From Larkinella rosea (GTDB taxonomy: Bacteria > Bacteroidota > Bacteroidia > Cytophagales > Spirosomataceae), in NCBI RefSeq assembly GCF_003858635.1, contig NZ_RQJO01000010.1, positions 620,001 through 684,000 of the forward strand: 64,000 nt of DNA, read 5' to 3'. The position numbers and the translations under genes are program-made. Positions 1-64,000 of the stretch are shown piece after piece (the stretch's first letter is position 1; every line of letters starts with the position of its first letter). Below the pieces are notes generated by a model. That model ran no database searches. It saw nothing but the letters and a program-made list of their open reading frames with translations, and had not been told where the DNA came from.

Positions 1-280
1 TCCAATCCCGGGTTTTCTTATTTCGGCCTTTGTGAATTTTAACTTCAAAATTGGCTTGGTTCGGAGGTAAAATTCCCTGTTCGGCCCCGGTGAGGTAAAT
101 GTAACCCCCGCCGTCGGTTTTGCCTTCCACGGAAACTTTGATAGGATGATCAAAAAGGCTCCGCCCCCTATTTTTAACGCTGAACCGCTGAATCTCACCA
201 ACATCATCAATCGTATACACGTTTGTTGACTGGCAATTTGAAACCAGAATGATTAGCAATACGAAAAGAATCTTCCGCAT
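1..280 (-). CDS. Small lipoprotein, partial (C-terminus outside window)
   Basis: The reverse strand opens with an ATG at 280 and stays open to the window edge, giving about 93 residues. The N-terminus (MRKILFVLLIILVSNCQ) is a typical lipoprotein signal with a lipobox ending in Cys, so the mature protein should be anchored in a membrane. The following residues are polar and Gly-rich, with no family I recognise. The gene has no visible partner; its upstream side faces the 3' end of the TetR gene. Its stop codon is not in the window, so its length is unknown. Confidence 0.6.
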   Translation of the reverse strand, partial: MRKILFVLLIILVSNCQSTNVYTIDDVGEIQRFSVKNRGRSLFDHPIKVSVEGKTDGGGYIYLTGAEQGILPPNQANFEVKIHKGRNKKTRDW

Positions 281-368
281 TTGACAAAAGTAACGATTAG
301 GCAGTCACCAAGTTAAGTCGAAAAAACGTATTCACTGATTGATGTTCGCAACTCCATCCAATCCGGTT

Positions 369-971
369 TTATAAATCGTCCAAAAACCGCTGAATATCTT
401 CTTTTCCTTTTGGTGTTGCATACGGAATCAGGAAGTTGGCCAGCAACGATGCATAATGGCTGATTTGCTCCGGCGGACTCAGGTGACGAAACGAAATACT
501 GGCCTCCGAAATCCAGAACCGAACCAGAAGCGTGATCATGGAAAGGACAAATTCCACCTCCGTTTCGGGGGTCAAATAACCGGTTTTTTGCAGCAACGAC
601 AGGTCTTCCCGCAGCGATTTATAGCGCAAATCCTGCGTTGCTTTATACGCTTCGGACAATGCTTTGTTCTGTTCGATCAAATGAACAAAACTCAGCAGCA
701 AACATCGGTATTGAACGTGGTTTCCAAATACGTTCGCAAAACGTTGCAACAATGAATAGATACTCAGGTGATCCGTTGTAATCCGCGAATTTAAAACAGC
801 CAGGTCCGCCGATAAACGGGCAACCAAATCGTCTTTCGTCGGGAAATAATAGGTGATATTGCCAACCCGTATTCCGAGCACAGCCGCCAGTTCACGTAGT
901 CCGACATACTCAATTCCCCGTTCGTTAAAAAGTTCAAGGGCTTTGGCAACAATTTTTTCTTCCGTTGTCAT
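369..971 (-). CDS. TetR/AcrR family transcriptional regulator
   Basis: About 200 residues, the usual TetR length. The N-terminal helix-turn-helix is clear: residues 1-50 run from TTEEKIVAKALELFNERG to the family signature NITYYFPTKDDL. The rest is a variable helical ligand-binding domain. An in-frame ATG also exists at 986, but that codon lies inside the 7+1+7 palindrome at 979-993. The ATG at 971 starts directly at the conserved region, so I chose it. The gene is divergent from the cupin gene at 1026, which it probably represses together with itself through that palindrome. The ligand is unknown. Confidence 0.85.
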   Translation of the reverse strand: MTTEEKIVAKALELFNERGIEYVGLRELAAVLGIRVGNITYYFPTKDDLVARLSADLAVLNSRITTDHLSIYSLLQRFANVFGNHVQYRCLLLSFVHLIEQNKALSEAYKATQDLRYKSLREDLSLLQKTGYLTPETEVEFVLSMITLLVRFWISEASISFRHLSPPEQISHYASLLANFLIPYATPKGKEDIQRFLDDL

Positions 972-977
972 AAAAAA

Positions 978-1008
978 TTTGGACATTGTCCAAAAATACT
1001 TACTTTTG
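978..1008 (+). promoter_or_regulatory. Bacteroidota-type promoter for the cupin gene
   Basis: TTTG at 978-981, exactly 19 nt, then TACTTTTG at 1001-1008. This matches the primary-sigma promoter of Bacteroidota (TTTG / TANNTTTG). Transcription would start near 1014, about 12 nt before the ATG at 1026. The -33 element is overlapped by the palindromic operator at 979-993. Confidence 0.7.
979..993. promoter_or_regulatory. Palindromic operator, likely TetR binding site
   Basis: TTGGACA-T-TGTCCAA is a perfect 7-bp inverted repeat with a 1-nt centre. It lies between the divergent TetR and cupin genes and covers the -33 box of the cupin promoter. That is the expected place for autoregulation and repression by the neighbouring TetR protein. 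Confidence 0.65.
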
Positions 1009-1025
1009 CAAAAACATCAAAGAAA

Positions 1026-1577
1026 ATGAACATCAATTATCCACATTCCATTCAGAACTGTCTGGGCGAAAAGCTCACTTTTCTGTCCGTCGAAAAAGAC
1101 GCGCAAGGTGACAAGGTTATCGTTGAAAACCGGGTTACCCCCCATCATGGCCCGCCCATGCACACCCATTATCTGCAGGATGAATGCCTGACGGTAACGT
1201 CCGGGAAAATGGGCTATCAGGTTTTAGGTCAGGACGTTCAGTATGCCTATCCCGGCGAAAGTGTCCTGTTTAAACGCGGAACACCGCATAAGTTCTGGAA
1301 CGCCGGTGAAGACGAACTGAGCTGCACGGGCTGGATTCAACCCGCCAACACCATCGTTTTCTTTCTGTCATCAATTTTTGAAGCCCAAAACAAATCAGGC
1401 AAAGGCCAGCCGGAATTGTTCGACGGCGCTTATTTACTGACCCGCTACGCCCGGGAGTACGATATGGCTGAAATTCCGGCTTTCGTCAAAAAAACCGTTA
1501 TGCCGTTTACGTATTTCCTTGGTCGGCTGCTTGGGAAATACAAACATTTTTCGGACGCTCCGGAACCGTTGAAATAA
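1026..1577 (+). CDS. Cupin domain-containing protein
   Basis: 183 residues with one cupin beta-barrel. Motif 1 is seen as GPPMHTHYLQDE (metal-ligand His, His and Glu) around residues 38-50. Motif 2 is PGESVLFKRGTPHKFWN around residues 77-93, with the ligand His. The C-terminal 70 residues are helical and hydrophobic (AFVKKTVMPFTYFLGRLLG), an extension often seen in Bacteroidota cupins of unknown substrate. It has no signal peptide, so it is probably cytoplasmic. It has its own promoter, overlapped by a TetR-type operator, and is probably the main target of the divergent regulator. The reaction is unknown. Confidence 0.8.
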   Translation: MNINYPHSIQNCLGEKLTFLSVEKDAQGDKVIVENRVTPHHGPPMHTHYLQDECLTVTSGKMGYQVLGQDVQYAYPGESVLFKRGTPHKFWNAGEDELSCTGWIQPANTIVFFLSSIFEAQNKSGKGQPELFDGAYLLTRYAREYDMAEIPAFVKKTVMPFTYFLGRLLGKYKHFSDAPEPLK

Positions 1578-1588
1578 TTTAATACTGG

Positions 1589-1693
1589 TTATATTTCCAT
1601 AAACAAGTCGTATTTAAAAGGCTTACTACGGTCTATTACCCGAATGGGATATTCTGCTTGCTCAATCAGTTCTTCGGCTTACGTATGCGTCAT
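1589..1693 (-). pseudogene. Short gene remnant with internal stop
   Basis: Read on the minus strand from ATG at 1693, the frame gives MTHT, a TAA, then 29 more codons (starting AEELIEQAEYPIRVID) before the stop at 1589. The stretch after the TAA has normal coding-like composition with alternating charged and hydrophobic residues. I do not recognise the family. It could be the end of a decayed gene or chance. Confidence 0.25.
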
Positions 1694-1706
1694 TGTATTT
1701 GAAAAT

Positions 1707-1746
1707 AAAAACGGCGAACCTTTCTTTTATGATGTTCGCCGTTTTT
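1707..1746. terminator. Bidirectional intrinsic terminator
   Basis: A 13-bp stem (AAAAACGGCGAAC paired with GTTCGCCGTTTTT) around a 14-nt loop, with A and T runs at either end. It sits between the convergent cupin and PEBP genes and can serve both. Confidence 0.85.
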
Positions 1747-1774
1747 GATTAGAACGAATTCGAAATTGCACGAT

Positions 1775-2380
1775 CTACTGCGGGCGCTTAAACAAACCAA
1801 CGTAAGCGGCTTTGCCAATCACATGGCCTTCGATGGCTTTTAAAATCTTGGCCCGAACCGCCGAGCCTTCGCCGTCAGCGCCGGGCTTTATATCGAGTTT
1901 GGTATCCAACGCAAAAATTTCAAAAACGTAATGGTGCAATGGCCCCGAAGCCGCTGCGCCCGGCCCGCGATACGAGGGCGTAAACACATTCACCTGATAA
2001 CTGCCATCGGAGAGTTGCGCCCCCGCCGGAATGCCTTCAGGCAAACTGGTGAGCGTTCCCGGAATGTTCCAGACCAGCCAATGAAGATTGTCGTCGGCGG
2101 TTTTGTTGCGGGCGACATCGACGTCGTGCATGTGCAACACGAAGCTCTGCGTTCCGGGCGGCACGTTCGACCAGGTTAGTTCCGGCGACGTTCCACCTCC
2201 CGGTGCCGCGCCCGGAGCCGCCTGGGTGAACTTGATCGGAATAATCCCACCATCCGGGAAAGCCGTGGTTGTCAAGCGCATGGGCGGGGCGGCTGGTGCG
2301 CCCGATGGAGCCGGTTGTTGGGCAAAAGACCGGGAAAAGGCGCTGACCGAAAGTGCAATGGCGAGGAGTATTTTTTTCAT
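1775..2380 (-). CDS. YbhB/YbcL (PEBP-like) family protein, secreted
   Basis: 201 residues with a Sec signal peptide (MKKILLAIALSVSAFSRSFAQ, cleavage after FAQ). After a Pro/Ala linker comes the PEBP fold of the bacterial Raf-kinase-inhibitor-like family. SPELTWSNVPPGTQSF, LHWLVWNIPG and GPGAAASGPLHHYVFEIFALD match the conserved ligand-pocket segments. E. coli YbhB is cytoplasmic, whereas this copy should be periplasmic. The biochemical role of this family in bacteria is unclear. It ends against the shared terminator at 1707-1746 and has no obvious operon partner. Confidence 0.85.
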   Translation of the reverse strand: MKKILLAIALSVSAFSRSFAQQPAPSGAPAAPPMRLTTTAFPDGGIIPIKFTQAAPGAAPGGGTSPELTWSNVPPGTQSFVLHMHDVDVARNKTADDNLHWLVWNIPGTLTSLPEGIPAGAQLSDGSYQVNVFTPSYRGPGAAASGPLHHYVFEIFALDTKLDIKPGADGEGSAVRAKILKAIEGHVIGKAAYVGLFKRPQ

Positions 2381-2564
2381 CGGATGGCTTGGTTTGGTAA
2401 TACTGATTTACGGATTGGCAATTGGTTACCCGTTAAAGCAGCTTGAAAGTAAAAACTTACTGATTTTCACTTCTGTTTCCTGAACCTTTTCAAAGGGTCA
2501 CTCCTTCTACTGCAAACCGCCCGGCGCCGGGTTTTGCCCGGTTAACCTTTTACAATTGAGCCTT

Positions 2565-3230
2565 ATGGAACACACGTTAACGATTCAGTCAATCTCGCAG
2601 GTTACGCACAACGTCCGGCGCATTCGCCTGGAAAAACCGGAAAACTATGCGTTCACACCCGGCCAGGCCACCGACGTTTCCCTCAATAAACCGGGTTGGA
2701 AAGACGAAAAACGCCCTTTTACCTTTACCTCACTCAACACCGACCCGTACCTGGAATTCACCATCAAATCCTACACCGACCACGACGGCGTTACCAACCA
2801 AATCGGTCAGTTGGAGGAAGGAGACGAATTGATCCTCGATGAACCGTGGGGAATGATTGAATACCAGGGCGAAGGGTATTTTATTGCGGGAGGAGCCGGT
2901 ATCACGCCCTTTATGGCGATCCTTCGCCAGTTATACAAGGACAACCAAATTGGAAACAACAAGCTGTTCTTTTCCAATAAAACCGCCAGCGATGTCATTT
3001 ACGCGGAAGAGCTGAAAGAAATGCTGGGCGACAATGCGGTTTTTGTGATTACCCGAAGCACGACGGAAAGGCAACAACGGCAGTACATTGACGAGGATTT
3101 CCTTAAAAAGCACGTCGACAATTTCCAAAAACCGTTTTACATCTGCGGCCCCGATCCGATGATTCAGGCCATTGCCGGAATTGTCACCCAAAACGGAGCG
3201 GAACCGCAATCGGTCGTTTTTGAAAAATAA
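2565..3230 (+). CDS. FAD/NAD(P)H-dependent ferredoxin reductase-like flavoprotein
   Basis: 221 residues of the ferredoxin-NADP reductase superfamily. The FAD-binding barrel comes first: near residue 45, RPFTFTS is the RxYS-like flavin motif. The nucleotide-binding half follows, with GGAGITPFMAILRQL (glycine motif, about residues 107-121) and the terminal ICGPDPMI motif. The frame opens upstream at a TTG (2556), but ATG at 2565 (MEHTLTIQ) is the better start. The small [2Fe-2S] ferredoxin gene follows 40 nt downstream, so the two probably form a soluble electron-transfer pair, NAD(P)H to FAD to 2Fe-2S. The final acceptor is not encoded nearby. Confidence 0.85.
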   Translation: MEHTLTIQSISQVTHNVRRIRLEKPENYAFTPGQATDVSLNKPGWKDEKRPFTFTSLNTDPYLEFTIKSYTDHDGVTNQIGQLEEGDELILDEPWGMIEYQGEGYFIAGGAGITPFMAILRQLYKDNQIGNNKLFFSNKTASDVIYAEELKEMLGDNAVFVITRSTTERQQRQYIDEDFLKKHVDNFQKPFYICGPDPMIQAIAGIVTQNGAEPQSVVFEK

Positions 3231-3270
3231 CGGCACCGTTTTTTCTTCGGCAATCTTGCTTTTCATTCGG

Positions 3271-3540
3271 TTGACAAACTCGGAAAAAAATACGATCCTG
3301 TTTACGCTGGTTTACCGGGGTGAAGAATGGCCGGTGCAGACCCGCCGGAATCACTATTATTCGCTGATGAGCCTGATCGCCGATTACCTTCCGATTTCTG
3401 GTTTCGGAATCTGCAGCGGTATGGGCAGTTGCGGAACCTGCGCCGTCAGCATTGATGGCATGCGGTGTCTGAGCTGCGATGTTGCCATTGACGATGAGTT
3501 GGCCAATGCCCGGATCGTGATCGAAGAGGCTTATTTCTGA
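3271..3540 (+). CDS. [2Fe-2S] ferredoxin-like protein
   Basis: About 89 residues. The cluster motif C-x5-C-x2-C (CSGMGSCGTC) lies mid-protein and further Cys residues follow (MRCLSC), as in plant-type and xanthine-dehydrogenase-type 2Fe-2S domains. The ORF is open back to 3172 inside the reductase gene, but that part looks non-coding. I placed the start at TTG 3271 because the family-like region begins there; no in-frame ATG precedes the fold. It follows the flavin reductase on the same strand and is its likely partner. The start is uncertain; the cluster-binding identity is not. Confidence 0.75.
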   Translation: MTNSEKNTILFTLVYRGEEWPVQTRRNHYYSLMSLIADYLPISGFGICSGMGSCGTCAVSIDGMRCLSCDVAIDDELANARIVIEEAYF

Positions 3541-3691
3541 AAATGTTCGTGCGGTTTTTAGTTTGGCAGGCATTCTAAAGTTGCCATTTCTCAAAAATGG
3601 TAGCCAATGACCGATTTGTGACAGCGTTTTCCCGCTCTGAAGTTGACCTTTGAATCATCCAAAACGGATATCACACTAAACTCCTCAGATC

Positions 3692-4096
3692 ATGAAAACG
3701 CTTGTCAAACCGCTGTTTTTCGCTTTTGCACTGAGCTTCGGTAGCCTTTCTGCTACTTCCGCAGCCACCAGCCAACCCCTCCCGACCTCCAGCGTCCGCA
3801 GCTATCAGAGTAGTCTCTACACCGACGCCCAGGGGAAACTTCGGGTCGCCGTCGATAAGTTGGTGGGCGGAGTGGTTGAAGTCCGGCTGGTGAACAGCCG
3901 TGGCCACGAATTCTTCGTTCAGCGGGTTGGGAAACGGCAGAAAACCGCCCGGATCATGATGGACATCAGCACCTTGCCCGACGGCGCTTATCAGGTTGTC
4001 ATCACCGACGGTTTTCATGCCAGGGTTAATCACCTTACGCTGACAACTCAGCAGCCCCTCCCCAGCTTTTCAGGACGTCTGATCGCCCTGAACTAA
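3692..4096 (+). CDS. Small secreted beta-rich protein (DGAY type)
   Basis: 134 residues with a signal peptide (MKTLVKPLFFAFALSFGSLSATSAA). The mature part is predicted to be beta-rich: GKLRVAVDK, VEVRLVNSRGHE, LPDGAYQVVITDG. It ends in a conserved-looking RLIALN. It is a paralogue of the gene at 45575-45961, which has KIRVAVEK, LLRNSKNE, LTDGAYELEF and RVILMN at matching places. The pattern resembles the C-terminal half of T9SS sorting domains, but no Tyr-Pro-Asn-Pro motif is present. The function is unknown. A strong terminator follows at once. Confidence 0.7.
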   Translation: MKTLVKPLFFAFALSFGSLSATSAATSQPLPTSSVRSYQSSLYTDAQGKLRVAVDKLVGGVVEVRLVNSRGHEFFVQRVGKRQKTARIMMDISTLPDGAYQVVITDGFHARVNHLTLTTQQPLPSFSGRLIALN

Positions 4097-4097
4097 A

Positions 4098-4134
4098 AGC
4101 AAAAAACCGGCCCGCGTTGGACCGGTTTTTTGCT
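4098..4134. terminator. Bidirectional intrinsic terminator
   Basis: A 13-bp perfect stem (AGCAAAAAACCGG paired with CCGGTTTTTTGCT) around an 11-nt loop, lying between convergent genes. Confidence 0.9.
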
Positions 4135-4152
4135 GGTATTGCGTCAACCCGC

Positions 4153-5142
4153 TTATTTGACACTACTTTTGCCAACCGTCTGAACCGTAGTCCAGGCGGT
4201 TTTCTTCAACTGCGCGGCAAAATCATCCGCTACGCCTTCGGGAACAAACTTCAGCCTGACGGGGGATTCGTGGAACAGAAAACCGTACCAGACCAGCGAA
4301 CCCAGGTAACACCCAGCCGCATTGGCGTGGTGCGAATCAAACCCCAGTTTGTTGTTGTTCCAGGTATAACCCATGTGCAGCGAATGGTTTTGGTTCGGCA
4401 GATTGGGCGCCTGGGGCTGGCTATAATCAAAACCGGTATCTTTCTGAAAACCCCATTTCGAGTCTGAGCTAATCCGCCAGAACGCGTCGCCGGTGGGAAT
4501 AAGGGAAGCGCCCAGTTCGCGGGCAATTGTGTGGTAAGCCGCCCGCGATTTTTCCCACATTTCCTTTTCGCTTTTGGCCAGAACTCCCTGGGCAACCTGG
4601 CCAAAACCGTCGGCGTCGGCACGATAGGCCCAGGTTTGGTGAAACACAATGTTGGCAGAAGGCTGTAACTTTTTAATATAGTCGTACAGTTTCTTCGCAT
4701 ACGGCCGGTACGAGTCCACATCGCCCGAAAGCATCGAATACTGTTGCAGCGTTACGACATCCCACTTCCCTTCCGAAAGCAGCATTTTCAGTGATTTTCC
4801 GTTATAAGCCTTGCCTTTCGGATTGTCCGGATTGGCCTCGGCGGCTTCGGCAATTTCCCAATGGCGTTGCAACGAACAACCGCCCAGCTCGGCCCGGCCA
4901 ATGGTCAGCTCATGCCCGCCCTCTTCGCTCAACTCCCGCAGGTATTTGGCCGCATTTCCCGAAAAACTGTTGCCGATGATAAACAGATGAAGCGGTGAGC
5001 CTTTCTTTTTATTTTCGGTGTTGCCCGGCGAACCGGTTTGGGAAACGGCGATTTTCCCGGTAAAAACCAGGAGCAAAAAAACGACAGCAGCAAACAGCGC
5101 GGGAAGCCGAATCGGGCGGTTTTGTAGATTCATTTTGAACAT
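4153..5142 (-). CDS. DUF4886 family (SGNH-hydrolase-like) secreted protein
   Basis: About 329 residues. An N-terminal hydrophobic segment (LPALFAAVVFLLLVFTG) acts as signal peptide or anchor. The fold opens with LFIIGNSFSGNAAKYL, the GNSFS form of the SGNH block-I motif, with the candidate nucleophile Ser. It continues with WDVVTLQQYSML (block III-like) and SHHANAAGCYLGSLVWYGFLF, where the catalytic His region is expected. These are hallmarks of DUF4886, thought to be esterases acting on carbohydrate or cell-surface esters. The frame is open to a TTG at 5199; I chose the ATG at 5142 (MFKMNLQN), with 5133 as an alternative. Its upstream side faces the gene at 5315. Confidence 0.75.
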   Translation of the reverse strand: MFKMNLQNRPIRLPALFAAVVFLLLVFTGKIAVSQTGSPGNTENKKKGSPLHLFIIGNSFSGNAAKYLRELSEEGGHELTIGRAELGGCSLQRHWEIAEAAEANPDNPKGKAYNGKSLKMLLSEGKWDVVTLQQYSMLSGDVDSYRPYAKKLYDYIKKLQPSANIVFHQTWAYRADADGFGQVAQGVLAKSEKEMWEKSRAAYHTIARELGASLIPTGDAFWRISSDSKWGFQKDTGFDYSQPQAPNLPNQNHSLHMGYTWNNNKLGFDSHHANAAGCYLGSLVWYGFLFHESPVRLKFVPEGVADDFAAQLKKTAWTTVQTVGKSSVK

Positions 5143-5314
5143 GTTAACGAAACAATTACTGCCGGAAAAAGACCCGCCGGGTGGGATTATACTTTCCAAA
5201 GACGGCTTTTAATCGGTTTACTGCCGGGAAACCGCATTTTCCCCTGACGATGAAAATTGAATCCCAAAGCGGAAACGGTTGAAAAATCAGCAATAATCCC
5301 GTTACTTGCCACCT

Positions 5315-7120
5315 ATGAAACAGTTTCTGACGAGCCTGCTGCTGTTGCTGGGGTGGAGCACCGGTTTTGCCCAAAATCAATCCACGAACCTTCGCCGGTT
5401 AATGGCCATCAAAAATGCCGAAAAGCAGATTGTGCTACTCAATAATCCGTCGGGGCTGGTGCCCGTCGTCAACCTCCGGGATTTACGGATCGCCAGTGTA
5501 CACAACGCCTTTGGGCATCCGGCAGTTTTTGACAGCCTTGTTTCCAAATACAGCCGGGTTACCAGCTTTTCGCTTAAACCCGCACCAACCGATTCGGCCG
5601 TGTTTGCGCTGCATGACCGGCTCAAACTGTACAATCTGATTCTCGTCACGCTTTCGGATTTAACACCCATTGACGCCCGCCTACTGAATTTCATCAAAGA
5701 TCAGGAAGCCATCAACCAAGTAGTTGTGGTGCTGGCCGGGAACGGAAAGAAGCTGGCGGATCTGGAATCGCTGCGTTCTCCCATTATCTGGTGTCCGGTT
5801 CAGTCAACCGAAAGTGCTTCGGTCGCGGCCCAATTGCTCTTCGGGGGCCTGGCAACCTCCAATCGCCTTCCGGCGACCTACAGCAAGTCGTTTGGGCAGG
5901 GGAGCGGTTATTCGACGCAAAAAATTCGGCTGGGCTATTCGGTTCCCGAAGCCGTTTCGGTGAATAGCAACCGCCTGACTTCCGTTGATTCACTGGTGAA
6001 AGTGGCCATTGCCGACCACGTAACGCCCGGAGCCGTCGTGCTGATGGCGAAGGACGGGCAGGTGGTTTTTCATAAAGCATACGGGCATCACACCTATTCG
6101 CCGGAGGAAGTGACCAAGCCCGACGATCTTTTCGATCTGGCGTCGGTCACCAAAGTCAGTGCCACCACACCGTCCATCATGCGACTGGTCGATCAGAACA
6201 TCATCGACCTGAAAACGCCCGTCAGCACGTATGTGGCCCGCACCCGGTCGATCCCGGACAAGGCGACGATCACCATTCGGGAAGCGATGCTCCACGAAGC
6301 CGGGTATACGCCCTACATCAAATTCTACGAACAGCTCAAACCGCTGGATTTAAGCAAGGATTCCTCCGCGGCTTTCCCAACCAAAGTGGCCGATGGTTAT
6401 TTCCTGCGGGCCAATTATTTTGAAGAAGTCATGTGGCCCGTGACGCTGAAATCCACCGGAGGAACCCGGGGGAAATTTGTGTACAGCGACGTCAGTATGT
6501 ACATGATGAAAGAGGTGATTGAAACCGTAACGCATCAAAAACTGAACGACTACGTGCAGCACGAATTCTACCGGCCGCTGGGGTTACAGACGATGGGGTT
6601 TCTGCCCCGGAACCGGTTTCCCCCCTCCCGCATTGCGCCGACCACCGAAAACGACAACTGGTTCCGGAGTATGCGGGTACAGGGGTACGTCAACGATCCG
6701 GGGGCGGCTATGGCGGGCGGAGTTGAGGGGCATGCCGGTCTGTTTTCCAACGCCAACGACCTCGCCATTTTGTGGCAACTTTATCTGAACAAAGGCTCGT
6801 ATGGAGGAATAACCTATTTCAAGCCCGCTACGGTTGATCTTTTCACGTCGGAGCAATCCAAAGCGAGTGGTCGCGGATACGGTTTTGCGCGGGCGGCCAA
6901 TCCGAAAGAAGGCCCGAAAGCCTACCCTTCTCCCTTGTCTTACGGCCATACGGGCTACACCGGCACCTACGTCTGGGTCGATCCCAAGTACAATTTGGTG
7001 TACATCTGCCTGACCAATCGCGTGTATCCCGACGATTCCAAAACCTACGGAAAGCCGACGATTAATTTACGCTCCCTGATTCTCGACAAGTTTTACGAAG
7101 CCATCGTTCAGGGCAATTGA
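5315..7120 (+). CDS. GH3 C-terminal-like domain fused to serine beta-lactamase-like hydrolase
   Basis: About 601 residues: signal peptide (MKQFLTSLLLLLGWSTGFAQ), an alpha/beta segment, then a class C beta-lactamase-type domain. The first part (residues 30-215) has VVVVLAGNGKKLADL, an Ala-rich AAQLLFGGLATSNRLPATYS and IRLGYSVPE. These match the C-terminal domain of GH3 beta-N-acetylglucosaminidases. The second part has SVTK (SxxK nucleophile), YSD (Y-x-N-like) and GHTGYTGT (KTG-like). In Bacteroidota the usual protein of this kind is near 1000 residues, with the GH3 barrel in front. Here the barrel is missing although the signal peptide is present. It likely acts on peptidoglycan or D-amino-acid peptides in the periplasm. 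The frame is open from TTG 5306, but ATG 5315 fits the signal peptide. Confidence 0.8.
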   Translation: MKQFLTSLLLLLGWSTGFAQNQSTNLRRLMAIKNAEKQIVLLNNPSGLVPVVNLRDLRIASVHNAFGHPAVFDSLVSKYSRVTSFSLKPAPTDSAVFALHDRLKLYNLILVTLSDLTPIDARLLNFIKDQEAINQVVVVLAGNGKKLADLESLRSPIIWCPVQSTESASVAAQLLFGGLATSNRLPATYSKSFGQGSGYSTQKIRLGYSVPEAVSVNSNRLTSVDSLVKVAIADHVTPGAVVLMAKDGQVVFHKAYGHHTYSPEEVTKPDDLFDLASVTKVSATTPSIMRLVDQNIIDLKTPVSTYVARTRSIPDKATITIREAMLHEAGYTPYIKFYEQLKPLDLSKDSSAAFPTKVADGYFLRANYFEEVMWPVTLKSTGGTRGKFVYSDVSMYMMKEVIETVTHQKLNDYVQHEFYRPLGLQTMGFLPRNRFPPSRIAPTTENDNWFRSMRVQGYVNDPGAAMAGGVEGHAGLFSNANDLAILWQLYLNKGSYGGITYFKPATVDLFTSEQSKASGRGYGFARAANPKEGPKAYPSPLSYGHTGYTGTYVWVDPKYNLVYICLTNRVYPDDSKTYGKPTINLRSLILDKFYEAIVQGN

Positions 7121-7131
7121 CCGCCATTCGA

Positions 7132-7143
7132 AAAACCGGTTTT
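7132..7143. repeat. AAAACCGGTTTT palindrome copy
   Basis: A perfect 12-nt palindrome 12 nt after the stop of the preceding gene. It is one of at least seven AAACCGGTTT copies in the window. Confidence 0.6.
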
Positions 7144-7258
7144 GCCGGATATGACCGGTTCATCACCACCTGCAAACCCAGCCCCACCCGACATCGAGTT
7201 TGGTTATCGGGAAGACTTTTGCCCGTTACCTTTCGGAATAACCGGCATTTGAGGCCCG

Positions 7259-7711
7259 ATGAAAACACGTTTATTAGTGGTAGGCACGCTTGTATTTGAT
7301 GCGCTTTTCCTGGCTTTTCGTCCGGTGCGGGCGCAAACTCCCAAAGAATCGACCTTGATCGCCCACCTCGTTAGTGAAGCCCGCCAGCCCGATGCGCATT
7401 CCAAAGGTGATGTGTTTCTACAGATCAAAATTGGAAAAGTAGCCTACATGGCTGAACTCGAATCCGGCAAAGTAATCGACCAGCAACCAGTGGAAGTCAG
7501 CAGTGGCGGTTTTTGCGGAGCATATGCCGAGGTCAGTCTCAATCTCCTCGATAAAAAGAAGCAGGAAACCGCGCAGGGGGCGGGTCAGATCCTGAAGGTT
7601 AGCCACGGAAAATGGAAACGAGTTGCCCTGTCGGAAGGCGACTATCTATGCGAAAAATTGAAAGAAATTCCAAAATCCGTCATCAACTGCCTGAAAGTCG
7701 CGTGCAATTAA
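7259..7711 (+). CDS. Hypothetical secreted protein
   Basis: 150 residues with a signal peptide (MKTRLLVVGTLVFDALFLAFRPVRAQ). The mature domain carries two short beta-like stretches and paired cysteines: one in GGFCGAYAEV, one in DYLCEKL and two near the C-terminus (INCLKVACN). This suggests disulfides in the periplasm. I do not recognise the family. The next gene starts 26 nt downstream on the same strand, so the two may be cotranscribed. Confidence 0.65.
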   Translation: MKTRLLVVGTLVFDALFLAFRPVRAQTPKESTLIAHLVSEARQPDAHSKGDVFLQIKIGKVAYMAELESGKVIDQQPVEVSSGGFCGAYAEVSLNLLDKKKQETAQGAGQILKVSHGKWKRVALSEGDYLCEKLKEIPKSVINCLKVACN

Positions 7712-7737
7712 TTTCCTCTTTTTATTTCCAAAAACCC

Positions 7738-8505
7738 ATGAAAATCTTAGCCATCGTTATCGTTTCTATTCTGGCTCTTGGCTATCTGTTTGTCCAATGG
7801 GCCAACAAACCGGAAAATGTGGCCGCATTACAGGAAAAACGAAAACAGGATGCCGCGCAGAAAATCGAAGACGCCAAAAAAGAAGCCATTCGTCAGAAGG
7901 AACAGGCGGTTTTTCAGAAAGAAATCGAAGCGAAAAAAGCCATGATGAAGCTGGTCATCGACGAGAATTTTGCCAAAAACCGGTTCGAACAGCTTGCCTT
8001 CCGGTACGAAAAGATCCCGTATTTCAAGTTCGAAAAAAACCAACTCGATTTCACGGGCCTGATTTACAAGGGACAAAATGCGCAGGATTATTTTATGACC
8101 TCGAAAGACGATTTCGGCGATTTTGCGGCCGAAATGCAGACGGGTACCTGGGGCTCGGATGCCTTCGCCGGTATTTTCTGGGATGCCCAATATAAGGGCG
8201 ACCAGAATCCAAAACACTACCAGGCCGCTTACGCGTCACCCAACACCTTGTACGTCGAAACCGGTGATGACGACGAACATTTCAATCTGGGTGGCCTGAT
8301 TGCCAGTGAAAATAACCAAGTGATCCGCGTCGAGCGGTTTGGCAACCACCTAACTGTCAGTGTAAATGGGCGAATACTTTTCGATGAGAATGTCGAATCG
8401 GCGGGGCGCGGAAAATTGGGAGTACTGATCGGTCACCGGGGCGGCATTCGTCCCGGTCCGGAGTCCATCAGCATTGGCGTCAAACGGTTTCAGGTCTGGC
8501 AATAA
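7738..8505 (+). CDS. Membrane-anchored protein with coiled coil and lectin-like domain
   Basis: 255 residues from ATG 7738; the ORF is open further back to 7612 but that part overlaps the previous gene. Residues 1-20 (MKILAIVIVSILALGYLFVQW) form an uncleaved signal anchor. Residues 30-80 are a Lys/Glu/Gln-rich coiled coil. Residues 95-255 look like a concanavalin/LamG-type beta-sandwich (FTGLIYKG, FAGIFWDAQ, ITIG-like SISIGVKRFQVW). The likely place is the periplasmic face, with a binding rather than catalytic role. The ligand is unknown. A terminator follows directly. Confidence 0.65.
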   Translation: MKILAIVIVSILALGYLFVQWANKPENVAALQEKRKQDAAQKIEDAKKEAIRQKEQAVFQKEIEAKKAMMKLVIDENFAKNRFEQLAFRYEKIPYFKFEKNQLDFTGLIYKGQNAQDYFMTSKDDFGDFAAEMQTGTWGSDAFAGIFWDAQYKGDQNPKHYQAAYASPNTLYVETGDDDEHFNLGGLIASENNQVIRVERFGNHLTVSVNGRILFDENVESAGRGKLGVLIGHRGGIRPGPESISIGVKRFQVWQ

Positions 8506-8515
8506 GCAAAACAAA

Positions 8516-8539
8516 AAAAAGCGGATTGCTCCGCTTTTT
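8516..8539 (+). terminator. Intrinsic terminator
   Basis: A 10-bp stem (AAAAAGCGGA / TCCGCTTTTT) with a 4-nt loop, 10 nt after the stop at 8505. Its A and T runs also make it usable by the convergent gene. Confidence 0.85.
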
Positions 8540-8561
8540 CCGTTTTTAAACCCCTCGTTCA

Positions 8562-8978
8562 TTAGTACCGGCGACCGTAATAACCCCGATCATTCCGGCG
8601 GTATTGTTGTTGATAAGCAAATAATCGCTCGCGTTGGAACGGCGTCAGCACCGACATCATTTCCTGATTTTTCCGACGGAGCGTGTATTGATAAGCCTGC
8701 GGGTCCCGGCGTCTGGCGGCTTCCATTTCGCGGTAATCATACCGGTCTTCGATGCGTTTCAATTGCCGTTCCTGATGCCGTGACAAGCCGACAATGGCGT
8801 CCAGCCGGTCAATCCGGATGTCTTCCTGAATGTCGTCGTACCGTTGGTTATTGTATCGGTTGTCGTCATATCTTGGGTTGGGAGCCGGGTAGCGATCGTT
8901 GTCATAACCGCGTTGAGCCATTGCCGTTCCGGCGCTTAATACTGCAAATGTGACGAGCGTGAAGATGGTCGTTTTCAT
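8562..8978 (-). CDS. Secreted Arg/Tyr-rich protein with LTxxQ-like motifs
   Basis: 138 residues with a signal peptide (MKTTIFTLVTFAVLSAGTAMAQ). A disordered segment rich in Tyr, Asp, Asn and Arg (residues 23-50) precedes a basic helical region. LSRHQERQLKRIEDRYD and LTPFQRERLFAYQQQ are spaced like the two LTxxQ motifs of the CpxP/Spy family of periplasmic chaperone-like proteins. The end is again RRNDRGYYGRRY. Similarity to Spy is only by motif, so the role is inferred. It stands alone, with a gap of about 230 nt upstream towards the next gene. Confidence 0.65.
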   Translation of the reverse strand: MKTTIFTLVTFAVLSAGTAMAQRGYDNDRYPAPNPRYDDNRYNNQRYDDIQEDIRIDRLDAIVGLSRHQERQLKRIEDRYDYREMEAARRRDPQAYQYTLRRKNQEMMSVLTPFQRERLFAYQQQYRRNDRGYYGRRY

Positions 8979-9142
8979 GGTTGGTCGTGTTTATTTGTTG
9001 TAATATGTCTCTTAGAGGACCAACCCACCCCAACGTTTAATGCGGTTTTATTTTTTTCTTTCAAACCCCCTCATTCATCGACAAACGACCGGTTTTTACC
9101 GATCATTTCTACTTTTTATCCGATAAGTACCAGAATACATAA

Positions 9143-9177
9143 AAAGCAGGTCGCAACACGGTGCCGCGACCTGCTTT
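9143..9177 (-). terminator. Intrinsic terminator
   Basis: A 12-bp stem (AAAGCAGGTCGC / GCGACCTGCTTT) with an 11-nt loop. On the minus strand it is followed by a T run, 33 nt after the end of the lipoprotein gene at 9211. Confidence 0.85.
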
Positions 9178-9210
9178 CAATAAACTGGCAATGGCTGTTG
9201 TTCTGACGGA

Positions 9211-10500
9211 TTACCTGACACAATCCATGCACTTGACCCGGAACACCCCTCGCAGGGAGGACGTGGAAACCACCGGTGGGATCGAAGTCACTATAACCCC
9301 CGATGACTGCACATCAAACGTGCCCATAATGACACCATACTGCATATTCGAAGCCTTCAGTGATCCCGGGCTAACATACACTTGTTTATTGACAATGTAT
9401 AAGTGGGTATATTCCGTAATCGGATTCGGACGATAGATAATGCCCGGATAATCCTTCGCCCAGGGGTAGATTCCGAGGGCATCGATCGGTTTGGCACCCG
9501 CTTGCCATTTGATGTTCACCGTCTGTTGGCCATTTTCTCCGTCAAGCCCCTTGATCGTTCCCCGCAGGTGCGCCCCGGCTTTCGGAAAATGAACCCAGTC
9601 GCCCCCACCGGCCTGCAGCGATATACCTTCTTTGAGTACGTAAATGGTTGAAAGCAATTGGGCCACTTCTTTTCCCGGCGACTTCAGTTTGGCCACCACC
9701 ACCACCGGATTTGAATTCGGTAGCTGGCTGGGCGCCTGATAGGTTACTTCTTTTCCGGAACCTCGCAAACTACCTTCACCCCGTACTTCCCAGCCGTCGA
9801 GGTATTCGATCGGAGTCGGTTTTGGCAGCGGCCGCTCCGAACCTTTGGGAAAATCCTCCAGGAGCCAATTGATCGAGCTCAGGCCAAAGAGCTTGATGTC
9901 GACGGATTGCCCCGGATCGATGGCGGTCAACTCAGGTTCCAGGTAAACGTACTCGAAAAACGTGAAATCCGTAAAGTGATTCACTTCAATCGAAACCGTG
10001 TGGTTGGTGGTGTCAACCTGAGTACCACCGACCGCCATCCAGACTCCTTTGGCGTTTTGGTACGCAATTCCACAGGCTTTCGGGAAAGTCCGTCGCCCTT
10101 CTTCGGCCGTACGATGCACTGTCATCGTCACCGGTTTGGCAAACTGCTGGCCGTCCGGCAGCATCCGGTAACCATCTCCGACGCCCGTTCCATTCGTGTT
10201 CGTAATGCGCTGAACCGAAATTTCGACGTCTTTCGTCAAAGCTCCGGCTGGAATCGTGACGGTAAACCGGTCGTCTTCGGCCGTAATGGAACCACCCGTG
10301 GGGCCAATCGTTTGAACCACCGCCGTTCCCAGCGGAATGCCTACCGGCTGAACGGCCCCGGTTTCAGGTTTTGGAGGATTGGGGTTAGTTGTCCCGGGGG
10401 TTTCGGCAACCGGCGTTGCCGGATCAATATCGTGTTTACAGGCCGCCATAAACAGGCCGTACAGGAAAAGCCAGACCAGAAGGTAGGTAACTCGTTTCAT
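9211..10500 (-). CDS. Lipoprotein with ZU5-like domain
   Basis: 429 residues. The N-terminus is a lipoprotein signal with lipobox LFMAAC (Cys near residue 21), then a Thr/Pro-rich linker. Residues 60-140 (VVQTIGPTGGSITAEDDRF, VTIPAGALTKDVEISV) resemble the ZU5 domain found in bacterial surface proteins. PDGQQFAKPVTMTVH then TNHTVSIEVNHFTDFTFF resemble later ZU5 strands. The remaining 280 residues are beta-rich with Ig-like features and an internal W/Y-rich part. The C-terminus has two Cys (VKCMDC). It is probably a surface-exposed binding protein; the partner is unknown. It is monocistronic, with its own terminator. Confidence 0.7.
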   Translation of the reverse strand: MKRVTYLLVWLFLYGLFMAACKHDIDPATPVAETPGTTNPNPPKPETGAVQPVGIPLGTAVVQTIGPTGGSITAEDDRFTVTIPAGALTKDVEISVQRITNTNGTGVGDGYRMLPDGQQFAKPVTMTVHRTAEEGRRTFPKACGIAYQNAKGVWMAVGGTQVDTTNHTVSIEVNHFTDFTFFEYVYLEPELTAIDPGQSVDIKLFGLSSINWLLEDFPKGSERPLPKPTPIEYLDGWEVRGEGSLRGSGKEVTYQAPSQLPNSNPVVVVAKLKSPGKEVAQLLSTIYVLKEGISLQAGGGDWVHFPKAGAHLRGTIKGLDGENGQQTVNIKWQAGAKPIDALGIYPWAKDYPGIIYRPNPITEYTHLYIVNKQVYVSPGSLKASNMQYGVIMGTFDVQSSGVIVTSIPPVVSTSSLRGVFRVKCMDCVR

Positions 10501-10666
10501 GTGTTCCGTCGTTTTTGTTGTTTAGTCGAAAAGCCGATTTCGTTGCTTTTCGTATAGCAAAGATTCTCCGCGGCCACCGGTTTTCGCGAAAGCATTAGGT
10601 TTCAACCGAAACAATTTGTCATCCAACCGGAAAAAACCGCGGGCAGGGTGATCCTTCTCCGCCGAA

Positions 10667-10678
10667 AAAACCGGTTTT
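10667..10678. repeat. AAAACCGGTTTT palindrome copy
   Basis: A perfect palindrome in the 271-nt gap between the divergent lipoprotein (ends its 5' side at 10500) and SDR (10772) genes. No other element is clear in this gap. Confidence 0.6.
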
Positions 10679-10771
10679 TCAGAATCAGAACTCAAAAGGT
10701 TCTGCCCCGGATCGGCAACATTCCAGCGGAAAGCCAGTTGAATACCTATATACCGGAAAGACACACGAACG

Positions 10772-11809
10772 ATGAGGTTATCCAACACGAACAAACTTGG
10801 CCTGTGGAGTTTGGCGGGCATTGGCGTTGCCGTAGCGGCAAAAACGATGCTCGATCACTGGCGTAAAACCGATTTTAACGGAAAAACCGTGGTCATCACC
10901 GGCGGGTCGCGCGGATTAGGGCTGGTGCTGGCGCGGGAATTTGCGCAGGAAGGAGCGAACATCGCCATTTGCGCCCGCGACGAAGCCGACCTGGAACGGG
11001 CCAAAGCCGATCTGGAACTGAACGGCGGTACGGTTTTTACGTATGCCTGTGACATCACGGATAAAGCGCAGGTAACGGCCTTCATTCAGGCCGTCCAGGA
11101 AACCATCGGGCCGGTCGATGTGCTGGTCAACAACGCCGGTACGATTCTGGTAACGCCCTTCGAACACGCCACGGAGGCCGATTTTCGGGAAGTGATGGAA
11201 ACCAATTTCTGGTCGGCGTTTCACACCATCAATGCGGTTTTGCCCCAGATGCGCGCCCGAAAAGGAACCGGTTCCCGCATCATCAATATTGCTTCCTTTG
11301 GCGGTAAAGTGGCATTTCCGCACCTGATGCCGTACTCCACCAGTAAATTTGCGCTGGTCGGGTATTCCGAAGGGCTTCGTTCCGAATTATTGAAAGACGG
11401 CATTTACGTCACCACGGTTTGCCCGGGACTGATGCGGACGGGTAGCCCGAGAAATGCGCTGTTTAAAGGCCAGAACGAAAAGGAATATGCCTGGTTCAAA
11501 ATTGGCGATTCGCTGCCGGTTTTGTCGAAAAGTGCGGAAGAAAGCGCCCGGCAAATTCTGGAAGCCAGCCGCTACGGCCGGGCCGAACTGATCATTTCGT
11601 TACCCGCCAAAGTAGCTGCCGCCGTCCACGGCCTGCTTCCGGGACTGACGGCGGAGGTTCTGTCGGTAATCAATTTACTGCTGCCCGCACCGGGCGGAAT
11701 TGGTGAGCAACGCGCCAAAGGCAAAGACAGCGAAACCGCCCTGACCCGCTCGATTTTTACGACCAAAACCGACGATGCGGCCGAAGCCAATAATCAGTTT
11801 AAATGGTGA
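10772..11809 (+). CDS. SDR family oxidoreductase
   Basis: 345 residues. An N-terminal hydrophobic stretch (LWSLAGIGVAVAAKTML) may anchor it to the membrane. A classical short-chain dehydrogenase follows: GGSRGLGL (NAD(P)-binding TGxxxGxG, about residues 43-50), NNAG (about 120), the catalytic Ser in IINIASFGG and YSTSK (Y-x3-K, about 189-193). CPGLMRTG follows the active site. The 100-residue C-terminal extension is helical and hydrophobic. The substrate is unknown; fused-helix SDRs of this type are common in Bacteroidota. A separate esterase gene follows 87 nt downstream. Confidence 0.9.
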   Translation: MRLSNTNKLGLWSLAGIGVAVAAKTMLDHWRKTDFNGKTVVITGGSRGLGLVLAREFAQEGANIAICARDEADLERAKADLELNGGTVFTYACDITDKAQVTAFIQAVQETIGPVDVLVNNAGTILVTPFEHATEADFREVMETNFWSAFHTINAVLPQMRARKGTGSRIINIASFGGKVAFPHLMPYSTSKFALVGYSEGLRSELLKDGIYVTTVCPGLMRTGSPRNALFKGQNEKEYAWFKIGDSLPVLSKSAEESARQILEASRYGRAELIISLPAKVAAAVHGLLPGLTAEVLSVINLLLPAPGGIGEQRAKGKDSETALTRSIFTTKTDDAAEANNQFKW

Positions 11810-11896
11810 TGATTTTTACAGGTACGGTTCCGGAATGCTTTGGTCATTGGTCAACTTATCAGTAAGTTGCCGAACCAACGCATTCCTGAATCGATC

Positions 11897-12967
11897 ATGA
11901 AAACCGCTATTCTTCCGGCGCTGCTCCTCGGCTTCGCGCTCTTCATCACTTTCCCCGCCAAAAGCCAGACTGCTTCTCCCAAGAAAGGCACTGCAGAGCG
12001 CATTAAAGTTCACGGAAAAGGGCTGGAAGGCAACCTGTCCGGTGACTCTCCCGACCGCGACGTTTCGGTTTATTTACCGCCCAGTTATAAAACGGACAAA
12101 AACCGCCGGTATCCGGTGTTGTATCTGCTGCACGGTTTTACCGACAACGACGCCCAGTGGTACGGTTTTACCAAACACTGGATCAATCTCCCGGAAGTGG
12201 TCGATAAAGCGTTTGCCGACCCCGCCGTGCGCGAAATGATTATCGTTACGCCTAACGCCTACACCCGGTTTTTCGGCAGTTTTTACTCCAATTCGGTGAC
12301 CACCGGCAACTGGGAAGATTACGTCGCCTACGAACTGGTGAGTTACATCGACAGTCATTACCGCACGATCGCGACTGCCGCCAGCCGGGGATTAACCGGA
12401 CACTCGATGGGTGGTTATGGCACCATGCGCATCGGCCAGAAACACCCCGAAATTTTTTCCAGCATTTACCTGCTGAGCCCCTGCTGCATGAATGCCAACC
12501 TGAATCAAAACCGCAACGAAGCCGCTTTGGCCCGGATCGAAGCAATTCAGTCGGATTCGGCGCTCGTAAAAGCGGATTTCGGGGTAAAAGCGGCTTTTGC
12601 GACGGCAGCTGCCTGGACTCCTAATCCGAAAAAACCGCCTTTTTACATCGATTTGCCTTCCAAAGACGCGCAAACGCAAGCGGGCCTGATGGCCAAAATG
12701 GCCGCGAATGCCCCCCTCGCCATGATTGATCAGTACATTCCCAATCTCAAAAAATTACACGCCATTGCTTTCGACGCCGGATCGAAAGACGTGGGCATTG
12801 CCGCCAGCAATAAAGTATTGAACAGCGTGTTGAACGACTATCAGATCAAACACACCTACGAGGAGTACGATGGCGACCACATCAACCGCATTGGTGAGCG
12901 CATCGAGAAAAAAGTATTGCAGTTCTTTTCGGAAAATCTGTCGTTCGAGCAAACGAAGCGCCGGTAA
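11897..12967 (+). CDS. Secreted alpha/beta hydrolase, esterase D/FrmB-like
   Basis: 356 residues with a signal peptide ([24 protein letters not shown]). [14 protein letters not shown] supplies the oxyanion region, GHSMGGYG the nucleophile elbow with catalytic Ser (about residue 160), and DGDHINR near the C-terminus the catalytic His. The acid is likely in FDAGSKD. These match COG0627/Esterase (PF00756) proteins, which include S-formylglutathione hydrolases, antigen-85-like acyltransferases and feruloyl or acetyl xylan esterases. A secreted copy in a glycan-degrading organism suggests a carbohydrate esterase. The frame is open from 11840, but ATG 11897 fits the signal peptide. Confidence 0.8.
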
Positions 12968-12972
12968 CCATA

Positions 12973-13014
12973 AAAAAACCGGTACAAGCTCCGAAGAAAC
13001 GGTACCGGTTTTTT
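12973..13014. terminator. Bidirectional intrinsic terminator
   Basis: A 13-bp perfect stem (AAAAAACCGGTAC / GTACCGGTTTTTT) with a 16-nt loop, between convergent genes. Confidence 0.9.
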
Positions 13015-13029
13015 ATGACGTTTCCGAAC

Positions 13030-13266
13030 TCATTCCTTGCGTGTCGAGTCTTTCGCCAGCTCCCGATAATCCTGGCGGGCCGAATCGAGTTCGGCCTGTT
13101 CTTCCTGCACACCGCTGCTATCGCCCTCGTTTTGGGCCTTAATGACATCCTTGTATTCGTCGCCGACTTTCTCGGCTTTCTTTTCTGTTTTGGACTCACA
13201 AGCCAGTTGTGAAAAGGCCGTGAGCAGCCCCAGTGACAGCCCCAAAATCCAATGTTTCGTTTTCAT
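13030..13266 (-). CDS. Small lipoprotein, highly charged
   Basis: 78 residues from ATG 13266. The signal peptide ends in the lipobox SQLAC, and the mature 55 residues are almost all charged or polar (Lys, Glu, Asp, Gln, Ser), likely a single helix or disordered. The ORF is open further upstream to 13428 but that part looks non-coding and would hide the signal peptide. No family is recognised. It could be a small structural lipoprotein like those found under stress control. Confidence 0.65.
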   Translation of the reverse strand: MKTKHWILGLSLGLLTAFSQLACESKTEKKAEKVGDEYKDVIKAQNEGDSSGVQEEQAELDSARQDYRELAKDSTRKE

Positions 13267-13302
13267 GCGTTGAGATGATTGCTTTCTAAAAGAACTTTCG
13301 GA

Positions 13303-13312
13303 AAACCGGTTT
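13303..13312. repeat. AAACCGGTTT palindrome copy
   Basis: A perfect 10-nt palindrome in the gap between divergent lipoprotein genes (13266 and 13511). Confidence 0.55.
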
Positions 13313-13510
13313 GTTCGAAAAATACCCACTGGGAGGGTGTCAATCAGATCATTTGGTCCCAATCCGCCTTTTTGCCGGAAAGTCATTGGAGCGGAATCAA
13401 TCCGGTTTGATAACGTTTCAGGAATCAAAAGTAACAGTTCATGTCACCAGTAATTGGTTGCCGGGTACGTTCGGTGCTACGTTTGTATCGAACATTAAAC
13501 AACTACACTG

Positions 13511-13966
13511 ATGAAAAAAGTACTGATTTTCCTGTTTGCACTGGTCACCTTTGCCGCCTGTAAAAAAGATTCCGAAAAAACGGAAGTAACCCCAAAAGAC
13601 CCCGCCAGCGCCGTGGCCGGAACCTACAAACTGAGTTCATTTGCCTACGAAGTCAATGGCGAAAGCGTGGTTACTTACAAAACCTTACCGGTTACGCAGC
13701 AAGGCGTAACGGTCTCGGCTACAGCCCAGATGAAAAAAACCTCGGACGGAATCGTTTCACTGGTTCTGTTGCTCAAAGCAACGGGTGAAGACGATCGGGA
13801 ACTGGATTTGGGTGAATATGAAGTCAAAGCCGACGGAGCAAATTATGGTCTCTTCAGTGATGGCGGTTCACAAATTGCCGAAATTTCGGCCGGAAAACTG
13901 GTTTTCGAAGCATCGGGAACCTCGGATGGCGACACGGTTGAAATCCGGTTTGCCGGTAAAAAATAA
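13511..13966 (+). CDS. Lipoprotein, lipocalin-like beta-barrel candidate
   Basis: 151 residues. The lipoprotein signal MKKVLIFLFALVTFAAC puts the lipid Cys at residue 17, followed by a charged linker (KKDSEKTE). The mature domain starts VAGTYKLSSFAYEVNG, then alternating beta-like segments up to LVFEASGTSDGDTVEIRF. This is like Bacteroidota lipocalin-type lipoproteins that begin with a G-x-W/Y strand. The match is by pattern only. It is divergent from the charged lipoprotein gene at 13030-13266. Confidence 0.65.
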   Translation: MKKVLIFLFALVTFAACKKDSEKTEVTPKDPASAVAGTYKLSSFAYEVNGESVVTYKTLPVTQQGVTVSATAQMKKTSDGIVSLVLLLKATGEDDRELDLGEYEVKADGANYGLFSDGGSQIAEISAGKLVFEASGTSDGDTVEIRFAGKK

Positions 13967-13987
13967 GGATTGCGTTTCTTTTCACAG

Positions 13988-14017
13988 AGCCGACCTGGTT
14001 GAAGGGTCGGCTTTTTT
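13988..14017 (+). terminator. Intrinsic terminator
   Basis: An 8-bp stem (AGCCGACC / GGTCGGCT) with a 9-nt loop and a run of T, 22 nt after the stop at 13966. Confidence 0.85.
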
Positions 14018-14036
14018 GTTTCGGGCGGTTTTCTGT

Positions 14037-14471
14037 TTAACTTCCCCACACCCACTGCCAGATCGTTCCGACCGAATCGGCAACTTCCCAAACGGAAAGC
14101 AGCAGAAAAACCGCTCCCATTCCGGAAAATACATACACCATCAGGTAATCACCCGCCAGCTGAACATGCTGGAAATCGCTGGGATCGTAGTAAAGCGTCA
14201 CTTCGTCGCCCACCCGGTATTTCGGCGGATTCCGCCCTTCCGAACTGTGAAAAACCACCTCCTGGCCTTCGGCGGTCTGGTACCGAATGGAAGGTGCCAG
14301 CGGATAATCGCGTCGCTCAATCCGGTGCAATCCGATGACGATGCCTTTGGCGGCCATTCCGTTTTGAGTCAGGTTCCGGCGCTTCCGAAAGATGGAATAG
14401 CCAATGCCGACGAGCGTCAACCCGACTGAAAAGAAGAGTAGAATAAACAGTTCACCGGCGGGAAAATCCAT
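14037..14471 (-). CDS. DUF3592 domain-containing membrane protein
   Basis: 144 residues with a transmembrane helix at each end (residues 8-27, LFILLFFSVGLTLVGIGY, and 107-127, YLMVYVFSGMGAVFLLLSVW). Between them is a soluble beta domain with RYQTAEGQEVVFHSSEG and YRVGDEVTLYYDPSDF. This is the DUF3592 pattern, in which a short SH3-like domain sits between two helices. The function is unknown. It is convergent with the lipoprotein at 13511. Confidence 0.75.
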   Translation of the reverse strand: MDFPAGELFILLFFSVGLTLVGIGYSIFRKRRNLTQNGMAAKGIVIGLHRIERRDYPLAPSIRYQTAEGQEVVFHSSEGRNPPKYRVGDEVTLYYDPSDFQHVQLAGDYLMVYVFSGMGAVFLLLSVWEVADSVGTIWQWVWGS

Positions 14472-14584
14472 CGTTAGCAGACCGTATTTTTAGTTACAGA
14501 TTCCATCATCAAGCTTGTTATCGTTAGTTCCTGTCCGTTGTTCAAAGGTCAGCTTACCCATCAACAAGCTAGTTGAATACACGC

Positions 14585-16471
14585 TTATTCATGGGGCCAT
14601 TGTGCCAGCGGAACCATCGGTGAAACGGCTTCAAGTGAAACGATTTCAGGAATGAATTCCACCTTCCACGATCGTTTCGTTCCGGGAGGAATTGTGGTTT
14701 CGAAACCCACTTGCATTGTGCCCGGATTAACCGAATCGTGCTCATAACGGGGCCCGGTCGACCAGGTACGCAGTGTTAGCCCCGAACCCGGGTCCAGGGC
14801 AACCAGCAGTTTCTTGCCCGATTGGCTAAGAATGGCCCGGTGCGAATCAATCCGTTCAACCTCCGCTCCCGTTACAAACGCCCACCGCATAACCGTTTCT
14901 TTAGAACCGGTTTCCACCTCATCCTGAACGAGCATGGACCGGCCATTACGTATGGCAACACCCCGTCGGGCACTCACCAGATCATCTGCATACAGGGAGG
15001 TCAAATCGGTAATCGCATTCAGAAAAGCCGGTTGATTGGAATGACTACTAATTGGAGCAAATCCGTTCACCAGTTGAGCGCCATAATTCGCCACCAGGGT
15101 GTTGTGCCCCATTGTTGAATTTCGATAAACCAACCAGCGGGGGGCATTCTGGTTTGTTTGTTGCATATCGACACCGGCCAATTGTAAGGAATCCATATTT
15201 TGAGGCCCCAGATCGATCGCCCATCGAACCCCCTGCGACTCGACTACAAATGAACCGACATCCATGTGGGCATCCGCCAGTGAGGGAGTCCCTGCTTTTA
15301 ATCCCATAAACAAGGCGGTTGAATCGTGCCACGAGCTGCGGAGCAGCGCAATGGGAGCCTTACCCCTACCTACCCATACCTGGCCTGGAGGTTGACTGTT
15401 CCCAGTCAACGGTTGACGATAACTCCAGATCAACAGGGCGGGTAAGAGCGCTTCTTTCTGCCAGGCATTCGCCTTTTTGCTTACTAACCAGTTTCGTTCC
15501 TTCCATCCGGCCCACTGATTCTCCGCCCGGTGGGCAAGCCAAAATTGGACGGGTTGAAGCGGGGCTTCCAGATCGGCTTTCCCATAATTGAAGCAGTTGC
15601 CCGAAGGAGCCCGCATATGGAGTCCGTAAGCCGCCGTTTTTAAAAAGCCAGTTTGGGCCAGTAAGCCAAAATCGGTTTTAAATTCGTTCTGTAAAGCACT
15701 GATTAATAGAGCCGTAAAACTCGTAGCGTAACTCCAGGCCGAATAGCCATAAGGATAAGCCCCGTCCGGTTCGTAGTGTGTCAGTAATTGCCTGGTCGAA
15801 CGTATCGACCGGTTTAAGATTGAACGAGCCAGTTCCGGTTGAGTCTCATAGATGGCTAACGCACCGAAAACCAGGCCCGTGTTAACAACTTGTTTTTGAT
15901 AATCGGTGGGAACGGTCCAACTGCTATCGCGAGGAATGAAAGCTGCCTCTAGTCCCTTTTTGATGATTGTTTTTTGCACAAAATCACGGTCTCTGGGCGA
16001 TAAGTTACTATACAACCAATCGTAAGCCAGGGAAGCCGCCGTGGTGATTTCGGCCAGGTGTTCGACCTGCTCCCGATGCCAATAGACAATCAGCACCATC
16101 CAAAGTTCGTGTTTTGCCCGGTCAAAATAGGCCTGCCGCCCCGTCAATCGCCAGCCGTAGGAAAGGGCAAAAAGCCGTCGCAGCGCTTCTCGGACGTCGC
16201 TGTGCTGGATACGACCCACCCGCGTGGGACTTAACGCACTCCGCTTGCTCAGCAATATACTATCACACTGGGCTAACAGTAGTTGGTGAACGAGACCTAG
16301 GCTGGTATCGGATTGAATTGCCTGTTGGAGTGCCTGAACTTCACCCTGGCTAAGCAGAATTCTCGGATGTTCAGAAAGTGTTGCAGTGGCACGGATGGAA
16401 TCCAGTTGGGCATGAGCCGACGTTTGACGGATTCCAAACCAGAGGAGGATGAAAATTCCTAGCGTTCTCAT
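14585..16471 (-). CDS. Heparinase II/III-like polysaccharide lyase
   Basis: 628 residues with a signal peptide (MRTLGIFILLWFGIRQTSAHAQ). The N-terminal two-thirds is an alpha/alpha toroid (many helices, ALSYGWRLTGRQAYFDRAKHE, SLAYDWLYSNLSPRD). The C-terminal part is a beta-sandwich holding AHMDVGSFVVESQGVRWAIDLG and MGHNTLV, the conserved segments of the heparinase II/III family (PF07940). The His and Tyr residues expected for beta-elimination lie in these parts. It likely cleaves uronate-containing glycans in the periplasm. No SusC/D or sulfatase genes are near, so it is an orphan lyase rather than part of a full utilisation locus. Confidence 0.85.
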   Translation of the reverse strand: MRTLGIFILLWFGIRQTSAHAQLDSIRATATLSEHPRILLSQGEVQALQQAIQSDTSLGLVHQLLLAQCDSILLSKRSALSPTRVGRIQHSDVREALRRLFALSYGWRLTGRQAYFDRAKHELWMVLIVYWHREQVEHLAEITTAASLAYDWLYSNLSPRDRDFVQKTIIKKGLEAAFIPRDSSWTVPTDYQKQVVNTGLVFGALAIYETQPELARSILNRSIRSTRQLLTHYEPDGAYPYGYSAWSYATSFTALLISALQNEFKTDFGLLAQTGFLKTAAYGLHMRAPSGNCFNYGKADLEAPLQPVQFWLAHRAENQWAGWKERNWLVSKKANAWQKEALLPALLIWSYRQPLTGNSQPPGQVWVGRGKAPIALLRSSWHDSTALFMGLKAGTPSLADAHMDVGSFVVESQGVRWAIDLGPQNMDSLQLAGVDMQQTNQNAPRWLVYRNSTMGHNTLVANYGAQLVNGFAPISSHSNQPAFLNAITDLTSLYADDLVSARRGVAIRNGRSMLVQDEVETGSKETVMRWAFVTGAEVERIDSHRAILSQSGKKLLVALDPGSGLTLRTWSTGPRYEHDSVNPGTMQVGFETTIPPGTKRSWKVEFIPEIVSLEAVSPMVPLAQWPHE

Positions 16472-16630
16472 GCCATTCTTTCCGTATTAGGTAGGAGCTT
16501 AGTTCATCAAAAGGGCTTGCTCAGGCCGATTTACTGCAATTTATCCCGCCATTTCCAGAAATCCATTCCTCTCTCCAGGAGACTGAAAGCACCAGAATAC
16601 CCGTTAATTGCGGCAACCAATGTGTGCGAT

Positions 16631-16972
16631 TTACCCGTTCGTTTTCGGTTTACGTTGGGACGCATTGACCACCTGCTGATGAGCGGTTTTCAACGCGTCG
16701 ATCAGCGTTTCTTCTTCCACTTTTGCCAATTCGATAAACGTCCAGCCCTGCTTGCCCCATTTGTTCGGAACGGGGTAAATAACGGTTTGGTCGAACGACG
16801 AAAAAACCGATTGATCAACCTCCGAAAATTTCAGGCAGGCCCGGTTATTTTTCTCTGACAAGGTCGCAAAAATTTTCTTTTTGATGCGAAAAGACGTGTT
16901 TTCAAAGTGCGGGAGTTCTACCGTATCCGGAAGCGCCAGCGCCAATTCTCGAAATACTGCATTGCTTACCAT
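16631..16972 (-). CDS. MmcQ/YjbR family protein
   Basis: 113 residues covering the whole YjbR-like fold: LALALPDTVELPHFENTSFRIKKKIFATL at the N-terminus, CLKFSEVDQSVF, then KWGKQGWTFIELAKVEEETL. Proteins of this family have a double-wing DNA-binding-like fold but no proven target. It lies 32 nt downstream of the methyltransferase gene on the same strand, so they may be cotranscribed. Confidence 0.85.
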   Translation of the reverse strand: MVSNAVFRELALALPDTVELPHFENTSFRIKKKIFATLSEKNNRACLKFSEVDQSVFSSFDQTVIYPVPNKWGKQGWTFIELAKVEEETLIDALKTAHQQVVNASQRKPKTNG

Positions 16973-17004
16973 AGCTCGACCGGAAGTGAAATAAAACGGG
17001 TTGC

Positions 17005-17655
17005 TTAGTATTTTCCGGCTCGCACAATTACAGTTACCATCTGAACCGAATCGCCGTTGACTTTCTGATGCACAGGCTCGTCTTTTTCAACTACCCCGAT
17101 CAGGCGAAAACCGCTGGCAGAAAGCAAATCCACAACGTCTTCTTTCTCGTACAACGTAAAACCGTACTGCGTAAAAGGCAGCTTTTTCATGAGGGGCTTC
17201 GGTCGGATGGCGATCTGTAATTCCCCGCCTGGTTTCAGAACCCGGCGAATTTCAGCCAGGTCCTCCGACGGTTTTTCCCAGAAATACAGCGTATTGATCG
17301 TAAAAACCGTATCAAACGTTTCGTTCGCAAACGGCAGCCTGGTCGTGGAAGCCACTATGAATTGAGCCTGGCCGTTCTCAATAAACGATTGATTTAACTG
17401 GCTGGCTTCTTCCACCATCGTCTCGGAAAAATCACAACCTACGTAAGTGACCGAAGGCTCTTTGGCAAAAACGTCCTTGACAAAAAAACCGTTGCCCATC
17501 CCGATCTCCAGCAGGTGGTCGTGGCTTTTCAGGTTCAGGTTTTCAATCAGGTACTGGTTGATGTACCAGTTACTTTCGTTCATTTTGGCCCCGACCTGTT
17601 TTCCGAATTCGCCATCGGGTTTTCGTAACTGGGCGGCTACTGCTTCAAAGTCCAT
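17005..17655 (-). CDS. Class I SAM-dependent methyltransferase
   Basis: 216 residues. Motif I is LLEIGMGNGFFVKDV (about residues 45-60), motif II-like VGCDFSETMVEEA, motif post-II FDTVFTINTLYFW and LAEIRRVLKPGGELQIAI as the typical Methyltransf_11 segment. It resembles UbiE/small-molecule methyltransferases; the substrate cannot be told. It appears to be transcribed with the downstream YjbR gene. An AAACCGGTTT palindrome lies 45 nt upstream of its start. Confidence 0.85.
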   Translation of the reverse strand: MDFEAVAAQLRKPDGEFGKQVGAKMNESNWYINQYLIENLNLKSHDHLLEIGMGNGFFVKDVFAKEPSVTYVGCDFSETMVEEASQLNQSFIENGQAQFIVASTTRLPFANETFDTVFTINTLYFWEKPSEDLAEIRRVLKPGGELQIAIRPKPLMKKLPFTQYGFTLYEKEDVVDLLSASGFRLIGVVEKDEPVHQKVNGDSVQMVTVIVRAGKY

Positions 17656-17700
17656 TTGTATCCGTTGGTTTCGGGTAAAGATGCTATTTCAATACGGCTA

Positions 17701-17710
17701 AAACCGGTTT
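17701..17710. repeat. AAACCGGTTT palindrome copy
   Basis: A perfect palindrome in the gap between the divergent methyltransferase and Hsp70-like genes. TACATTTG at 17781-17788 could be a -7 box for the latter, but no TTTG is seen at the right distance. Confidence 0.55.
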
Positions 17711-17889
17711 AGATTCCGGCATATTCTATTTATTAAGCTTGAAGTAGGAAATTTTCAACTTCAAAACCAATTTTTAGACGTACATTTGCGCCCCTTTTAT
17801 CCTCCACAAGCCGTGCAAGCCTGTTTTCGTCCGCATTATTTTTCGGACGCCGAGCGGTTTTTGCCCGCTAAAAATTAAGACAAAACCGG

Positions 17890-19176
17890 ATGACAACCCT
17901 TTCCTGCGGAATCGATTTTGGTACCTCCAATTCAAGTATTGCCATTGACAATGCGGGCGAAATCAGCCTTGTTCCGGTCGAAAACGGCCAGGTAACCATT
18001 CCGAGTGCCATCTTTTTCCAGCGCGACGATAACAAAGCTTTTTACGGCAGAAATGCGGTCAATCTGTTTTTCGACCGGAAGCAGGGGCGGTTTATGCGCA
18101 GTCTGAAACGGGTGCTGGGTACGCCCCTGATGAAACACGGAACCGTCGTAAACGGCACAACCATGAATTTTTCGACCATCATTTCTTCCTTTTTGCGAAC
18201 GCTAAAGGCCAAAGCCGATGCTGAAGCAGGTCAGGAAATTGAGCACGTGGTGATGGGCCGACCGGTTCATTTCATCGATCAATCGCCGGAAGCCGATGCC
18301 CAGGCGCAGGCCGAATTGCTGGAAATTGCCCGGCGAATTGGCTTCAAACACATTGAATTTCAGTTTGAACCGATTGCCGCAGCTTTCGCCCACGAAGCAA
18401 AATTAACCGGGGAGAAACTGGCGATTGTGGCCGATCTGGGCGGAGGAACCTCCGATTTTACGGTCATCCGTCTCTCGAATCAGGCGGCCCGCAAAAACGA
18501 CCGGTCGTCGGATATTCTGGCCAATACCGGGGTGCGCGTGGGTGGTAACGATTTCGATAAAGACCTGAGTCTGGCGGCCATCATGCCCGAACTCGGTTAC
18601 CGCAGCCACTACGGCGAGAAAAACCTGGAAGTTCCCTTAAAACCGTTCCACGATCTGGCGGAATGGAGCAGAGTTAACTTTCTGTATACGCCCAAACTCA
18701 TCATGCAGACGCGGCAGTTGCTGTTCCAGTCGCACGACAAAAAGCGGTATAAACGGCTGTTAAGCGTATTGGAAAACGAAACCGGGCACACGGTTCTGGC
18801 GGCTACCGAAGGAGCGAAAATTGCCCTCACCAACGTTGACACCTACGAAACCCCGTTCGATTTTGTGGAACCGGATTTTTTCATTCCGATCAAACGAACC
18901 TTGTTTGAAGAATCGATTCGCGGAGAAGTCGACAAAATCATTGCCTCGGCCACCGAGTGTTTGCAGAATGCGGGCGTGCGAAAACAGGACATCGACCTCG
19001 TGATTCTCACCGGCGGTTCGACCGAAGTGCCACTGGTTCAGGCCGAATTCAAACGCCTTTTCCCGAACGCGGCCATCGCCGATGAAAACAAACTCTCCAG
19101 CGTCGGGCTGGGGCTGGCGTACGATAGCCAGAACAAATTTGGCAAAACCGCCGAGCGAAAAATCGAAACGGTTTAA
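17890..19176 (+). CDS. yegD: Hsp70-family chaperone-like protein, YegD type
   Basis: 428 residues, close to E. coli YegD (about 450). The actin-like ATPase phosphate-1 motif is GIDFGTSNSS (residues 7-16), phosphate-2 is VADLGGGTSDFTVI and the adenosine motif is LTGGSTEVPLV near the C-terminus. The substrate-binding domain of DnaK is absent, as in YegD. The inserts are charged (EFQFEPIAAAFAHEAK is the connect segment). The client and partners are unknown. It is monocistronic and closed by a strong hairpin at 19226. Confidence 0.85.
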   Translation: MTTLSCGIDFGTSNSSIAIDNAGEISLVPVENGQVTIPSAIFFQRDDNKAFYGRNAVNLFFDRKQGRFMRSLKRVLGTPLMKHGTVVNGTTMNFSTIISSFLRTLKAKADAEAGQEIEHVVMGRPVHFIDQSPEADAQAQAELLEIARRIGFKHIEFQFEPIAAAFAHEAKLTGEKLAIVADLGGGTSDFTVIRLSNQAARKNDRSSDILANTGVRVGGNDFDKDLSLAAIMPELGYRSHYGEKNLEVPLKPFHDLAEWSRVNFLYTPKLIMQTRQLLFQSHDKKRYKRLLSVLENETGHTVLAATEGAKIALTNVDTYETPFDFVEPDFFIPIKRTLFEESIRGEVDKIIASATECLQNAGVRKQDIDLVILTGGSTEVPLVQAEFKRLFPNAAIADENKLSSVGLGLAYDSQNKFGKTAERKIETV

Positions 19177-19225
19177 TTGCGGTCGAAATCATACCGGAGA
19201 TCTACTCTACCCAATCGGGTCACTC

Positions 19226-19257
19226 AGCCCACGGTTAAAACCGTGGGCTATTTTTTT
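19226..19257 (+). terminator. Intrinsic terminator
   Basis: An 11-bp stem (AGCCCACGGTT / AACCGTGGGCT) with a 2-nt loop, followed by seven T, about 50 nt after the stop at 19176. Confidence 0.9.
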
Positions 19258-19475
19258 CCGCTGACCTCACTGCTTCGGCCAAATCCTCCTGCAATTCTAC
19301 CGTCACAAAATCGCTCTTCTGTCTGACAAAACCAACCTCTTCCCGTGTATCCCGGTCCACGAAATAGTCAATTGATGGCCCGAATTGTGCACTTCAGCCT
19401 GCTTGCTCTGGAGTCGGACCGGTTTTGGAATCTACTTTACGGATTCAACCTTTTTTTTCACCAAACAACAAAAGC

Positions 19476-22400
19476 ATGAAAAAAGAAAATCGGCTTTTCC
19501 GAAGCAGAATCTGGCATTCACTCCAATGGCTCCTTGCCGGGTGGTTGCTCATTTCAACGGCGGAAGCACAGTCCATCAGCAAACAGATTATTGTCGATCA
19601 GTTTGGCTGGCGACCGTCGGCGAAGAAAATCGTCGTGTTTGCCAATCCCGTCAACGGCCAGAACAACGGTTTGGCCTACACGCCGGGCAGTCAGTTCCAG
19701 ATTCGCCGGTCGTCCGATAATGGAACGGTTTTTACGGGCAACGTAACGATCTGGAACAACGGCAACCTCCACACCGATTCGGGCGACAAAGCCTGGCACG
19801 GCGACTTTTCGAGCCTGACAACACCCGGCGCGTATTACGTTTTCGATCCGGCGAACAACCTGCGTTCGTACGAATTTGAGGTGCGCGACGACATCTACGC
19901 AAATGCGCTGAAGGCATCGACCCGGACGTTTTATTACCAGCGCTCCGGCACCTCCATTCCGGCCCAGTACGGTGGCAACTGGACGCACGGCCCGGCCCAC
20001 ATGCAGGACGCCAACGCGCTGTTGTACAGTTCATCGGCGCAAACCGGGACCCCGCGGAATGTCACCGGTGGCTGGTACGATGCCGGCGATTACAACAAGT
20101 ACATTCCGTTTCTGAACCACACGATGTGGAATCTGATGGTGGGCTATGAACTCCGGCCTTCGGCTTTTCCCGACAACACCAACATTCCGGAGTCTGGTAA
20201 TGGCGTACCGGATTTGCTGGATGAGCTGAAGTGGGAACTGGACTGGATGCTGCGAATGCAGGCCGAAAACGGTGGTGTTCACAACCGCGTATCGGTGACG
20301 AGCTACGAGAACGGTTCCGACGATCCGGCGACGGATACGCAAGCCCGGTATTACACGCCCATAACCACCTGGTCGACAGCTACTTTTGCGGCAATCATGG
20401 CGCATGCAGCCCGGCTGTACGGTAATTACGCGGGGCAATATCCCGGTTATGTCAACACCTTACGGACGGCGTCGGAAAAAGCCTGGGCGTATCTGGAAGC
20501 GACGCCCGGGATGCAGCCCGCGTCTGGTAAAGACGGAGCTTCGATGGCGGCTGCCGATGCGGGTTCGGATTCGAACGACGACAAACGTCGGCGGGTTGCG
20601 GCCGCGGCTGAACTGTTTGCCACCACCGGAACGGCCAAATACAAGTCGTATTTCGAAGCCAATTACAACGATATCGGCGGCACGAGCGAGAACGGTTTTC
20701 ACCCCTTTGCCAACGATTACCTGGATGCGTCGCTGGGTTGGGAGTTAAGCCGGGCGTATTACGTCTATGCCAAAACCGCCGGGGCCAACCCGACCCTTGT
20801 TTCGGCGATCAAAAGCAAATTCCAGAACACCATGGACTGGTTTATCGAATCGTATTACAACCAGAAAAGCGATCCGTACCTGGGTATGATGTGGAGCGGT
20901 CATTACACCTGGGGTTCGAATCTGCAAAAAGCGCTCTGGGCCATGCTGCCGATTCTGTCGGTCGAACTGGGCGTCAATCCCACCAAATCCACTGTCTATA
21001 AGGAAATTGCGGAAGAGTATCTGCATTATTTTCACGGTCGAAATCCACTTTCCTGGACGTATTTGAGCAACATGGGCAGCCGCGGAGCGAATGCCGGGGC
21101 CGAGAACAGCGTCGATGAGTTTTACCACAGCTGGTTCCGCGATGGGTCGGCGCGGTACGACGGCGCGGGTTCGCAATTTGGTCCGCCACCCGGTTTTGTA
21201 GTCGGCGGTCCAAATCAGTATTACACCGGTTCGGCCAGTCCGCCGAAAAACCAGCCCCCGATGAAAGCCTACCGCAACTGGAACACGAGCTACCCCGAAC
21301 CGTCGTGGGAAATCACGGAACCGGCCATTTATAACCAGGCCGGTTACACGTTTCTGGTCGCTTATTTCACCAGCCCGGGCGGAACCACCGAACCACCGGT
21401 GATTTCGGCCACGAGCAACAGCCCGGTTTGCAGCGGCCAAACCGTCAATCTGCTGGTAACCAATGCCCCAGCGGGTGCATCATTTCGATGGAGTGGTCCG
21501 AGCGGTTTTTCATCGACCGCGGCCAATCCGACGATTCCGAACGCTACGACCCTGGCTTCCGGAACGTATTCGCTCACGGTAACGCCCTCCGGCGGAACGG
21601 CGCAAACCGTTAGTACAATCGTAACGGTCAATCCCGTTCCCACGGCAACGGCTTCGAGCAACACGCCGGTGACGGCCGGGCAGTCGCTCAACCTGACGGC
21701 GGCTAACGCCGGAAACGGTGCTGCGTACGATTGGAAAGGTCCCAATGCCTTCACCAGCAATCTGCAAAACCCAAGCATATCGAACGCAACTACCTCCGCA
21801 TCAGGCACCTATACGCTGACCGTGGGCCTGAATGGTTGTTCGGCGACGGCAACGACGGTTGTCTCGGTAACGGGAACGAATCCGGTTCCTGATCCCTCTT
21901 CACTGATCATTTACGAAGATGCACTCCAAACCGGCTGGGTCGACTGGTCGTGGAACATGACCCGGAATTACAACGCCACCTCACCGGTTTACAGCGGTTC
22001 GAAATCACTTTCCGTTCAGAATACCGTCGGTTGGGGCGCATTATACCTGCACGCAGAAACCCCGGTTTCATTGAGTACGTATCCTAAATTAACGTTTTGG
22101 GTACATGGCGGACCAAATGCGGGGCAACGGATGCAGGTAGTGATCAACAGCAGCGGAGGCTTCGAATTTACCCCTCAGGCCAACCAATGGACGCTGGTCA
22201 CCGTGCCGTTCTCGGCCTTCGGAAATCCGGCGACCTTGCGGGATATTTTTATTCAGGATGTAACAAATCGCTCGCAGCCAGCAGCTTACATCGATCAGTT
22301 GCAACTGGTTTCGGCGGGAGGAACCACTCCCCCGCCAACGCCCACCGTCAGCGCATCGAGCAACAGTCCGATTTGTGCGAACCAGCCGCTGAACCTTTCG

Positions 22401-23552
22401 GCCACGGTTTCGAACATGGGCACCGGCGCGACGTATAACTGGAAGGGGCCGAACGGTTTCACGGCTTCGGTTCAGAATCCGACCCTGACCAATGCGGTTT
22501 CGGGAACGTATCAGCTAACGGTTTTAAGTAACGGAAACTCGTATACGGCAAACACGGCGGTGACGGTTAAACCGCTGCCAACCGCAATGGCGACGAGCAA
22601 CAGCCCGGTTTCGGCGGGTCAATCGGTCAATCTGACGGCGGCCAATGCCGGAACCGGCTCTACGTATTCCTGGAGTGGACCAGATGGTTTTGCGGCTTCA
22701 GCGCAAAATCCGACGATCGCCAACGCAACTCCTGCGGCTTCGGGGGTGTACTCCCTGACGGTCAATCTGAACAGCTGCACCAGCACAGCAACTACCAGCG
22801 TCACCGTTACCGGCGGAACCACCGAGCCCGCACCGGGCGGTTTGCTGATTTATGACGACGCTCTGAAAACCGGCTGGCGCGACTGGTCGTGGAGCGTTAC
22901 GCGCAATTACAACAACGGAACTCCGGTGAAAGCGGGCAGCAAGTCACTGGCGTTGCAGTATACGGCGGGCTGGGGCGGTTTGTACCTGCACCCCGACACG
23001 CCGGTCAATCTGGCTTCGTATTCTCAGCTTCAGTTCTGGGTACACGGCGGCCCCGCTGGTGGGCAGCAGTTCAAGGTGACGTTCAATGCGAGTTCGCAGG
23101 GGTATACGGTTCGGCCAACGGCGAATGCCTGGACACTGATTTCCATTCCGTTAGCGAGTCTGGGAAGCCCGGCAACGCTAAATGATTTGTATTTTCAGGA
23201 CACGGGCGGAGCGATCAATTCGGCGTTTTATGTAGACAATCTTCAGCTTTCGGCGCTAAGCCCGGCGCGTTTGGCAACCGCAGAGCCCGACGGCCAACCG
23301 GTCGTTCGGGTCTATCCGAACCCCGTCGGACGGCAGCAGGGCGTTGTTACGCTGTCATTCAGTGGCTTTCAGGCAAACGAAACCGTTGAGGTACGACTGG
23401 CGGATCCGCACGGCCGGATCATTCGACAGCGTTCGTTGATCCTTACACCGGCTGAACATGCCTTTCCAATCGGCCAGTTGGTGCCGGGAACTTACCTGCT
23501 TTCCGTTCAGGGGCCAACGACGCGAGCAACGAAGAAGATTGTGGTGGATTAA
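19476..23552 (+). CDS. GH9 endoglucanase, modular, with T9SS sorting domain
   Basis: 1358 residues from ATG 19476 (the ORF is open from TTG 19425). It begins with a signal peptide (to STAEAQ) and a CelD_N Ig-like domain (about 28-130, KQIIVDQFGWRPS). The GH9 alpha/alpha barrel follows to about 625: GGWYDAGDYNKY holds the catalytic Asp pair near residue 200, HGRNPLSW lies near 520, and the likely acid Glu is in ITEPAIYNQAG near 613. After it come two copies of [Ig-like, Ig-like, CBM-like] (about 639-945 and 950-1255). The end is a T9SS type A sorting domain (VYPNPV, GTYLLSVQG). It should be exported through T9SS and act on cellulose-type beta-glucans. The tandem duplication uses near-identical wording (TGW-DWSW, LYLH, FWVHGGP). 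Confidence 0.9.
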   Translation: MKKENRLFRSRIWHSLQWLLAGWLLISTAEAQSISKQIIVDQFGWRPSAKKIVVFANPVNGQNNGLAYTPGSQFQIRRSSDNGTVFTGNVTIWNNGNLHTDSGDKAWHGDFSSLTTPGAYYVFDPANNLRSYEFEVRDDIYANALKASTRTFYYQRSGTSIPAQYGGNWTHGPAHMQDANALLYSSSAQTGTPRNVTGGWYDAGDYNKYIPFLNHTMWNLMVGYELRPSAFPDNTNIPESGNGVPDLLDELKWELDWMLRMQAENGGVHNRVSVTSYENGSDDPATDTQARYYTPITTWSTATFAAIMAHAARLYGNYAGQYPGYVNTLRTASEKAWAYLEATPGMQPASGKDGASMAAADAGSDSNDDKRRRVAAAAELFATTGTAKYKSYFEANYNDIGGTSENGFHPFANDYLDASLGWELSRAYYVYAKTAGANPTLVSAIKSKFQNTMDWFIESYYNQKSDPYLGMMWSGHYTWGSNLQKALWAMLPILSVELGVNPTKSTVYKEIAEEYLHYFHGRNPLSWTYLSNMGSRGANAGAENSVDEFYHSWFRDGSARYDGAGSQFGPPPGFVVGGPNQYYTGSASPPKNQPPMKAYRNWNTSYPEPSWEITEPAIYNQAGYTFLVAYFTSPGGTTEPPVISATSNSPVCSGQTVNLLVTNAPAGASFRWSGPSGFSSTAANPTIPNATTLASGTYSLTVTPSGGTAQTVSTIVTVNPVPTATASSNTPVTAGQSLNLTAANAGNGAAYDWKGPNAFTSNLQNPSISNATTSASGTYTLTVGLNGCSATATTVVSVTGTNPVPDPSSLIIYEDALQTGWVDWSWNMTRNYNATSPVYSGSKSLSVQNTVGWGALYLHAETPVSLSTYPKLTFWVHGGPNAGQRMQVVINSSGGFEFTPQANQWTLVTVPFSAFGNPATLRDIFIQDVTNRSQPAAYIDQLQLVSAGGTTPPPTPTVSASSNSPICANQPLNLSATVSNMGTGATYNWKGPNGFTASVQNPTLTNAVSGTYQLTVLSNGNSYTANTAVTVKPLPTAMATSNSPVSAGQSVNLTAANAGTGSTYSWSGPDGFAASAQNPTIANATPAASGVYSLTVNLNSCTSTATTSVTVTGGTTEPAPGGLLIYDDALKTGWRDWSWSVTRNYNNGTPVKAGSKSLALQYTAGWGGLYLHPDTPVNLASYSQLQFWVHGGPAGGQQFKVTFNASSQGYTVRPTANAWTLISIPLASLGSPATLNDLYFQDTGGAINSAFYVDNLQLSALSPARLATAEPDGQPVVRVYPNPVGRQQGVVTLSFSGFQANETVEVRLADPHGRIIRQRSLILTPAEHAFPIGQLVPGTYLLSVQGPTTRATKKIVVD

Positions 23553-23700
23553 TTCATCAAACATTCATCATTTATACCCTGAGAAGGCCCGTTTATGTGG
23601 TTAATTGGGCGTTTGATTCGATCCGTTCTGACAATCAGGCCCTTCTCTGGTTCATTTAAAAGGCTGATGCTAGGGTTATCAGCGTTACCGACCTCTTTAT

Positions 23701-23735
23701 ACAGCCCGATCACTTTGTAGTCGGGCTGTTTTTTA
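23701..23735. terminator. Bidirectional intrinsic terminator
   Basis: A 9-bp stem (ACAGCCCGA / TCGGGCTGT) with an 11-nt loop and T run. It overlaps the last bases of the convergent NamZ-like gene. Confidence 0.8.
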
Positions 23736-24905
23736 ATACAACAAAAACGACTCAATCACCTGCGCCCATTCTCCGCAATCCAGTCGGGCATTAACCGTTT
23801 TCAGAAAAACCGGGCGGGGTTCGTCAAAGAGAACTTCGGCGTTGAACACACCCAATAACCGGTCCAGATGCTGGTTTCCCGAAGGATTAACCAGCGTTGG
23901 ATACGGGCTCCAGCCAAATGCATCCGGCTGATGATCTTTCACCAGTTTGATGAAAATCAGAGCCGCCAAAACCGGCCTGAACCGGGCCGCATCGGTTACG
24001 TGAAACTGAATGCCCCGGCACAACTGGCTGGCATATTTACCGATGTACGGAATAAATACCAACTCACGCGCCACAACGCCAGGTAGTTGCTCGTGATTGA
24101 AACGGGTTACCAACGTTGCCGCATCCAGCCAGGGCGCACCGGTTACCTGAAAGGGTAAAGCCGTTCCGCGACCTTCGCTCAGGTTCGTGGCTTCGAGCAA
24201 CCCCAAACCCGGATACAGCAAAGCCGCTTGCAGGCTAACCATCGCGGGCGAAGTTGGCACGAACGACGGCTGCCAGTCGTGCTGAAACCACGATCGATTC
24301 CAGCCTGCTGCTTTGACAACGGTCAATGCCAGAGTGGGTAACCGCTGGTGCTGCCAGAACGTCGCCAGTTCGCCCATCGTGCAGGAATGCCGTACTGGAA
24401 TGGCCCAGCGGCCAATGAACGACGAACACCGGTTTTCGTCCAGCATCGGCCCTTCTGCCAGCCGCAAGTCCCCGGACAATGGATTCGGCCGATCCAGCAA
24501 AATGAGCGGTTTCCGGTATTCCGCACAGGACTCCATAACGTGCGTGAGTGTCCACAAATAAGTGTAAAACCGGCAGCCAATGTCCGACAAATCAACCACG
24601 ACAGCATCGACATCCGCCAGATCGTCGGCACTGGGGCGGAGTTTATCGCCGTATAAACTGACAACGGGCAGGCCCGTTAGGGAATCGAATCCGTTTGGCA
24701 TAAATTGCCCGTCGGCGCCAATCGTTTCCAGACCGTGTTCGGGTGAAAAAAGTTTTGTTATTGAAAAACCGGCGGTTTTCAAGGCCTGCCGTGAAGGAAC
24801 AAACGACGACGTGGTAGTCGCGTGATTCGTCACCAACGCCAGCTTTTTTCCTTGATAATGAGCAGATTGATCCAGAAAACAATCAATTCCCAAACGGACG
24901 TCCAT
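23733..24905 (-). CDS. namZ: Exo-beta-N-acetylmuramidase NamZ-like (DUF1343)
   Basis: About 390 residues. GKKLALVTNHATTTSSF, LFSPEHGLET, VSLYGDKLRPS, DLSDIGCRFYTYLWTL and LDRPNPLSGD are signature segments of DUF1343. The founding member NamZ releases terminal MurNAc from peptidoglycan chains. The Glu of SPEHG is likely catalytic. I chose ATG 24905 (MDVRLGID); an alternative ATG at 24965 would add 20 hydrophobic residues and start 3 nt after the stop of the S41 gene. Without that extension the protein would be cytoplasmic. The closeness of the S41 peptidase gene suggests an operon. Confidence 0.8.
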   Translation of the reverse strand: MDVRLGIDCFLDQSAHYQGKKLALVTNHATTTSSFVPSRQALKTAGFSITKLFSPEHGLETIGADGQFMPNGFDSLTGLPVVSLYGDKLRPSADDLADVDAVVVDLSDIGCRFYTYLWTLTHVMESCAEYRKPLILLDRPNPLSGDLRLAEGPMLDENRCSSFIGRWAIPVRHSCTMGELATFWQHQRLPTLALTVVKAAGWNRSWFQHDWQPSFVPTSPAMVSLQAALLYPGLGLLEATNLSEGRGTALPFQVTGAPWLDAATLVTRFNHEQLPGVVARELVFIPYIGKYASQLCRGIQFHVTDAARFRPVLAALIFIKLVKDHQPDAFGWSPYPTLVNPSGNQHLDRLLGVFNAEVLFDEPRPVFLKTVNARLDCGEWAQVIESFLLY

Positions 24906-24968
24906 GTAGTTTTCGAGTAAAATAAAACCTTGGAAAATAAAAATCCAATAAATGACGGGGCGCATCGC

Positions 24969-26648
24969 TTACTTTGACCGTTTTCTCATCCGGGCCCGGT
25001 CAACGGCAAACTCCAATGCCACATCCCGCTTCTGAAGCAGTTCGTTGATGGTTGGGTTAACCGGGTAATCCGGGATAACCCCCCGATCGTCGGGCGTCAC
25101 TTTCTTCACGGCATTCGCATACCGGATTTTGGGAATGGAGATGCGAATGGCGGTATTCGGTAAGGTTATCCGAAACATTTCGCCGGAATTATTGCCCGCG
25201 TATCCCCCACCGGTTTCTTCCCCGATAAACGTTCCCCGGTGATTACTTTTGGCAATGGCGCAAAAGTCGGCGGTTGTGGAAAAACTGAGTCCATCGATCA
25301 GGAAGTAAACCGCTCCCTTGTAATTGTTTTCGCTCGGATTCTGCATTTCTAACCCGGGATGATCGGTTTTATTCAAAAAGGTCTGCGTTGTGGATTGTAA
25401 CGAAGCAAAATAAGCGAACGGTTTAGTGGTCAAATACGAATACAACAGCGAACCGTTCACATCATCTCCCCCGCCATTGCCCCGTAAATCAATCAGCAAA
25501 CGGCTTACGTTTTTTGCCTGAAGCTCTTTGAATGCGGTTTTCAGAAACGTCTCAAAATCGTCACGGGAGGCTTTCAACCGGTCATTACTGAAGGTTTTTA
25601 TCGTTAGTAAAGCCACGTTGTCAGCCGTGTAAGTCAACTGAAGTAGTTTTTCGGATCCCGAGTTGTATTGAAAACAAGACGTATTTTTCAAGCTGTCGGC
25701 CGACAAAGAAGTGGTTTGAATAGCACCGGTTGGGGTTTTGTAGGTCACCCTAAAAGCGGTTTTGTCGCCGTAGATAAACCGGTAGAGAAAGGGAAAACCA
25801 TCCCGGTTCATGATCCAATACTTCCTGGATTGAATTCGACCATCCGACGGCAGGTAGCGAAACAGGGTTTGCCGGATTTCATCAATGGGTCGACCGTCGA
25901 TCGCGGTTACTTCGGATTTGGCGGGAATACCGGTGCGACTGGTGCAGAGCGAAAATGCCTTCCGACCCGAAAACCAGAGCTGCAGGGGAAACATTTTGGC
26001 GGATGTACCGTACCAGTCCATGAGTTCGGCAGGAAGACTGCAATTGGTATGCCCGCAGCCAATGGCGCTGATCACGAACCGAATGGTGTTGGAAAATTCG
26101 GTGGAAGTCATGGAATGACTCAGGGTGGCATGGCAACTGTCGAGGAGTCGATCCATTTCTTTTTTCGATCGGTAGCGGTATAAACCAGCGTGTTGCTGCC
26201 GGAGGTTTTCGCAGAAAAGGGTAAAATCCTGCCGAACCTGATCCACCGAAAACCGCTTGAGCGGATCCGAACTGGCCTGGGTTTGCACCACCGGTTTTGC
26301 CGTTTCGATTCGGGTATAACACGTATCGGTTTTGTTCAACACGATGAGAAAATCATAGTTTTGCCCCGGAACTACGTCGAACGACAGGGAATCGATGTCC
26401 GTATAAAACGTGATCCGCCGGGGTCGCACCGGCTCCAGGACGTAGTAAATGTCGGGCCTGATTTCGGGCGACAAGTTCCAGACACCTTTCCGCACGATGC
26501 CCCCGTCACGGACGTCCACCGATCGGGCGGTTGCCCGAACGACCGGTAGTTGTTTCTGAGCCCAAGCCAATGGCGTACGAACTACCAGGAGTACCCAACA
26601 GGCAATGCGCAGCCAGGCCCAGGTTGCGGGCCGTTTAGTTCGTTTCAT
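24969..26648 (-). CDS. S41 family peptidase (C-terminal processing type)
   Basis: 559 residues with an N-terminal signal or anchor (LRIACWVLLVVRTPLAWAQ). The first 130 residues are a beta-rich domain of unknown type. The S41 core is in the C-terminal half: VSRLLIDLRGNGGGDD, FLIDGLSFSTTADFCAIAKSN (Ser nucleophile in SFSTTADF) and GEETGGGYAGN. A PDZ-like part (KSEVTAIDGRPIDEIRQTLFRYL) precedes it. The catalytic Lys cannot be fixed by eye. It lies directly before the NamZ-like gene and 22 nt after the membrane protein at 26671, all on the minus strand. Confidence 0.85.
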   Translation of the reverse strand: MKRTKRPATWAWLRIACWVLLVVRTPLAWAQKQLPVVRATARSVDVRDGGIVRKGVWNLSPEIRPDIYYVLEPVRPRRITFYTDIDSLSFDVVPGQNYDFLIVLNKTDTCYTRIETAKPVVQTQASSDPLKRFSVDQVRQDFTLFCENLRQQHAGLYRYRSKKEMDRLLDSCHATLSHSMTSTEFSNTIRFVISAIGCGHTNCSLPAELMDWYGTSAKMFPLQLWFSGRKAFSLCTSRTGIPAKSEVTAIDGRPIDEIRQTLFRYLPSDGRIQSRKYWIMNRDGFPFLYRFIYGDKTAFRVTYKTPTGAIQTTSLSADSLKNTSCFQYNSGSEKLLQLTYTADNVALLTIKTFSNDRLKASRDDFETFLKTAFKELQAKNVSRLLIDLRGNGGGDDVNGSLLYSYLTTKPFAYFASLQSTTQTFLNKTDHPGLEMQNPSENNYKGAVYFLIDGLSFSTTADFCAIAKSNHRGTFIGEETGGGYAGNNSGEMFRITLPNTAIRISIPKIRYANAVKKVTPDDRGVIPDYPVNPTINELLQKRDVALEFAVDRARMRKRSK

Positions 26649-26670
26649 GACCGTTATTCGATTGGGTGTT

Positions 26671-27072
26671 TTAGTTTCGGGATTGTTTCAGATAAAAGAA
26701 ATACCCCAGGAAGCTGGCGGCCAGACAGAAAGCCATTATCGCCAGGGAATGAATGCCGACGGGAAGGGTCAAATAAACGAGCGTCAGGCCGGTTCCGATG
26801 CCGGTCCAGATTGCGAACCATTTGATCGTCGTCCGCGACTCTTGCCCGGTTTGCGCCGGAACCTCGGAAAGACCGAGTTCCAGCGCTTTGCGTTTCAATT
26901 GGTAAGCAAATAGACGTTTGATAATTTCCAGTATAAAGAGCAGTCCGAACCCTCCGGCAACGAGCGCGACGCCCACTGCCACGAGATCCCGGTCGATGTA
27001 CGGAGTGGTATTTTGGGCTTGTACGACGAAAGGAGCGGCCATTCCGGCCAGCACACTGAGTAACTTTTTCAT
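26671..27072 (-). CDS. Small membrane protein, three helices
   Basis: 133 residues. A signal-like N-terminus (MKKLLSVLAGMAAPFVVQAQ) is followed by a helix at about 30-52 (LVAVGVALVAGGFGLLFILEII), a basic cytoplasmic loop (KRLFAYQLKRKALELGLSE), then two more helices (WFAIWTGIGTGLTLVYLTL and HSLAIMAFCLAASFLGYFFYL). The layout is like Bacteroidota DUF6249-type proteins that travel with sigma/anti-sigma genes, but I am not certain of the family. It sits between the anti-sigma gene and the S41 peptidase gene, on the same strand. Confidence 0.65.
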   Translation of the reverse strand: MKKLLSVLAGMAAPFVVQAQNTTPYIDRDLVAVGVALVAGGFGLLFILEIIKRLFAYQLKRKALELGLSEVPAQTGQESRTTIKWFAIWTGIGTGLTLVYLTLPVGIHSLAIMAFCLAASFLGYFFYLKQSRN

Positions 27073-27134
27073 TTTGATTGAATCATGCTTGTTACCTGAT
27101 TAGACCCGCAGCCGTTTTGTTTGTTGCAGTTCCG

Positions 27135-27584
27135 TCAACGAAAAGTGAGCGTTTTCAGTTTTTGCTGGAAATCCGCGTATAGCGTCGCCAGCAGAAAAAA
27201 GAAAACCCCGCCCGCGGTCAGGACGAAAAAATAGATAAACATCGGCGACAAGGCCGAAACCAGCTTCACCAGATCGGGTCTGATCAGGTAATAAACCAGT
27301 CCCACCCACAAACCGGCCATTGCCACCAGCACGTAACTGAGTACGTTTTCGAAAACTCCGACGTATTTGGGTAGAGAGAGTTGACTCATGACGACCGCCG
27401 TGAGGTTAAACTCAAAAACCGGTTTTTCCAGCCCTTCTATGCGTTCCCGAAGGAGGACGTACAGTTTTGCCCTGCGCTGGCATTCCGGGCAATGGGCGAT
27501 ATGATCGATCAGACGCTGGTCACAATCGGTTTTGTGTAAAACAAACTGTTGAATGCCCTCATCGGCAGGATGGTCGTTTTTCAT
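27135..27584 (-). CDS. Anti-sigma factor-like protein with zinc-finger motif
   Basis: 149 residues. The N-terminus has DHIAHCPECQRRAKLYVLL, the H-x3-C-x2-C signature of zinc-containing anti-sigma domains. Two transmembrane helices follow (VLSYVLVAMAGLWVGLVYYLI, MFIYFFVLTAGGVFFFLLATL). Its ATG overlaps the TGA of the sigma gene by 4 nt (ATGA), so translation is coupled. It would hold the ECF sigma factor at the membrane until a signal arrives. An AAACCGGTTT palindrome lies in its coding sequence (27416-27425). Confidence 0.8.
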   Translation of the reverse strand: MKNDHPADEGIQQFVLHKTDCDQRLIDHIAHCPECQRRAKLYVLLRERIEGLEKPVFEFNLTAVVMSQLSLPKYVGVFENVLSYVLVAMAGLWVGLVYYLIRPDLVKLVSALSPMFIYFFVLTAGGVFFFLLATLYADFQQKLKTLTFR

Positions 27585-28186
27585 AACGTTCGCGGGTTAT
27601 ACGTTCGCAGAATCTGATCCCGAAGGATTTTCCGCGCCCTGAATAAATAGCTTTTCACGGTACCTTCCGGAAGTTGTACAATTTGCGCGATTTCGCGGTA
27701 GCTTACGTCTTCCTGGTGGTACAAGGTCAGTAAGGTCTTATACAAAGGCGCGAGTTTGTCGATTTCGGTCGCCACCAGTTGCGAAAATTCCCGGTCTAGC
27801 ATTTGATTTTCGATTTCGTTTTCAAACGGATTCACGGGCACACCCAGCCGATCCAGGGATTCGTGATCGGGTTCGGTAGCCGGGTAATCTACCAAAACCA
27901 GCTTCTTCTTCTCCAGACACGTCAGACAGGTGTGGTAAGCAATCTGGCCGATCCAGGTCGAGAGTTTCGCCTGAAAACGAAATCCGTTCAGGTGTTGAAA
28001 AGCCTTCAGGTAAACGTCCTGGGCGATGTCCTTGCGGTCTTCCCGGTTGGCGATCATTTTGAAGATGATTTGGGCCACAAGGCCCTCGGTTTTCTTAATA
28101 ATCAACGCGAAGGCCTTCGTGTCACCCCGTAACACCTGCTCAACCAGCGCCTGGTCGATCCGTCTCGTATCTTCGTTTTGATCCAC
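27581..28186 (-). CDS. ECF RNA polymerase sigma factor
   Basis: About 201 residues from GTG 28186. Region 2 has DTKAFALIIKKTEGLVAQIIF and EDRKDIAQDVYLKAFQHLNGFRFQAKLSTWIGQIAYHTC (DNA melting and -10 contact). Region 4 has YREIAQIVQLPEGTVKSYLFRARKIL (-35 recognition helix). Start uncertain: ATG at 28303 or 28348 would add weakly coding N-terminal residues. A TAGATTTG -7-like box on the minus strand at 28332-28325 would put the transcript start near 28318 and exclude the 28348 start. The anti-sigma gene is coupled, so the pair is probably autoregulated. Confidence 0.85.
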   Translation of the reverse strand: MDQNEDTRRIDQALVEQVLRGDTKAFALIIKKTEGLVAQIIFKMIANREDRKDIAQDVYLKAFQHLNGFRFQAKLSTWIGQIAYHTCLTCLEKKKLVLVDYPATEPDHESLDRLGVPVNPFENEIENQMLDREFSQLVATEIDKLAPLYKTLLTLYHQEDVSYREIAQIVQLPEGTVKSYLFRARKILRDQILRTYNPRTL

Positions 28187-28404
28187 TATCGGAATAAGAC
28201 CGGTCAAAATCAGGAAAGTTGCAACGTAACGAAAATCACCGGTCTGAAAATAGGAAGTTGGTGGCTTCTCCGCACCCCGAAAGTGCCGCAATCGTGAAGA
28301 CATTCTGACGCGATGACATCGGTACAAATCTAAAATAGCGTCAACCACTCATTTTTTGGTCTGGATTTCGTTGAGGTAGTATACCTTTCCATCAAACCGG
28401 AACT

Positions 28405-28617
28405 ATGTGGTGGCTTTTCGCTCTGTTATCCGCTTTTTTTGCCGCCTTAACGGCCATCTTTGCCAAAATAGGGAGCAAAGGCTTGGGCGCCGTGTCGCAG
28501 GTGGCTCTGGTCGATATACTCAGTATTGCCCTGACCGTTCTCTTTCCGGGTGAACCCCTAACGCTAAAAACCGTCGTGGGAACCCCATTAATCGTCGGCG
28601 GAACACTGGTTCTGTAA
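28405..28617 (+). pseudogene. Internally deleted EamA/DMT-type transporter remnant
   Basis: A 70-codon open frame. It starts like small Bacteroidota EamA proteins of about 137-140 residues (WWLFALLSAFFAALTAIFAKIG). After KGLG it jumps to what is normally the last helices (VSQVALVD, then LSIALTVLFPGEPLTLK and GTPLIVGGTLVL). About 60-65 residues that should hold helices 2-3 are missing, and the usual PxDK motif reads LVDI. The frame is kept, so it might still be made, but it cannot form the normal transporter. It is probably a gene shrunk by an in-frame deletion. Confidence 0.55.
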
Positions 28618-28709
28618 CCCGCCATAAGGCCGTCAGAATTTCTTCAAAATCAAAGAATACCTTCGAGGCAAACCGGTATTCACCGGCAGTTCACCCAATC
28701 TGATACGGA

Positions 28710-29483
28710 ATGAAGCAACAACTCATTTTTTGGTTTTTCATTGGTTCGCTCAGTTTCAACAGGCCAATTCAGGCCCAGATCGCCCCCGTCGATACGTCTG
28801 TCACGGTCAATCGATCAGCTTTCAACCCGGTTAGTGTCGAAAACAACCGACCGGTTTTCCGCCCGACGACTTTCATTGTTCCGGCCACCTTACTGACGGC
28901 CGGCTTGTTGGTTCAGGGACCCATAAGTCGGCAGGTGCGGAGCGAAGTGCTCCGGCAATTCCCCCATTTCCGGTCGTCCGTCGATGACTACCTGCAACTA
29001 ACGCCCACGGTGGTGGTGCTGGGTTTGGGCGCTGCGGGGGTCAAAGGGAAACACGGATTTGGCGATCAGCTTGCGCTGGCCGTTCTGGCAAATGGCCTGG
29101 CGCAGGGCCTGACCTTCACGCTTAAATATACCGTGGCCTATCCCCGGCCCGACGGCAATGGCCACGACTCGTTTCCGTCGGGTCATACCGCTTCCGCGTT
29201 TACGGGAGCCACCCTGCTGGCCAAGGAATACGGCGGACGCAGCCCCTGGTACGCCATCGCCGGTTATGCAACCGCGACCACCGTGGGTGGATTTCGGATC
29301 ATCAAAAACCGGCATTGGCTGGCCGACGTCCTTTTCGGGGCCGGTATCGGAATTGCTTCCACCGAAGCCGTTTACCTGGCGTATCCCTGGCTGAAACACC
29401 TGGTGATTCGTCGGAAACAAACCGCCATTATGCCCATTTATCAGGGGAACTGGGGCGGTTTTTGTCTGACCTCCGTTTTTTAG
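28710..29483 (+). CDS. Phosphatase PAP2 family protein
   Basis: 257 residues with a signal peptide (MKQQLIFWFFIGSLSFNRPIQAQ). The three PAP2 motifs are seen: KYTVAYPRPDG (K-x6-RP), FPSGHTASAF (PSGH) and RIIKNRHWLADVLFGAG (R-x5-H-x3-D). Membrane helices flank them (ATLLTAGLLVQG, TVVVLGLGAAGV). This family removes phosphate from lipid carriers such as undecaprenyl pyrophosphate or phosphatidate. It stands alone, between the EamA remnant and a convergent hypothetical gene. Confidence 0.88.
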   Translation: MKQQLIFWFFIGSLSFNRPIQAQIAPVDTSVTVNRSAFNPVSVENNRPVFRPTTFIVPATLLTAGLLVQGPISRQVRSEVLRQFPHFRSSVDDYLQLTPTVVVLGLGAAGVKGKHGFGDQLALAVLANGLAQGLTFTLKYTVAYPRPDGNGHDSFPSGHTASAFTGATLLAKEYGGRSPWYAIAGYATATTVGGFRIIKNRHWLADVLFGAGIGIASTEAVYLAYPWLKHLVIRRKQTAIMPIYQGNWGGFCLTSVF

Positions 29484-29587
29484 ATCATGGCGTTTCCCTT
29501 CTTTTTTAGTTGGGTATGCCAAGATGGCGCGGGCAGGATCGTTAGAAAACGATCCATAGTGGCCAGGAATGACTTTTCAGCGTGTTT

Positions 29588-30400
29588 TTAAAAACCTTCC
29601 AAAATCCGGAAGGGCAACGTTGCCGCGTGCTGGTGATAATAGCTCAATAAATGCGTTTGAAGAATGCGGTCCGACTGCATGGCCCGGAAAACATCCCTTC
29701 TCACCTGCTCCAACAAGTGCACCTTGCCGGTCATGAACGGTTTGCGTTTTTGGGTCGACTCATCGACGGCCTTCAAAAACTGGTTCATGTAGCGGGTGTC
29801 TTCCGGGTTTTTACTGAACATCTTGTCAAAAATGGCTTCAAAACAGAAGGCTTCCAGTAACGTATAATCGTTGGGCCAATTCGCTTCCTTCATGCCGTTC
29901 AGGCCAATGCAAACGTGCCAGCTGACCGTGGTATCGGGCCGCACCTGATCGCACAGGAAAAAGCGGGAAGCCACCAGCATCAGTTCGTCCGTCCGGTAGG
30001 TGATTGGCCTGCCCCTGGCGGGTGTAATCAACGGTTTCAGGAGTTGATTGAGGTACATCAGGAATGATTTGCTGGCTTCCAGCCGGTGGGTATAAACCGC
30101 ATTCATACGAACTGTATCGGGATACCAATCCGCCAGATCGTTGAACTGCGTTTTATTCTGTAAAATATATTCAAACCGGCGATGATAGCGCTGCATCAAT
30201 ACAGCGGTGGAGTCCTGAGCCGGTTGACGCAACTCGGGATAAACAGACGCATATTGTTTTCCCGCGTAATTCACAACCCGGCTGGCAATCTTCACATAAG
30301 CTTTTACTGATTTAAGTGGCCGGTAAGATCGTTGCGCCTGCGATGGAGAAGCAATCAAGAAAAGACCGCTTAGTAAGCTGATAAACAAATGGGTTTTCAT
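29588..30400 (-). CDS. Hypothetical secreted protein
   Basis: 270 residues from ATG 30400; the frame is open to a TTG at 30424. The signal peptide is MKTHLFISLLSGLFLIASPSQAQ. The mature part is predicted mostly helical, rich in Arg, Gln and Tyr, with ASRVVNYAGKQYASVYPEL and YTLLEAFCFEAIFDKM. I do not recognise the family. Cys residues are few. The upstream gap towards the LytS gene holds an 11-nt inverted repeat (30408-30418 and 30523-30533). Confidence 0.6.
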   Translation of the reverse strand: MKTHLFISLLSGLFLIASPSQAQRSYRPLKSVKAYVKIASRVVNYAGKQYASVYPELRQPAQDSTAVLMQRYHRRFEYILQNKTQFNDLADWYPDTVRMNAVYTHRLEASKSFLMYLNQLLKPLITPARGRPITYRTDELMLVASRFFLCDQVRPDTTVSWHVCIGLNGMKEANWPNDYTLLEAFCFEAIFDKMFSKNPEDTRYMNQFLKAVDESTQKRKPFMTGKVHLLEQVRRDVFRAMQSDRILQTHLLSYYHQHAATLPFRILEGF

Positions 30401-30611
30401 TTTATCCGATGGTCCAGGTTTCAAAGTGATGAACGAAGCAACTGGTCAACAGCCGATTAATCCAGCAATCTTGACGAACCGGGGAGATACGTTGACGAGA
30501 TCTGATCCGTAGACTAGTAAACCCTGGACCATCGACGGGTTATTTTATTGGTACGGGCAGAAGATCGGTTCGTCAACCAAGGAGTGGGATTCGTCATTCT
30601 TCGGTGGTGAA

Positions 30612-31733
30612 ATGCCCTCGCGTGTTTATCTTCACCGGGTGAAGGCGTTGAAACAATTTTGGGAAAGGAGCTTAACCGATCTTCCGTATCGGGTAGCCCT
30701 GCATGTGGGCTTCTGGCTGGTTTTATTTTCGGTCGGAATGCGGGAGAATGTAGTGGTCCGCATCACCTGGCAACAGCATTATGCGGTCACGCTGGTCGGT
30801 ATGGGCCTGGCTTTATTCCTTTTTTATCCCCTGGTTTACGGAATCGTCCCCCTGCTGAAGACGCGAAACTGGCTGGCGGCTCTCGCGTCGCTGATCGCTT
30901 ATTACCTCCTGGCGGTTCTGTGGCGCACCTACCACATTCAATTGATTCTGAATTGGTACAATTTAAAAAAGGCCGGGGTGGTTGGGCAGGATTTCTGGCA
31001 AATGGTCATTCAGAACCAGTTTCAGCCGATGGTTCTGGTGCAGACATTTTTCAGCAGCCTGACCAGCCTGGCCCAAATTATCCTCATTCCGATCCTGCTT
31101 AAATTCATTCGGGACGCCTACCGTTCGCAGCTTCAGCAAGCCTGGCTGGCCCAGCAAAATACCGAGTTGCAGCTCAGCACGCTGAAGGCGCAGCTCAATC
31201 CCCATTTCTTTTTTAATACCCTCAACAATCTTCAATCGTTTATTATCCAGAATGAAAAAGACCGCTCCGTGGATCTGCTCACCCGGTTGGCCGATTTTAT
31301 GCGCACTTCGTTGTATGATTGTACCCGGGAATACATCAGTATGCAGATGGAACTGGAGCTATTGACCAATTACGTTACCATTGAGCGAGTCCGATTTGAT
31401 GAGCAGGCCGCCATCAGCTTTCAATTCCGCAATGCCGATCCGGATTATCCCATCCCCCCGCATGTCTTTCTGCCATTTATCGAGAATACGTTTAAACACG
31501 GCGGTTCCTTGCCCACTGCCCGGATTCACATTGCCATTGAGCTGTTCAATGATCCGGAAAAGCTGGTTTTAACCACCCAAAATACCTGCCGTCCGGATGC
31601 GGGAACACCGGGAGGAATTGGCCTTCCGAATGTGCGAAAGCGTTTGGCGCATTATTTTCCGGGTCGCTATACGCTGCATATTGAGCAAACCGGGGATATG
31701 TATCGCGTGGAACTCCACATCCAAAAGGCATGA
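30612..31733 (+). CDS. LytS-type sensor histidine kinase
   Basis: 373 residues. Four hydrophobic helices (residues 25-150) make the sensor part. LKAQLNPHFFFNTLNNLQSFI (about 197-217) is the His_kinase (PF06580) H-box with the phospho-acceptor His. PHVFLPFIENTFKHGG is the N-box and GGIGLPNVRKRL the G-box of the ATPase. Its stop overlaps the start of the next gene (ATGA), so kinase and LytTR regulator are cotranslated. The signal is unknown. It is convergent with a second kinase/regulator pair on the minus strand. Confidence 0.9.
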   Translation: MPSRVYLHRVKALKQFWERSLTDLPYRVALHVGFWLVLFSVGMRENVVVRITWQQHYAVTLVGMGLALFLFYPLVYGIVPLLKTRNWLAALASLIAYYLLAVLWRTYHIQLILNWYNLKKAGVVGQDFWQMVIQNQFQPMVLVQTFFSSLTSLAQIILIPILLKFIRDAYRSQLQQAWLAQQNTELQLSTLKAQLNPHFFFNTLNNLQSFIIQNEKDRSVDLLTRLADFMRTSLYDCTREYISMQMELELLTNYVTIERVRFDEQAAISFQFRNADPDYPIPPHVFLPFIENTFKHGGSLPTARIHIAIELFNDPEKLVLTTQNTCRPDAGTPGGIGLPNVRKRLAHYFPGRYTLHIEQTGDMYRVELHIQKA

Positions 31734-32425
31734 ATTACCTGATTGTCGACGACGAACCGCAAGCGCGCAAACTTCTGCAGGTTTACATGCACAGTCTGCC
31801 CCACTTTCAGTTGGTGAAACTGTGCGAAAATGCCCTGGAGGCTTACGAAGCACTGCACCTGAATCGGGTCGATCTGCTGTTTCTGGACATTAAAATGCCG
31901 CTGGTATCGGGCATCGATTTTTTGCGTTCACTGAAAGAACCGCCCCTGGTTATTTTGACCACCGCTTATCCCAAATATGCGCTGGAAGGATTTGAGCTGG
32001 AAGTGGTGGATTACCTGCTCAAACCCATTGCCTTACCCCGACTAGTACAGGCCCTTGAAAAGGCGCAGCGCCGAAAACAACAGACGGAGTCAACCGCCCG
32101 GCCATCCCCAAACCGTACTCATCTTTTCCTGAAGGCAGACCATAAACTGGTGAAAGTGGACCTGGCTGACATCAGGCTGATTGAAGGGATGCAAAACTAC
32201 GTAAAGGTACACCTGACCGATAAAATCCTCCTCGCGGCTTATACGATGAAAATGCTGGAAGAGCTGCTGCCCGCCAGCGAGTTTTTGCGGGTACACCGCT
32301 CCTTTATCGTACCGATTGCGGCTATTACCGCTGTTCATGGCAACCTGATCGAAACCGCTTATCGGGATGTCCCGATTGGGATGAGTTACCGAGAAACCAT
32401 TCGGAAACTGACCGGAAACGAATGA
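31730..32425 (+). CDS. LytTR family response regulator
   Basis: 231 residues. The receiver domain carries IVDDEPQARK (acidic pocket), LLFLDIKMPLVSG (phospho-acceptor Asp about residue 54), TTAYPKYALEGF and DYLLKPIALPRL (Lys). The LytTR DNA-binding domain fills the C-terminal 100 residues (FLKADHKLVKVDLADIRLIEG, FLRVHRSFIVPIAAI). It is coupled to the kinase gene by a 4-nt overlap and ends 30 nt from the end of the convergent regulator at 32455. Confidence 0.92.
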   Translation: MNYLIVDDEPQARKLLQVYMHSLPHFQLVKLCENALEAYEALHLNRVDLLFLDIKMPLVSGIDFLRSLKEPPLVILTTAYPKYALEGFELEVVDYLLKPIALPRLVQALEKAQRRKQQTESTARPSPNRTHLFLKADHKLVKVDLADIRLIEGMQNYVKVHLTDKILLAAYTMKMLEELLPASEFLRVHRSFIVPIAAITAVHGNLIETAYRDVPIGMSYRETIRKLTGNE

Positions 32426-32454
32426 TCCGGTCAGTCCCCTTTCAGACAAACGCC

Positions 32455-33162
32455 TTATCCAATTCGTTTCATTAGATTTTCACGGTAAAAATCCCCGATG
32501 GGGATGTGTTTTCCGCCTATTTCAACCCGGTTTTGATCAATACTGTCTATTTTATGGATAGCGACAATGAACGAGCGATGAATGCGGACAAAGTGACCGG
32601 GCGGCAGCTTTTCCTCCAACCGGCTCAGGGTGAGTTGCGTAACCCATTTCTTTTCCTGCGTGTGAATCAGGACGTAGTCTTTGCGGCTTTCCGCAAACAG
32701 AATATCCGCCAGATCGATCCGAACGGTTCGGGATTCGCTTCGGATAAAAATACTTTCCAACGCAGCCACCTTGGGGGCGGGCGGTAAAGGCACTTCTTTC
32801 GCCGGAATGGCCATGCGCTGCTGTACTTTATGAATCGCGGTGAGAAACCGCTCGAAGGGAATGGGTTTCAGTAAATAATCAATGGCGTTGACGGCAAATC
32901 CTTCGAGCGCAAACTCCTGATAGGCAGTAGTCAAAATGACAAACGGCGGGTCTTTCAGGGTGCGCAGAAACTGAAGACCGGTTAGTTCCGGCATTTCAAT
33001 GTCCAGCAACAGCAAATCGACGGGCGTCCGGGAAAGCACCTGCAATGCCTGCATGGGACTGCTGCACAGTTGAACCAGCCGAAGAAAAGGGATCTTTTCG
33101 ATGTAGTTTTCCATCACCTCCAGCGCTAACCTTTCATCATCGACCACCAGACATCTGATCAT
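32455..33162 (-). CDS. LytTR family response regulator
   Basis: 235 residues from ATG 33162 (MIRCLVVDDERLALEV). Receiver: DLLLLDIEMPELTGLQFL with the phospho-acceptor Asp, TTAYQEFALEGF and DYLLKPIPFERFL. LytTR domain: FIRSESRTVRIDLADILFAES and FVRIHRSFIVAIHKIDSI. It is 7 nt downstream of the LytS kinase gene, forming its two-component system. It is a clear paralogue of the regulator at 31730-32425, which it meets tail to tail. Confidence 0.92.
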   Translation of the reverse strand: MIRCLVVDDERLALEVMENYIEKIPFLRLVQLCSSPMQALQVLSRTPVDLLLLDIEMPELTGLQFLRTLKDPPFVILTTAYQEFALEGFAVNAIDYLLKPIPFERFLTAIHKVQQRMAIPAKEVPLPPAPKVAALESIFIRSESRTVRIDLADILFAESRKDYVLIHTQEKKWVTQLTLSRLEEKLPPGHFVRIHRSFIVAIHKIDSIDQNRVEIGGKHIPIGDFYRENLMKRIG

Positions 33163-33169
33163 AACACAC

Positions 33170-34195
33170 CTAACGATTGAGTACCAACGTAGTAAAAAAA
33201 GTCTCATCCTTTTCCTCCAGCATCAACTGGTGGCGGTTGGGATACAAAACCTTCAGCCGCCGACGCAGGTTATTCAGCCCGATTCCACCCACTCCCTCCG
33301 ATTTCCGGCTCCGGATTCGATTGGTCGTGCACATCTGAATAAACCGCTCCGAAATATCTACCCGAATAAAAACCGGTGACTCCCCGTGTTTAAAAATGTT
33401 CTCGATGATGGGCACAAACAGCAAAGGCTCCAATTGGACGGGCTCTACCGGTCCATTGACGGCGAACTGAATGGAAAAGTGAGTGGGAAGCCGTAGTTTT
33501 TGCAGATCCAGATACCGACGGATGATCTCTATTTCTTTGCTTAAAGCAATCCGTTCCTCATTCGTTTCGTACAGCATATACCGCAGGAGCTGCGACAAGT
33601 GCATAATGCCCTGCGCTGTTTCGGGCGCCTGCCGTAGCGAAAGTGCATAGAGCGAATTGAGGCTGTTAAACAGAAAATGCGGATTCAGCTGCGACTTCAG
33701 AAACGATAATTCGGTTCGCAGCTGCGTATTTTCCAGGTCTTTCGCTTTTTGCTGATGAACGAACCAATCGCCCGTAAACCGGACCATTGCCGCCAAAACA
33801 ACACAGAATACCAGTTCGAAAAACCGCAGCACCAGCTGGTTTGTATACGTAAGCGGAAAAGCGGTGATCGACGGACCCAGGTACCAGCTTCGAAGCGCGT
33901 GGTACAGTTGAATGGTCGTCATTTCCAGCAGGAATATGCATCCCAGATTGAAAAGTAAAAACCGGGCAATCTTCATCCGACCCAGAAACCGGGGGATGAA
34001 ATAACCGTAGTTTACGTAAAAAATGATGACCTGGCCCACCAGGTGAACACTGGGATGAGCCAGCAAAACCGGGGTTCCGTTCGCAGTGGCCATATACACA
34101 ATCAAGGACAGGTAAAGTGTCCAGGCCGTTCCGTGCAACCACACGGACCCGTGCGATGGCAGAAAAGGAAGTGTCCACGTTGGAGTCGGTTTCAT
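33170..34195 (-). CDS. LytS-type sensor histidine kinase
   Basis: About 341 residues from ATG 34195 (MKPTPTWTLP); the ORF is open to 34456 but the first 87 codons look non-coding. Four membrane helices lie in the first 160 residues. The H-box is FLKSQLNPHFLFNSLNSLYALSL, the N-box region LEPLLFVPIIENIFKHGE and the G-box GGIGLNNLRRRLKVLYP. It pairs with the LytTR regulator at 32455. It is divergent from the ABC transporter at 34391, 195 nt away, which is a likely target. Confidence 0.88.
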   Translation of the reverse strand: MKPTPTWTLPFLPSHGSVWLHGTAWTLYLSLIVYMATANGTPVLLAHPSVHLVGQVIIFYVNYGYFIPRFLGRMKIARFLLFNLGCIFLLEMTTIQLYHALRSWYLGPSITAFPLTYTNQLVLRFFELVFCVVLAAMVRFTGDWFVHQQKAKDLENTQLRTELSFLKSQLNPHFLFNSLNSLYALSLRQAPETAQGIMHLSQLLRYMLYETNEERIALSKEIEIIRRYLDLQKLRLPTHFSIQFAVNGPVEPVQLEPLLFVPIIENIFKHGESPVFIRVDISERFIQMCTTNRIRSRKSEGVGGIGLNNLRRRLKVLYPNRHQLMLEEKDETFFTTLVLNR

Positions 34196-34390
34196 CGCAA
34201 CAAGGTACAAAAGAACCATTTCCGAACCGCCGTTTCCCGCAGAAAGGCTCCTGACAGCGCCGGAAGCCCCTTTTTTGCCGACGAAAATTTCGGCCCCGCT
34301 CCGCTGCGGTTTTAACGGGCAGCGACGCCTTTCCGTCGACATTATTTTTTGGTCCCGTTGCAGGGAAGTTGCTTTGGGAAACGAAAAACT

Positions 34391-35317
34391 ATGGTTCCTT
34401 TTAGCATCGAAACGCATCACCTCAGCCATGCCTTCCACAATCGCCCGGTTTTGCACGATCTCAATTTACAGGTTCCGACCGGCAGCATTTTCGGATTTTT
34501 AGGGCCAAATGGTTCGGGGAAAACCACCACCATCCGGTTATTGCTGGGCTTAATTCGAAGCCCCTCAACGGCCATCCGGTTAATGGGCAAGGATAGCCGG
34601 ACGCACCGACTGGAAATTTTAAGCCGCATTGGCGCCCTCATCGAATCGCCCGCCCTGTATAACCACCTGTCGGGCCGCGATAATCTGGAAGTGATCCGGC
34701 TGGCCCGGCAGGTCGACCAAAAGCAGATCGATCGGGTGCTGGGCATGGTGCAGCTAACCGGTGATGCACAGCAAAAAGTCCGTGCGTATTCATTGGGGAT
34801 GCGGCAGCGCCTGGGCATTGCGATGGCGCTGCTGGGTGATCCCCACCTGTTGATTCTAGACGAGCCGACCAACGGCTTGGACCCCGCCGGAATTCGGGAG
34901 ATTCGGGAATTACTGATTGAACTGAGTCAGCGTCACGGAAAAACCGTCTTTGTGTCGAGTCATTTATTGGGAGAAATGGAAAAGATGGCCACGCACCTGG
35001 CGATTCTCAACGAAGGCCATCTGCTATTTCAGGGAACGATGGCCCAGCTACAACACCTCCAGTTGCCCGTACTTTCCCTCGAAACGGATCATAACGCGAC
35101 CGCACGCGCTCTGCTGCAACGCGCCGGTTACCAGCTCCTGGACGGCGGGACCGAACAACTGACTGTCTCCGTGAAGGACAGACCCCAAATCGGTGCCATC
35201 AACCGCCTGCTGCTGGATCAGGGCGTGTCGATTTACAAGTTGCACATGCATCAGCCAACGCTGGAAGACCTGTTTTTCACGTTAACAAGTCACCCGAAAA
35301 CCCTCGAAAACCGATGA
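34391..35317 (+). CDS. ABC transporter ATP-binding protein
   Basis: 308 residues from ATG 34391. Walker A is GPNGSGKT (residues 38-45), the signature is YSLGMRQRLGIAMALL, Walker B is LLILDEPTNGLDPAG, and the switch region is SSHLLGEME. It is of the CcmA/NatA/lantibiotic-immunity type (COG1131), with a C-terminal 80-residue accessory domain. Its stop overlaps the permease start by 4 nt (ATGA). The pair next to a LytS/LytTR system recalls bacteriocin-immunity or NatAB-type exporters. The substrate is unknown. Confidence 0.92.
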   Translation: MVPFSIETHHLSHAFHNRPVLHDLNLQVPTGSIFGFLGPNGSGKTTTIRLLLGLIRSPSTAIRLMGKDSRTHRLEILSRIGALIESPALYNHLSGRDNLEVIRLARQVDQKQIDRVLGMVQLTGDAQQKVRAYSLGMRQRLGIAMALLGDPHLLILDEPTNGLDPAGIREIRELLIELSQRHGKTVFVSSHLLGEMEKMATHLAILNEGHLLFQGTMAQLQHLQLPVLSLETDHNATARALLQRAGYQLLDGGTEQLTVSVKDRPQIGAINRLLLDQGVSIYKLHMHQPTLEDLFFTLTSHPKTLENR

Positions 35318-36084
35318 AACAACTTGATTACTTTACGCGCAGTTTCGCGCAGGAACGGCTAAAAGCCAAAGGAACGCAGGTGGTCTGGCTGGCGATTCTG
35401 GCACCGGTTTTTGTGGTCGTCGTGGCTTTTATGGCCAGTTATCTGGATGGCAATCGACTTTACCAGCACAACGTGAATCCCTGGCTTGCGTATTCCACGC
35501 ACATTCTGATCGGGTGGACGCTATTCGTATTTCCCATTTACACCAGCCTGCAATCGGCATTGGTTCATGCCATCGAACACCAGTCCCAGACCTGGAAAAC
35601 CGTGTATAGCCTTCCAATGCCCAAATGGAGTGTATATGTGTCCAAACTGGTCGTATTGACCGGGCTTATTCTCCTGAGTCATTTGCTGGTGTTTGGGTTG
35701 GCCGAAGGCGGTGGCTGGCTGCTGGGAATGCTGAAACCACAGTATGGTTTTCAATTATTTTCACTCCACCGGGTACTGGCGGAAGGCTGTTTCGCCAGTC
35801 TGCTGAGCGGTTTGGGTATGATCGCGGTTCAGTTCTACCTTGGAATGCGATTCAGTAGTTTTATTCTGCCGGCGGGCTTTGGGCTGATGGTGACCCTGAC
35901 GGGGGCAATTTCGCGGTCGCTGCCCATCAGCCGCGCTTCGCCGTATTTGTGGCCGGTTTTGGTCTTTAACAGTTCCATTCAGACTGACGACTGGCAGTAT
36001 ACCTACGTTTGGATTGGGATGCTGACCTTTTTGCTGGCCGGAATCGGCGGTTTTCTGGCCATAGCGCGGAGAGACGTAGCCTGA
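35314..36084 (+). CDS. ABC-2 type transporter permease
   Basis: 256 residues with six hydrophobic helices (about residues 22-42, 58-78, 105-125, 150-170, 180-198 and 225-246). It resembles the ABC2_membrane_4 group (lantibiotic-immunity MutE/EpiE type): RSFAQERLKAKGTQ at the start, FPIYTSLQSALVHAIEHQSQTWKTVYSLPMP in the second loop. It works with the coupled ATPase as an exporter, probably for a peptide or hydrophobic compound. Confidence 0.85.
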   Translation: MKQLDYFTRSFAQERLKAKGTQVVWLAILAPVFVVVVAFMASYLDGNRLYQHNVNPWLAYSTHILIGWTLFVFPIYTSLQSALVHAIEHQSQTWKTVYSLPMPKWSVYVSKLVVLTGLILLSHLLVFGLAEGGGWLLGMLKPQYGFQLFSLHRVLAEGCFASLLSGLGMIAVQFYLGMRFSSFILPAGFGLMVTLTGAISRSLPISRASPYLWPVLVFNSSIQTDDWQYTYVWIGMLTFLLAGIGGFLAIARRDVA

Positions 36085-36106
36085 AATCATCCTGAACAGT
36101 AGCCCT

Positions 36107-36334
36107 TTGGGTGCCTTTCTGCTCATTTTATTCGATCCGTTGCCGAAAACCGACGACTCTGTCCTTGTTTTCACGGTTTATGAAGGAAAGCGAAAGCTTT
36201 TTTCGGCCATTCCCTACGAATTTTCAGGCCCGATCAATTTTCGGCCAAAGCAGGTAAAACTTGATCTGATCGAATCGATTGAGGAAATGCCTTATATTGT
36301 CCGAAACAACCTGAGCAACAAATTCAAAACGTGA
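36107..36334 (+). CDS. Hypothetical small protein, possibly N-terminally truncated
   Basis: 75 codons from a TTG at 36107; no ATG exists in this part of the frame. The text VYEGKRKLFSAIPYEFSGPINF then PKQVKLDLIESIEEMPYIVRNNL looks like real protein, with a helical C-terminus. I do not recognise the family. It begins 22 nt after the permease gene, so it may be the third gene of that operon or a remnant. Confidence 0.4.
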   Translation: MGAFLLILFDPLPKTDDSVLVFTVYEGKRKLFSAIPYEFSGPINFRPKQVKLDLIESIEEMPYIVRNNLSNKFKT

Positions 36335-36542
36335 GGGCGATCAGGGCGGGTGCACGGCATACGACCGATCAGATCAGATCGCTCGCCGTCTGGTTTTGAT
36401 CCGAACGTTTTTTCTGCCACGCACCAGTCGCTCAATCCGCTGGCGATGAGCAGTTAAAATAGGAAATCCGTATATTTCAGGAACGAATTTTTCAAAAACC
36501 GCCTTGCAAAAGGCGTTAGAGTGCGTTCAATGTCTGAATCCG

Positions 36543-37352
36543 ATGACGGAAATTTTTGATAACATCCGGAAACTGTACCGGTTTTATGTTCCCGAAAACG
36601 AACTGGCCGACTACATCGAGTTTTTTTCCGAATCGTCGGCGGAAGAAACCTTTCGCACGGTTGCCACCAACCGGTTTTCCATTCGGATGTTTCCCAGTTG
36701 GACGCCCACGTTTTACATCAATCTGGGCGAACCGTATCAACTGACCGTGGGATCGGCCCGGCACCCGATTCAAAAGAGTGCTGACGTGTTGATTCTGAGA
36801 AATACCGTCGTAGAACGGCACAACCTGCCCACGGATCACATTTTCACGGTCAAGTTTTACCCCGGCGGTCTGGAGGCTATTCTGGGCATCAATCAGGTTC
36901 AACTGGCCGACCAGGTCGTGAAGCTGGAAACCGTTCTTCCGGCGACATTCCTGCAACGCATTCGCCAACTACCTGATTTTGAGGAACGTGTTGCACTATT
37001 CCAGCAGTATTTTCTGAGCCAGTACACCGGTCGGAAAAAGTCTGACCATTACCGGCACCTGGTGGAATGTACGATTGGCACGTTCGACGCCAGCGGCATG
37101 GCCTTGAATACCGGCCAGTTGGCGGAACGCCTGTTTTCGACATCCAAAACCCTCAATCGCTACTTTCACCGGGTTGTGGGAACTGCTCCCAAAAACTACT
37201 TTACGACCTTACGCGCCCGAACCGCTTTACACCAGTACGTTGCGCATAAAAACCGGTTTTCACCCTACGACTTTGGCTATTACGACATGAGCCATTTTTA
37301 CAAGGATGTCGTAAAATTCACCGGCCGAAAATTAATCGAGAACGTCGGATGA
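36543..37352 (+). CDS. AraC family transcriptional regulator
   Basis: 269 residues from ATG 36543 (MTEIFDNIRKLYRFYVPENEL). The N-terminal part is a DUF6597-like effector domain seen in Bacteroidota AraC proteins. The C-terminal HTH pair is at about 170-265: LNTGQLAERLFSTSKTLNRYFHRVVGTAPKNYFTTLRARTAL then FSPYDFGYYDMSHFYKDVVKFTG. An AAACCGGTTT palindrome lies in the coding sequence (37250-37259). The next gene starts 70 nt downstream on the same strand and could be a target. Confidence 0.85.
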   Translation: MTEIFDNIRKLYRFYVPENELADYIEFFSESSAEETFRTVATNRFSIRMFPSWTPTFYINLGEPYQLTVGSARHPIQKSADVLILRNTVVERHNLPTDHIFTVKFYPGGLEAILGINQVQLADQVVKLETVLPATFLQRIRQLPDFEERVALFQQYFLSQYTGRKKSDHYRHLVECTIGTFDASGMALNTGQLAERLFSTSKTLNRYFHRVVGTAPKNYFTTLRARTALHQYVAHKNRFSPYDFGYYDMSHFYKDVVKFTGRKLIENVG

Positions 37353-37422
37353 AATTGTCCGTTTTTTACTAAAATCCCGATCCAAAACCGCCTTGTTTTG
37401 TCGAAAAGTAATTCAAAAACTG

Positions 37423-38853
37423 ATGAACAAACTTTCGATGTTAATCACGCAGGCAGTTTTTCTCCTGTCCCCTCTCTACGCCTACGCCCAGCCGGGAGTG
37501 GTGCGTTCCCTTGAACCCTGTTCCTGCCCCGTTTCGATCGACAGCAGTTTTCGCACCCGTTGCGCGTACCTGATTGTGCCCGAAAACCGGTCGAAAAAGA
37601 ATGGAAAAACCATCAAATTGCCCTTCGTGCTGGTGGAGAGCAAAAATCCGAACAAAAAGAAAGATCCACTGCTGTTCACCGGCGGGGGACCGGGCGCCAG
37701 CTCGTTAGGCTGGGCCAGAGGAGCTGCGCGATCGCCCCTCATCAACGACCGCGATTGCATTGCCTTTGAACAACGGGGAACCCGCTACGCCCAACCCCAT
37801 CTGTCGAGCCCCGAGCTGGATGACGCCATTAAAGAATCATACCGAAAAAACCGGAACAAAGACAGCATGATGGTGGTCGGTGTCAAACGCTACAAAAAGG
37901 CACTCGAGGCCCGCGGAATCGATCTTTCGGGCTACAATACCGACGAAACCGTATCGGATATTCACGATCTGCTGGCTACATTGAAAGTGGATTCGGTCAA
38001 TCTGTTGGGGATTTCCTACAGCGGAGGGCTCATGCTGGCGGTTTTGAAGAAAGATCCGTCCCGCATCCGGTCACTCATTCTGGATTCGCCCCTGCCGACC
38101 TTTGTCCCGATTGATGAAGATGAACCGGCCAATTTCAATGAGTCGCTCAACATCCTGTTCGAACGCGTCGCCCGGGACTCGACCGACAAAGCGGTTTACG
38201 GGAATTTGAAAGAACGGTTTCAGCAGTATTTTACATCCATCGGCACGAAACCGTTCTCTATTCCGTATCTGGAAAAGGGCACGAAGGACACGGTCCGAAT
38301 TGAATACACTCGCAGTGATTTAGTGGGAATCCTGGTAAATACGTATTATAAACGCCTGCCTCTGGTCATAACTGATCTGATCAAAGGCAATCATTACCCG
38401 TATATCAAGCGGCTGCTTGATCGCACGTTCGAGTACGGCAACGGTCCGTCGGGGATGCGCCTGTCGGTGTATTGTGCGGATCAGACGGCGTATCACAGCG
38501 AAAAAATTAGCCAGCAACTCTACGATGCGTTTCCGTATCTGAAGGGGTATCACATCAATGATGTGTACAAAGAATTGTGTGATTGCTGGAAAGTCCCGCC
38601 CGTCAAACCGGAAACCAAACAACCTTTTTACTCGAACAAACCGGCCTTACTAGCTGATGGCGAACTGGATAACGCCTGCCGGCCGCTCTACATCGACAGG
38701 ATTCATCACTACATGCCCAACAGCCAGCGGTTGCTGTTCCGGAATGAAGCACATGGCGTCGGTGGCGAAGACATGACGCGGTTTATGCAGCAGTTTCTGG
38801 AAAATCCGTACCGGAAACTTGAATCGAGCAAGAAAGAGATTGTAGCGTATTAA
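37423..38853 (+). CDS. Secreted alpha/beta hydrolase, TAP-like (proline iminopeptidase/tripeptidyl aminopeptidase type)
   Basis: 476 residues from ATG 37423, with a signal peptide (MNKLSMLITQAVFLLSPLYAYAQ). Then C-x-C and RCAYLIVPENR, the usual start of TAP-like proteins. PLLFTGGGPGASSL gives the oxyanion HGGPG-like loop, LLGISYSGGLMLAVL the nucleophile Ser, and a TAP C-terminal domain (PALLADGELDNACRPL, Asp; EAHGVG, His) completes the triad. It likely releases peptides or Pro residues in the periplasm. The frame is open from a TTG at 37393. Confidence 0.85.
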   Translation: MNKLSMLITQAVFLLSPLYAYAQPGVVRSLEPCSCPVSIDSSFRTRCAYLIVPENRSKKNGKTIKLPFVLVESKNPNKKKDPLLFTGGGPGASSLGWARGAARSPLINDRDCIAFEQRGTRYAQPHLSSPELDDAIKESYRKNRNKDSMMVVGVKRYKKALEARGIDLSGYNTDETVSDIHDLLATLKVDSVNLLGISYSGGLMLAVLKKDPSRIRSLILDSPLPTFVPIDEDEPANFNESLNILFERVARDSTDKAVYGNLKERFQQYFTSIGTKPFSIPYLEKGTKDTVRIEYTRSDLVGILVNTYYKRLPLVITDLIKGNHYPYIKRLLDRTFEYGNGPSGMRLSVYCADQTAYHSEKISQQLYDAFPYLKGYHINDVYKELCDCWKVPPVKPETKQPFYSNKPALLADGELDNACRPLYIDRIHHYMPNSQRLLFRNEAHGVGGEDMTRFMQQFLENPYRKLESSKKEIVAY

Positions 38854-38865
38854 AAACCGCTTTTA

Positions 38866-38925
38866 TTAATGGACACAGCTGCAAAAATTGAAACTAGTTT
38901 GAATTCTTGCAGTTATGTCCATTAA
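38866..38925. repeat. 60-nt near-perfect palindrome
   Basis: The two 30-nt halves, with no loop, pair at 26 of 30 positions (outer TTAATGGACA / TGTCCATTAA, inner CTGCAA / TTGCAG, centre AAACTAGTTT). It lies 12 nt after the stop at 38853. There is no run of T, so it is not a classical terminator, and it borders the AT-rich island with the 1047-residue protease. Confidence 0.75.
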
Positions 38926-39116
38926 CAAAAGCTCCTGTTTAGTTTCCTAACTCCAAAAATACTGGGGAGAGTGACGACTAATTGCTTTTTCTCATCATCG
39001 AGTTGCAATCACCACACTATTCTTTAAACACCCCGGCTTCGAACGGTCTTTTGGTTGTTTGATTGAACATTAGATGAAGGCGCGTTTTCACCACTTCAAT
39101 CCCGATCAGTAATGGG

Positions 39117-42100
39117 TTAATCCTTCACAAACTTGAGAACTTGTTGAGGTTGATTTTCGGGCTGAACTTTAAGAAAATATAAACCTGCTGGTAGGGATTG
39201 AACATCGACCTTCTGATCGGTTCCCTGCGATTGAACCGGCAACTGAAACGCTTTACCTGAAATATCCGAAATATTGACCGTTTGTAGGCTTGTCAGAGTT
39301 AGCCCTTTCAGGAAAAGTTGATCTTTTACCGGGTTGGGGTATAGTATTACTTTTTCTGCATCTACTCTTTCTTTTACTTTAACCGTTGTTACTGCGGGTT
39401 GCCGGGATGACGTTTTAGATGGTGATTGTACCGGCGAGAGGGTTTGCGTATATACCCATGGTTCGTAACTCCAATTTGTTCCGAGAGTCAAACGGTATGT
39501 TATTTGTAAATTGTTTTTGAGGGCCGATTCGATCGTTTGAAAGTCTTCTTTTACATTAGGAATCGATTGATAGTCTTGGTCTGTTTTATATAAAACTTCA
39601 TCAGTGTATTTATTATCCCAGGCCTCTTCCAATACGGATCGTTGAAAAACTAAATCTTCATAAATCGTAAAGGCATTTATATAATATTTATTGGGTACTA
39701 TAGAAGATACTTTTTCTAGCTGCAATGGAGTACTTACTGATTTTAGATAAGTTGATACATCCGGATTGGCTTCCTTCCACAGATTTACTTTTTTTGGTTG
39801 TGGTTTCATATCATCAAAAACCTGTTTTAAAGTGACGGATGGCTGAACTCCCTTCCAGTCAAAAAATACTTCTTTTTGAATGGATTGTGAGTTAACTTTA
39901 AGATAGTTGGCCAGGTAGGGGTGATAGGTAAATCTCACTTTTTCCAAATCCAATTCACCGCCGACCTGCAGATTACTCGAATAAAAGGATTGCCTGGTAA
40001 AAAACAATTTCAAATATTCCTGAATATCTCCCTTAGGGTCATATGGAACATTAACATCGTCATCTCCAATCACGTCTTTCCGCTTCACTTCCACCGGGGC
40101 CTTCAGATCCTTGTAGGGAAAAGGGCTCATCTTTGCCCCTTCCGTCAGACCAAAACTTTTCCAGGTTAAATTGTCGAGTGGATCCGTTATTTTTCGGGAA
40201 CTCGTCGACGATCCCACAAAATGCGAATAAGAGGTAGAAAAACCGGCATTTGAATCAATCTGCTTTACAAACCCTTCCGGATAATTCAATTGTTCAAATG
40301 ATTCCAGGTCAGCATTCAGTTGCTGATTCAGTAGTGTGCAGTGATTGATTAGACGCCCTCTCCCATTGGATTCGAAGTCTCTAAAATGCTGTAGGTTTTG
40401 AAAATACAAGTTACTTAGTTCATCAGAAATCGTTTTCAGCAGGCCTTTTGTTAAGCTAATTTCCAGGCTGTAATACTTCTTGGTTAAAAAACTATTGGAG
40501 AATTGGGGGAGATAATAATAATACTCCAGCGACCCATCGTACAAATACTTATTCTTGGTTTTATACGACGGGAAATCGGCCAGGACCGAATTCATCTCAT
40601 TGAGAACGGTTCTAACCTTTTGCCGAATAGCCGATAACTCCTCCGGGGCCTGCATTTGATAAAAGGGAGTGTCCCGTACAACTGGTTGAGGTTGTAATAT
40701 TCGCCCCAACGTTCGACCAATGACAAATTTCTGGATATTCAACTTGGAGAGGATAAATTGAAAAGCCACCGGAACATACTGCGTGAGCAAATCCTTCACA
40801 TAAAATGTTCCAATGACCTTATCTGTTTCGACGTCATCGAACGAACCCCCAACATGTTCCAGCGTTTTCATTAATTGGGCTATTTTCTCCGGATCATAAA
40901 CGGTATCCCCCCGGCCGATGTCATCCAGAGTCGTTTGCTGCAGCATTTTCTGTAGATCTAATGTTTTTAAATCATATTCATCGAACAATTGATGAATCTT
41001 TTTCAGGGGTTTTCGATTCGCTACTGCATCCGAAAGATTATCCAGTATCTCTAAAGCCTCTTTCGATTTGTTGGCAATCGCATCGACGGATTCCTGTTCA
41101 TTCTGAGAAGATAAAGGTCGTACTACATTAGGCGCCAAATTCTTGATAGTTGTCTTCATAGAATTCAACACATTTTTTGCCACCTTAATGGCTGCATCCG
41201 CCCGCGATATGACAATCTTCGTCGTTTCGCTAGAACTTCCCTTGTTTTCTTCTTCATCCTCTGATTTAAAGCAATGTTTTCGGATGAGACTTTTGATATT
41301 GGAAAGTTTATAAAAGGCGAGTTCAGTCTCATCGTCAGGCAACCCTAAATCACCACCGACGCCGACGTGAATTCCAATGGCTGATCCATCGTTATTGGAG
41401 GTGCTGTAAGGAATTACAAGCGGTGATCCTGAAGCCCCAGTTGTCATTTTTCCCTTGACCCTTTTAAAGTTAAACATGGTGCTGAAAGTATTAGGTACAT
41501 TACGCGGGGAGGGGTCCTTGAATTGATTTTTATAATCCGACGCGGTGATGTAGGAAAACAACGTGGGCCAGTAAAGCGAGTGATGAAGGACGAATCCCGT
41601 TTTATAGGGGTCGTCCTTCAACCGACTGACCGGAAATTCATCTTTAAATTCATATCCCAGTTGCACCAAATCAATGCCAGGGGGCAAATCATCTTTGTCC
41701 AATTTGAGCAGAGCAAAATCGGTCCAGTCGTCATGCTTATTACCGGCCACGCGAGCTTTGACAACTGTTACATTATTGCTATAGAATTGCATCCTCGGAT
41801 CTTGCCGATCGGCCCACGCTACTGAATAATTTCCGTATCCCCCAAGTCGGGACGCAGCATCCGTGAAGAAGATAGGCTGATATGCGAAATCTAGACCATA
41901 TACTTCATTGCTTCGATCTACGTCTATCCCGTCAAATAAGTTATGCCCCGCCGTCAATAGGCAATAATATTCTTTGTCCGGATCGGTTTTGATAAAATAG
42001 GCCGTTCCAGCATAATAACCCACACTACCATCGTATCGGACACCTTGTCTTCTAAGCATAACCAGCGATTTGCTGACGACATCGTGCATATTTTTAAAAG

Positions 42101-42260
42101 TCCCGTTTCGTAAGTAAGGCGTATAATCGATAGGCAAAGCGTCTTGATTTATGGTATATTGCTGCCCGTTGCTCCGAACAGAGATCATCATGCAAAATAA
42201 CAGCAGGATAGGCAAGAGGCTATTTGTTGGAATAGCGCCGATGGTAGAAATTGTTTTCAT
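39117..42260 (-). CDS. Large secreted trypsin-like serine protease with T9SS tail
   Basis: 1047 residues. After a signal peptide (to about residue 33, SNGQ) comes a chymotrypsin-type protease domain: LLTAGHNLFD with His106, DDWTDFALLKL with Asp181 and TTGASGSPLVIP with Ser277 in place of GDSGGP. The next 650 residues are helical and charged (coiled-coil-like at 350-500) with no family I recognise. The end (about 965-1047) is a T9SS sorting domain (ILYPNPV, LPAGLYFLKVQ). The gene is visibly more AT-rich than its neighbours, which suggests transfer. It stands alone, with gaps of 263 and 462 nt on either side. Confidence 0.8.
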   Translation of the reverse strand: MKTISTIGAIPTNSLLPILLLFCMMISVRSNGQQYTINQDALPIDYTPYLRNGTFKNMHDVVSKSLVMLRRQGVRYDGSVGYYAGTAYFIKTDPDKEYYCLLTAGHNLFDGIDVDRSNEVYGLDFAYQPIFFTDAASRLGGYGNYSVAWADRQDPRMQFYSNNVTVVKARVAGNKHDDWTDFALLKLDKDDLPPGIDLVQLGYEFKDEFPVSRLKDDPYKTGFVLHHSLYWPTLFSYITASDYKNQFKDPSPRNVPNTFSTMFNFKRVKGKMTTGASGSPLVIPYSTSNNDGSAIGIHVGVGGDLGLPDDETELAFYKLSNIKSLIRKHCFKSEDEEENKGSSSETTKIVISRADAAIKVAKNVLNSMKTTIKNLAPNVVRPLSSQNEQESVDAIANKSKEALEILDNLSDAVANRKPLKKIHQLFDEYDLKTLDLQKMLQQTTLDDIGRGDTVYDPEKIAQLMKTLEHVGGSFDDVETDKVIGTFYVKDLLTQYVPVAFQFILSKLNIQKFVIGRTLGRILQPQPVVRDTPFYQMQAPEELSAIRQKVRTVLNEMNSVLADFPSYKTKNKYLYDGSLEYYYYLPQFSNSFLTKKYYSLEISLTKGLLKTISDELSNLYFQNLQHFRDFESNGRGRLINHCTLLNQQLNADLESFEQLNYPEGFVKQIDSNAGFSTSYSHFVGSSTSSRKITDPLDNLTWKSFGLTEGAKMSPFPYKDLKAPVEVKRKDVIGDDDVNVPYDPKGDIQEYLKLFFTRQSFYSSNLQVGGELDLEKVRFTYHPYLANYLKVNSQSIQKEVFFDWKGVQPSVTLKQVFDDMKPQPKKVNLWKEANPDVSTYLKSVSTPLQLEKVSSIVPNKYYINAFTIYEDLVFQRSVLEEAWDNKYTDEVLYKTDQDYQSIPNVKEDFQTIESALKNNLQITYRLTLGTNWSYEPWVYTQTLSPVQSPSKTSSRQPAVTTVKVKERVDAEKVILYPNPVKDQLFLKGLTLTSLQTVNISDISGKAFQLPVQSQGTDQKVDVQSLPAGLYFLKVQPENQPQQVLKFVKD

Positions 42261-42722
42261 AGTAAAGAAGTTAGAATCATTACCTTAGACGGACAATACC
42301 CGACAAAGTAACTCAGGTCAGTATGAAGCTTGCCCGTGTACTTCTCTCACTAGGATATCATCACAGTGATCTTTACCAATTTTGCATTTCATAATCTTTC
42401 AAAGGTGGATCTTCCAATGGACGAAGGGCCTAATGACATAAACTAATTTTCATCAAAGGGGAGATTTTAAGGAACAATTCATTGGGGAAGGTTTGTATAG
42501 AGTATTTCTTGTGTGTGTAGCCTTAGTAGTCCCTCCTGATTCATTTGAAGTAGTTTATGAAAAACCGTCCATGTTTAAATTCTGAAGCCGTTGAGGGAAC
42601 AAGGAAAGTAAGGGCTTTTTCAATTATTCAGATTGAGCGAAGTCAAAAATTTGGCAGAAATTCCATACATTGGCCGCGCTTAGAATCCTTTCTTCTTACT
42701 CCATATTCTAACCTTGCCAATC
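42261..42722. other. Non-coding gap of 462 nt
   Basis: An AT-rich stretch between the protease gene and the divergent beta-propeller gene. I see no convincing gene, hairpin or promoter in it. It shares the AT-rich composition of the protease gene up to about 42700. Confidence 0.5.
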
Positions 42723-43571
42723 ATGCGAAAATCAGTTTTCATTCTATTAATGGCCTTATTAGTTCGGGTTACGCCTTCCGTTTTAGCGCAAACCGGCGAT
42801 TTGAAAGCGGTCTGGGAAACCGACACAACGATCCGGACGCCCGAAAGCGTTTTGTTCGATCCGGGCCAGAAAATATTGTACGTTGCCTGCATCAACGGCG
42901 GCCCGTCACTGGATAACAAAGGCAGCTTCATTGCGAAAGTGGGCCTGGATGGAAAAGTGATCAAATTGAAATTTGCCGAAAATCTCAATTCGACCAAAGG
43001 CATGGGGATTTTGGGTGACAAACTCTATGTTACCGAAATGAATCAGGTTGCGGAAATTGCGCTGTCTTCGGGTAAAATCCTCAACCGGTATCCGATCGCC
43101 GGGGCAAAATTCCTGAATGACATCGCCGTGGATGCCAAAAAGAAAATTGTCTACATCACGGATTCGGGCAACGGTCAGGTGTGGGCGTTAACGAACGGAA
43201 AAACCAGTGAGGTACTGTCCGGCGCTCCGCTCAAAGGCACCAACGGATTGCTGTTCGAAAACGATCAGGTGCTGATCGGCAACGGCGACGGCACCTTGTA
43301 TACGATGAATCCGGCCACCAAGCAACTCGGCACCATTGCCAAGGTTACCGGCGGTATCGATGGCATTGTGGCCCTCGGCAAAAAGGAATACATCGTGACG
43401 GAATGGAGCGGAAAAATCTGGCACGTCAAGGCCGACGGCAGCACGGACCTGAAACTGGACACGACCAAAGAGAAAATCAACTCGGCGGATGTTGGGTACA
43501 ATCCAGCCACCAAAACGCTGTACGTCCCGACGTTTTTCCACAATACGGTGAAAGCCTATTCGCTCAAATAA
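42723..43571 (+). CDS. SMP-30/gluconolactonase-like beta-propeller protein, secreted
   Basis: 282 residues from ATG 42723, with a signal peptide (MRKSVFILLMALLVRVTPSVLAQ). The mature part has repeating propeller blades: PESVLFDPGQKILYVACIN, NDIAVDAKKKIVYITDSGNGQVWAL, GTNGLLFENDQVLIGNG and GIDGIVALGKKEYIVTEW. This matches SMP-30/NHL-like proteins. Typical Ca-binding residues of gluconolactonases can be placed only roughly, so the enzyme role is unproven. It is a stand-alone gene. Confidence 0.75.
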   Translation: MRKSVFILLMALLVRVTPSVLAQTGDLKAVWETDTTIRTPESVLFDPGQKILYVACINGGPSLDNKGSFIAKVGLDGKVIKLKFAENLNSTKGMGILGDKLYVTEMNQVAEIALSSGKILNRYPIAGAKFLNDIAVDAKKKIVYITDSGNGQVWALTNGKTSEVLSGAPLKGTNGLLFENDQVLIGNGDGTLYTMNPATKQLGTIAKVTGGIDGIVALGKKEYIVTEWSGKIWHVKADGSTDLKLDTTKEKINSADVGYNPATKTLYVPTFFHNTVKAYSLK

Positions 43572-43670
43572 ACCGCATTCCGGTCGAGTAAAACCGCTGT
43601 TATTTTTCGGGCAAAGGAAGTGATGAAATGGCTTCTTTTGCCCGAAATGCGTTAAAAAGGCTTGTGTTTC

Positions 43671-43700
43671 TTTGGTTGAACGCAATTCTGCCTAACATTG
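43671..43700 (+). promoter_or_regulatory. Possible Bacteroidota promoter
   Basis: TTTG at 43671-43674, 18 nt, then TAACATTG at 43693-43700, one base off TANNTTTG. It would start transcription about 35 nt before the ATG at 43742. Confidence 0.4.
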
Positions 43701-43741
43701 TGATCACCTGTGGGTTGTTGTCTTAAAACAACGCAACAATC

Positions 43742-44158
43742 ATGGTCAAAACCGTCTCCGAAAAAATGGGCATCAAACCGGGTGCCCGTGCCTTCTTCCT
43801 CGACGCGCCGGACGATGCGCTGGAAGCCATCAATCTTCCCAATCTTAACCGGGCCTCCAATCTTTCGGGCGAGTTCGATTACATTCACCTGTTTGTCACG
43901 CAGCAGACGGAACTTCATAAAGAGTTTTCAAGATTAAAAGCCCATCTAAAAGAAACCGGAACGCTTTGGGTTTCGTGGCCGAAAAACCGGCAACTAAACA
44001 CCGATCTGACGCTCACCAAAGTGATTGAAATCGGCTACGATTACGGGCTGGTCGAAAGCAAAAGCCTCCGTGTGAACGAAATCTGGTCGGCCCTGAAGTT
44101 TACGCATCCCAAAAAAGGGAAAGTCTACAACAACAGTTATGGGAAACTAAAACCGTAA
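43742..44158 (+). CDS. DUF3052 domain-containing protein
   Basis: 138 residues covering a full DUF3052 fold: SEKMGIKPGARAFFLDAPDD, FDYIHLFVTQQTELHKEF, LKETGTLWVSWPKN, then LTLTKVIEIGYDYGLVESKSLRVNEIWSALKF. The family has no known function; it resembles methyltransferase-like Rossmann proteins without the SAM motif. It is convergent with the RhlE gene, 21 nt apart, with no clear terminator between them. Confidence 0.8.
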   Translation: MVKTVSEKMGIKPGARAFFLDAPDDALEAINLPNLNRASNLSGEFDYIHLFVTQQTELHKEFSRLKAHLKETGTLWVSWPKNRQLNTDLTLTKVIEIGYDYGLVESKSLRVNEIWSALKFTHPKKGKVYNNSYGKLKP

Positions 44159-44179
44159 TTGACGCTGGCAACCGTATTG

Positions 44180-45415
44180 CTACTTTTTCTTCTTTTTCTT
44201 CCGGCCTGACTCAAATTCCTCGGCTTCCTTCATCAGTGCCTTCAAGTCAAATTTGGCTTCCTTACTGGCGTCGACGGTTTCGGAATAATCCATCTGGTCG
44301 ATGTGGGCCACGCGGATCGGTTTGTCCAGAAAGGTTTCGATTTCGTCCAGAATCGGTTTTTCTTCGGGGCTGCAAAACGAAAAAGCCTGGCCTTTCTGGG
44401 TGCCCCGCCCCGTCCGGCCCACGCGGTGGACGTAGTTTTCGGGTTGTTCCGGCAGATCGTAATTGACGACGTAATCCACATTGGCAATGTCGATGCCCCG
44501 CGCACTGACGTCAGTGGCAATCAGCACTTTAACCGCTCCGGTTCGGAAGGCATTCAACACCTTCAACCGATCCGGCTGCTCCTTGTCGCCGTGGATGGTT
44601 TCGCTTTTGATCCCGACCCGTTCGAGGGCCTTCTGCACCCGCTCTGCCCGGACTTTGGTTCGAACAAACACCAGAATCTTGCTCTCCGCGTGCTCGTTGA
44701 TCAGCCGTTCCAGAAAAAACCGCTTGTCGTCCATCCCGACGAAAGCCACGGAATGGTCGATGTTTTTCGCCACCGGATCTTTCGGTGAAATCTGAATTCG
44801 GATGGCATTATGCACCAGCGAATACGCCAGCTTCTTGATTTTCTCGTTGATCGTCGCCGAAAAAAACAGCGTTTGTCGTTTCCGGGGCAAAAACCGCATC
44901 AAATCCTGAATGTCCCTGATAAAACCCAGATCGAGCATGTGATCGGCTTCGTCCAGAATCAGAATTTCGACCCGCTGCAACCGGATATAGCCCTGACTCA
45001 CCAGATCGAACATGCGGCCGGGCGTGGCAATCAGAATGTCGATGCCCGACTCCAGCTGAGCGATCTGCGGTCCCTGCTCTACGCCACCGAACACGCAAAA
45101 CACTTTCAGGTTCAGGTGCCGGGAAAGCTGCTCGAAAACACCCGCAATCTGGAGCGCCAGCTCGCGGGTGGGCACCATCACCAGGCACTTGATTCCATCG
45201 GCGCGTCGCGACGTTTTACGTTCATACAGCAGGTTGACCACCGGAATGGCAAAAGCTGCGGTTTTTCCGGTGCCGGTCTGGGCAATCGCCAGCACGTCTT
45301 CCCCCTTGAGGATATTCGGGATCGACTTAAACTGAATATCGGTCGGTTTTTTAAACCCCAGCTCGTTCAGATTCCGCTTGATTTCGGGGGCAATGTAATA
45401 ATCGTCAAATTTCAT
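44180..45415 (-). CDS. rhlE: DEAD-box ATP-dependent RNA helicase, RhlE type
   Basis: 411 residues from ATG 45415; the ORF is open to 45457. The motifs are in order: Q motif region (LGFKKPTDIQ), I AQTGTGKT (residues 45-52), Ia PTRELALQI, II DEAD in LILDEADHML (about 150), III SAT, then IV-VI with VATD-like IATDVSARGIDI and HRVGRTGRG. The C-terminus is a Lys run. It unwinds structured RNA, probably for ribosome assembly or cold growth. The symbol is by family. Confidence 0.9.
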   Translation of the reverse strand: MKFDDYYIAPEIKRNLNELGFKKPTDIQFKSIPNILKGEDVLAIAQTGTGKTAAFAIPVVNLLYERKTSRRADGIKCLVMVPTRELALQIAGVFEQLSRHLNLKVFCVFGGVEQGPQIAQLESGIDILIATPGRMFDLVSQGYIRLQRVEILILDEADHMLDLGFIRDIQDLMRFLPRKRQTLFFSATINEKIKKLAYSLVHNAIRIQISPKDPVAKNIDHSVAFVGMDDKRFFLERLINEHAESKILVFVRTKVRAERVQKALERVGIKSETIHGDKEQPDRLKVLNAFRTGAVKVLIATDVSARGIDIANVDYVVNYDLPEQPENYVHRVGRTGRGTQKGQAFSFCSPEEKPILDEIETFLDKPIRVAHIDQMDYSETVDASKEAKFDLKALMKEAEEFESGRKKKKKK

Positions 45416-45511
45416 GGGATGTACGTTGAACTCCGGGCCGCAACCGGTTTCGCGCAATGATAGTGCGAATTAGTCGAATATTCCTGAGAAACCGTTCCGG
45501 CAAAAATAGAA

Positions 45512-45542
45512 AAACCCACCTCCGTCGGGCAGAAGTGGGTTT
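45512..45542 (-). terminator. Intrinsic terminator
   Basis: An 8-bp stem (AAACCCAC / GTGGGTTT) with a 15-nt loop and a T run on the minus strand, 33 nt after the gene at 45575-45961. Confidence 0.8.
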
Positions 45543-45574
45543 CCAGTTTGTCTAAATCTACACTCTAAATTACA

Positions 45575-45961
45575 TTATTCTGCGGGGGTATTCATGAGAA
45601 TCACCCGGGCTGGTTCCGCTACCGGTTTGGTAGCCACGTTGACCTGCTTGCGGATCGCTCCCTGAGCCGACTTAAATTCCAGTTCATACGCGCCATCGGT
45701 CAGGTTTTTCATGTCCAGTTTGGCCGCATATTTCAGCTCTTTTTTCGAAATCATTTCCTGAAAAAGGATTTCGTTTTTGCTGTTGCGCAGTAAAACCACT
45801 ACCGACTCAGGAGCCGATTTTTCAACGGCCACCCGAATCTTGTTTTCGCTGGTTACGTAGGCGCTTACTTCGAATGGCAGTGCTTTGGGGTTTGCCGGTT
45901 CGCTAACGACAGGGGCGCTCAACAGCGCGGTACAGATCAGGTTACTCAGGAGATTTAACAT
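45575..45961 (-). CDS. Small secreted beta-rich protein (DGAY type), paralogue
   Basis: 128 residues with a signal peptide (MLNLLSNLICTALLSAPVVS). The mature part aligns by eye with the gene at 3692-4096: KIRVAVEK, VVVLLRNSKNE, LTDGAYELEFKS and RVILMN. It is a beta-sandwich candidate of unknown function. Two copies 42 kb apart suggest a family of small secreted domains in this organism. A TTG/GTT-rich simple repeat lies upstream of its start. Confidence 0.7.
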   Translation of the reverse strand: MLNLLSNLICTALLSAPVVSEPANPKALPFEVSAYVTSENKIRVAVEKSAPESVVVLLRNSKNEILFQEMISKKELKYAAKLDMKNLTDGAYELEFKSAQGAIRKQVNVATKPVAEPARVILMNTPAE

Positions 45962-46329
45962 GGTGTTGTTTACGTTTAGTATTTGTTGTTATCGTTGTTG
46001 TTGTTACTGTTATGATTCAAAAGTTGTTGTTTACGTGTTCGGTTACCAATAAGCCAAATGCCGTGCCAATTCTGTAACAATTTGATAATCAGCAGTCAGA
46101 AAATTTTTCTTCCTTTTTTCACTGTACGATGCCGGACAACTGCTGTTCGCTGGCGGACAAAAGTGTACGGAAAATGATCTATCGTTTCCGGCTCTTTATT
46201 TTCAGTTACATTCAACTATTTCCCGCTTTAGACATGACAAAGGTAGCTACTAATCCATCTGATAATCAATGCAATACATACTAAACCGGCAAAAGTTGGG
46301 TATGAACTGACAGAATCAGCGTTTAAACG

Positions 46330-46360
46330 TACCCACGGGCCGCCCGGCGGTCCGTGGGTA
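46330..46360. promoter_or_regulatory. GC-rich hairpin upstream of the M3 peptidase gene
   Basis: TACCCACGGGCCGCC, one C, then its near-complement (14 of 15 pairs), forming a very stable stem. There is no T run. It ends 70 nt before the ATG at 46431 and is followed by the palindrome GTATCGATAC (46362-46371). It could be a leader structure or operator. The rest of the 469-nt gap (45962-46430) holds only a TTGTTG-rich stretch near 45970-46030. Confidence 0.55.
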
Positions 46361-46430
46361 AGTATCGATACATTTTGCTTTCGCACTGCGATTCAGTAGT
46401 TTTGAATGACTTCATTCAACGCGTCTTTCT

Positions 46431-48566
46431 ATGCGATTAACGCTTACTTTTCTGGCATCGACTTTCATTTTGACGGCTCTAGGGCCCGCGAACGGACAAA
46501 CCACCGTGAATAATCCTTTTTTTAGTGCGTACAACACGCCGTTTGGGGTACCGGCTTTTGACAAAATCAAGCCTGAACATTTCGAACCGGCATTTGATGA
46601 AGGCATCAAACAGCAGATGGCCGACATTACGAAAATTACCAGTCAAAAAACGGCTCCGACCTTTGCCAACACCATCGAAGCGCTGGAAACCGGTGGCGAT
46701 TTGTTGAGCCGGGTCAGTACGGTATTTTTCAATCTCAATAATGCCAACACCAGCGAAGCATTGCAGAAAATCGCCCAGTCGGTAGCACCGAAACTGGCGA
46801 AAAATGGCGATGATATTTCGTTGAATCCGGCGCTTTTCAAGCGGGTAAAAACCGTATACGACCAGCGCAATAAACTCAAGCTGACCGGCGAACAGCAACG
46901 GCTGCTCGAAAAAACCTACCGGAATTTCGTCCGGGGCGGGGCTGCGCTGACGGCGGAAAAACAGAATCGGTTGCGGAAAATCAACGAAGAGCTTTCGGTA
47001 CTGACGATCAAGTTCGGGCAAAACCTGCTGGCCGAAAATAACGCCTATGCGCTGGTGATCGAGAAACCGGAGGACCTTAGCGGTTTGCCGGCTTCGCTGG
47101 TGAGCGCGGCAGCCGATGAAGCCAAAAAGCGGAACTTGCCCGGAAAGTGGGTTTTTACGCTGCAAAACCCGAGCATCATGCCGTTTTTGCATTACGCCGA
47201 TAACCGGGCGCTCCGCGAGCAGATTTTAAAGGCGTACCTCGAACGGGGCAATCACGACGACGCCCGCGACAACAAGGCAGTTATGGCCCAAATGGTGACG
47301 CTGCGGGCCGAAAAGGCGCAATTGCTGGGCTACGAAAACCACGCGGCTTATGTGCTGGAAGAAAGCATGGCTTCGACTCCGGCCAAAGTGAGCGAACTGC
47401 TTAACCAACTCTGGGCCGCCACCGTGCCGGTGACGCGCCAGGAAGCCGCTGAGTTGCAGGCGATGATGGATAAAGATGCGGATCCCCGCCGGGGCAAAAA
47501 TGAAAAACTCGCCAGTTGGGACTGGCGGTATTACGCCGAGAAACTACGCAAACAAAAATACGCCCTCGACGCCGAGCAACTGAAACCGTATTTCTCGCTG
47601 GAAAACGTGCGCGAAGGCATTTTCATGCTCACCAACCGGCTCTACGGACTGCGTTTCGAACGCCGGGCGGATTTACCGGTTTACCAGGAAGACGTGCAGG
47701 GCTATGAAGTCAAGGAAGCCGACGGACGACACATCGGCATCCTATACATGGACTTTCACCCGCGCGCCAGCAAACGCGGGGGTGCCTGGATGACCAGTTT
47801 CCGGCGGCAGGAAGTGGAAAACGGCAGGAAAATAAGTCCGGTAGTTTCCATTGTCTGTAACTTCTCCAGGCCGTCGGGCGACGCCCCGGCATTGTTAAGT
47901 CTGGACGAAACCCGGACGTTCTTCCACGAATTCGGTCACGCCCTGCACGGGTTGCTTTCCAACGTGACTTACGGCAGTTTGTCCGGTACCTCGGTACCCC
48001 GCGACTTCGTGGAATTGCCGTCGCAAATCATGGAAAACTGGTCGACAGAAGCGCAAATGATGAAACTCTACGCCAAACATTACAAAACCGGTGAAGTGAT
48101 TCCGGACGCACTGATCGAGAAAATCAATAAAAGCAGCCTGTTCAACCAGGGTTTTGAAACGACCGAATACCTGGCCGCTTCGCTCCTCGACATGGATTAT
48201 CACACCCTGAAACCCGACCAGACGCCCACCGATGTGCTGGCATTCGAGAAGAAATCGATGGATAAAATCGGCCTGATCGAGCAGATTCCCCCGCGCTACC
48301 GGAGCACCTATTTCCAGCACATTTTTGCGGGCGGTTATTCGGCAGGCTATTACAGTTACATCTGGTCGGCGGTGCTCGATGCCGATGCGTTCGAGGTGTT
48401 CAAGCTGAAAGGACTTTTCGATCCGCAATCGGCCCAGTCGTTCCGCAAGAATGTCCTCGAAAAGGGCGGCACCGAAGAGCCGATGACGTTGTATAAAAAA
48501 TTCCGGGGTGCCGAACCGGACATCAAACCGCTGCTCCGCCGGAGAGGATTGCTGAAGGCGTTGTAA
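46431..48566 (+). CDS. dcp: M3 family metallopeptidase, peptidyl-dipeptidase Dcp type
   Basis: 711 residues, the usual length. A signal peptide (MRLTLTFLASTFILTALGPANGQ) makes it periplasmic. The zinc motif HEFGHALHG is near residue 500, with the third ligand Glu expected about 25 residues on (SGTSVPRDFVELPSQIMENW). The N-terminal helical half (FDKIKPEHFEPAFDEGIKQQ) is typical of the M3A group. It cuts dipeptides from the C-terminus of peptides. Its leader has a strong hairpin, and a heptad-repeat element follows the stop. Confidence 0.9.
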   Translation: MRLTLTFLASTFILTALGPANGQTTVNNPFFSAYNTPFGVPAFDKIKPEHFEPAFDEGIKQQMADITKITSQKTAPTFANTIEALETGGDLLSRVSTVFFNLNNANTSEALQKIAQSVAPKLAKNGDDISLNPALFKRVKTVYDQRNKLKLTGEQQRLLEKTYRNFVRGGAALTAEKQNRLRKINEELSVLTIKFGQNLLAENNAYALVIEKPEDLSGLPASLVSAAADEAKKRNLPGKWVFTLQNPSIMPFLHYADNRALREQILKAYLERGNHDDARDNKAVMAQMVTLRAEKAQLLGYENHAAYVLEESMASTPAKVSELLNQLWAATVPVTRQEAAELQAMMDKDADPRRGKNEKLASWDWRYYAEKLRKQKYALDAEQLKPYFSLENVREGIFMLTNRLYGLRFERRADLPVYQEDVQGYEVKEADGRHIGILYMDFHPRASKRGGAWMTSFRRQEVENGRKISPVVSIVCNFSRPSGDAPALLSLDETRTFFHEFGHALHGLLSNVTYGSLSGTSVPRDFVELPSQIMENWSTEAQMMKLYAKHYKTGEVIPDALIEKINKSSLFNQGFETTEYLAASLLDMDYHTLKPDQTPTDVLAFEKKSMDKIGLIEQIPPRYRSTYFQHIFAGGYSAGYYSYIWSAVLDADAFEVFKLKGLFDPQSAQSFRKNVLEKGGTEEPMTLYKKFRGAEPDIKPLLRRRGLLKAL

Positions 48567-48570
48567 AATT

Positions 48571-48675
48571 GGTATACGGTTTACGGTTGGCTAACGCGTT
48601 TTATTCAGCTTGCGTCAGCTTCTGAAACGTCGGTCCGGCGAAAACTGAAAACCGTACACCGAAAACCGTATACCT
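48571..48675. repeat. Inverted heptad-repeat element A
   Basis: The left arm is three 7-nt units: GGTATAC, GGTTTAC, GGTTGGC (48571-48591). The right arm is five: AAAACTG, AAAACCG, TACACCG, AAAACCG, TATACCT (48641-48675). The right arm is the reverse complement of the left one in wording, so GGTATACGGTTT at 48571 pairs with AAACCGTATACC at 48663. About 49 nt lie between the arms. It sits just after the M3 peptidase gene. Confidence 0.6.
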
Positions 48676-48707
48676 TAAACAAGAATTCCTAAACTCAAAA
48701 AACCGCA

Positions 48708-49667
48708 ATGAAAACCTCCCTCCTTGCCCTTTTACTGGTCACTTTCCTGATTGCCGCCACTGCTGATGAGGTTCCGCAGGCGGTTATTTCCAATAATTCC
48801 GTCAAAGCAACCTTGTACTTGCCCGATACCGAGGCCGGTTATTACCGGGGAACCCGCTTCGACTGGGCGGGCGTGATTGCGAATCTGGAATACAAAGGCC
48901 ACAGCTATTTCGGCAAGTGGTTCGACAAGTACGATCCGTTCCTGCACGACGCGATCACGGGTCCCGTCGAAGCCTTTGATCCGCTGGGTTACGATCAGGC
49001 CAAACCTGGTGAATTGTTTGTAAAAGTGGGCGTGGGGAGTCTGCGGAAAATCGACAACGAGCCGTATAAATTCATGGTAAACTACCAGCATGTGGACAAG
49101 GGCAAATGGTCCGTGCAGAAAAAGGGCGATCAGGTGCGGTTTACGCATGTTTTGAAGGATGCCGCCGGTTATTCGTATGAATACGAAAAAACCGTAAAGC
49201 TGATCCCGAACAAACCGGAAATGGTGCTGGAACACCGTCTGAAAAATACCGGGAAGAAGCGGATCGAAACGGCGGTTTTCAACCACAATTTTCTGGTCTT
49301 CGATCAGCTGCCTTCGGGGCCGGGTTTCAAGGTTGAGTTTCCCTTTACGGCCAAAACCGGTGATTTAAGGGGAATTTTGTCCAACAGCGGGCAGGCGCTC
49401 ACCTTTGCCCGTCCGCTCCAGAGCCACGAAAACATTTACACGCTCGTGGATGGCTACGGAACCAGCGCCACCGATTACGACATCAAAGTTGAAAATGCCC
49501 AAACCGGTGCGGGTGTCCGGATTCGGGGCGACCGGCCGCTGTCGAAGCTGGCCTTCTGGTCGAATCCCCGAAACCTGTCACCCGAGCCTTTCGTAGCCGT
49601 CAACGTCGAACCGGGTAAGGAATTTACCTGGAAAATTGCGTACGAATTCTACACGATTGGGCAGTAA
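48708..49667 (+). CDS. Secreted galactose-mutarotase-like protein
   Basis: 319 residues with a signal peptide (MKTSLLALLLVTFLIAATA). The mature domain is a beta-rich sandwich with YYRGTRFDWAGVIANLEYKGHSYFG, GVGSLRKIDNEPY, KPEMVLEHRLKNTGKKRIETAVFNHNF and FWSNPRNLSPEPF. This is the pattern of aldose-1-epimerase/galactose-mutarotase-fold proteins that are not proven enzymes. It may bind or modify a sugar. The LytS kinase gene starts 29 nt downstream, so they may be cotranscribed. Confidence 0.6.
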   Translation: MKTSLLALLLVTFLIAATADEVPQAVISNNSVKATLYLPDTEAGYYRGTRFDWAGVIANLEYKGHSYFGKWFDKYDPFLHDAITGPVEAFDPLGYDQAKPGELFVKVGVGSLRKIDNEPYKFMVNYQHVDKGKWSVQKKGDQVRFTHVLKDAAGYSYEYEKTVKLIPNKPEMVLEHRLKNTGKKRIETAVFNHNFLVFDQLPSGPGFKVEFPFTAKTGDLRGILSNSGQALTFARPLQSHENIYTLVDGYGTSATDYDIKVENAQTGAGVRIRGDRPLSKLAFWSNPRNLSPEPFVAVNVEPGKEFTWKIAYEFYTIGQ

Positions 49668-49696
49668 ACCACCAGGATAATCCGATTCGTTTGCGT

Positions 49697-51052
49697 ATGT
49701 CCGGCGAAACTGTCATGTTTTTCTATTTTGGCGCGGTGAGCGCCATCCTGGTGCTGAACGCCGTGCGCTGGAGTTTTTCCCAGAGCTGGATCGACGGACT
49801 ATTCACGCTGGTGGTGCTCATTTCGTTCGCCCAGGCGGTTTTTTTCGCCCTCTTCGGCGAAACCGTAGTTTTGTCGAAAGCGGGTTATCTGGTCATTCAC
49901 GTGCTGCACCGGGGTCTGGTCAAACTCCTGCTGATGGAGTTGATCTTTCTGCTTTTCAACGGGGTGAACTGGCCCGTTTCGTCGCGGCAACGCTGGCGTT
50001 GGGGCCAGTTCGGGCTATCGGCTTTTGTTTTGCTCGATACAGTTTTACTGCTTTCAGGGAATGAAAACTGGTATCAGTCGCTGGCGGGCCATAGCGTTTC
50101 GGGATTGTACTGGAGTTTACTGATCGGACTCAGCGCGGTCGGAATCGGAATTGCGGCCAAAAAACGACACGCTACCGGGCTGACGTTCATCATGGGCAGT
50201 ATTTTTATGCTGCTGAATGAGCTGTATGTCCTGATTTATGCCCTGCTACACCGCTGGCCTTTTCCGGACCATGTCGTGTCGATCGATCTGCAACGGCAGG
50301 TTCTTTGGGGCGGCCGAATTCTTGAATTACTCTGTTTTTCGCTTTGCCTGGTTTTTTATCAGCGCCACATGGCCGTTGTTAAAGCAGTGGAACAGACGCA
50401 GTTGACCGAACAAATCAAGCAGGAACGGCTGGAGAATGAGCTGTCGATGCGACGGTTGGAACAGGAAAAAACCAATGTTCAGTTGCGGGCTTTACAGGCG
50501 CAGGTCAACCCGCATTTTCTCTTCAACAGCCTCAATTCGTTGTCGGCGCTGATCGACGACGATCAGGAGCGGGCGAGCCTGTTTGTCGATCAGCTCAGTC
50601 AGGTGTACCGGTACCTGCTCACCACCCGCGACCAGTCCGTCGCCACCCTGTCCAGTGAACTCCATTTCATCGAATCGTATTATCACCTGCTCCAAACCCG
50701 TCACGGCAACGGTTTACAGCTCCGGATTCAGGTCGATCCGGTTTACCAAAACCGTTTATTGCCCCCGCTGACGCTTCAGCTGCTGGTCGAGAATGCCGTC
50801 AAACACAACATTGTGCAGGCCAGCGAGCCGCTGCAAATCGACATTGCGACCGATGAAGGCGGATATCTGATGGTGAGTAATAACCTGCAACGCAAGCGTA
50901 CACCGATTCTGTCAAATGGCGTTGGTTTGTCGACCATTTTGGCCCAGTACCAGAAACTCGACCAGCCCAGTCCGGAAATAATCGCTGAAAACCGGCGGTT
51001 TATCGTTCGGCTGCCGCTCATTCAGGCCGCCGTTAATGTGGATTCGCCCTAG
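49697..51052 (+). CDS. LytS-type sensor histidine kinase, orphan
   Basis: About 451 residues from ATG 49697; the frame is open from a TTG at 49691. Seven hydrophobic helices in the first 225 residues form the sensor. A coiled coil follows (EQIKQERLENELSMRRLEQEKTN), then LRALQAQVNPHFLFNSLNSLSALI (H-box), LPPLTLQLLVENAVKHNI (N-box) and GVGLSTILAQY (G-box). No LytTR regulator is adjacent, unlike the two pairs at 30.6-34.2 kb. It may signal to a regulator elsewhere. Confidence 0.85.
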   Translation: MSGETVMFFYFGAVSAILVLNAVRWSFSQSWIDGLFTLVVLISFAQAVFFALFGETVVLSKAGYLVIHVLHRGLVKLLLMELIFLLFNGVNWPVSSRQRWRWGQFGLSAFVLLDTVLLLSGNENWYQSLAGHSVSGLYWSLLIGLSAVGIGIAAKKRHATGLTFIMGSIFMLLNELYVLIYALLHRWPFPDHVVSIDLQRQVLWGGRILELLCFSLCLVFYQRHMAVVKAVEQTQLTEQIKQERLENELSMRRLEQEKTNVQLRALQAQVNPHFLFNSLNSLSALIDDDQERASLFVDQLSQVYRYLLTTRDQSVATLSSELHFIESYYHLLQTRHGNGLQLRIQVDPVYQNRLLPPLTLQLLVENAVKHNIVQASEPLQIDIATDEGGYLMVSNNLQRKRTPILSNGVGLSTILAQYQKLDQPSPEIIAENRRFIVRLPLIQAAVNVDSP

Positions 51053-51090
51053 AAAAGGGCTGGATTTTTAGATGCCTGCTATTTCATTAA

Positions 51091-51116
51091 AAAACCGTCA
51101 ACGAATTGACGGTTTT
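51091..51116. terminator. Bidirectional intrinsic terminator
   Basis: An 11-bp stem (AAAACCGTCAA / TTGACGGTTTT) with a 4-nt loop, between convergent genes. Confidence 0.9.
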
Positions 51117-51142
51117 CGATTTTGATTGCTGCTTTTTCGCGA

Positions 51143-51964
51143 TCAGGCTTTAAAAAAAGCCAGAAGATCGGCATTAATAGTTGCCGCTTCGGTCGTTGGC
51201 ATTCCGTGCGGAAAACCGGGGTATGAAATCAGTTTCCCGTTTTTCAACAGCTTGACCGCCCTGGCGCCGGTCAGCGGGAATGGAACGATCTGATCATCTT
51301 CGCCGTGCAAAACCAACACCGGCACGTCCACACTTTTCAGATCTTCCGTAAAATCGGTTTGTGAAAAAGCCTTGATGCAATCGTGATGGGCTTTTATGCC
51401 GCCCATCATTCCCTGACGCCACCAGTTATCCCGAACACCCTGCGATACCTTGGCACCTTCCCGATTGTACCCATAGAATGGAAGGGTAAAATCCTGAAAA
51501 TACTGGGGGCGGTTGGTCGCGGTATTTTCCCGTATTTCATCGAATACCGACATAGGAATGCCATCCGGATTGGTTTCGGTTTGTGCCATGATCGGGGTAA
51601 CGGCACTGACCAATACGGCTTTGGCAACGCGTCCCTGGCCGTATTTAGCTACGTAGCGAATCACTTCACCGCCACCGGTTGAGTGGCCAACGTGTATGGC
51701 ATCTTTTAAATCAAGCGCTTTGGTAAGCTCTGCAACATCAGCGGCATAGGTATCCATATCGTGCCCGTCGGCCGTTTGGCTAGACCTTCCATGCCCCCGG
51801 CGATCGTGCGCAATAACCCGAAATCCCTGATTTAAGAAAAACATCATTTGTCCATCCCAATCGTCGCCCGATAAAGGCCAGCCGTGATGAAAAACAATCG
51901 GTTGTCCGGTTCCCCAGTCTTTGTAATAGATTTCGGTACCGTCACTTACTGTAATCTTGCTCAT
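51143..51964 (-). CDS. Alpha/beta hydrolase, chloroperoxidase/arylesterase-like
   Basis: 273 residues from ATG 51964 (MSKITVSDGTEIYYKDWG). FHHGWPLSGDDWDGQ is the oxyanion segment, GHSTGGG the nucleophile Ser, HGEDDQIVPF the acid Asp, and FPHGMP the catalytic His. This is the cofactor-free haloperoxidase/arylesterase group, which acts on aryl esters in vivo. It has no signal peptide, so it is cytoplasmic. The ORF is open to 52030. Confidence 0.88.
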   Translation of the reverse strand: MSKITVSDGTEIYYKDWGTGQPIVFHHGWPLSGDDWDGQMMFFLNQGFRVIAHDRRGHGRSSQTADGHDMDTYAADVAELTKALDLKDAIHVGHSTGGGEVIRYVAKYGQGRVAKAVLVSAVTPIMAQTETNPDGIPMSVFDEIRENTATNRPQYFQDFTLPFYGYNREGAKVSQGVRDNWWRQGMMGGIKAHHDCIKAFSQTDFTEDLKSVDVPVLVLHGEDDQIVPFPLTGARAVKLLKNGKLISYPGFPHGMPTTEAATINADLLAFFKA

Positions 51965-52083
51965 TTTTTTGGGTTTTGATGATGATAGTGAATAATAGAA
52001 AGACCCTTTTGTCTTAATTGAACAGAACACCTGGCTAATTGAAATAACCGGTTTAAGGTAAGCACTAAAGTTTAAAATAGTAG

Positions 52084-52176
52084 TATCCGGGCGACAAATA
52101 CGACACGCTTTATTACAACAAAAGCCGGGCTACGGTTACGCTGGGGCTGGAAAAGGATTTCTTTAAAAATGCCTAA
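52084..52176 (+). pseudogene. C-terminal fragment of an outer-membrane beta-barrel protein
   Basis: 30 codons ending in TAA, beginning after an in-frame TAG. The text YPGDKYDTLYYNKSRATVTL then GLEKDFFKNA reads like the last two strands of an OMP: alternating hydrophobic residues and a Phe-rich end. It is similar in style to phospholipase A (OmpLA). The rest of the gene is absent, so it is a decayed remnant. It lies in the 337-nt gap before the CE15 gene, which holds nothing else clear. Confidence 0.5.
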
Positions 52177-52301
52177 AACCGTTAAAAAGCCCTATCGAAT
52201 TGCCAAAGCCGCTGTTCTGGCTTCTCCGGGAACGAACGGGTAGTTTCCTGACTTGTTGGCCTTTACGGGTTGATTTCCTGCTAAACTCATCAGCCGAAAC
52301 G

Positions 52302-53594
52302 ATGAAAAGACCCCTGCTCCTGACCCTGTTTATGATGGTTTCGCTGGCGACTTTTGCCCAGCAGCAGACCGCCAACCGCCCCACGCTAGTGGCCGGTATC
52401 CCCGTCAATTATCAGGAAGATTCCGTGGGCTCTTACGTCCTGCCCGAACTGTTGAAATTTGCCGACGGAAAACCGGTCACCACGGCCAAACAATGGACGC
52501 AGAAACGACGCCCGGAGCTCCTAAAGCTCGTGGAAGAAATTCAGTTCGGCAAAATGCCCGACCGCCCGAAATCGCTCAAATTCAACGCTTTCGATCCCGG
52601 AACACCCGCTTTTAACGGCAAAGCAATCCGTAAACAGGTGACCGTGTATTTTACCGGCGATACGTCCGATCACAAAATGGATCTGGTGATTTACCTGCCC
52701 AGTGCGGTCAAAAAACCGGTTCCTCTCCTGATGAACATTTCGTTTGTGGCGTATAATCAGCTCATTGATGATCCCGGTTTACGCGTCGGCACAATCTGGA
52801 CGAGAGACGGGAAACGGGCGAAAGCGGACAAACCGACGCCCTTCGGCAAAATGAATGTCGAACAGTTTCTGGACGCCGGTATTGGTTTTGCCAGTGTGTA
52901 TTACGGATCAATTGAGCCCGATTTCAAGGAAGGCATCCGCGATGGCATCCGGAAGACCTATCTCAAAGCCAGTCAGACCGAACCCGCCAACGATGAATGG
53001 GGAGCGATTTCGGCCTGGGCCTGGGGGCTCAGCCGGGCGATGGATTACTTTGAAACGGATAAACAGATCGATTCGAAACGCATTGCTTTGCAGGGTGCTT
53101 CCCGCCTGGGAAAAGCGGTTTTGTGGGCGGGTATCCACGACACCCGGTATAAAGTGGTGGTAGCCAGCATCTCTGGCGAAGGGGGAGCGGCCCTGAGTCG
53201 GCGCAATTTTGGGGAAACCGTCGGACACATTACCGATCCTTCCCGGTATCTGTACCAATTTGCAACCAACTACCATTCGTATGCCGACAAGATCAACACG
53301 CTGCCCATCGACGGGCATGTGCTGGTCGCCCTGATGGCGCCCCGGCCGCTCCTGCTCCAGACCGGCAGCACGGATTACTGGTCGGACCCGAAGGGCGAGT
53401 TTTTGTCGGCAGTGGCAGCGGCTCCGGTTTACAGGCTTTTTGGCGAAACCGCACCGGAAACGACAGTGATGCCTGCCGCGGAGGATACGTCACTGTTAAT
53501 GAATCATCTCGGCTATTTTATGCACGAAGGAGGTCACAGCGTTCTGCCTACCGACTGGACGCACATTGTTGCCTATCTGAAAAAATACCTCTGA
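52302..53594 (+). CDS. CE15 glucuronoyl esterase-like protein
   Basis: 430 residues from ATG 52302, with a signal peptide (MKRPLLLTLFMMVSLATFAQ). The CE15 signature is visible: QGASRLGKAVLWAG with the nucleophile Ser (near 266), SISGEGGAALSRR with the acidic Glu (near 292), and HEGGHSVLPTDW with the catalytic His (near 412). These enzymes cut lignin-carbohydrate ester bonds to 4-O-methylglucuronate in xylan. With the GH9 glycanase and the esterase at 11.9 kb this supports plant-polymer breakdown. It has no T9SS tail, so it is periplasmic. Confidence 0.85.
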   Translation: MKRPLLLTLFMMVSLATFAQQQTANRPTLVAGIPVNYQEDSVGSYVLPELLKFADGKPVTTAKQWTQKRRPELLKLVEEIQFGKMPDRPKSLKFNAFDPGTPAFNGKAIRKQVTVYFTGDTSDHKMDLVIYLPSAVKKPVPLLMNISFVAYNQLIDDPGLRVGTIWTRDGKRAKADKPTPFGKMNVEQFLDAGIGFASVYYGSIEPDFKEGIRDGIRKTYLKASQTEPANDEWGAISAWAWGLSRAMDYFETDKQIDSKRIALQGASRLGKAVLWAGIHDTRYKVVVASISGEGGAALSRRNFGETVGHITDPSRYLYQFATNYHSYADKINTLPIDGHVLVALMAPRPLLLQTGSTDYWSDPKGEFLSAVAAAPVYRLFGETAPETTVMPAAEDTSLLMNHLGYFMHEGGHSVLPTDWTHIVAYLKKYL

Positions 53595-53746
53595 GATTAT
53601 TGAATACACACACCTATTTTGGGGGCGCATAGCAACTGGAAAGTCCGCATATCCTTCTCTGGTTGAGTGCCGGTATCCTCTTTTTCCATACTGCAACTTA
53701 AAAGCGCGAAGCTGATGAGCTACCAAAACCGGACAGATCGGGTAAC

Positions 53747-54577
53747 TTACACCAGGTAAATCCCGTCTTCCTTAATCACGATCTTGTGTTCCCGAAACAA
53801 GGCTCCGATGGCCTTTTTGAAGGTTTTCTTGCTCATTTCCAGCTCCCGATAAATGGCATCCGGTTCGCTGTGATCGTTGAGGGAGAGAAATCCGCTCTGT
53901 TCTTTAAGCGCAGCCAGAATCCGCCGGGCGTTGGGTTCGACGTGTTCGTAACCCGGTTTTTGCAGACTGACATCGATCCGGTTGTCGTCGCGGATCTGCT
54001 TGATGTAGCCCGTCAACCGGTCGCCTGGATAAACCTGCCGGAAAATTTCATTCGCGTACACCAGTCCCCGGTAGCGGTTATTGATGATGACGTTGATGCC
54101 GAGATCGGTAGGCTCCCACGCCAGCAGCGCCACCTCCTGCCCTTCTTCCAGATTGGGCACCTGCGAATCCAGAAACCGGTTGAGTCGGCTGGAAGCCACC
54201 AGCCGGTCGGTTTCGTGGTCGAGGTACAGATAAATCACGTACCAGCGACCCACTTCCATGGGGCGGCTTTGCTCACGGTAAGGCACCAGCAAATCTTTTT
54301 CGAGCCCCCAGTCCAGAAACGCTCCCACGCTCGTGACCGAAACCACCTGCAAACGCGCAAACTCGTTGCGCCTGATTTTGGGCGTCAAGGTGGTGGCAAT
54401 CAGCCGGTCTTCGGAGTCGGTGTACACAAACACATCGATCTCGTCGTCGAGCCGCAGTGAATCAGGGACGTATTTATTGGGGAGCAAGATGTCATTTCCC
54501 TCCTCATCGCCCAGAAAAACCCCAACGCTCGTATCGCGCAGCGCGACCAGGGTATTTATTTTTCCAATTTGTATCAT
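53747..54577 (-). CDS. cvfB: S1 RNA-binding protein, CvfB type
   Basis: 276 residues from ATG 54577 (MIQIGKINTLVALRDTSVG). It has successive S1-like OB folds: LLPNKYVPDSLRLDDEIDVFVYTDSEDRL, VVSVTSVGAFLDWGLEKDLLVP, and YANEIFRQVYPGDRLTGYIKQI, then a C-terminal winged helix (YRELEMSKKTFKKAIGALFREHKI). This matches CvfB/YitL, which binds RNA and affects virulence genes in Staphylococcus. It begins 22 nt after the DUF885 stop on the same strand. Confidence 0.85.
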   Translation of the reverse strand: MIQIGKINTLVALRDTSVGVFLGDEEGNDILLPNKYVPDSLRLDDEIDVFVYTDSEDRLIATTLTPKIRRNEFARLQVVSVTSVGAFLDWGLEKDLLVPYREQSRPMEVGRWYVIYLYLDHETDRLVASSRLNRFLDSQVPNLEEGQEVALLAWEPTDLGINVIINNRYRGLVYANEIFRQVYPGDRLTGYIKQIRDDNRIDVSLQKPGYEHVEPNARRILAALKEQSGFLSLNDHSEPDAIYRELEMSKKTFKKAIGALFREHKIVIKEDGIYLV

Positions 54578-54599
54578 TCTATTGATTTTCAGCCCCTGA

Positions 54600-56381
54600 C
54601 TAGTCCTTCTGGCGTTCGGCCCAGGCATCCATTTTATGTTCCAGCACGTCCAGCGGCATGCAGCCGTCTTGCAGAAATTCGTCGTGAAAAGCTGCCAGAT
54701 TAAATTTGGCCCCCAGTTGCGCTTCGTATTTGGTGCGCAGTTCCCGAATTTTCAACGCTCCGATCTTGTACGACAACGCCTGTCCGGGAATCGCCATGTA
54801 CCGCTCGATTTCGGCCACGGCGCCGTCTTCCGCAATCGGTTCGTTTTCCATCATGTACTTAATGGCTTCTTCGCGGGTCATGTGTTTGGTATGAATCGCC
54901 ACGTCGACCACCAGCCGGATCGCCCGGTGAATTTCGTCGCTCAACGCGCCCATGTACTGATACGGATCGGTGTAAATGCCCAGTTCCTTGCCCAGCGACT
55001 CGCAGTACAGCGCCCAGCCTTCGCCGTAGGCACCATACCACGCAAACCGCCGAAATTTGGGCAAATCGGTATTTTCCTGCTGCAACGAGAACTGATAATG
55101 GTGGCCCGGAATGGCTTCGTGCAGGAACAGCGATTCCATACCCGAAGTGATGTTGAATTTTTTGGCGTCCGGAATCGGAACGTAGAAAATACCGGGCCGA
55201 CTGCCATCCGCCGACGCCGGATTGTACTCCGCGCTGGCCGAAGCTTCGCGGAACTTTTCGGTCTGCCGGATTTCGAACTTCGACTTCGGCGTTTTGGTGA
55301 ACATTTTCTTCAGATTCGGCTCGATCCGCGCCAGAATGGCGTTGAAGGCATCCAGCACCTCCTTCGGTTGTTGGTACGGATACAGCTTGGGGTCGGTTTT
55401 TAAGTGCGTAAAAAATTCGTTCAGTGTCCCTTTAAAACCCACCTGCGCCTTCACTTTTTCCATTTCGCCCCGAATCCGCGTTACTTCCCGCAAACCGGTC
55501 TGGTAGATTTCTTCCGGTGTTTTATCCGTCGTCGTCCAGGTTTTCACCAGATACCGGTACAATTCCGGTCCCAGCGGCACGGCATCGACGCCCGAAGTAG
55601 TGCGGGCTTTGGGCAGGTATTCATTTTTCAGAAAATCGCCCAGTTTTTTATACGTGGGTACGATTTCGTTCAGAATGGCAATTTTATACGCCGAAGTCAG
55701 GCGGTTTTTGTCAACCGCGCTGAAATCCTTGGGCAGTTTCGTAATCGGTCCGTAGAACAGGCTTTTGGTGGGATCAGTCACCACCAGATCGGTCATTTGC
55801 GGAATCATCTTAACGACCAGGCTTTTAGGCCAGACAATCCCGGCGGCCATTCCTTTCCGGAAATTAGCAACCGCCGAATCGCCCCAAACCGTGAACGCCG
55901 ATACCCGTTTCAGCCAGTCGTCGTAGTCTTTGACGGTTTTGAAGGGTTGCGCTCCGGCCCCGCTCCCCAGTTGTCCGAATGTCAGCGTCAAGCCCTCAAA
56001 CTGCGAAAACGGAACGTATTCAAGGTGGTACCTGAACTGCTCCAGTTGCAGCTCCAGCTCACGTTTCAGAATGTCATACGAGATTTTGTCCTGTTCCGGC
56101 AGTTTTTCCCGGTCAAATGCGGTTACTTTTTTGAGACTTTCGGTGTAAAATTCCTTCGTCTGATCGAGAAACGCCTGCGAATTGCTGTTCGGCAGTTGAT
56201 CGTTATAGCGGTTATCGCCCTGAAAGGTAGCTTCCAACGGGTACAGCTTCAGCCGTTCTTCGTAGTACTCGTCTACGGTTTTTGCAAAATCCGTATTGCC
56301 GGCAGTGTTTTCCTGCCCGTTATTAGAATTACAAGCCATCAGGGAAGCCATTACAAAAGTGGTCAACAGAATCTTTTTCAT
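54600..56381 (-). CDS. DUF885 family lipoprotein, putative metallopeptidase
   Basis: 593 residues from ATG 56381, with lipoprotein signal and lipobox SLMAC. The body has HEAIPGHHYQFSL near residue 420, the HExxxH-like zinc motif of DUF885, then the conserved SEGWALYCESLG-like GEGWALYCESLGKELG and the C-terminal FHDEFLQDGCMPL. DUF885 proteins are thought to be zinc peptidases. The neighbouring genes show no direct substrate. It probably shares a transcript with cvfB. Confidence 0.8.
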   Translation of the reverse strand: MKKILLTTFVMASLMACNSNNGQENTAGNTDFAKTVDEYYEERLKLYPLEATFQGDNRYNDQLPNSNSQAFLDQTKEFYTESLKKVTAFDREKLPEQDKISYDILKRELELQLEQFRYHLEYVPFSQFEGLTLTFGQLGSGAGAQPFKTVKDYDDWLKRVSAFTVWGDSAVANFRKGMAAGIVWPKSLVVKMIPQMTDLVVTDPTKSLFYGPITKLPKDFSAVDKNRLTSAYKIAILNEIVPTYKKLGDFLKNEYLPKARTTSGVDAVPLGPELYRYLVKTWTTTDKTPEEIYQTGLREVTRIRGEMEKVKAQVGFKGTLNEFFTHLKTDPKLYPYQQPKEVLDAFNAILARIEPNLKKMFTKTPKSKFEIRQTEKFREASASAEYNPASADGSRPGIFYVPIPDAKKFNITSGMESLFLHEAIPGHHYQFSLQQENTDLPKFRRFAWYGAYGEGWALYCESLGKELGIYTDPYQYMGALSDEIHRAIRLVVDVAIHTKHMTREEAIKYMMENEPIAEDGAVAEIERYMAIPGQALSYKIGALKIRELRTKYEAQLGAKFNLAAFHDEFLQDGCMPLDVLEHKMDAWAERQKD

Positions 56382-56731
56382 AAAGGTATCACAACAGGTG
56401 CCGTTCGAATCGGAAAGGTAAAAAGAAACCACCGAAAACCCTGATCGCTTGGAGGGCCACCCGCGACGGTCCGGCTTAACAAACCGGAAGGCGTGCGCAT
56501 GGTCGCTGATTTTCCGGCAAATCAGGAATGTGTCAGCTGTTCATGGATCGTTCTGATGTCTCGTCCCTAAAAAGCGGAAAATGCAGGCCTGGCAATATGA
56601 TCCAACCAGCGATCGCTTGTTGGGTGGAACACTCTTCTACGACTATCAAAAAGGAATAGTTTTTTTGATTTAACCTACTGAATTTTAGATATATAACTAA
56701 AAAATAGTAACCATGCGGATTGAGATAAAAG

Positions 56732-56755
56732 AATAGCCACTGCTGCGTGGCTATT
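56732..56755. terminator. Short hairpin, terminator-like
   Basis: A 9-bp stem (AATAGCCAC / GTGGCTATT) with a 6-nt loop, inside the gap of decayed sequence. It has no gene directly in front. Confidence 0.45.
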
Positions 56756-56918
56756 TAGTTAAAACCGGTTTAAGCTGGTAAAACCGCTCTATCAAAACGG
56801 AATCAAGTAGCAAGGAACCCAAGTTCCGGTGGAACGATGTCCGATTCATCAGGGACCAAATAATAAAGATGCCGCTTCTCCGAAACCCGAACGCGCGATT
56901 CTACCGTTTTCTACAAAA

Positions 56919-56932
56919 GGTACGTTCGTACC
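56919..56932. promoter_or_regulatory. Palindrome upstream of the DUF6582 gene
   Basis: GGTACG-TT-CGTACC ends 32 nt before the ATG at 56965. It could be an operator. Confidence 0.35.
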
Positions 56933-56964
56933 AAACTTGAAAATAAGTCAAACATCGCAACGCT

Positions 56965-57213
56965 ATGAACAAGATTGATCGACGGGAGGATGTGAGTCCG
57001 AAAGAGGGGCTGCATCAATACGGCGACGTTACGTTTGCCGACCCAACCAACAAGAAGTATCCGATCGACACCCCGGAGCACGTCCGGGCGGCCTGGTCGT
57101 ACATCAACCACAAAGATAACGCGGCCAAGTACGACGCCGATGAAGTCGAAACCATCAAAGACCGCATTCAGCGGGCGGCTAAAAAACACGGAATCGAAAT
57201 CAAGGCCGACTGA
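56965..57213 (+). CDS. DUF6582-type small protein
   Basis: 82 residues: MNKIDRREDVSPKEGLHQYG, then KYPIDTPEHVRAAWSYINHK and VETIKDRIQRAAKKHGI. This is the small helical domain often named DUF6582, found alone or near phage prohead proteases. No phage gene is near. The function is unknown. It has its own terminator. Confidence 0.75.
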   Translation: MNKIDRREDVSPKEGLHQYGDVTFADPTNKKYPIDTPEHVRAAWSYINHKDNAAKYDADEVETIKDRIQRAAKKHGIEIKAD

Positions 57214-57235
57214 ACCCGCTGAAAAAAACAAATCG

Positions 57236-57261
57236 AAAAAGACCCATTCACGGGTCTTTTT
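57236..57261 (+). terminator. Intrinsic terminator
   Basis: A 10-bp stem (AAAAAGACCC / GGGTCTTTTT) with a 6-nt loop, about 22 nt after the stop at 57213. Confidence 0.9.
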
Positions 57262-57362
57262 CTGGTTAAACGACGTACTATCATAACTATGGGCCCTAAA
57301 AATGTAGTTTTCGGGGTCTTTTTCCTATATTTACTTCCGTTCTTCTAAATGCTAAAGAGTCC

Positions 57363-58571
57363 ATGCAAGCCACTCTTTCTCCCCCGATTACCCGAACCAA
57401 CATACCCACTTACATCTACGCTGTCGTGTTCTCGTCGCTCTGCATTGTGTGGGGATTGCTCTGGGACATCATGTGGCACATTAGTATCGGCCGCGACGGT
57501 CTGTTTGCCCCCCCGCATTTGCTCATGTACGTTGGTGCGGTCGTAGCGGGTTTGTTTTCGGGCATCAAGATTTTACAATTGACATTCGCCAAAGGAAATC
57601 CCGAACGGACCGGTTCCGTCCGGTTCTGGGGCATCTTCTACGGTTCGCTGGGCGCGATGTACTGCGTCTGGGGTGCGCTGACCATGCTGACTTCGGCCCC
57701 TTTCGACGACTGGTGGCACAATACCTATGGTCTTGATGTTCAAATCCTTACACCACCGCATACGGTTTTACTGGTGGGAATGATGACGGTACAGTTCGGC
57801 GCCATGATCGGCGTGCTGGCGTTGCAGAACCGGGCGTCCGGCACGCAGCCCAACAGCCCCGGCTCCGACACCCAATGGAACCACCGGCAGGCCCAGCGGC
57901 TCAAAATCATGTTCACGATTGCCGCCGGTTTACTCCTGAGTATTCTCTATACGATGCTGGCCGAAAATTTGGGTCCCTGGACCTCCCACCATTCTTCGTC
58001 CTACATCACGATGGGCATTGCGTTCCCGTTCTACCTGCTGGCAGTCGGACGAGCATCCACCCTGCGGTATCCGATTACGATTACCACCCTCGCGTACATG
58101 CTGGCGATGCTGATTCCGAGCTGGATTCTGCCACTCTTTCCCGCAACGCCCCGGCTTGGACCGGTTCTGAACCCGATTACGCATTATCAGGCTTTTGTCT
58201 TCCCCCTTTTACTGGTCATTCCGGGTTTTGTGCTGGACAAGTTACTGCACCGGTTTGGAAACGGCAGGCTCAACGACTGGTTGCTGTCGGCTCTCACCGG
58301 AACGGTTTTTATAGTGATCATCAGCGTCGTCCAATGGTATTTCGGTGGCTTTCTGCAAACCTCGCCCTACGCCCGGAACTGGTTTTTTCTGGCCGAGTCC
58401 ATGTCGTACAGCGATGACCCCACCTCGCCCTATCACACCACTTTCCACCCCCATTGGCTCGAATCGACCCCGGATTTCTTACTGGGCATCGGCATTGCGA
58501 TTCTCTGGGCAATCGCATCCGCGCGAATTGGTCTGCTGTGGGGAAACTGGATGAAAAAAGTACAGCGATAA
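57363..58571 (+). CDS. Polytopic membrane protein with PmoC/AmoC-like copper motifs
   Basis: 402 residues, about ten transmembrane helices. After helix 1 it has DIMWHISIGRDGLFAPPH (Asp35, His39, His52), and before helix 4 it has DDWWHNTYGLDVQILTPPH (Asp115, His119, His133). The first is D-x3-H-x12-H, the CuC spacing of PmoC (Asp156, His160, His173 in Methylococcus). The second is D-x3-H-x13-H, the CuD spacing (Asn227, His231, His245). As I recall it, AmoC/PmoC reads DGTWHQTIVRDTDFTPSH and NEWGHTFWFMEELFVAPLH there, so W, R-D, F and P also agree. The six later helices have no PmoC match, and further His residues occur near 206 and in YHTTFHPHW. I infer a distant C-subunit-like copper protein. 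A plain transporter-like membrane protein is the alternative. Confidence 0.65.
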   Translation: MQATLSPPITRTNIPTYIYAVVFSSLCIVWGLLWDIMWHISIGRDGLFAPPHLLMYVGAVVAGLFSGIKILQLTFAKGNPERTGSVRFWGIFYGSLGAMYCVWGALTMLTSAPFDDWWHNTYGLDVQILTPPHTVLLVGMMTVQFGAMIGVLALQNRASGTQPNSPGSDTQWNHRQAQRLKIMFTIAAGLLLSILYTMLAENLGPWTSHHSSSYITMGIAFPFYLLAVGRASTLRYPITITTLAYMLAMLIPSWILPLFPATPRLGPVLNPITHYQAFVFPLLLVIPGFVLDKLLHRFGNGRLNDWLLSALTGTVFIVIISVVQWYFGGFLQTSPYARNWFFLAESMSYSDDPTSPYHTTFHPHWLESTPDFLLGIGIAILWAIASARIGLLWGNWMKKVQR

Positions 58572-58606
58572 CGATTTAGGCATTTCAAGTTAAACTGGAA
58601 TCTTCC

Positions 58607-60289
58607 GTGCAATTACCTGTGAAGCACTTTCAACAAAGGCTATTTTTTTATTCACTCATTCTCTACCTCACGCATTCACTCCCTGGCTTTGCGCACATCG
58701 GTAGTCCGGGAGTGATGGTGCAGAAAGAGGCCGGAAAATACCAGGTGATGGTGAGCGTCATTCCGCCGGATGTTGTTCCCGGAACGGCCAAAGTGACGAT
58801 TTTTGTCGAAGCCGGTCGCGCCAAAACCGTGCTGGCCCGCCCCATTTATTTCAGCTCCGGCGACGAGGGGGCTCCCGTTCACGACGAAATGAAACCCGTG
58901 GCCGCCAACCGCTTCGAAGGGGTCGTCTGGATGATGGATTCCGGTTCGTCCAGTATTGAACTGAAACTGGACGGCCCCGATGGCAAAGCCAGCATCGTTG
59001 TTCCGGTTTTGTCGATTCCGACAACGATGACGCCCATGCCTGCCGGCACGGGTCTTGGTCTGGCCGCACTTGGCGTTTTGCTCGTTGTTCTGTTCATCAC
59101 CACCGTTGGCGCCAGTCTGGCCGATGGAACGGTAAAACCGGGTCAGTCAGTCCCCGTTTCGTTCCGGCGGAAGCGGCTGGTTGGGATGGGCATTGCGGCT
59201 ATTTTAATCACCGTCGGGCTAACGGGCTGGCGGGCGTGGTGGACCGCCTGGGCCAATCATTACCGCAACCATGAACTGTATGTTGCCCTGCCCATCCATT
59301 CCGAAGTTCACGAAAACGCAGTTCATCAACCGGTTCTGACCATCCGCCTGGATACGTCCGGTTTTGCACAGGGCGGAACGAAAAACCGTCGGCTGAGCTT
59401 TCTGGTACCCGATCACGGAAAACTGATGCACGTTTTTCTGGTTCGGACGCCGGGTCTGGATGCGTTCGCCCACCTGCACCCCGACCGGGACGGCACCACC
59501 GATTTTCGTTCAAACGTGCCGAATCTGCCCGCAGGTAACTACCTGGTCTACGCCGACATTGTGTTCCGGAGCGGTTTTTCGGAAACGCTGACGGATACGG
59601 TTGCTATCCCGGGCCGGACGCAAAAAACCGGTGTGGATTCAAAAAACCGGTCAGAAACGGATCCGGACGATAGCTGGCTGGTGACAGAACCGATGGGCGT
59701 TAGATCGAATGCCGTGGGTCTCCCCCACCTCGACGACGACATGGTGCTGTGTGGCATTCCGGGTGCCAGCTCGAAACTGGCCGACGGTGCCACCATGCTC
59801 TGGACCGACAAACCCGCTCAGGTGCTGGAAACCGGCACGCCCTACCTGCTCAAATTCGCCGTTGCCGATTCGCTGGGAAAACCCGCTCCGCTGGAGCCTT
59901 ACCTGGGCATGGGTGGGCACGCGGCCATTGTGCGATCGGACGGGACGGTTTATATCCACCTGCATCCGGTCGGAACGTATTCGATGGCGGCTGAAACGTT
60001 CCTGGTTAACCGCATTGCCGACACCACGCGCAGTTTTCACTATCCCAACGCAAAGCTGTTCCGCGACAGTGTCGATCGCTATGTTTCCCAACTGAAAACC
60101 CTGCCCGAAGCCGAGAAAAATGCCATTCTGATGGCTTCCATGCCGCCGATGTCGCATCAAATGAAAGTCAATAACATGGTGGAATTTCCGTATGCTTTTC
60201 CGCGGGCGGGCCACTATCGCATCTGGGTGCAGGTAAAACGCAATGGAAAGGTGCTAACGGGCGTTTTTGATACGCAGGTAAAGGAGTAA
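58607..60289 (+). CDS. His-rich two-helix membrane protein, PmoB-like layout
   Basis: 560 residues from GTG 58607, 35 nt after the PmoC-like gene. The signal peptide ends at GFA, leaving His30 as the likely mature N-terminus (HIGSPG). A soluble Ig/cupredoxin-like domain (30-140, with VHDE at 91-94) is followed by helices at about 149-171 and 192-213, then a large soluble region. That region has two His-rich repeats: DHGKLMHVFLV with FAHLHP (270-292) and GMGGHAAIVRS with IHLHP (435-454), and then PPMSHQM near 515. PmoB has the same order: N-terminal His, soluble domain, two helices, soluble domain. CopC- or FixH-like copper proteins are alternatives. The exact ligands are inferred. Confidence 0.6.
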   Translation: MQLPVKHFQQRLFFYSLILYLTHSLPGFAHIGSPGVMVQKEAGKYQVMVSVIPPDVVPGTAKVTIFVEAGRAKTVLARPIYFSSGDEGAPVHDEMKPVAANRFEGVVWMMDSGSSSIELKLDGPDGKASIVVPVLSIPTTMTPMPAGTGLGLAALGVLLVVLFITTVGASLADGTVKPGQSVPVSFRRKRLVGMGIAAILITVGLTGWRAWWTAWANHYRNHELYVALPIHSEVHENAVHQPVLTIRLDTSGFAQGGTKNRRLSFLVPDHGKLMHVFLVRTPGLDAFAHLHPDRDGTTDFRSNVPNLPAGNYLVYADIVFRSGFSETLTDTVAIPGRTQKTGVDSKNRSETDPDDSWLVTEPMGVRSNAVGLPHLDDDMVLCGIPGASSKLADGATMLWTDKPAQVLETGTPYLLKFAVADSLGKPAPLEPYLGMGGHAAIVRSDGTVYIHLHPVGTYSMAAETFLVNRIADTTRSFHYPNAKLFRDSVDRYVSQLKTLPEAEKNAILMASMPPMSHQMKVNNMVEFPYAFPRAGHYRIWVQVKRNGKVLTGVFDTQVKE

Positions 60290-60390
60290 AAAAAGTAAGC
60301 AGGAAGGGAAAAACGAGCAAAAGGAAAAAGAGATTCGCCGGACAATTTTCCTTTCATCCGCTCCTCCCTCCTTCCTTTCCTCCTCCTTCC
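60287..60390. repeat. Inverted purine/pyrimidine repeat element B
   Basis: The left side (60293-60332) is nearly all purine, with GGAAGGG, AAAAACG, AGCAAAA, GGAAAAA. The right side (60346-60390) is pyrimidine, with CTCCTCC, CTCCTTC, CTTTCCT, CCTCCTT. AAAGGAAAA (60320-60328) pairs with TTTTCCTTT (60346-60354). It lies between the PmoB-like gene and the cytochrome gene. It has the same inverted layout as the elements at 48571 and 63238, but the 7-nt step is less strict. Confidence 0.45.
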
Positions 60391-60421
60391 GGCCTATCTT
60401 TACAAAAAGTCATTTTTCGTT

Positions 60422-60829
60422 ATGAGAATTGTGTTTGCATTGAGTCTTTGCCTTTTGACTTCATCTCTTTTTGCACAAACTAAAAAACCGGCTCCAAAAC
60501 CCGTTGCTGGACCGGGGCAGCAAGTGTATGAACAATATTGCCTGGCCTGTCACCAGGCCGACGGCGGGGGCGTTCCGAACCTGAATCCGCCCCTGAAACA
60601 ATCGGACTGGGTGACGGGCGACAAAACCCGGCTGATCAATGTGATTCTGAAAGGGTTACAGGAGCCCATTGAAATCAACGGCGACACGTTCGATAACGTC
60701 ATGCCAGCCCACGATTTCCTTTCCGACAAGGAGATTTCCGATGTGCTGACCTTTATTCGCAGTAGTTTTGGCAACAAAGCCGAGGCCGTTTCAGCGGAGG
60801 ATGTAAAGAAAGTCAGGAGTGCGAAATAA
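60422..60829 (+). CDS. Cytochrome c, class I
   Basis: 135 residues with a signal peptide (MRIVFALSLCLLTSSLFAQ). CLACH (C-x2-CH) binds heme c near residue 43, and NVMPAHDFLSD supplies the axial Met (about 98). The rest (KQSDWVTGDKTRLINVILKGLQEPI) fits the monoheme class I type that serves periplasmic dehydrogenases. It could carry electrons to or from the putative copper system just upstream; that link is by position only. Confidence 0.88.
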   Translation: MRIVFALSLCLLTSSLFAQTKKPAPKPVAGPGQQVYEQYCLACHQADGGGVPNLNPPLKQSDWVTGDKTRLINVILKGLQEPIEINGDTFDNVMPAHDFLSDKEISDVLTFIRSSFGNKAEAVSAEDVKKVRSAK

Positions 60830-60924
60830 AACCGTCTGAACTCGGATTCCACAGATTAAAGGATTAACTAGGATGATTGATTAATTTTCCTTCGACCCAT
60901 TAGGCAACCCTAATTCCGTAACCT

Positions 60925-61761
60925 ATGAAAAAGTCTCTGTTTTCAGTCCTGTTTGTTGTCGGCCTGGTAACTCTGGCCCTGGCACAGCCGAAATCGCCGG
61001 TTGGCCTGCAGCTGTATAGTTTTCGGGCGCAGTTTCCGAAAGATGTCGCCGGAACAATGGCCAAAGTCCGGGAAATGGGCTTTCGGGAAGTTGAACTGGC
61101 CGGAACCTACGGCCTTTCATACGCGGATTTCCGGAAACTGCTCGACAAAAATGGTCTGAAACCCATCAGCACCGGAGCCTCGTACGCCGATCTGGAAAAC
61201 AACGTTCCCAAGGTGATTGAAGAAGCCAAAGCGCTGGGCGTCAAATACGTAATGTGTGCCTGGATACCGCACAATGGCGACATCTTTACGCTGGAAGACG
61301 CCAAAAAGGCGTCGGATGTACTCAACACGGCCGGTAAACTCCTGAAAGACCACGGCCTTCAATTTTGCTACCACATCCACGGTTATGAGTTCCAGCCCTA
61401 CAAGGATGGTACGTTTTTCGACTACCTGGCCGAGAACCTCGAACCGCAGTACGTAAACTTTGAAATGGACGTGTTCTGGGTGAAACACCCCGGTCAGGAC
61501 CCGATTGCGCTCCTGAAAAAATACCCGCACCGGTTTCCGCTCATGCACCTCAAAGATCGCAAACCCGGTACGCCCGGTAACAACACCGGTCACGTTGACG
61601 TGGAATCGAATGTGGCGATTGGAAAAGGGGATCTGGGGATTGCGGAAATTATGAAACAAGCCAAAAAGTCGGGTGTCAAGCACTTTTTCATTGAAGACGA
61701 ATCGTCGCGCTCGATGGAACAGATGCCGGAAAGTGTGGCCTTTTTACAGCGTTTAAAATAA
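60925..61761 (+). CDS. Sugar phosphate isomerase/epimerase-like TIM barrel, secreted
   Basis: 278 residues with a signal peptide (MKKSLFSVLFVVGLVTLALAQ). PVGLQLYSFRAQF opens the xylose-isomerase-like TIM barrel (PF01261). The metal-ligand residues are expected in YHIHGYEF, NFEMDVFWVKHPG, LMHLKDRK and FFIEDESS. Proteins of this kind in Bacteroidota act as keto-sugar or inositol epimerases or dehydratases. The secretion signal suggests a periplasmic substrate. It follows the cytochrome by 95 nt and shares the terminator at 61773. Confidence 0.85.
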   Translation: MKKSLFSVLFVVGLVTLALAQPKSPVGLQLYSFRAQFPKDVAGTMAKVREMGFREVELAGTYGLSYADFRKLLDKNGLKPISTGASYADLENNVPKVIEEAKALGVKYVMCAWIPHNGDIFTLEDAKKASDVLNTAGKLLKDHGLQFCYHIHGYEFQPYKDGTFFDYLAENLEPQYVNFEMDVFWVKHPGQDPIALLKKYPHRFPLMHLKDRKPGTPGNNTGHVDVESNVAIGKGDLGIAEIMKQAKKSGVKHFFIEDESSRSMEQMPESVAFLQRLK

Positions 61762-61772
61762 GCATTCCAAAC

Positions 61773-61812
61773 AAAAACCGCCCCCAATCACAGTCGATCG
61801 GGGGCGGTTTTT
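61773..61812. terminator. Bidirectional intrinsic terminator
   Basis: A 13-bp stem (AAAAACCGCCCCC / GGGGGCGGTTTTT) with a 14-nt loop, between convergent genes. Confidence 0.92.
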
Positions 61813-61842
61813 AGTACTTATTCAGGTGTGTAACAAATCAAC

Positions 61843-62250
61843 TCAAGCGGAAATTTTCAGCTGTTTCCCGCTCGCCGACCGGTTTTTCTGCGGATCATAG
61901 GCGATGAAAAACGTCAGCCACGAACGGCGCGCCAGCCGGAAAAAATACGGTGTCAAAGCCACCAGCGTTGGCACCAGTCCAATCAGGTAATAATCCAGAT
62001 CGACCTTCAGCCAGGTAACAAACGTGAAGAAAGTCGCTAAGGTGTACAGGGTATAAAACGCATAACTCACGAACATCGATCCCCAGTAGAATCCCGGTTC
62101 CGGCGTGAGCACTTCACCACAATGCTCGCAGGTTTCGTGCATTTCGTCAAACCGGCGGCTGTAGGCGCTGCTGGTAATGAAAAAGTCGCCTTGATGGCAG
62201 CGCGGGCATTTATTGAATACGACACTGTATAATCGATTGTCTTTCAGCAT
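61843..62250 (-). CDS. DUF983 family membrane protein
   Basis: 135 residues. A zinc-ribbon-like start (FNKCPRCHQGDFF, then ETCEHCGEVL) is followed by GFYWGSMFVSYAFYTLYTLATFF and a second helix (YYLIGLVPTLVALTPYFFRLARR). This is the DUF983 pattern of two C-x2-C pairs and two helices. The function is unknown. Confidence 0.85.
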   Translation of the reverse strand: MLKDNRLYSVVFNKCPRCHQGDFFITSSAYSRRFDEMHETCEHCGEVLTPEPGFYWGSMFVSYAFYTLYTLATFFTFVTWLKVDLDYYLIGLVPTLVALTPYFFRLARRSWLTFFIAYDPQKNRSASGKQLKISA

Positions 62251-62354
62251 GGCTCAGGTACCCACCGCATTAGTTCGTGAGTACATGACAAAGGTACAAT
62301 GTGTTTTTTCCCAACGAAAAGACAAAACCGGATAGGTATGGTACAAATCAACGA

Positions 62355-63215
62355 TCAGGCCGCCGACTGACGAAATTCGGCGGGGGTCTGGTGCGTGTGT
62401 TTTTTGAAGAATCGGACGAAATACGAAGGATCTTCGAACCCCAGCCGAAACCCGATCTCCTTCACTGATTGCGCCGTGTGGGTCAGCAGACGCTGGGCTT
62501 CAATCACCAGTCGTTCGTGCAAAAGCTGGCTGGCGGTTTTTCCAAGCACTTTTTTGCAGATGGCATTGAGGTAATTGGGGGTCAGGTGCATTTGTTCGGC
62601 ATAGGACGCCACTTCCCGAACGGTCAGAAACTGCTGCTCGAGCAATTCTTCATACTGCCTTATTCGATCGAACAGGTTAGTATCGGTTTCCGTTTGCCGT
62701 TCCGTATAAAGCCGGTTGGCGGTTTCCAGAATGAGGTGGACAAACGACAGAAAAACCTCCGGACGATTGGGTTGCTGCGAATCGTATTCCTGCCAGGCAT
62801 ACCGAAACAAATCCTGAAAAAGAGCCGCCGAACTGGCCACTTCCAGCAACGGCTGGTGCTGGTGCGAATGGAAGAACGGATACTGAAATAAACGATTTGG
62901 AAAGCGGCTCCGGAAAAAATTCGCTTCAAAAAACAGGTTGAACCCTTCCACATCCGCCGACAACTGCCAGCTATGCACTTGCCCCGGCGTCAGAAAATAG
63001 AGCTGATGGGGCGCGATGGCGTACGTTTTGAAGTCGATCGTGTGCGTGCCACTCCCTTTAATGATCCACATCACGAGGTAAAACGTGTGCGAGTGCGGTT
63101 TATCAATGCCCTTGAATTCCTGCACCAGTTTTTCCAGGCGCGTCATGTAAAAAAGCGCGTTGGGCTCGTGCCGAGGAAAAGCCTGAAGTTTGTAAACCGG
63201 AACCGGTGAGGACAT
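62355..63215 (-). CDS. AraC family transcriptional regulator
   Basis: 286 residues. The N-terminal cupin-like sensor domain (HSHTFYLVMWIIKGSGTHTIDF, LYFLTPGQVHSWQL) is the AraC_binding type. The two HTH units at the C-terminus are LTVREVASYAEQMHLTPNYLNAICKKVLGKTASQLL and VKEIGFRLGFEDPSYFVRFFKKHTHQTPAEFRQ. The inducer is unknown. Behind its start lies the heptad-repeat element at 63238. Confidence 0.92.
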   Translation of the reverse strand: MSSPVPVYKLQAFPRHEPNALFYMTRLEKLVQEFKGIDKPHSHTFYLVMWIIKGSGTHTIDFKTYAIAPHQLYFLTPGQVHSWQLSADVEGFNLFFEANFFRSRFPNRLFQYPFFHSHQHQPLLEVASSAALFQDLFRYAWQEYDSQQPNRPEVFLSFVHLILETANRLYTERQTETDTNLFDRIRQYEELLEQQFLTVREVASYAEQMHLTPNYLNAICKKVLGKTASQLLHERLVIEAQRLLTHTAQSVKEIGFRLGFEDPSYFVRFFKKHTHQTPAEFRQSAA

Positions 63216-63237
63216 TTTTTGGATAGGGGTTAGAAAA

Positions 63238-63334
63238 GACTATTGACGATTGACCATCGACCATTGACAAAGGGTCATAAGCTTATCATTCCTTTGTTAA
63301 TGGTCAATCGTCGGTCGTCAATCGTCAATGGTCT
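63238..63334. repeat. Inverted heptad-repeat element C
   Basis: The left arm is five 7-nt units: GACTATT, GACGATT, GACCATC, GACCATT, GACAAAG (63238-63272). The right arm is five more in reverse complement: ATGGTCA, ATCGTCG, GTCGTCA, ATCGTCA, ATGGTCT (63300-63334). The middle holds the palindrome ATAAGCTTAT. The arms can pair (GACCATTGACAAAGG with CCTTTGTTAATGGTC, 14 of 15). It lies between the AraC and NlpC/P60 genes. Confidence 0.75.
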
Positions 63335-63338
63335 TTCA

Positions 63339-64000
63339 TCAATTCACCACCCGCTTCACCCGTAAAAACCGGTTCAGTTCGTACGCATCAAAATTGGGTG
63401 CGGTCGGATCAACGCTGGTGATGCGGATGTGGCCGGATGAATGAATAAACTCGTTGTTACCAATCCACATTCCCACGTGCACGACGCGTTCCGGTTTATC
63501 GGCGGTGGCGGGTTCGCCAAAGAAAAGCAGGTCGCCCGGTTTGAGCGAGGCAAAGTTCTTGCCCGGTGTCGCGATTTCTTCGCCGACGTTGACCTGTTGG
63601 GAGGCATCGCGCGGCAACATCTGCCCGTTGAGCAGGTAGACGGTTTTGGTAAAACCGCTGCAATCCATGCCTTTGACCGAGGTGCCGCCCCACAAATACG
63701 GAATACCAATGAACTGTTTTGCCGTGCTCACCAGTGCATCTTCCGTTGGTTTGGCCGCTGCCTGCCAGCGATCGAACCGCTGCGCTTCCCGTTTGGCGAC
63801 AAAACCGGTCCGGCCGTCGGGATACCGCACCTGAAAATACTGCCGTTGTTCATTGAGCAAAACCAGCGTGTTTCCGGCAACGATGTCGGATACGGTCTGG
63901 GAACGTTTGTCGGCCTGGCTGTAGACAAAACCAAAGGGGCGCGTAAAAATGATTTTTTCGGCCGACTGCCACTGTTCAAAGTCGGTTTTGGTCATGAGTT
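63339..64000 (-). CDS. NlpC/P60 (C40) cell-wall peptidase, partial
   Basis: At least 220 residues; the frame stays open through the window edge, so the N-terminus is missing. An SH3-like domain (NTLVLLNEQRQYFQVRYPDG, GFVAKREAQRF) precedes the C40 domain. GMDCSGFTKTVYLL holds the catalytic Cys, HVGMWIGNNEFIHSSG the His, and a third polar residue follows. Such enzymes cut peptide stems in peptidoglycan. An inner ATG at 63995 exists but lies within the conserved region. Confidence 0.88.
   Translation of the reverse strand, partial: LMTKTDFEQWQSAEKIIFTRPFGFVYSQADKRSQTVSDIVAGNTLVLLNEQRQYFQVRYPDGRTGFVAKREAQRFDRWQAAAKPTEDALVSTAKQFIGIPYLWGGTSVKGMDCSGFTKTVYLLNGQMLPRDASQQVNVGEEIATPGKNFASLKPGDLLFFGEPATADKPERVVHVGMWIGNNEFIHSSGHIRITSVDPTAPNFDAYELNRFLRVKRVVN

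Follow-up and report, generated by a model that had tools for sequence, protein, structure and literature searches.

A two-protein membrane unit of Larkinella rosea with a core probably related to the C subunit of methane and ammonia monooxygenases

The window, a stretch of 64,000 nucleotides from the 8.17 Mb genome of the soil-type bacterium Larkinella rosea, carries two adjacent genes whose products are called C and B here (Table 1). The reading frame of C is open throughout. Among the best 80 of 316 related stretches found in genome contigs, the closest named relatives by the C protein are Larkinella species, six at 82-87% identity and a seventh at 72%. The C protein of the window reaches the cut-off of no Pfam or NCBIfam model, and sequence and profile searches found no relative of it in the PDB. 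No description of a C-B-like family was found in the full text of open PMC papers. The proposal of the initial annotation that C represents a new family thus fits. Tandem duplications of C were seen at L036 7932-10437, G012:C1:314102-316769 and G451:C42:10545-13017.

Table 1. Features of C and B in the window, and genes next to the relatives of C at five actinobacterial loci (TM, transmembrane)
Feature	Position	Strand	Description
Protein C, 402 aa	57363..58571	+	10 predicted TM helices; PmoC-like two-motif core is the first four helices
Four-helix core of C, residues 18-153	57414..57821	+	By hydropathy: TM1-motif 1-TM2-positive loop-TM3-motif 2-TM4
Motif 1 of C, residues 35-52 (D35, H39, H52)	57465..57518	+	CuC-like; ligands invariant in alignments
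Motif 2 of C, residues 115-133 (D115, H119, H133)	57705..57761	+	CuD-like by spacing and order; ligands invariant in alignments
Protein B, 560 aa	58607..60289	+	Signal peptide, outer domain, two TM helices, two further outer domains with His clusters (predicted)
His30 of B, predicted mature N-terminus (H-[VI]-G-S)	58694..58696	+	After the signal peptide
TM hairpin of B	59057..59215	+	Hydropathy peaks at residues 158 and 200
B residues 269-292, DHGKxMHxF...FAHxHP	59411..59482	+	D269, H270, M274, H275, H289, H291 invariant in 40/40
B residues 437-454, GH...VYIHLHP	59915..59968	+	H438, H451, H453 invariant in 40/40
L111, neighbour of C relative			CopC (PF04234)
L112, neighbours of C relative			Four-helix copper protein, heavy-metal ATPases, multicopper oxidase
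L200, neighbours of C relative			Cupredoxin and heavy-metal ATPase
L201, neighbours of C relative			Multicopper oxidase and cupredoxin
L203, neighbour of C relative			CopD (PF05425)

Two motifs, D35-x3-H39-x12-H52 and D115-x3-H119-x13-H133, lie 80 residues apart in C. Hydropathy averaged over 48 relatives predicts ten TM segments, of which one precedes motif 1; motif 1 would join TM1 to TM2 and motif 2 TM3 to TM4, and the positive-inside rule, applied to the positively charged loops, places both motifs on the outer side. Among the same 48 relatives the mean identity of the loops is 0.77 on the outer side versus 0.57 on the cytoplasmic side. The only His residues kept in at least 90% of the 48 proteins are H39, H52, H119, H133 and H209. 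At the 90% level the predicted cytoplasmic face and helices 5-10 hold no conserved His or Cys, and the only Met conserved in the cytoplasmic loops or helices 5-10 is M397, near the C-terminus. With no conserved His or Cys on the cytoplasmic face, nothing points to a route across the membrane. E201, a Glu where TM5 ends on the outer side, is nearly invariant and is also present in most of the aligned actinobacterial relatives; together with H209 it may be an addition to a metal or proton site. The motifs, their distance, the length of the protein and the surplus of helices with one before the first motif had all been described in the initial annotation and were confirmed on the reading frame and by hydropathy.

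In the 80 related loci (L030-L109), 1201 ORFs of at least 90 aa were called, 81 belonging to the C family and 1120 to others. With the second pattern written as [DN]-x3-H-x13-H, the first pattern occurs in 84 ORFs and the second in 87; both, at the required distance of 50-110 residues, occur in 81, and these are the 81 ORFs of the C family. A chance motif was rejected on the absence of the pair from all 1120 non-family ORFs. The six ligands are invariant in alignments of 31, 48 and 15 C-family sequences, the last of which includes seven actinobacterial relatives at 18-24% identity. In this alignment of 15, only 13 columns are invariant (W34, D35, H39, R44, D45, H52, P113, D115, H119, G123, D125, P131 and H133), and six of them are the motif ligands. 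The W and the R-D around the CuC-like ligands are also invariant in the alignments of 31 and 48 sequences, whereas F48 and P50 are replaced (by L and A) in some members of the alignment of 31. Of the further positions said earlier to be shared with AmoC/PmoC, W and R-D hold in all of these aligned sequences, F and P in part of them.

Relatives of C were found in Actinomycetota, at 18-24% identity, in Mycolicibacterium, Leifsonia, Streptomyces and Nonomuraea, on plasmids and one chromosome-sized record; another occurs in Rubrobacter. The restriction of the family to Bacteroidota in the initial annotation was thus too narrow. The x13 spacing of motif 2 is present in all eight actinobacterial relatives and the x12 spacing of motif 1 in six (x14 in P0002, x11 in L203). 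Five of the eight have 70-71 residues between the motifs, compared to 71 in PmoC; L203, L110 and P0002 have 62, 74 and 78, respectively. Unambiguous copper genes adjoin the relative at five of the eight loci fetched (Table 1); at L199 and L202 only a BlaI/MecI/CopY-type regulator lies nearby, and at L110 no copper gene was found near it. Behind the core, five actinobacterial proteins carry an outer domain starting with HDPGQG after an A-x-A-like stretch. The profile similarity of these outer domains to the domains of B, which would make an argument from fusion, is not significant. On plasmid pMYCCH.01 of Mycolicibacterium chubuense NBB4 (NC_018022; L202, L196), a genuine CuMMO operon is accompanied by a gene for a C-like protein with a fused outer domain. 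The relative on a Rubrobacter marinus plasmid (L110 8001-9022) is split over two reading frames, and its annotated CDS misses the motif region; it is either a broken gene or a sequencing error.

In PmoC, the ligands are D156, H160 and H173 for CuC and N227, H231 and H245 for CuD, as given in parts of one paper (PMC12576850). The first CuD ligand is an invariant Asn in ten aligned CuMMO C sequences, taken from fetched loci, and Asp115 in C. The claimed match in spacing thus stands for both motifs; the residue at this position differs. C and PmoC/AmoC (PF04896, TIGR03078) share the order TM-[D-x3-H-x12-H]-TM-positive loop-TM-[D/N-x3-H-x13-H]-TM, the W and R-D and often the F and P around the CuC ligands, and, in the five actinobacterial relatives, the distance between the motifs. 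They differ in that the core comes first in C and last in PmoC, with six extra helices after it in C, and in the Asp of motif 2, the 80-residue distance and scores below the curated cut-offs.

Profile comparisons in both directions support a relationship. An hhalign comparison of the whole C family with CuMMO C aligned both motifs in register (P 0.0011, probability 20%). The core profile with actinobacterial members matched CuMMO C at E 4e-5 (probability 70%, score 37.8; maximum of 100 column shuffles 20.6, reversed profile 11.5), and a profile of actinobacterial sequences only at E 5e-4 (probability 31%, score 31.4, with 100 shuffles at or below 20.5). An HMM of the core, built with no CuMMO sequence inside and searched against ten CuMMO C proteins plus the 1201 ORFs, found all ten at E 1e-6 to 0.086; the best non-family ORF came at 0.17. 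Conversely, with an E limit of 10, the CuMMO C HMM recovered 79 of the 81 family ORFs, from E 0.001; outside its own members the first 64 places were all C family, and the first unrelated ORF stood at E 0.32. When the CuMMO C profile was compared over whole length with 55 families of the same loci, the C family came first with 30.8, by a modest margin over a six-TM family with 26.4. The first hairpin of C matches the CuC hairpin at E 1e-7 to 2.3e-7. For the second hairpin taken alone, the match to the CuD hairpin falls short of significance (score 10.9, with the best of 60 shuffles at 16.4), so that the equivalence with CuD rests on spacing, order and predicted topology.

The curated models give weaker signals. 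PF04896, the search suggested initially, gave no match for the C protein of the window, and none for 48 family members among the 25 of 38 families listed. Pfam and NCBIfam AmoC models matched two of seven actinobacterial relatives weakly, at the CuC motif and below cut-off (E 0.014-0.094; PF04896 at E 0.044 and 0.094). PF04896 matches the Leifsonia plasmid at the C relative alone, also below cut-off (E 0.005); the genuine C subunit on another plasmid, a positive control, was found at E 3.6e-59, and the same search, with an E limit of 10, gave matches below cut-off in two of 14 control genomes as well. No C-family protein whose score was seen reached the PF04896 cut-off. A whole-length match to an unrelated transporter family, which by the initial annotation would refute its reading, was not found: the C protein of the window matches DUF6338 (E 0.0013) and DUF4271 (E 0.2), both outside the motifs and below cut-off, and this candidate was rejected. 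DUF6338 is matched by 13 of the 48 C members, with a best E of 6.9e-5 among the matches listed.

The motif might also be a convergent or very general metal hairpin, binding Zn or Fe equally well, with no real kinship to PmoC. Such a reading would fit the restriction of the similarity to the hairpins, the PF04896 scores, the insignificant CuD half and the 30.8 versus 26.4 of the whole-length comparison, but it leaves unexplained that the match extends beyond the ligands to W and R-D, and in many members to F and P, that order, spacing and predicted topology of both motifs agree with PmoC down to the 70-71 residues between motifs in five actinobacterial relatives, and that the HMM searches, run either way, set CuMMO C apart from unrelated ORFs. 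Convergence is thus considered quite improbable, and C is probably a true distant relative of the CuMMO C subunits. Of the two options in the initial annotation, distant or convergent, the first is favoured by the two-way profile comparisons, the weak AmoC matches and the PmoC-like distance; the second is less supported.

The two hairpins of C are an internal repeat. Repeat 1 and repeat 2 align by hhalign at E 1.7e-11 (probability 97.3, score 54.7, shuffle maximum 17.4), and the pattern D-x3-H-x3-G-x-D-...-P-P-H occurs twice in the C family. Compared directly, the CuC and CuD hairpins of PmoC gave no detectable repeat (score 12.3 versus a shuffle maximum of 20.5); the CuMMO CuD hairpin does match repeat 1 of C, at E 6.6e-4 and 27% probability. 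Because the repeat is not directly detectable in PmoC, a duplication that gave rise to CuC and CuD would have to be inferred through the C family as a bridge. On this basis C may be imagined to keep an ancestral-like CuMMO copper core, a tandem-duplicated His2Asp hairpin whose two paralogous copies gave rise to CuC and CuD, the second one exchanging Asp for Asn. C-B would then be a living relative of methane/ammonia monooxygenase that has no A subunit and in which both sites remain in use, perhaps in oxygen or redox chemistry. This scenario is speculative and, as it stands, unlikely.

Protein B follows C closely. H[VI]GS is found within the first 60 residues of all 77 B proteins, right behind the predicted signal peptide, and the residue before it is A in 69, G in 6 and S in 2. 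The invariant residues of the last domains are D269, H270, M274, H275, H289, H291, C382, H438, H451, H453 and M460. In layout B resembles PmoB/AmoB (PF04744), with a mature N-terminal His, an outer domain, two TM helices and an outer domain. The likeness ends there: B is longer, has no invariant HxH in its first domain and carries its His clusters in the last two domains. There is no similarity to AmoB profiles (hhalign probability 0.3%), and the AmoB HMM, which found four of four controls, gave a best E of 0.67 among the 1201 neighbourhood ORFs; B as a sequence homologue of AmoB was thus rejected. Weak matches to YtkA-like and FixH domains (PF13115, PF05751) were seen: YtkA in two of 40 B proteins and in a cyanobacterial relative of the C-terminal domains of B, and both domains in one actinobacterial fusion protein. 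All are below cut-off where the score was shown. Relatives of the last two domains of B are represented by 16 records; of the three loci fetched, two adjoin copper/heavy-metal ATPases and one lies 2 kb from a multicopper oxidase.

The two genes are coupled. B lies behind C in 77 of the 80 loci, and in the other three the contig ends before B. No more than 150 bases separate the C stop from the B start in 76 of the 77; the median is 13. Among 150 genomes of the family, including that of L. rosea, C is present in 91 and B in 94: 90 have both, one has C only, four have B only and 55 have neither (Fisher p 6e-35, uncorrected for kinship among the genomes). The genome with C only (G543) is 81% complete and holds a C fragment. 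Of those with B only, one (G539) has B at a contig end and another (G546) a short B fragment with two stops. The remaining two, G450 (gene at L220 2384-3550) and G491 (match in L221), have an altered B and no C. The altered B has lost the N-terminal domain and the TM hairpin and has S, Q, R, I, R and K at the positions of D269, H270, H289, M435, H453 and M460, respectively. It retains 47 and 48 of 57 invariant columns in the two genomes, including M274, H275, H291, H438, H451 and C382, and thus four of the seven invariant His of the last domains (H275, H291, H438, H451). The two are nearly the same protein and probably reflect one event. The altered B without C links part of the likely metal residues of B, and its membrane anchor, to the presence of C. 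Across the phylum C was found in five of 395 genomes, that of L. rosea included, and the core profile found the same five; within Bacteroidota, therefore, C centres on one family.

Other neighbours are less constant. While C is present at all 80 loci and B at 77, the families that rank next are found at 41, 33, 33 and fewer. The commonest after B are NlpC/P60 cell-wall proteins, which lie directly upstream of C on the same strand at 34 of 80 loci, in Dyadobacter, Telluribacter, Arundinibacter and Persicitalea (e.g., L065 7216-7887); PF00877 was confirmed in all five tested of these 34. NlpC/P60-type proteins are annotated near four of the eight actinobacterial relatives of C (L110, L111, L199, L202), and the window has an NlpC/P60 gene at 63339-63995 on the minus strand. 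The genes after B in the window (60422-61761), for a cytochrome c and a sugar-isomerase-like protein, both have matches in only seven of the 80 loci, each of them from Larkinella. In the Bacteroidota loci, none of the genes next to C-B was recognised as a copper gene.

C and B might form a copper-dependent membrane oxidoreductase, in which copper at a site of C would activate oxygen, as proposed for pMMO. B would then stand in for PmoB, and the six helices that follow the core of C for PmoA. The core kinship with CuMMO C and the retention of both outer-face sites are consistent with this, as are the conservation of outer loops and aromatic residues in those six helices, the PmoB layout of B and a Bacteroidota unit with no recognised copper-resistance genes around it. 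However, there is no sign of an A subunit. The AmoA HMM found four of four controls and reached a best E of 0.039 among the 1201 neighbourhood ORFs; the C-terminal half of C has no profile similarity to AmoA, and it was rejected as an AmoA remnant. Neither PF02461 (A subunit) nor PF04744 (B subunit) was found in the L. rosea genome, by searches run without a positive control. With no A or B subunit homologue found and no curated cut-off reached, C is not considered a CuMMO. In addition, the actinobacterial relatives sit in copper-handling gene clusters, and no constant electron donor adjoins the unit, the cytochrome c at 60422 being confined to the seven Larkinella loci. An oxidoreductase is the main rival to the reading preferred below, possible though rather unlikely.

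Import or export of copper through the inner membrane, in the manner of CopC/CopD or YcnI/YcnJ, was also considered. CopC is an outer partner with an N-terminal His. C-B shares with CopC/CopD and YcnJ-type copper proteins an outer domain starting with His and a membrane partner, and CopC or CopD adjoins two actinobacterial relatives of C. The membrane core is a different one, however, and no PF04234 or PF05425 match is listed for C or B of the window, for 40 B proteins at E up to 1, or for 48 C proteins among the 25 of 38 families listed. A route across the membrane would also have to do without any His or Cys conserved in 90% of the 48 C proteins in the cytoplasmic loops or helices 5-10, and with M397 as the only such Met. 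Transport of this kind is very improbable.

The reading preferred here, with a probability of roughly 0.48, is that C and B form a two-protein metal complex, most likely for copper, on the outer face of the inner membrane, where it would serve periplasmic copper handling rather than substrate hydroxylation. C would provide two His2Asp sites, one in each helix hairpin, related to CuC and probably also to CuD of the CuMMO C subunit. B would be anchored by its helix pair. With several exposed His clusters and the exposed His predicted at its N-terminus, it would gather copper and deliver it to the two sites of C or swap it with them. The complex might thereby bind and transfer copper and load cuproproteins in the periplasm. 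The invariant motifs, the repeat within C, the likeness of the core in profile comparisons and the coupling of the two genes are seen in the sequences themselves. The metal, the topology, the physical contact of B with C, the direction of transfer and the function are all predictions from sequence, and copper as the metal is suggested by the neighbours and the partner.

Copper handling is supported by the invariant ligands, the kinship of the core in HMM and profile comparisons, the copper genes at five of eight actinobacterial loci and the copper/heavy-metal genes near relatives of the B domains. It is further supported by the co-occurrence of C and B, the altered B in genomes lacking C and the absence of conserved cytoplasmic His or Cys. 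Several observations speak against it. Copper handling does not account for the NlpC/P60 neighbour at 34 of 80 loci, and no copper gene lies beside C-B in Bacteroidota. The CuD hairpin is not significant alone; B lacks similarity to AmoB, and its domains lack similarity to the actinobacterial outer domains. Four of seven His and C382 are kept in B of genomes without C. An enzyme with a substrate pocket would likewise fit the conserved outer loops and the aromatic residues seen in the last six helices of C.

The roles of CuC and CuD are still discussed. Homologues of CuMMO subunits are not known to have been described outside these enzymes, and none came up in the open PMC papers. According to parts of one paper (PMC12576850), CuC was proposed as the active site, and no structure shows CuC and CuD both filled. 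The present findings hint that a PmoC-like copper core is perhaps used more widely than in the methane- and ammonia-oxidising enzymes alone. If this is true, a family that has both sites and no A subunit, and occurs in culturable aerobic bacteria, would be a simple system for testing each site, and it would bear on the evolution of methane and ammonia oxidation.
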